From Anaerolineales bacterium (GTDB lineage Bacteria > Chloroflexota > Anaerolineae > 4572-78 > NAK82), in NCBI GenBank assembly GCA_024643945.1, contig JAHELX010000057.1:1-17085 (forward strand): 17,085 nucleotides of DNA, read 5' to 3'. Shown here one piece after another: positions 1 through 17,085 of this stretch. Both the position numbers and the translations under genes were made by a program. Every line of letters starts with the position of its first letter. The first letter of the stretch is position 1. Below the pieces are notes generated by a model. That model had not been told where the DNA came from. It saw nothing but the letters and a program-made list of their open reading frames with translations, and did not search any database.

Positions 1-21
1 CATAATGACCGTCCAATCACC

Positions 22-300
22 TCAGTAGGTACCGCAGGTAGTATCGTCGATCTTGGCTTGCGTCGCGTCGGGCGCTTCACCGCCCGCGGTGACAGACTCA
101 TCGACTTGTGCCTCCGCTGGCGGGGGATCCACCACTGAAGCAATATCCTCGACTTGCGCCTGAGATTTCTCCGTCGTCAGCGAAGTGCCGGCCAATGCCT
201 GATCTGCGGCTGAGGTTGGCAGCTTAACGAATAGGACAGCCAGCCCAATTAATAAGAGGGGAAGCAACCACCTGGTTTTAACTACAATTCTCATCATCAT
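22..300 (-). CDS. Small secreted or membrane-anchored acidic protein, function unknown
   Basis: Unrecognised protein of about 92 aa. It starts with a Met-rich, positively charged N-terminus (MMMRIVVKTRW), followed by a hydrophobic stretch (LLPLLLIGLAVLFV) and a plausible signal-peptidase site near PTSAA. The rest is acidic, low in complexity and rich in Ala, Thr, Val, Asp and Glu. It ends in TTCGTY, which contains the only Cys. An in-frame ATG lies upstream at 321, but AGGA sits about 5 nt before the ATG at 300, so I prefer that start; the next two codons are also ATG. The intrinsic terminator upstream of it suggests separate transcription from the ribbon-helix-helix gene. Just after the stop there is GAGGTGA and then an ATG at the window edge (positions 3 to 1 on the minus strand), so a downstream partner gene may begin there. 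A structural or adhesive secreted protein is possible, as is a precursor peptide. No function is assigned. Confidence 0.5.
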   Translation of the reverse strand: MMMRIVVKTRWLLPLLLIGLAVLFVKLPTSAADQALAGTSLTTEKSQAQVEDIASVVDPPPAEAQVDESVTAGGEAPDATQAKIDDTTCGTY

Positions 301-330
301 ACTTTTCCTATCCCCCATCATACCCTGGAT

Positions 331-360
331 CTATTAAGAAATCATTACAAAATATGACAA
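331..360 (-). promoter_or_regulatory. Weak candidate promoter for the small secreted protein gene
   Basis: Read on the minus strand, TTGTCA (355-360) matches the -35 consensus at 5 of 6 bases. It is followed after 18 nt by TAATAG (331-336), a poor -10 element. It overlaps the T-rich tail of the preceding terminator. Only the -35 is convincing. Confidence 0.25.
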
Positions 361-383
361 AGCCGCCTGATGACCGGCGGCTT
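346..383 (-). terminator. Intrinsic terminator after the ribbon-helix-helix gene
   Basis: On the minus strand an 8-bp perfect stem (AAGCCGCC / GGCGGCTT, arms at 376-383 and 360-367) closes an 8-nt loop. It is followed directly by a T-rich tract (TTGTCATATTTTG). It lies 27 nt beyond the stop codon of the 410-808 gene and should end that transcript. Confidence 0.75.
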
Positions 384-409
384 CCAGCCGAGCTTTAATT
401 TCAGGGGTA

Positions 410-808
410 TCAGTCACCGCGCGACAACTCCCTGATAGCATCCTCAACCTGAACTCTGGTCAGAGGGCTGCCTTCCAATGCCTCAGAATGATAAACTAGA
501 TCCAGACGAAGATTGGCCAGGCGGGCATCCATGCCCTGGTCTAGTTTCAGCGTATAGTCAGCAGCTTGCTCACGAACAAGCTGCCCCCCAGGCAGATCAG
601 GCTGACGCCTACGCTCTATTGCCTGGGAAGCACGCCACATCGCTTGCTTACGGGCAAGACGAGTATAGCGGTCCTTAGCAGTCTCTGAGCGCAGGAATGC
701 TTCCATAGCCTCCAGTACCAGGTCACTCACCGAAATGTGACGCTTTTCTGCCTCGTCGCGTAACTGTTCGTACTGGCTCTCCGATAAAACTAATTGCAAA
801 GTTCGCAC
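410..808 (-). CDS. Ribbon-helix-helix protein with a C-terminal Fic-inhibitory-helix-like segment (possible orphan antitoxin)
   Basis: 132 aa. Residues 1-42 read as a CopG/Arc-type ribbon-helix-helix DNA-binding domain: a short strand (TLQLVLSES), then helix-turn-helix (YEQLRDEAEKRHISVSDLV). A basic helical linker follows (45-70). Residues 92-127 resemble the N-terminal helical segment of class II Fic proteins: a helix rich in Arg and Leu, YHSEALEGSPLT, then an acidic helix. SEALEG at 108-113 fits the Fic inhibitory motif (S/T)xxxE(G/N). No Fic catalytic motif (HPFxxGNG) follows; the protein stops 19 residues after the motif. The start is GTG with GGAG about 10 nt upstream. A good promoter lies upstream, a terminator downstream. 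It could be a DNA-binding class-I-like Fic antitoxin whose toxin has been lost or lies elsewhere, a truncated Fic fusion, or simply a CopG-family regulator. The domain reading is by eye and the function is inferred. Confidence 0.7.
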   Translation of the reverse strand: MRTLQLVLSESQYEQLRDEAEKRHISVSDLVLEAMEAFLRSETAKDRYTRLARKQAMWRASQAIERRRQPDLPGGQLVREQAADYTLKLDQGMDARLANLRLDLVYHSEALEGSPLTRVQVEDAIRELSRGD

Positions 809-851
809 GACAGATTTCTCCGCCAGTTAATAGTATCACCCACCCAACGCA

Positions 852-890
852 TTACAGTAAATTATAGCATGCGATTGTGAAAGAACGCAA
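852..890 (-). promoter_or_regulatory. Promoter with possible operator for the ribbon-helix-helix gene
   Basis: On the minus strand: TTGCGT (885-890), 18-nt spacer, then TATAAT (861-866) preceded by TGC, giving an extended -10. Transcription should start near 854, some 46 nt before the GTG. A small palindrome, TTACTGTAA (852-860), sits exactly at the start site, a natural place for an autoregulating ribbon-helix-helix protein to bind. The palindrome is short and may be chance. Confidence 0.6.
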
Positions 891-894
891 GCGC

Positions 895-2163
895 TTATTG
901 CTTCTGATACGGTTGGCCGTCGGCAGCGGGCGGCGTAGTGCGGCCGATGACGCCGGCCACGGCGATCATGGTCAGGATGAAGGGTAACATGCCGATGAAT
1001 TGGTAGGGCACCCCGACTTCGAGAATTTGGAACTTAAAATTCAGGGCATCAGCAAAGCCGAAGAGAAGCGCGCCCAGCGCGCCGCCGAGGGGGTTCCAGT
1101 TGCCGAAGATCATCGCCGCCAGCGCGATGAAGCCGCGCCCGTTGGTCATCAGGTCGTCGAAGTGGCCCACCGTCTCCAGCGAAAACCAGGCGCCCCCCAA
1201 TCCGGCGATGCAGCCGGCCAGGATGACGTTGACGTAGCGCACTTTGAAGACGTTGATCCCCAGCGTGTCGGCGGCGCGAGGATGCTCGCCCACGGCGCGG
1301 GTACGCAGTCCCCACGGCGTGCGGAAGAGCACAAACCACACCACCGGCACCAGGATGATAGCCGCGTAGACCATCGGCTGATACTGGAAGAGAATCGTCC
1401 CCAGGATGGGAATGTCCCATAGGGGTGTCTTCTGGAAGACGTAAGGGAACAAGCCGGGGGCGCCAAACGGATTCTTGAGCAGAAAGGCAGCCCGGATGTA
1501 GCCGCTCACACCCACGGCCAGGATGTTGATAACGGTGCCGCTGATGATCTGATCCACCATAAAACGGATGGAGAGGACGGCGTGCAACGCGGCCATCAGA
1601 CCTCCGCCGAGGATAGCGACCAACAATCCGATCCACATGTTTTGGGTGTATAGCGACGCCATGTACCCCACCGCAGCCGCGGTGAGCATCATGCCCTCGA
1701 TGGCGATGTTGATGACAGCCGCGCGTTCGCACATCACGCCGGCCAGCATGCCCAACGCGATGGGAGTGGACAGACGCATGCTGTCCTTGATCATACCCAC
1801 CAGGTCAATGCTCTTGTCGGCGGCGGCGGCGACGAGAGCGGCCAGCACAATTAGCCCGAAGCTGGCGCCCAGGAGCGCATTCACCGCCCGCTCACTGGGC
1901 GAGCGCAGCAGCGAATAGGTGCCGGCCAGCCCCAACAAGATACCAATGACGATCAGGCTGGCCTGGGTAGGCAAAGAGATGCGCACCGGCGGCGGCTTGC
2001 CGATAATCCCCAAACCTAATTTCGAGATGATATCGGGATCAGCCCGCGTAATGGCTCCTACCAGGATGATCAACGCCACGAGCAGATAGAAAACGCCAAA
2101 GCCGCGCGCGCGGGTCCAAAATCGTGTGGTCCTTACCATTGACGCAGCAGTTGCTACACTCAT
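895..2163 (-). CDS. BMP-type (nucleoside-like) ABC transporter permease, NupQ/YufQ-like
   Basis: 422-aa inner-membrane permease of the BPD_transp_2 family, which moves substrates such as nucleosides in BMP-type ABC importers. Diagnostic motifs are CERAAVINIAIEGMMLTAA near residues 145-163 and the coupling-loop motif GLRTRAVGEHPRAADTLGI near residues 288-306. It has many hydrophobic segments throughout. The family is usually a little over 300 aa; here about 100 extra N-terminal residues add three more hydrophobic segments before the conserved core. The ATG is preceded by GGGGGAGG located inside the end of the upstream fused permease gene, with only 3 nt between the genes, so the two are translationally linked. 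It should form a heterodimer with the 2167-4308 permease and be driven by the 4295-5827 ATPase. It is the last gene of the transporter operon. Substrate is unproven. Confidence 0.9.
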   Translation of the reverse strand: MSVATAASMVRTTRFWTRARGFGVFYLLVALIILVGAITRADPDIISKLGLGIIGKPPPVRISLPTQASLIVIGILLGLAGTYSLLRSPSERAVNALLGASFGLIVLAALVAAAADKSIDLVGMIKDSMRLSTPIALGMLAGVMCERAAVINIAIEGMMLTAAAVGYMASLYTQNMWIGLLVAILGGGLMAALHAVLSIRFMVDQIISGTVINILAVGVSGYIRAAFLLKNPFGAPGLFPYVFQKTPLWDIPILGTILFQYQPMVYAAIILVPVVWFVLFRTPWGLRTRAVGEHPRAADTLGINVFKVRYVNVILAGCIAGLGGAWFSLETVGHFDDLMTNGRGFIALAAMIFGNWNPLGGALGALLFGFADALNFKFQILEVGVPYQFIGMLPFILTMIAVAGVIGRTTPPAADGQPYQKQ

Positions 2164-2166
2164 CGT

Positions 2167-4308
2167 CTACCTCCCCCAGCCCCGGGTGAAGACCACCATT
2201 GCCTCACGTCGTGCTCGCATACGATATAGCCAGCGGATGATCTCGTCGGCGGCGATGAACATAATGACCAAGGCCTGGATGATGTTAACCAGGTCAATCG
2301 AGATACCCTGCGCCCGCACCTGCATCAAGCCTGCGCCGTTGCGCAGTGCGCCCCACAAAAAGGCGGCTGGGAAGATACCAAAGGGATGGCTTTTTGCCAG
2401 AAGGGCCACTGCGATACTGTCGAAGCCAAAGCCGGTGGAAAAGGCCGCCTTGAGCGCGTACTCGCTGGGCCGCCCCAGCACGATCCCGATGCCGGCCAGC
2501 CCGGCCAGCGCACCGGAGAGCCCCATCGCCAACACAAAGTTGCGACTGACGCTCATCCCGGCATATCGAGCGACACTGGGATTGGCCCCCACGGTGCGGA
2601 TTTCAAAGCCCCAGGTAGTCTTGAACAAGAACCACCAGACAAATACAATCGCCGCCAGCGCCACCAGAAACCCGGCGTGGAGCTCGTATTGCGGCAAAAT
2701 GAGCGGATAGCGGGCCGTCGGGCTCACGAAAGGCGTGCGATCCAATGATGCCGTGGGGTCCTTGAGGGGATTTTTCACCAGGTAGTCCACCGTTTTGACG
2801 GCGATGTAGTTCATCATAATGGTGTTGATGACTTCGTGCGCGCCGGTCTTCGCTTTGAGCAGGCCTGGGATCGCCCCCCAAATCGCCCCACCCAGCATGC
2901 CGGCAACGATGGCCAGCGGCAGGTGGATGTAAATCGGCAAACCGGTGACACCGAAGCCAATCACCGTGGCGAGCAATGCTCCCATATAGAGCTGCCCTTC
3001 GGCGCCGATGTTGAACAGGCCACACTGAAAGCCGAGCGCCACCGCCAGTCCGGCCAGGATGTAGGGGGTGCTATAGGTGAGGCTGGTAGCCAGAGCCTTG
3101 GGCGATCCGATTGCACCTTCAAACAGGCCGCCGTAAGCTGCCAGCACGAACCTGTTCGCCTGGGGGATCACCTGACGCCACGTCTCACCGGCCGCCCTGA
3201 GGTCCGAAGCGTGCGTAACCCAAATGATGATAGCCCCAATCAACACTGCGGTGAAGACGGCCAACACCAGCACCGCCAATTCGGTCCATCGCCAGGCCCG
3301 GATCCGATCCCAAAGCGTCTCGGCGATGTCCTCACCAGTCGGGCCAACACCGGTGGTGATGGTGCCGCTGCGCAGTCCGGCGGCTATCTCATCGATGCGG
3401 CCTTTGGCCTCTTCCGGGATGGCGCTCTCGGCGGCGTGATATGGGGCCAGATCAACACCCTCATTGCCAGCGTCGAAGATGGCCGTCTCACCTACGAACT
3501 TACCTTCTCCCGCGCGCCGGATGGCCACGTAAACCGCGTTGTCCACGCGTTTGATAGCGCTGGACAGCAGCCGGTCGGCGCCTGGCGCGCGGCCGTTTTC
3601 AAAGGTGGTGACCCACTCATCCTGATCCACGCCGATGGCCCAGACCCCCTGTTCAGCCGCCTCCCGGATGCCCCCGCTACCCGTTTGCCCCCCGGCGCCG
3701 AAGATGACATCAGCCCCTTGCTCAATAAAGGACTGGGCCACCACCCGGCCCTTCCCCGGATCGGTGAAAGATTCAATGTACTCGCCCAGCACCTCCACTT
3801 TGGGGTTAACATGCCTGGCGCCGTTGGTGAAGCCCTTGCGGAACTTGATGACGGGCGGGATCTGGTCGCCAGCGACCACCCCCAGCACGTTGCTCTGGGT
3901 CACGTAACCTGCCAGAGCGCCTGCCAGGAACCCGGCCTGGTCTTCGGCGAAGAGCAAGCCCATTACATTGGGCAAGACCGGATAGGGCGCAAAGTCTATG
4001 GTGACAAAGTTGGTGTGGGGATAGTCTTTGGCCACCCGCTCTGTCGCCTCCCCCAGTATCTGGCCGACGGTGACGATCACCTGATAGCCACCCTCGGCCA
4101 GCATCAGGATATTGCCTTCTCCATCCTCGGGGCGAGCTGTCTCGATGTAAGTTGTCTCCAAACCAAACTCTTCGGCCGCGCGCTGCATACCCTCGTAGGC
4201 GTATTGATTGAAAGTGCCGTCGTCAATCTTTCCTATATCGGTGACCAGGCCAACCCGCACTCGAGTGACATCATTATTTCGTGTTAGGATGGTATTATGC
4301 GATGACAC
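2167..4308 (-). CDS. Fusion: BMP-type ligand-binding domain (no signal peptide) + NupP/YufP-like ABC permease
   Basis: About 713 aa. Residues 17-325 form a complete BMP/PnrA-like ligand-binding domain (VGLVTDIGKIDDGTFNQYAY at the start; DVIFGAGGQTGSGG and WAIGVDQDE later). The first membrane helix comes at 342-363. Residues 400-713 are a BPD_transp_2 permease with the family motifs GLFNIGAEGQLYMGA, TGAHEVINTIMMNYIA and GFEIRTVGANPSVARYAG. Normally these are two proteins, with the binding protein exported as a lipoprotein. Here there is no signal peptide or lipobox, so the BMP domain should remain in the cytoplasm unless it is exported in some unusual way. Start choice: GTG at 4308 has GGAGGAGGAAGG just before it, whereas a longer in-frame GTG at 4329 lacks one. 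The start overlaps the end of the ATPase gene by 14 nt, and the next gene follows after 3 nt. Domain calls are firm; topology and role are inferred. Confidence 0.9.
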   Translation of the reverse strand: MSSHNTILTRNNDVTRVRVGLVTDIGKIDDGTFNQYAYEGMQRAAEEFGLETTYIETARPEDGEGNILMLAEGGYQVIVTVGQILGEATERVAKDYPHTNFVTIDFAPYPVLPNVMGLLFAEDQAGFLAGALAGYVTQSNVLGVVAGDQIPPVIKFRKGFTNGARHVNPKVEVLGEYIESFTDPGKGRVVAQSFIEQGADVIFGAGGQTGSGGIREAAEQGVWAIGVDQDEWVTTFENGRAPGADRLLSSAIKRVDNAVYVAIRRAGEGKFVGETAIFDAGNEGVDLAPYHAAESAIPEEAKGRIDEIAAGLRSGTITTGVGPTGEDIAETLWDRIRAWRWTELAVLVLAVFTAVLIGAIIIWVTHASDLRAAGETWRQVIPQANRFVLAAYGGLFEGAIGSPKALATSLTYSTPYILAGLAVALGFQCGLFNIGAEGQLYMGALLATVIGFGVTGLPIYIHLPLAIVAGMLGGAIWGAIPGLLKAKTGAHEVINTIMMNYIAVKTVDYLVKNPLKDPTASLDRTPFVSPTARYPLILPQYELHAGFLVALAAIVFVWWFLFKTTWGFEIRTVGANPSVARYAGMSVSRNFVLAMGLSGALAGLAGIGIVLGRPSEYALKAAFSTGFGFDSIAVALLAKSHPFGIFPAAFLWGALRNGAGLMQVRAQGISIDLVNIIQALVIMFIAADEIIRWLYRMRARREAMVVFTRGWGR

Positions 4309-5827
4309 GGCCTTCCTCCTCCACGACACCAGCCATCAACAGGCCAATTTTCTCACGGCTGGCCCGCTCGGCATCTAATGTGGCGATGATTTGTCCCTTG
4401 TACATCACAGCGATGCGGTCGGACAGCGACATAATCTCATCTAACTCGGCCGACACCAGCAAGACAGCCACCCCATCATCGCGGGCGGCCACCAGCCGGC
4501 TGTGAATAAATTCAATGGAGCCCACGTCCAGGCCTCGAGTCGGCTGAGCCGCAATCAGCAATTTGATAGGCCGCGAGAATTCGCGCGCCACTACCAGCTT
4601 TTGCTGGTTGCCCCCCGAAAGACTGCTGCCCGACGTGTAGACGCTGGGGGTGCGGATATCAAACTCGTGGACCAGGCGTAACGCATTGTCTTCAACCGCC
4701 CGGTTATCCATCACAACCCCATGCGCGAAAGGAGGCTTGTAATATGTGTTTAAGATCAGGTTGTCGGCGATGGGATAGCCAGACACCATGCCATATTCGT
4801 GCCGGTTCTCCGGTATATGAGCCACGCCTTGCTGGGCGACTTTGCGCGGCGAGGCATCGGTTACATCTACATCCCCGATGAGGACGCGGCCGTCCAGGCA
4901 AGAGCGCAGCCCGGTCAATACCTCTACCAACTCCGTTTGACCGTTGCCCTGCACGCCGGCGATGCCCAGAACCTCGCCGGCCTGCACCTCAAAGGACGCA
5001 CCATCCACAACCAGTGCCCCCCGGTCATCAAGTGCCTTTAAATTTTCCACCCGCAGCACGACTGGGCCGGGCTGAGCCGGCTTTTTATCCACCCAGAGCA
5101 TCACTTCCCGCCCCACCATCATCTCGGCCAGCGATTCTCTTGTTGCCTCAGCCGGGGTGGTGGTGCCGACCACGTGCCCGTTACGCAACACGGTGATCCG
5201 GTCGGCCACAGCAAACACCTCACGCAATTTGTGGGTGATGAAGATGATACTTTTACCCTGCGCAACCAGGGAGCGCATAATCACGAAAAGCTCTTCTGCC
5301 TCCTGCGGCGTGAGTACGGCCGTCGGCTCGTCGAGGATGAGGATGTCGGCCTCACGGTAGAGGGCTTTGACGATCTCCACCCGCTGTTGGGTGCCGACCG
5401 GCAAGTCCTTGACGTATGCGTGCGGGTCAATTTCCAGGCCGTATTGCCGTGACAGATCGTGAATGCGTCGGACGGCCGTCTTTTGATCGAGCACAAAGCA
5501 ATTCCTCACGATCTCTATGCCGAGAATGATGTTCTCGGCCACCGTCATCACCGGGACCAGCATAAAGTGCTGGTGAACCATGCCGATCCCCAGCCGGATA
5601 GCGTCGGTCGGCTCATTAATCTCCGCTTCCTGGCCGCCCAGGAAGATTTGTCCCTCGTCCTGGCTGTAGAGGCCGTATAGGATGTTCATCAGGGTAGTTT
5701 TGCCGGCCCCGTTTTCCCCCAGCAAGGCGTGGATTTCGCCCTTTTCAAGTTGGAAGTTGATGTGATCGTTAGCCAGGACGCCCGGGAACCGTTTGGTGAT
5801 GCCGCGCATTTCCAGAGCTAGGCTCAT
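4295..5827 (-). CDS. BMP-type ABC transporter ATPase with two nucleotide-binding domains, NupO/YufO-like
   Basis: 510-aa cytoplasmic ATPase with tandem ABC domains, the usual architecture and length for sugar- and nucleoside-type importers of this class. Domain 1: Walker A GENGAGKT (38-45), signature variant LPVGTQQRVEI, Walker B LILDEPTAVLTP and H-loop ITHKL. Domain 2 (second half): degenerate Walker A GVQGNGQTEL, canonical signature LSGGNQQKL, and Walker B LLIAAQPTRGLD, where Gln stands in place of the catalytic Glu. That pattern of one canonical and one degenerate site is common in this family. GGAGG lies about 10 nt before the ATG. It is 18 nt downstream of the PhnE-like permease gene and overlaps the fused permease gene. 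It should power the 2167-4308 / 895-2163 permease pair. Confidence 0.93.
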   Translation of the reverse strand: MSLALEMRGITKRFPGVLANDHINFQLEKGEIHALLGENGAGKTTLMNILYGLYSQDEGQIFLGGQEAEINEPTDAIRLGIGMVHQHFMLVPVMTVAENIILGIEIVRNCFVLDQKTAVRRIHDLSRQYGLEIDPHAYVKDLPVGTQQRVEIVKALYREADILILDEPTAVLTPQEAEELFVIMRSLVAQGKSIIFITHKLREVFAVADRITVLRNGHVVGTTTPAEATRESLAEMMVGREVMLWVDKKPAQPGPVVLRVENLKALDDRGALVVDGASFEVQAGEVLGIAGVQGNGQTELVEVLTGLRSCLDGRVLIGDVDVTDASPRKVAQQGVAHIPENRHEYGMVSGYPIADNLILNTYYKPPFAHGVVMDNRAVEDNALRLVHEFDIRTPSVYTSGSSLSGGNQQKLVVAREFSRPIKLLIAAQPTRGLDVGSIEFIHSRLVAARDDGVAVLLVSAELDEIMSLSDRIAVMYKGQIIATLDAERASREKIGLLMAGVVEEEGRVIA

Positions 5828-5845
5828 ATAAGTACGCCTCCTGTG

Positions 5846-7678
5846 TCAAATAATCCTTTCTCTCACCCTGGCGCTGGCGTAGTCGAGGGTGGCGACGACA
5901 ATGGCAATGGCGATCATTTGCACACTGGCATCGCGATACTTCAACAGGTTCAGGTTTTGCTGCACCAGGAACCCAATGCCTCCCCCGCCGCCGAAGCCGA
6001 TGATGGTGGACATACGCACGTTGATGTCCCAGCGATAAATGGTAAAAGCGATATAGGGTGGTACGATCTGGGGGATGACAGCATACACAATGGTCTGCAA
6101 ACGGTTGGCGCCCGTACCTGTTATCGCTTCAATAGGGCCCTGCAAGATATTCTCTACCTGCTCCGAGTAGAGCTTGCCCAAACCGGCGATGGTGTGCAAA
6201 GACAGCGCTATCACTCCGGCAAAGGGACCAATGCCCACCCACACCGCAAAGGCCACTACCATAATCAGCGGCTCGATGGATCGCAACGCGTTGAGGATAG
6301 TACGCATTATGTTGTAAACAATCATCCCGGTAGGCACGGGCCGTTCCACGTGAATGCTGAGACTAATCACCAGCATGATCGCCCCTGCCACAAGCGCCGG
6401 CAGTGAAACAAACCTGACAACATTCTCGATTTCATACAGCCAGGCGATACCGGCGAACAGGAGAGCTACCAGTAGCGCCCCGGTCAGGGTAGCCACAACC
6501 ACCGTGAATACTTTGGCCACGGCCGGTTTGGTCGCCCGCAAGAAGCGGCCGGAGAGCGAAGAGGCCAGGGAACTCAAGGCGAAAAGGCCAATCAGCGCCC
6601 CCAGAAACGGCAATATAATCACGATCAAATCGCCGATGATGAAGACAAAATTCCCCAGAAAACCAAAGGCACCCAGCTCTGCTTGCAGAAACAGCCCTAG
6701 CTTGATGCCCAGTGTCCCCAGCAGGCCCAGCCCCCAAACAGCCAGGAAGAGGGTCAGCAGGCCCAACCCACCTTGTCGCCAGGGGGCAAACCGCCCGTGA
6801 TACTCTCCCGAGAGCAGCCGGGTGAACAGCCATAAGATGCCGGCACTGGCTGCCAGCGAGATGACGCCGAGACTTGTATTTTGGGCTATGCCATCTGCCA
6901 CGCCATTAAGCCAGCCGAACAGCGATGAACCGAGCGCCCAGCCAAAGGGAGCCAGGAGCAGACTGGCCATCACACTGCCAAAAGGACTGATCACGTTGCT
7001 CATCAAGTTACGAGCAGCCAGAAAGCTAAGGGGAATGGCCAGGGCGGTGCCTAACGTGGTAGCGATGAGCGCGAGGAAAACAGTTTCGATGATTTTATCA
7101 AAGGTGTCGTTAAGGGTAGCGCTGGGTTGGGGGGCGCCCTGGCGAATTCTAACCACGGCCCGGACGAATTGCGGCTTGTCAGATGGGCGGTCATTTCTCA
7201 TCGTAGCCACATAGGTAAACCGCCCCTGGGAATTGACCTCGATGGGGTTATCGGCCAGGCGCAATTCCACTTGTTCGTGGATGCTGGGCGCTTCAGGGAT
7301 AAAAAAGAGATACACGATTTCGCCCGGTTTGAAGTTGTAGCCATCCACGGTTACTTTGCCCCCCAGTTCGACGCAATTGGGGGTCACTTCTATGTAACGG
7401 CCAGATTTGTCCACCGGCGGCAATTGAACTTGCTTGTTGCAGGGCATTATAACGGGCGCGTCTATTTCCAGCCGTTGTTCCGGGTATTCAAAGAGACGCG
7501 GCTGCGCCAAACCCCGAATGATATTGGTCAACTGGATCTGGCGTCGTTCTTCTTTCGGTTTTTCCAGGTCGACTTTAGTGACTTGAAAGCCATAGGCATA
7601 TATAATAAGGATGACCACTACGACCAAGAAAGTGCCAAGGGAATGCCAGATCGGTCTGGGGTTTTGTTTCTGGTCCAT
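5846..7678 (-). CDS. phnE: Enlarged PhnE-like phosphonate-type ABC permease with extracytoplasmic and extra membrane domains
   Basis: 610 aa, more than twice the roughly 270 aa usual for PhnE. Order: one N-terminal membrane helix (16-30); an extracytoplasmic region (about 35-188) with Cys80 and Cys102 and a strand-rich stretch, VELGGKVTVDGYNFKPGE, like IPT/TIG or Ig-like folds; the start of the PhnE core (188-226, ending IPLSFLAARNLM); an inserted hydrophobic block of about 225 residues (227-450) with roughly six membrane segments; then the rest of the PhnE core. The latter carries LRSIEPLIMVVAFAVWVGIGPFAGV and the ATPase-coupling EAA loop EAITGTGANRLQTIVYAVIPQ (517-537). It begins 5 nt after the PhnC-like ATPase gene and must pair with it. 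The core assignment is secure; the roles of the two added regions are unknown. The transported compound could be phosphonate, phosphite or another oxyanion-bearing molecule. Confidence 0.88.
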   Translation of the reverse strand: MDQKQNPRPIWHSLGTFLVVVVILIIYAYGFQVTKVDLEKPKEERRQIQLTNIIRGLAQPRLFEYPEQRLEIDAPVIMPCNKQVQLPPVDKSGRYIEVTPNCVELGGKVTVDGYNFKPGEIVYLFFIPEAPSIHEQVELRLADNPIEVNSQGRFTYVATMRNDRPSDKPQFVRAVVRIRQGAPQPSATLNDTFDKIIETVFLALIATTLGTALAIPLSFLAARNLMSNVISPFGSVMASLLLAPFGWALGSSLFGWLNGVADGIAQNTSLGVISLAASAGILWLFTRLLSGEYHGRFAPWRQGGLGLLTLFLAVWGLGLLGTLGIKLGLFLQAELGAFGFLGNFVFIIGDLIVIILPFLGALIGLFALSSLASSLSGRFLRATKPAVAKVFTVVVATLTGALLVALLFAGIAWLYEIENVVRFVSLPALVAGAIMLVISLSIHVERPVPTGMIVYNIMRTILNALRSIEPLIMVVAFAVWVGIGPFAGVIALSLHTIAGLGKLYSEQVENILQGPIEAITGTGANRLQTIVYAVIPQIVPPYIAFTIYRWDINVRMSTIIGFGGGGGIGFLVQQNLNLLKYRDASVQMIAIAIVVATLDYASARVRERII

Positions 7679-7683
7679 GAGTC

Positions 7684-8436
7684 CTATCCTATGCGCTCAG
7701 CTTCCTGGCCGTAAATCTCTCTAAACCGCTCATCGTCGATTTCCTGAGGCAAACCATCAAAGACCAGTTGGCCCTCGTTTAAGGCAACAGCCCGATCGGC
7801 GTATTGCTGCACCAGGTCCAAAAAGTGCAGGCTGCAGAGGACGGTGATCCCATCTTCCCGGTTCAACCGTTTCAAAATCCGCATAATGCTGTGCGCCAGC
7901 ACCGGGTCCAGGCTGGCAACCGGTTCGTCGGCCAGCATAATTTGGGGGTCCTGCATCAAGGCCCGGGCAATTCCCACGCGTTGCTGTTGGCCGCCGCTCA
8001 GCTCGTCGGCACGGTTGCTCGCCTTGTCGGTGATGCCCACACGCGCCAGATTGCTCATAGCCTTATCCACGTCCTCTTTGGAAAAGTGGTTGACCAGGCT
8101 CCAAAGAGGATTGACGTAGCCCAATCGTCCCGAAAGGACATTGATCAGGACGCCGGAGCGGGTGACCAGATTGAACTGCTGGAAGATCATGCCGATCCGG
8201 CGCCGGATCAAGCGTAGATCTTCCTGCGAGGCTGCGGTAATATCCACCCCATCCCAAATTACCTGGCCAGATGTCGGTTCAACCAGGCGGTTAATGCAAC
8301 GCAACAGCGTGCTCTTGCCGGAGCCACTCAGCCCAATCACCGCCAGGAATTGTCCGTCCGGCACTTGGAAGCTCACATTATCCAGTGCAAGCACCTGGTT
8401 ATCATAAGTCTTAGTCAAATTCTTGATCTCAAGCAA
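7684..8436 (-). CDS. phnC: PhnC-like phosphonate-type ABC transporter ATPase
   Basis: About 250 aa, normal for PhnC. Walker A GLSGSGKST (35-43), Q-loop MIFQQFNLVTR with the PhnC-typical continuation SGVLINVLSGRLGY, signature LSGGQQQRVGIARAL, Walker B IMLADEPVASLDP and an H-loop His in SLHFLDL. An in-frame TTG lies 12 nt further upstream (8448), but GGAGGG sits about 4 nt before the TTG at 8436 and nothing like a ribosome site precedes the longer start, so I use 8436. The gene follows the two-headed binding-protein gene after a 240-nt spacer with inverted repeats, and is followed 5 nt later by the PhnE-like permease. Together these form the phosphonate-type half of the operon. Confidence 0.92.
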   Translation of the reverse strand: MLEIKNLTKTYDNQVLALDNVSFQVPDGQFLAVIGLSGSGKSTLLRCINRLVEPTSGQVIWDGVDITAASQEDLRLIRRRIGMIFQQFNLVTRSGVLINVLSGRLGYVNPLWSLVNHFSKEDVDKAMSNLARVGITDKASNRADELSGGQQQRVGIARALMQDPQIMLADEPVASLDPVLAHSIMRILKRLNREDGITVLCSLHFLDLVQQYADRAVALNEGQLVFDGLPQEIDDERFREIYGQEAERIG

Positions 8437-8455
8437 GTTACCCTCCAAACTTCAC

Positions 8456-8560
8456 AGTAGGGGCAAGGCATTCCTGAGAGGCCACTTGGGGTAAGAACTC
8501 CCTTGGCCAGCAGAGAGGCCCGGCTCAAGGAGATGATCTCAGGAATGCCTTGCCCCTACT
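8456..8560. repeat. Perfect 23-bp inverted repeat (MITE/REP-like element)
   Basis: Arms at 8456-8478 and 8538-8560 are exact reverse complements; each outer end reads AGTAGGGGCAAGG. The 59-bp interior shows no coding sense. It lies between the binding-protein gene and phnC, inside the transporter operon. GTAGGGGC also appears in the palindrome at 16032-16047, so this may belong to a dispersed family. No target-site duplication was identified. Confidence 0.75.
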
Positions 8561-8621
8561 CGGCACCGTATTTCGATATGAGTGGATCAAATTTTGGCGG
8601 CGCAGGCCGGCGCGCGTTGAA

Positions 8622-8652
8622 GATTGGGCGGGGAGAGAGTCCCCGCCCAATC
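8622..8652 (-). promoter_or_regulatory. Perfect 12-bp stem-loop after the binding-protein gene
   Basis: Arms 8622-8633 and 8641-8652 (GATTGGGCGGGG and its complement) around a 7-nt loop, 26 nt after the stop of the 8679-10778 gene. There is no T-run after it on the minus strand, so it is not a standard terminator. Binding-protein genes are often made in excess over their permeases by 3' hairpins that block RNA decay or cause partial termination; that is the likely role here (inference). Confidence 0.6.
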
Positions 8653-8678
8653 CATAACTCTGCTGCTATCTGGAAGGA

Positions 8679-10778
8679 TCATCCACCAAAGATGTCTTCC
8701 TCGGTGTAACCCAGGCCCTTGATCAGCTTGCGGATCACGTCATATGCCGAGTCTTGAATCGGGTCGATACCGGTCCAGCTATAGAACTGGTCAGAGCAGA
8801 TCGACTGCTGGCAAGCATCAGACGCAGTGAAGGCAACCATCGCATCCAGGATCTGACTCCTGAGAGCCTCCGGGAACTCGGGAGAGAAACTCATGGTGTC
8901 GTTCGGGATGGCGTCGGTCAGCATCATGATGCGGACCTTCTCGAAGATATCGGGGGCGACGTCCAGCACGGCGGTGCGGGCATCGAGCACGCGCACGTCG
9001 CCGGCGAAGGCCTGGCCCTGATCATTCAGCTTGACTGCTGTGTAGTCAAATGGCTCAGGATTGTCCCCTGGCTGCCACGGGGGCGTGGTGAGGGGCGCGC
9101 TGAAGTAGGTGGTGGCAAAGTCCACTTCGCCGTTGTACACCGCCAGAGCTGCCTGCGGGTGCCCACCCGCCTCGACGATTTCACCCGGCTCCACGCCAGC
9201 CTCCTGGAACATGACCGAGGGGTAAAGGTATCCGGAGGTAGAACCCAAATCGGGAACCGCCCACTTCTTGCCAGCCAGATCTTCCAGAGTTTGGTAGTCG
9301 CTGTCGCGCGGCACCAGGAACTGCGCCCAGTAAACAGACCAGCCAAAGCGCTCTGCGGCGCCGGCGACCTGGACCCCGCACTTCTGATTGGCGATGACAT
9401 AACCCAGCGCCGGGATAAAGCCGATGGTGTCGGTGGGCGAGGCGCACATCGCCTCGACCGTGGCCGCGTAGCTGGTGGGCACGCTCACCTCGAACTTCAG
9501 GCCGGTGGCATCTTCGAGTGCCTTGGCCATGACCTCACCGCCGGAGACGATCACACCGGCGTCAACCGAGGGCACGAACAGCACCTTGATGGGTTGGTCC
9601 GCCGTGCCGATGTCGGTGGCCGCCATGGCCTCTCCTCCAGCCGGACCCGCCGCACCCAGCAGATCGCCGGTGACCGGATCGACACCGGTCTCCAGCGAGC
9701 CGTCGGCCAGCATCTTGAAGGTCTCATCCAGCTTGGCCTTCACCTCGTCGGGGACGGCGCTCTCGGTGTCGTGGAAGGGGGCCAGCTTAACGCCGTCAAC
9801 GGCTGCATCGAACATGGCCGTGCGCCCCTCAAAGGTGCCATCGTAGGCTTCCTTGATGGCGGTGTAAACGGCCACGTCTACGCGCTTCATGGCGCTACTC
9901 AGCAGCTTGTCAGCGCCAGCCTCTGAACCGCCCTTGAAGGTAGTGAAGTACTCATCCTGATCGACGCCGATAACCCATGTGCCTTGCTGAGCTGCGCCCA
10001 GGATGCCGCCCGAACCAGTGGGGCCACCCGCGCCGAAGATGACGTCGGCGCCCTCGGCGATCTGGCTTTCGGCCGCTGCCTTGCCGCGTGCCGGGTCGGT
10101 GAAGCTGTCAATGTACACCCCAAGCGCGTTGCAGTCGGGGCAGATGTACTTGACCCCATTCTCGTAGCCGTTGCGGAATTTCTTGACGGCTGGGATCTCC
10201 ATACCGGCCACGATGCCGACCGTCTTGCTCTGGCTCATCAGACCGGCGAGCACACCCGCCATGAATCCCGACTGGTCTTCGCGGAAGACCAGCCCCATTA
10301 CGTTGGGGATGGCCGGATCGTAGGCGAAGTCCACAATGGCGAACTTGAGGTCGGGGTTGGCCTCGGCCACCTTCTGGGTCGTCTCACCCATCATAAAGCC
10401 GACGGTCACGATCATGTTGTAGCCTTCGTCGACGAACTGCACGACGTTCTTTTCGTAGTCGGTCGGCTGCTGGGTTTCGATGAAGGCGTTGTCCAGGCCG
10501 AATTCCTCAGCAGCTTTCAGCATGCCTTCATAGGCATACTGGTTGAAGGTACCGTCGTTGACCTTACCCACGTCAGTGACCAGACCCACCTGGAACTTCT
10601 CTGCTGCCGGGGCCGGGGCTTCGGTGGCGGGGGCCTCAGTGGCCGGGGCCTCGGTGGCGGGGGCTTCGGTCGCGGCTGGAGGCGGTGCCTGGGTGGCCGG
10701 CGTTGGTGTAGCACACTGAGCAGCCAACATCGAAAGAACGACGAGCAGTCCCACTAACACGAATAGTTGCTTACGCAT
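8679..10778 (-). CDS. Two-headed substrate-binding lipoprotein: BMP/PnrA-like domain + PhnD-like domain
   Basis: 699 aa. Hydrophobic signal peptide (1-21) ending at Cys22 (LAAQC, with an unusual Gln at -1), so probably a lipoprotein. A tether with ATEAP repeats follows (27-60). Residues 62-370 are a BMP/PnrA-like domain (VGLVTDVGKVNDGTFNQYAY; DVIFGAGGPTGSGG; WVIGVDQDE). Residues 395-690 are a PhnD-like periplasmic-binding domain with GFIPALGYV, the ligand-loop motif DLGSTSGYLYP (510-520), GEVDFATTYFSAP and IPNDTMSFSPEFPEAL. ATG with AAGGAGG about 7 nt upstream. It is the first gene of a six-gene operon that contains both a PhnC/PhnE pair and a BMP-type ATPase/permease set, matching its two heads. 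Normally each head is a separate protein of about 300-350 aa. Domain calls are strong; the ligands and whether both heads act together are unknown. Confidence 0.93.
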   Translation of the reverse strand: MRKQLFVLVGLLVVLSMLAAQCATPTPATQAPPPAATEAPATEAPATEAPATEAPAPAAEKFQVGLVTDVGKVNDGTFNQYAYEGMLKAAEEFGLDNAFIETQQPTDYEKNVVQFVDEGYNMIVTVGFMMGETTQKVAEANPDLKFAIVDFAYDPAIPNVMGLVFREDQSGFMAGVLAGLMSQSKTVGIVAGMEIPAVKKFRNGYENGVKYICPDCNALGVYIDSFTDPARGKAAAESQIAEGADVIFGAGGPTGSGGILGAAQQGTWVIGVDQDEYFTTFKGGSEAGADKLLSSAMKRVDVAVYTAIKEAYDGTFEGRTAMFDAAVDGVKLAPFHDTESAVPDEVKAKLDETFKMLADGSLETGVDPVTGDLLGAAGPAGGEAMAATDIGTADQPIKVLFVPSVDAGVIVSGGEVMAKALEDATGLKFEVSVPTSYAATVEAMCASPTDTIGFIPALGYVIANQKCGVQVAGAAERFGWSVYWAQFLVPRDSDYQTLEDLAGKKWAVPDLGSTSGYLYPSVMFQEAGVEPGEIVEAGGHPQAALAVYNGEVDFATTYFSAPLTTPPWQPGDNPEPFDYTAVKLNDQGQAFAGDVRVLDARTAVLDVAPDIFEKVRIMMLTDAIPNDTMSFSPEFPEALRSQILDAMVAFTASDACQQSICSDQFYSWTGIDPIQDSAYDVIRKLIKGLGYTEEDIFGG
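10618..10677. repeat. Four 15-bp tandem units encoding the lipoprotein tether
   Basis: Units at 10618-10632, 10633-10647, 10648-10662 and 10663-10677, near-identical (pattern GCCTCGGTGGCGGGG, with a diverged last unit). On the minus strand they encode repeated ATEAP in the linker between the lipid anchor and the BMP domain. They probably vary in copy number by slippage, changing tether length. Confidence 0.85.
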
Positions 10779-10863
10779 ACTTTCTCCTCCTTAATGTAGA
10801 GAAAACGTTATTGTGTTTACGTACTACAAGGGGAACACTTTGTCGGGAATTCAGTGCTGACTT

Positions 10864-11061
10864 TCACCTCCCTTCATTGGGAATCCAGATTTTGGGGATT
10901 GGAATATGTGAGCCGTCGAACTTCTTGCTACCTGGCGATAGCACACAGAAAAGCCCAATGCCGCCGATATTGCCATACGGTCGCGCCAGCCAGTACCCCG
11001 TCACAAAGATCAGGATGAAAGAAAGATATCCTATAAAGGTTATGTCTGGCCTATTCCCCAA
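10864..11061 (-). CDS. Doubtful 65-aa membrane peptide upstream of the transporter operon
   Basis: Starts at TTG (11061) with GGGGGAG about 7 nt upstream. It contains one hydrophobic segment (ITFIGYLSFILIFVTGYW) and a Gly/Ile-rich continuation, and ends in IPNEGR. It is co-directional with the operon and ends 85 nt before the binding-protein ATG. No family is recognised, third-position base use is not clearly coding-like, and hydrophobic stretches arise easily in AT-rich spacers. It could be a genuine small protein or leader peptide, but chance is more likely. Confidence 0.22.
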   Translation of the reverse strand: MGNRPDITFIGYLSFILIFVTGYWLARPYGNIGGIGLFCVLSPGSKKFDGSHIPIPKIWIPNEGR

Positions 11062-11071
11062 AGGCCTGCTC

Positions 11072-11107
11072 CCCCGGCCCGACCGCCGGGGCGGGCTGGG
11101 GCAGCCC
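11072..11107. repeat. GC-rich double palindrome (REP-like)
   Basis: Two adjacent hairpins: CCCCGGC / GCCGGGG (11072-11078 and 11085-11091) and GGGCTG / CAGCCC (11093-11098 and 11102-11107). The following bases (AGGGGACCTACAG) resemble, on the opposite strand, the repeat at 15056-15124, suggesting a dispersed family. Confidence 0.55.
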
Positions 11108-11227
11108 AGGGGACCTACAGGCGAAATTACTATGGCGGGGCACTAGTGCAGAAAAGTACCACTATTATAGCCTATTTATCGTCTGGAAGCAAGGTCTATT
11201 GTGCTATTTGGTGACTACTCAGTCTAT

Positions 11228-11304
11228 CCTCCCGGAGCACCCAATGGTCCCGAGCGAAGCCCCCCCACGGGGCTGCACAGGGGACCATTGGGTGCTCCGG
11301 GAGG
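11228..11304. repeat. Perfect 24-bp inverted repeat with inner hairpin
   Basis: Arms 11228-11251 and 11281-11304 are exact reverse complements; the inner 29 bp contain AGCCCC / GGGGCT. It lies just upstream of the promoter for 11378-13039. It may be a small non-autonomous element, or act as a bidirectional terminator or insulator, though no T-run is evident. Confidence 0.75.
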
Positions 11305-11320
11305 GTGAGCAGTAACAGCT

Positions 11321-11349
11321 TTGGGGAATGGGCTCCTTGATGGTACAAT
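11321..11349 (+). promoter_or_regulatory. Candidate promoter for the 11378-13039 gene
   Basis: TTGGGG (11321-11326), 17-nt spacer, TACAAT (11344-11349). The -10 is good and the -35 partial. Predicted start near 11356, about 22 nt before the TTG start codon. Confidence 0.45.
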
Positions 11350-11377
11350 GGGGGCAGTCTAACCCAGGGGAAGATTA

Positions 11378-13039
11378 TTGCGCACCGATAGATCCTTTTC
11401 GTACCCCGTATACCATCCCGGCACGGGGCGGGGCACTCCAAGCAAACGAAACGCCTATTTGCTGCTAACTGTGTTCGTGTCCGGCATGACCAGCCTGGGG
11501 GTAGAACTATCCGCCTCGCGGCTACTGGACCCTTTCTTTGGCAATTCCATCATCATCTGGGCCAACCTCATCGGGCTGGTGCTCATCTATCTCTCCGTCG
11601 GCTACTGGCTCGGCGGGCGCTGGGCCGACCAGGACCCACGAGAAAGCACGCTGTATCAAATCACGGCCTGGGCAGCCTTTGCCGTAGGGGTCATCCCCTT
11701 TATCTCAGCGCCGATCCTGCGCTGGAGTGTGCTGGGCTTTGCCAGCTACAATGCAGGCATCTTGATTGGGTCGCTGCTGGGGGTGCTGGTGCTCTTCAGC
11801 GTGCCCATGACGCTGCTGGGTTGTGTGTCCCCCTTTGCCATCCGGCTGGCGGTGAGAGACGTGGCTCACAGTGGCAACGTCGCCGGCAGCATTTACGCCC
11901 TCAGTACCGTGGGCAGCATCCTGGGCACCTTCTTGCCGGTGTTGTTGCTTATCCCTACCATTGGCACCCGGCGCACGTTCTTACTCTTTTCGCTCGTTCT
12001 CCTCTTTATCAGCCTGGGTGGGCTGCTGCGTCAGTCGCGCCGGCGGGGGCTGGCGTACACCTGGATGGTCGTCATCATCGCAGCGCTGAGCCTCTTTTGG
12101 AGCGCCGGCCCTATCCGGGCTGATGAAAATGCCGTCTTCGAAACGGAATCGCGATACAATTACATCCAGGTGGTGAAGGAGGGTGGCGATTATTGGCTGT
12201 ACCTTAACGAAGGCCAGGGCATCCACTCGGTCTACAACCCGGACTACGTGCTGGTCTATGGCATCTGGGATTATTTTTTGATGGCACCTTATTTCAATAA
12301 TCCCCCCTACACATCCGGCCGGGTGGACAATTTGCTGCTCATTGGGTCGGCGGCCGGGACCATCCCCCGCCAATACACAGCCGTTTACGGCGACATCCCC
12401 ATTGATGGTGTGGAAATTGACCCCCGCATTATCCAGGTCGGCCGCCAGTGGTTCGATATGAACGAAGCGAATCTGAATGCCATCGCTGCCGACGGCCGCT
12501 ATTACCTGGCCAACGTGGACAAACGCTACGACGTGATCGGCATAGATGCTTACCGCCCGCCCTACATTCCTTTTCACCTGACGACGGTGGAGTTTTTCAC
12601 CCAGGTCCGCGAGCACCTGACCGAAGAGGGGGTGGTGGCCGTCAACGCCGGGCGCACGGCCACCGACTATTCCCTCGTGAACGCGCTGGCCAGCACTATG
12701 AAGGCTGTCTATCCCAGCGTGTACGTGTTGGATGCCCTCGATTATGGGGGTGATCTGGGCAACAGTCTGGTAGTAGGCACCGTCCAACCCACCCGCCCCA
12801 GCAACCTGGCGGCCAACGCCGCGCTGATGGAGGATCCTTTGTTACAAGATGTGGCTGCCCGGTCACTGAGCACCCGTTTGTGGGAGGTGCGCTGCGCCGC
12901 TGGCGAGACGTGGCTGCCGGCCAGCCCGACCACAACCACGATCCCCGTCGAAACCTGTACGTCCCCCTTCACCGACGATAAAGCCCCGGTGGAGCAAGTA
13001 GTGCACGGGTTGGTCCTTCGTTACTTGATGGGGCAATGA
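11378..13039 (+). CDS. Membrane-fused spermidine-synthase-like (SAM-fold) protein
   Basis: 553 aa. The N-terminal half (25-245) has about seven membrane segments (e.g. AYLLLTVFVSGMTSLGVELS, then AGSIYALSTVGSILGTFLPV), typical of fused MFS/spermidine-synthase-like proteins. The C-terminal half (about 255-480) is a Rossmann-type SAM-binding fold: ETESRYNYIQVV at its start, nucleotide motif LLIGSAAGT (near 320), acidic strand end DGVEIDP, then the family motif DAYRPPYIPFHLTTVEFF. In true spermidine synthases the glycine motif is GGGDGG and the active-site region reads D(S/A)xDP; here both differ, so polyamine synthesis should not be assumed. A methyltransferase or other SAM/dcSAM transferase acting at the membrane is equally possible. 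Start is TTG with AGGGGAAG about 6-7 nt upstream; no other good start was seen before the first helix. The NHL lipoprotein gene follows 53 nt later, probably in the same transcript. Confidence 0.82.
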   Translation: MRTDRSFSYPVYHPGTGRGTPSKRNAYLLLTVFVSGMTSLGVELSASRLLDPFFGNSIIIWANLIGLVLIYLSVGYWLGGRWADQDPRESTLYQITAWAAFAVGVIPFISAPILRWSVLGFASYNAGILIGSLLGVLVLFSVPMTLLGCVSPFAIRLAVRDVAHSGNVAGSIYALSTVGSILGTFLPVLLLIPTIGTRRTFLLFSLVLLFISLGGLLRQSRRRGLAYTWMVVIIAALSLFWSAGPIRADENAVFETESRYNYIQVVKEGGDYWLYLNEGQGIHSVYNPDYVLVYGIWDYFLMAPYFNNPPYTSGRVDNLLLIGSAAGTIPRQYTAVYGDIPIDGVEIDPRIIQVGRQWFDMNEANLNAIAADGRYYLANVDKRYDVIGIDAYRPPYIPFHLTTVEFFTQVREHLTEEGVVAVNAGRTATDYSLVNALASTMKAVYPSVYVLDALDYGGDLGNSLVVGTVQPTRPSNLAANAALMEDPLLQDVAARSLSTRLWEVRCAAGETWLPASPTTTTIPVETCTSPFTDDKAPVEQVVHGLVLRYLMGQ

Positions 13040-13092
13040 ACAAGTACTTCAGTTGAGCCTATTCAAGAGCGATTGATTTAAGGAGAAACAAC

Positions 13093-14223
13093 ATGACTGC
13101 ACTACGATTCTGTTTGCTGATCATTGGTTGTCTGCTGTTTGCCGGGTGTGTGCCGGGCTCCACCCCCGAGGGGACCACCGTCGCCACGCTGGCCGGCAGC
13201 GGCAAAATCGGGCCGTTAGGTGGCGGCTATGCCGATGGGCCAGCCCTCGAGGCTCAGTTCCACGATCCAATGGGGTTGGCCTCCAACGCGGATGGCAACC
13301 TGTACGTCAGTGACTGGGTCAACCACCGCATCCGGATGATTGGCCCCGACGGCAGGGTGACCACCGTCGCCGGAGGTGGGCGGCCGGGGCCTTACGGCGA
13401 CCTGGTTGATGGCCCGGCTGATGTTGCCCGTTTCTTCGGACCGGAGGGGTTGGATGTGGACGACCAGGGCAACATCTTCGTCGCTGACACCCTCAACAAC
13501 CGTATCCGCTGCATCAGCCCCGATGGGGTGGTCACCACTGTCGCCGGGAGCGGACCGGGCACCCTCTACGGCTTTGATGGAGCTCTCGTGGATGGTCCGG
13601 CCGCTGTTGCTCGCTTCAACGACCCGTCGGACGTGGCGCTGGATACAGCCGGGACCCTCTACGTGGCCGACCGCCTTAACCACGTCATTCGCAAGATCAC
13701 ACCGGAGGGTCAGGTCTCCACTTTCGCCGGCAGCGCCCAGCCTGGCAGCACGGATGGCGTGGGACAATCCGCCTCCTTTGAGTTACCCAATCGGATCGCC
13801 GTAGATCGAGATGGCAACCTGTATGTGACCGAGGGGCGCTTCCTGGACTTCGGCGAGCAGACGTACGGTTTTCGAGTGCGCATGATCACCCCCGATGCCA
13901 AAGTCACGACGCTGGCCGGCACCGGCGAGCCAGGTTATCGGGATGGCCCCGCGCTGACGGCCGAATTCGACGTGCCCATCGGCGTCGCGGTGGACGGCAA
14001 GGGCAACGTGTACGTAGTAGACAGTGGAGCGCATCGCATCCGGCGGATCAGCCGGGACGGCGTTGTGTCTACCGTCGCCGGAAATGGCGTCGCTGGCTAT
14101 GCCGACGGACCTGCTACCCAGGCTGAGTTCTGGTATCCCGCCGACATTGCCGTTGGGCCTGACGGCCAGCTATACGTGGCCGACTGGAAGAACCACCGCA
14201 TTCGAATCATCACCACTGAGTGA
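13093..14223 (+). CDS. NHL-repeat beta-propeller lipoprotein
   Basis: 376 aa. The hydrophobic N-terminus ends in LLFAGC (Cys19), a near-canonical lipobox, so it is probably anchored on the outer face of the membrane. The rest is six NHL repeats of about 55-60 residues, each with the pattern TVAGxG...DGPA..A.F..P...AVD..GN.YVAD..NHRIR.I..DG.V; the fourth carries an insertion (GRFLDFGEQTYG). Six repeats suit a complete six-bladed propeller, a scaffold for protein, carbohydrate or ligand binding; I see no catalytic signature that would define a reaction. ATG with AAGGAG about 7 nt upstream. It follows the spermidine-synthase-like gene by 53 nt. A weak stem (GGCTAT / ATAGGCC, 14240-14256) followed by TTT might end transcription after it. 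Confidence 0.88.
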   Translation: MTALRFCLLIIGCLLFAGCVPGSTPEGTTVATLAGSGKIGPLGGGYADGPALEAQFHDPMGLASNADGNLYVSDWVNHRIRMIGPDGRVTTVAGGGRPGPYGDLVDGPADVARFFGPEGLDVDDQGNIFVADTLNNRIRCISPDGVVTTVAGSGPGTLYGFDGALVDGPAAVARFNDPSDVALDTAGTLYVADRLNHVIRKITPEGQVSTFAGSAQPGSTDGVGQSASFELPNRIAVDRDGNLYVTEGRFLDFGEQTYGFRVRMITPDAKVTTLAGTGEPGYRDGPALTAEFDVPIGVAVDGKGNVYVVDSGAHRIRRISRDGVVSTVAGNGVAGYADGPATQAEFWYPADIAVGPDGQLYVADWKNHRIRIITTE

Positions 14224-14325
14224 GTAGGCACGATTTCCTGGCTATTGCTATAGGCCTTTGGTACTAGTGGACCCAGGTTGCTTACTTTATGGCAACAAAC
14301 TTTAATTAATTATGTCTAATAACTA

Positions 14326-14354
14326 TTGCAATTAACACAAAAACTTAATATAAT
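14326..14354 (+). promoter_or_regulatory. Strong sigma-70-type promoter for the LysM protein gene
   Basis: TTGCAA (14326-14331), exactly 17 nt, then TATAAT (14349-14354), inside an AT-rich island (about 14290-14372) that stands out from the GC-rich surroundings. Predicted start near 14361 leaves a leader of about 107 nt. Confidence 0.72.
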
Positions 14355-14377
14355 ATAATAGAAATAACAGTTATGTT

Positions 14378-14408
14378 GAGGTCTGAGGGGGAGAGGCCCT
14401 CAGGTCTT
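14378..14408 (+). promoter_or_regulatory. Leader hairpin upstream of the LysM protein gene
   Basis: Left arm 14378-14389 pairs with 14397-14408 over 12 positions, including G-U pairs, around a 7-nt loop (core CTGAGGG / CCCTCAG). It lies in the predicted 5' untranslated region. It does not match a riboswitch I know; mRNA protection near the 5' end is the simplest reading. Confidence 0.45.
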
Positions 14409-14468
14409 GGCCTTAGTAGCCGGCCGGCGTTGGGGAGCGCAGGTCGCGTCTGAAAAAGGAGGGTATCT

Positions 14469-14942
14469 ATGCGTAAAGTGATGTTCATCTTAGGGTTGGT
14501 CTTGCTTTTGCAGTTAGCTTTAGTGCCGGTAAGCTCCGCGGCGCCTCCCCCTTCGGGGGGCTTCTGGCACTATGTACGGCACGGGGAAACTCTGTTCTCC
14601 ATCGGCCGGCTGTATGGTGTGAATGCATACACCATCTGCTCGGCAAACGGGCTCTACAACTGCAACTACATCTGGGCCGGCCAGTCGTTGTGGATCCCAA
14701 CGTACATGCATCCGGGGCCATATCCGCCACCACAGCCGTGTCCCTACGGTGCGCCGTGTCCGCCGCCGTATCCGCCGCCGTATCCGGGGTGCATTGCTTA
14801 TCACCGCGTCAGCTATGGAGAAACGTTGTACAGCATTGGTCGTTGGTATGGTGTGAGCCCGTATGCCATCGCCGCTGCCAACGGGATTTACAATATGAAC
14901 CTGATCTATGCCGGACAACGCCTCTGCATCCCGGATCCATAA
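14469..14942 (+). CDS. Secreted protein with two LysM domains
   Basis: 157 aa. Signal peptide 1-24 (MRKVMFILGLVLLLQLALVP..., cleavage after SSA), LysM domain 1 (33-77: HYVRHGETLFSIGRLYGV ... IWAGQSLWIP), a Pro/Tyr/Cys-rich linker (81-108, PPPYPPPYP) and LysM domain 2 (110-155: YHRVSYGETLYSIGRWYGV ... IYAGQRLCIP). LysM binds peptidoglycan or other GlcNAc-containing glycans. There is no attached hydrolase, so it is likely a cell-envelope binding or spore/coat-like protein. Six cysteines in the mature part (57, 65, 91, 97, 108, 153) suggest disulfides. ATG with AAGGAGG 7-8 nt upstream. It has its own promoter and an intrinsic terminator, so it is monocistronic. Confidence 0.92.
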   Translation: MRKVMFILGLVLLLQLALVPVSSAAPPPSGGFWHYVRHGETLFSIGRLYGVNAYTICSANGLYNCNYIWAGQSLWIPTYMHPGPYPPPQPCPYGAPCPPPYPPPYPGCIAYHRVSYGETLYSIGRWYGVSPYAIAAANGIYNMNLIYAGQRLCIPDP

Positions 14943-14973
14943 GCATACGAAGCGATGGCCATCTTCAATAAAT

Positions 14974-15010
14974 AGGCCGGAGGCATAAGCCTTCGGCCTG
15001 TTTGCTTTCC
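14974..15010 (+). terminator. Intrinsic terminator after the LysM gene
   Basis: 11-bp stem (AGGCCGGAGGC at 14974-14984 with GCCTTCGGCCT at 14989-14999, one G-T pair) with a 4-nt ATAA loop, followed by GTTTGCTTTCC. It lies 31 nt after the stop codon. Confidence 0.8.
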
Positions 15011-15055
15011 CCCTGAAAAGAAATCAGAAGCTGTCTGAAAAGTCGTGGGGCTCAC

Positions 15056-15124
15056 GTGGGCAGCCTGGCCCACCCATAGGTCCCCTGCGGGGATAGGTCC
15101 CCTCTGGGGAAAAGGCTGCCCCAC
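15056..15124. repeat. Inverted repeat with internal direct repeats
   Basis: Outer arms GTGGGCAGCCT (15056-15066) and AGGCTGCCCCAC (15113-15124) are complementary apart from one extra C. Inside are two direct copies of ATAGGTCCCCT followed by GGGG. The element lies between the convergent LysM and EcfT genes. The words GGGGCAGCC and AGGGGACCTA recur at 11098-11120, so it is probably a dispersed intergenic repeat. Confidence 0.6.
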
Positions 15125-15135
15125 CCTACACAGTC

Positions 15136-16014
15136 TCATCCGGTAGCCAGGCGCAGCAAGGCCTCCGGCACCCACAACCTTCCAATGCCCATAAAAGCCA
15201 GGCCGGTGGAGGCAGCGAAGATAAGAGCACTGGCCGCAATCAGCACCTTGTCAGCGCGGCGGTAAGTGAGCTGGCGCACCCAGGTGCGCGGCCCAACGCC
15301 GAAGGCCCGCAGGTCCATGGCGTCAATGATGTCCTCGGCGCCGACGATGGCGTTGATAGTCACCGGCACTAACAAGGGTGCCAGCCGGCGAATCTGGGCC
15401 ACGATGCCGCCCGATAACTTCTCCACTTCATAGCCTCGGGCACGTTGGGCATCGAGGGTGATGCTGAAGTCACGGCCCAGCGTGGGCACAAAGCGAAAGG
15501 CCAGGTCCATCGCATAAGCGAACTTGTCAGGCAGGCCCAGACCCCGGAAGGTGGCGCCATAGAGACTGGGGTCCACCGTGTAGGGGATAGTGATGGCCAT
15601 CGTGGTAATGGCATACATGCGTGTTAGTTGGCTGAGAGCAAAAATGGTCTTTTCGGCGGTGATGTCGACGTAAAGTTGCCACCCGACGATGGGGAGGGAG
15701 AGAGGCCCCAGGCGGCGGATGAGATGCTCTTCGTGATAAGCAAACGCCACACCGCCTCTCCCGGTAAGAAACGTCAGGGTGGTCATAAAGAGGATGATGA
15801 AGCTGATGAGTATCCACACCCGGCGCGTTTCGCGCCAGGTGAGTCTGGCCAGCTTATACTGGAGCAATGCTATGCCCAAGAAAAGGAGCATAATGCGCAG
15901 GTCCCAGAACTGGATAATGGAGAAGAGCATGGCCAGCATGAAGATGATACGCGCACGGGGATCCAGGCGCTGGATGATCGTATCTCGTTCGCGGTAACGC
16001 CAGGCGATCAGCAT
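15136..16014 (-). CDS. ecfT: ECF transporter transmembrane component EcfT (CbiQ family)
   Basis: 292 aa, normal length. EcfT is the membrane scaffold that couples the ATPases to the vitamin-binding S component in energy-coupling-factor importers. Visible marks: an N-terminal start with LDPRARIIFMLAM (17-29), several membrane segments, and the two coupling-helix motifs that touch the ATPases, here DAQRARG (188-194) and DLRAFG (234-239). ATG at 16014 with AGAGG about 8 nt upstream. The gene is 35 nt downstream of the S component gene, and a palindrome (16032-16045) fills most of that gap. No EcfA ATPase is seen in the window; it may lie upstream of 17085 or elsewhere in the genome. Confidence 0.9.
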   Translation of the reverse strand: MLIAWRYRERDTIIQRLDPRARIIFMLAMLFSIIQFWDLRIMLLFLGIALLQYKLARLTWRETRRVWILISFIILFMTTLTFLTGRGGVAFAYHEEHLIRRLGPLSLPIVGWQLYVDITAEKTIFALSQLTRMYAITTMAITIPYTVDPSLYGATFRGLGLPDKFAYAMDLAFRFVPTLGRDFSITLDAQRARGYEVEKLSGGIVAQIRRLAPLLVPVTINAIVGAEDIIDAMDLRAFGVGPRTWVRQLTYRRADKVLIAASALIFAASTGLAFMGIGRLWVPEALLRLATG

Positions 16015-16031
16015 GACATCATCCTCTGGCC

Positions 16032-16045
16032 AGGGGCTCGCCCCT
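16032..16045. repeat. Short palindrome between the two ECF genes
   Basis: AGGGGC / GCCCCT around a 2-nt centre; extended on the minus strand it reads GTAGGGGCGAGCCCCTGG. It begins a few bases after the S-component stop and ends 17 nt before the EcfT start. It shares GTAGGGGC with the inverted repeat at 8456-8560. Confidence 0.5.
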
Positions 16046-16049
16046 ACTT

Positions 16050-16955
16050 CTAGCGACCGGTGCGAGCCTGAATGGCCTGGTAGGCGGCCAACAAGATGGG
16101 GGTGAGGATCATCGAGTTGAGGATGTTAGGGCCAGCCGCCGGGGCAAATTCGCCGATGATGGCTGTAGTAAAGCTGTAGCCATTCACCCAGATATCGGAT
16201 ATGGCGGCGAAGCCGATGCCGATGATAATGCCCAACGTGCCCCACAAGTTAACCGCAGCCAGATCCACGCTGACTCGCTCCAGCACAAAGCGGCCAGCAA
16301 TTACCACCACCCCGCCAATGACGAAGGCCCATGCCCAGAAGGAAAAGTCCTCGATCTCGCCCGTCCATGGGCCGATCACCTGGGGGTTGGCGAAGATCAG
16401 GCCGGCCGCAATGAGAATGAGCACAGCTACCAGGCCCGTCAGGAAGTTGAGGCTGCGCTTCTTGTCGGCGAAGAGCATGACCAGGCCGGGTACCAACCCG
16501 ATCAACCCGTTGCCCATATCCCAGACTGGGTACACACCCCAGCCGGTGATGAAGTCGCCCAGGATGTTGCCCACTGCCCCGGTGAAGAAGCCCACCACCG
16601 GGCCAAAGGCGTAGCCAAAGAAAATGGGAATGCAGACCGAAGGGCGCAACGATACCTGGCTGACAGATGGCATGGGGATGATATTGAAGATGTAGTTGAA
16701 GACCCCGTATAGCGCTGCGCCGATGGCCATATACACCACTTGCCGGGTGCCGACTTCCCAGGCGGTACTGCGTGCCGTGGTGAAGTAAACGGCGTAGATG
16801 CCGATGATGGCGATGGCAGTGAGCACCATCCAGGCCACTCCCTGGATCTTGTCGCCGCTGGTCAGCACACTGGCCAGAACCATTAACACCACGAAGGCGA
16901 CCAGCACCAGGAGCCACATGATGGCTCGATTTTGCGTGATTCTGCCTGTTGTCAT
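16050..16955 (-). CDS. ECF transporter S component (substrate-binding membrane protein), long form
   Basis: 301 aa with about nine hydrophobic segments; typical S components have about 170-200 aa and six helices. The core resembling ECF S proteins runs from about 70 to 165: RQVVYMAIGAALYGVFNYIF, then SLRPSVCIPIFFGYAFGPVVGFF, GAVGNILGDFITGWG and DMGNGLIGLVPGLVM. Two extra helices precede it (12-31, 40-58) and the C-terminal half (170-295) adds more. Its ligand is probably a vitamin or similar small compound but cannot be named from these motifs. ATG with GGGAGGAGGG about 6 nt upstream. Directly followed by ecfT, so the two should form one module with an ATPase encoded elsewhere. Confidence 0.85.
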   Translation of the reverse strand: MTTGRITQNRAIMWLLVLVAFVVLMVLASVLTSGDKIQGVAWMVLTAIAIIGIYAVYFTTARSTAWEVGTRQVVYMAIGAALYGVFNYIFNIIPMPSVSQVSLRPSVCIPIFFGYAFGPVVGFFTGAVGNILGDFITGWGVYPVWDMGNGLIGLVPGLVMLFADKKRSLNFLTGLVAVLILIAAGLIFANPQVIGPWTGEIEDFSFWAWAFVIGGVVVIAGRFVLERVSVDLAAVNLWGTLGIIIGIGFAAISDIWVNGYSFTTAIIGEFAPAAGPNILNSMILTPILLAAYQAIQARTGR

Positions 16956-17085
16956 CTCTTACCCTCCTCCCTGGGGGGCTTCCGATTTCTGAACCGGAAG
17001 CAATGACTTAAGGTTGCCAAAACAATTTTATCGTCTCTGCGGCAGGCACATCCCTCCCCCGGCGTGGCTGCCGCAAACGGCGCCC
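16956..17085 (-). promoter_or_regulatory. Leader of the ECF genes with two stem-loops, cut by the window end
   Basis: Contains CTTCCG / CGGAAG (16979-16984 with 16995-17000) and a longer stem GCGGCAG-G-CAC / GTG-G-CTGCCGC (17039-17049 with 17064-17074, one mismatch). I could not match either to a known riboswitch such as TPP, FMN or cobalamin, and saw no convincing promoter. The region continues beyond the window. Confidence 0.35.

Follow-up and report, generated by a model that had tools for sequence, protein, structure and literature searches.

In the window (i.e., the whole 17,085-nucleotide stretch of DNA analyzed), a single gene joins a complete receptor domain of the PnrA/BMP type to the N-terminus of an ABC importer permease, and this domain, which lacks an export signal, is predicted with good support to reside in the cytosol. 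Receptor domains mark the outside of binding-protein-dependent importers; if this one lies inside, the same fold could be reused as a product sensor. We propose that the inner receptor copy senses the imported nucleoside and gates transport. We give this account an even chance of being correct, because the location, the pocket, and the transfer of the domain fit it and its activity side is reasoned by analogy. The arrangement is conserved in relatives, and no description of it was found, which does not prove that none exists: in titles and the beginnings of abstracts, with most subscription papers and bioRxiv preprints outside the scope of the search, no permease bearing a signal-less receptor domain at its cytoplasmic end was described.

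The initial annotation had described the gene as a BMP domain placed directly before the first membrane helix of a permease. The gene proved to be real: its frame contains 713 open codons, with both a Bmp domain (PF02608; residues 21 to 288; 177 bits against a cutoff of 24.1) and a BPD_transp_2 domain (PF02653; residues 407 to 685; 145.7 bits against a cutoff of 26.8), and the former stands immediately ahead of the first helix. The ribosome site assigned to GTG 4308 was likewise recovered upstream of the start (GGAGGAGG), and this start lies within the 3' end of the ATPase gene. The sole upstream in-frame start, GTG 4329, would add seven residues (MSWRRKA), and when the frame is extended as far as the in-frame stop, the BMP core is preceded by 27 residues that contain no hydrophobic stretch. 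In the linker that joins the two parts, W341 is invariant and W339 nearly so across 76 aligned homologues, and G325 and E326, just before the linker, are nearly invariant in the same alignment; the structure model has low confidence at linker residues 330 to 339. An Rfam scan of the window gave no matches at the gathering threshold.

Table 1. Coordinates of the fusion gene, its parts, and neighboring genes in the window
Feature	Positions	Strand	Basis
BMP-permease fusion gene, 713 aa, GTG start	2167..4308	(-)	ORF, Pfam, homologues
PnrA/BMP domain, residues ~17 to 328, without export signal	3325..4260	(-)	
Linker, residues ~329 to 342	3283..3324	(-)	Alignment
First membrane helix, residues ~343 to 365, predicted N-in	3214..3282	(-)	
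NupP-like permease part (BPD_transp_2), predicted BtuC-like fold	2170..3282	(-)	
Second permease (BPD_transp_2), NupQ-like partner	895..2163	(-)	Pfam
ABC ATPase, two ABC domains; overlaps fusion start by 14 bases	4295..5827	(-)	Pfam
PhnE-type permease, 610 aa	5846..7678	(-)	TIGR01097, 209.2 bits, just below cutoff of 216.7
PhnC-type ATPase	7684..8448	(-)	TIGR02315, above cutoff
Exported two-headed lipoprotein: signal/lipobox (by eye), BMP domain, phosphonate-type binding domain	8679..10778	(-)	

Six genes follow one another on one strand in the order lipoprotein, PhnC-type ATPase, PhnE-type permease, two-domain ATPase, fusion, and second permease, and, judging by order and strand, they probably form one transcript. 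The PF02653 domain, with a partner permease and a two-domain ATPase alongside, identifies the permease part as NupP-like; NupP/NupQ-type systems share these three components, and the N-terminal BMP domain is the extra element here. At an E value of ≤0.001, the two-domain ATPase matches only ABC_tran and two AAA models. The second permease comes next after the fusion at 11 of the 13 fusion loci described below, and the other two contigs stop inside the fusion gene. The longest open frames of the ATPase and the fusion overlap at 9 of the 12 loci that contain both genes, the window included, with a gap at L003, L010, and L012. The fused BMP domain is 57% identical over 313 residues to the BMP domain of the exported lipoprotein. 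By eye, the PhnE-type permease contains a long, weakly hydrophobic stretch past its first helix. The Phn-plus-nucleoside gene order of the window also occurs at L055 (2197-9745) with an unfused permease and a lipoprotein that has a phosphonate-type domain, a weak LysM match, and no BMP match.

In a protein search, scoring was applied to the 7,999 candidates with the most words in common with the query; 4,424 of them matched at an E value of ≤0.001, and the best 120 were taken. The same fusion, whose absence from close relatives would have spoken against the initial annotation, is present with a readable start in 108 of these 120, including the window's own protein (P0002), and the remaining 12 comprise 10 records that lack the domain start and 2 lipoproteins without a permease (P0070 and P0111). 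The fusion homologues form two groups, approximately 62 to 98% and approximately 50% identical to the query. Copies that are 97 to 98% identical are found on other contigs, and an assembly artifact was rejected given the occurrence of the fusion on independent contigs and genomes. Automatic source names read "BMP family ABC transporter substrate-binding protein" for some homologues and "simple sugar transport system permease protein" for others, or combine the two halves in a single name, and no database name shown for the fusion homologues mentions the location of the domain.

Scanning species genomes gave 415 confirmed relatives, the best 80 of which, corresponding to 79 loci, were kept. The fusion is present at 13 of these 79 loci (L001 to L010, L012, L014, and L016), labeled Chloroflexi, Anaerolineae, Anaerolineales, Ardenticatenia, or Thermoflexales. 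The distribution survey covered the phylum Chloroflexota with an even draw of 400 genomes that included a known carrier (G003). Among the matches listed, both domains occur in one intact frame only in G003. In G205 (L110), a partial fusion frame lacks the first ~75 BMP model positions, and a motif search for the domain start in the reverse-strand frames searched found none. Both domains are spanned only across stop codons in G032, G174, G347, and G350; at the three of these loci that were inspected (L135, L112, and L113), BMP and permease are separate genes. The fusion is thus rare in Chloroflexota, and the carrier count in the 400-genome draw is to be read as "at least," since at most two candidates per genome were scored and only the better matches are listed.

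The initial annotation had reported no signal peptide, and both the readable homologues and the longest in-frame leaders upheld this. In the 108 readable homologues, the tail ahead of the BMP core is 0 to 22 residues long (median, 9), no 10-residue stretch of it exceeds a Kyte-Doolittle value of 1.29, and none of the 108 has a hydrophobic N-terminus or an extra N-terminal helix. A few recorded tails have only 0 to 1 residues before the core, so these starts may be miscalled. When the frames at 14 loci (the 13 fusion loci and the window) were read back to the in-frame stop, 17 to 56 residues preceded the core and no leader contained a hydrophobic stretch (best 12-residue value, 0.33), which rules out a signal peptide masked by a wrong start. 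Similarly, the best 12-residue hydrophobicity in the first 45 residues of the 76 aligned fusions (full-length picks from the best 120, spread over both groups) is at most 1.47, versus 2.12 to 3.18 in 12 hand-chosen exported BMP lipoproteins. The signal peptide and usual lipobox of PnrA/BMP proteins are therefore missing from the readable homologues and leaders, and the fused domain differs from the PnrA/BmpA/Lbp nucleoside-binding lipoproteins (PF02608) in this respect, in being joined to a permease, and in its predicted cytosolic location.

The predicted topology of the permease part points the same way. Its predicted structure has a BtuC-like fold and, in a fold search, superposes on BtuC/HmuU starting at helix 1. 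With the topology of BtuC as the basis for an N-in assignment, this match of helix 1 to helix 1 predicts a cytoplasmic N-terminus for the fusion. In sequence searches against solved structures, the permease profile matched nothing at E values up to 1, and the whole fusion protein matched BMP-type chains only. The N-terminal flank of the first helix is more positive in most members, with charges tied in 13 and reversed in 5 of the 76 fusions and reversed in 2 of 40 unfused relatives; unfused relatives keep the first helix behind a short tail (median, 25 residues). The model (pTM, 0.52) does not fix the position of the BMP domain relative to the membrane part. The initial annotation had also placed the domain inside the cell and suggested that it might sense the imported ligand and gate transport: several computations support the location, and the retained pocket residues, the usual presence of an exported receptor, and the occurrence of the domain on two permease lineages are consistent with sensing and gating as a putative role. 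As a separate observation, the unfused first permeases at L037, L042, L055, and L070 have, by eye, ~80 extra residues after the first helix that would lie outside the membrane.

The fused domain retains the pocket residues of characterized nucleoside receptors. In BmpA, Phe27, Phe151, Phe176, Val224, Asp225, and Lys242 form the pocket; Asp98 sits at the ribose, and the polar face carries Asp19 and Asp24 (PMC13325309). For BmpD, Asn28 is also listed (PMC7093131). The equivalents in the fusion, matched by alignment motif and not by superposition, are F33, F156, F181, V227, D228, K253, D105, D24, D30, and N34. Among 85 nonredundant fused domains (from 141 copies; near-copies of ≥88% identity removed within each class), conservation is as follows: F33, 82 (Y in 3); F156, 77 (Y in 7); F181, 84; V227, 78; D228, 84; K253, 85; D105, 85; D24, 80; D30, 83; and N34, 72. 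Each pocket residue is found in all 11 close exported domains, except F156 (9 of 11). The Phe-sandwich and ribose Asp/Lys residues (F33, F181, D105, D228, and K253) are all present in the fusion, and the domain likely binds a ligand, putatively a nucleoside.

In eight gene pairs, the pN/pS ratio is 0.12 to 0.41 for the BMP part and 0.05 to 0.30 for the permease part, with synonymous sites partly saturated; by this measure, the BMP part evolves 1.2 to 2.5 times faster. Some positions are conserved only in fusions (e.g., E90, R91, W232, and R313), and others that are conserved in exported BMPs (63, 65, 70, 75, 83, and 89, among others) are altered. This pattern is suggestive of a relaxed docking surface, docking and drift being indistinguishable without a complex. 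A CxxC pair at BMP positions 168/171 occurs in 10 of the 11 close exported domains, in none of the 85 fusions, and in none of 43 other exported BMPs; because the pair is also missing from these 43, the direction of change is unclear, and the lost disulfide was dropped as a signal of location.

All 13 fusion-bearing genomes contain at least one further BMP match, and 10 of them (G001, G003, G004, G006, G007, G008, G010, G011, G012, and G013) encode an exported BMP of the window type or second-group type, although the partner assignments in G003, G004, G007, and G013 were made partly by identity or from the same gene elsewhere rather than from a tree row of their own. A signal peptide was recognized by eye on the exported BMP in each of the 10 genomes; in G010 it lies in a different frame, ahead of a stretch of N. 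Only distant BMPs were found in G002, G005, and G009, of which G002 and G009 are many-contig drafts. The pairing of a fused with an exported BMP is thus not universal among the 13 carriers. G005 is a single-chromosome record in which the ATPase beside the fusion (L005 9235-9981) lacks the part matching residues 1 to 319 of the window ATPase, so this system may be broken. In these systems, the exported BMP lipoproteins frequently have two or three heads, combining BMP with a phosphonate-type domain, BMP with SBP_bac_5 (peptide type), two BMPs, or a phosphonate-type domain with two BMPs (window 8679-10778, L001 5314-8250 [-], L093 1246-3828, L082 3-2538 [-], P0070, and P0111). One such lipoprotein might serve two importers.

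Phylogenetic trees point to a shared origin of the fused domains. A quick tree computed from 86 BMP domains separates the 48 fused domains from the rest at a branch with 99% support. A careful tree of 63 rows, for which 8 distant exported rows were dropped, the second group was thinned to 14, and 4 exported partners were added, likewise places the 29 fused domains on one side (100/99), adjoining the exported BMPs of window-type systems. The permease tree (44 hand-picked rows; 21 fused and 23 unfused) requires two changes of fused state, and forcing the fused permeases into one group carries a penalty of 159 log units (AU P, 1.8e-36). Since the fused BMPs form one clade and their permeases form two lineages, the domain apparently moved from one importer to another. 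The simplest history from these trees would be that the receptor was duplicated once, that the copy lost its signal and became fused to a window-type permease, and that this N-terminal domain then passed to a second permease lineage. Independent fusions, with the second-group fused BMPs joining their own exported BMPs, were rejected (AU P, 3e-67); a grouping of first-group fused domains with close or first-group-type exported BMPs, leaving the second group outside, was rejected more weakly (P, 0.008), the group names having been assigned after a first tree was viewed. Had the fusion been ancestral and then disappeared from many unfused lines, the fused BMPs would be expected outside both exported groups, which was not seen.

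Under our proposal, the fusion would supply a permease subunit to an ABC importer of the nucleoside type (PnrA/Nup-like), with a relocated copy of the importer's own receptor domain on the cytoplasmic N-terminus of that subunit. Substrate would be delivered from outside by the exported BMP lipoprotein, and the short conserved linker would keep the inner BMP beneath the membrane, close to the ATPases and to the mouth of the channel on the inner side, where it may bind the imported compound once accumulated and alter the transport cycle. The effect would most likely be slowing (i.e., substrate trans-inhibition that holds the transporter in a resting state). Both gating as the purpose of the inner domain and the sign of regulation are suggested by analogy with MetNI and ModBC, in which substrate bound to C-terminal ATPase domains stops the cycle (PMC10710835). 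If the gating reading holds, the likeness is that of a cytosolic ligand-binding domain on an importer; in MetNI/ModBC this domain has another fold and extends the ATPase at its C-terminus, whereas here a whole receptor domain sits on the N-terminus of the permease, and no regulatory domain of the MetNI/ModBC type was found C-terminal to the window ATPase at an E value of ≤0.001. LacI/CcpA regulators, to which matches were found, also use a periplasmic-binding fold as a cytosolic sensor, but they control transcription, and the Pfam scan of the fusion contains no DNA-binding domain. GlnPQ, OpuA, and similar importers carry receptor domain and permease in one chain, as here; however, the fused receptor domains of GlnPQ and OpuA capture solute outside, and the fused BMP is predicted to be inside.

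Other roles for the inner domain were weighed against this proposal. The domain could be a cytosolic acceptor that picks up substrate at the channel exit, so that import becomes more one-way or the compound passes on to metabolism, or it could load the transporter on its inner side for exchange or efflux. The retained pocket residues agree with such a role, as does the short linker, whose conserved tryptophans would put the BMP near the inner mouth; we nevertheless consider it unlikely, because ABC importers are ATP driven and do not require an inner acceptor and because the exported receptor encoded by 10 of 13 genomes speaks for import. It is quite unlikely that the BMP is a structural or assembly module that has lost ligand binding and stabilizes the two unequal permeases or sets the orientation of the ATPases: the linker tryptophans and the residues conserved only in fusions would suit this function, but the pocket is among the most conserved parts of the domain, with D105 and K253 invariant.

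Export of the domain after all, with the first permease helix serving as a reverse signal anchor (N-out) and the BMP as an ordinary tethered receptor like those of GlnPQ and OpuA, appears very unlikely. BMP domains are normally outside, long N-tails are occasionally translocated, and some flank charges are tied or reversed, but a folded domain of ~310 residues would need to cross without a signal. The leaders and homologues contain no export signal of the GlnP/OpuA type, helix 1 matches that of BtuC and is retained in unfused relatives, and a separate exported receptor is usually present already. That the fusion is neutral or decaying and its BMP part functionless is highly improbable: the rarity of the fusion in the phylum, the incomplete BMP part in G205, and the truncated ATPase in G005 are set against the pN/pS values, the retention of the fusion on two permease lineages, and the conservation of the pocket.

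A broader reading of the proposed inner sensor is tentative and has, in our judgment, somewhat less than an even chance: a duplicated receptor that lost its export signal would have become a portable cytosolic sensor, transferred between two importer lineages, and importers with matched receptors on both membrane faces may gauge how the same compound is balanced between inside and outside. A conserved receptor domain on the inner face would be a second architecture for substrate feedback, beside ATPase extensions, and the fusion offers a clean test case, with one protein, one deletable domain, and one mutable pocket. Elsewhere in the window, which ends at 17085 and has no ECF ATPase gene among the proteins scanned, positions 15136 to 16955 encode an ECF transporter T component and a riboflavin-type S component.
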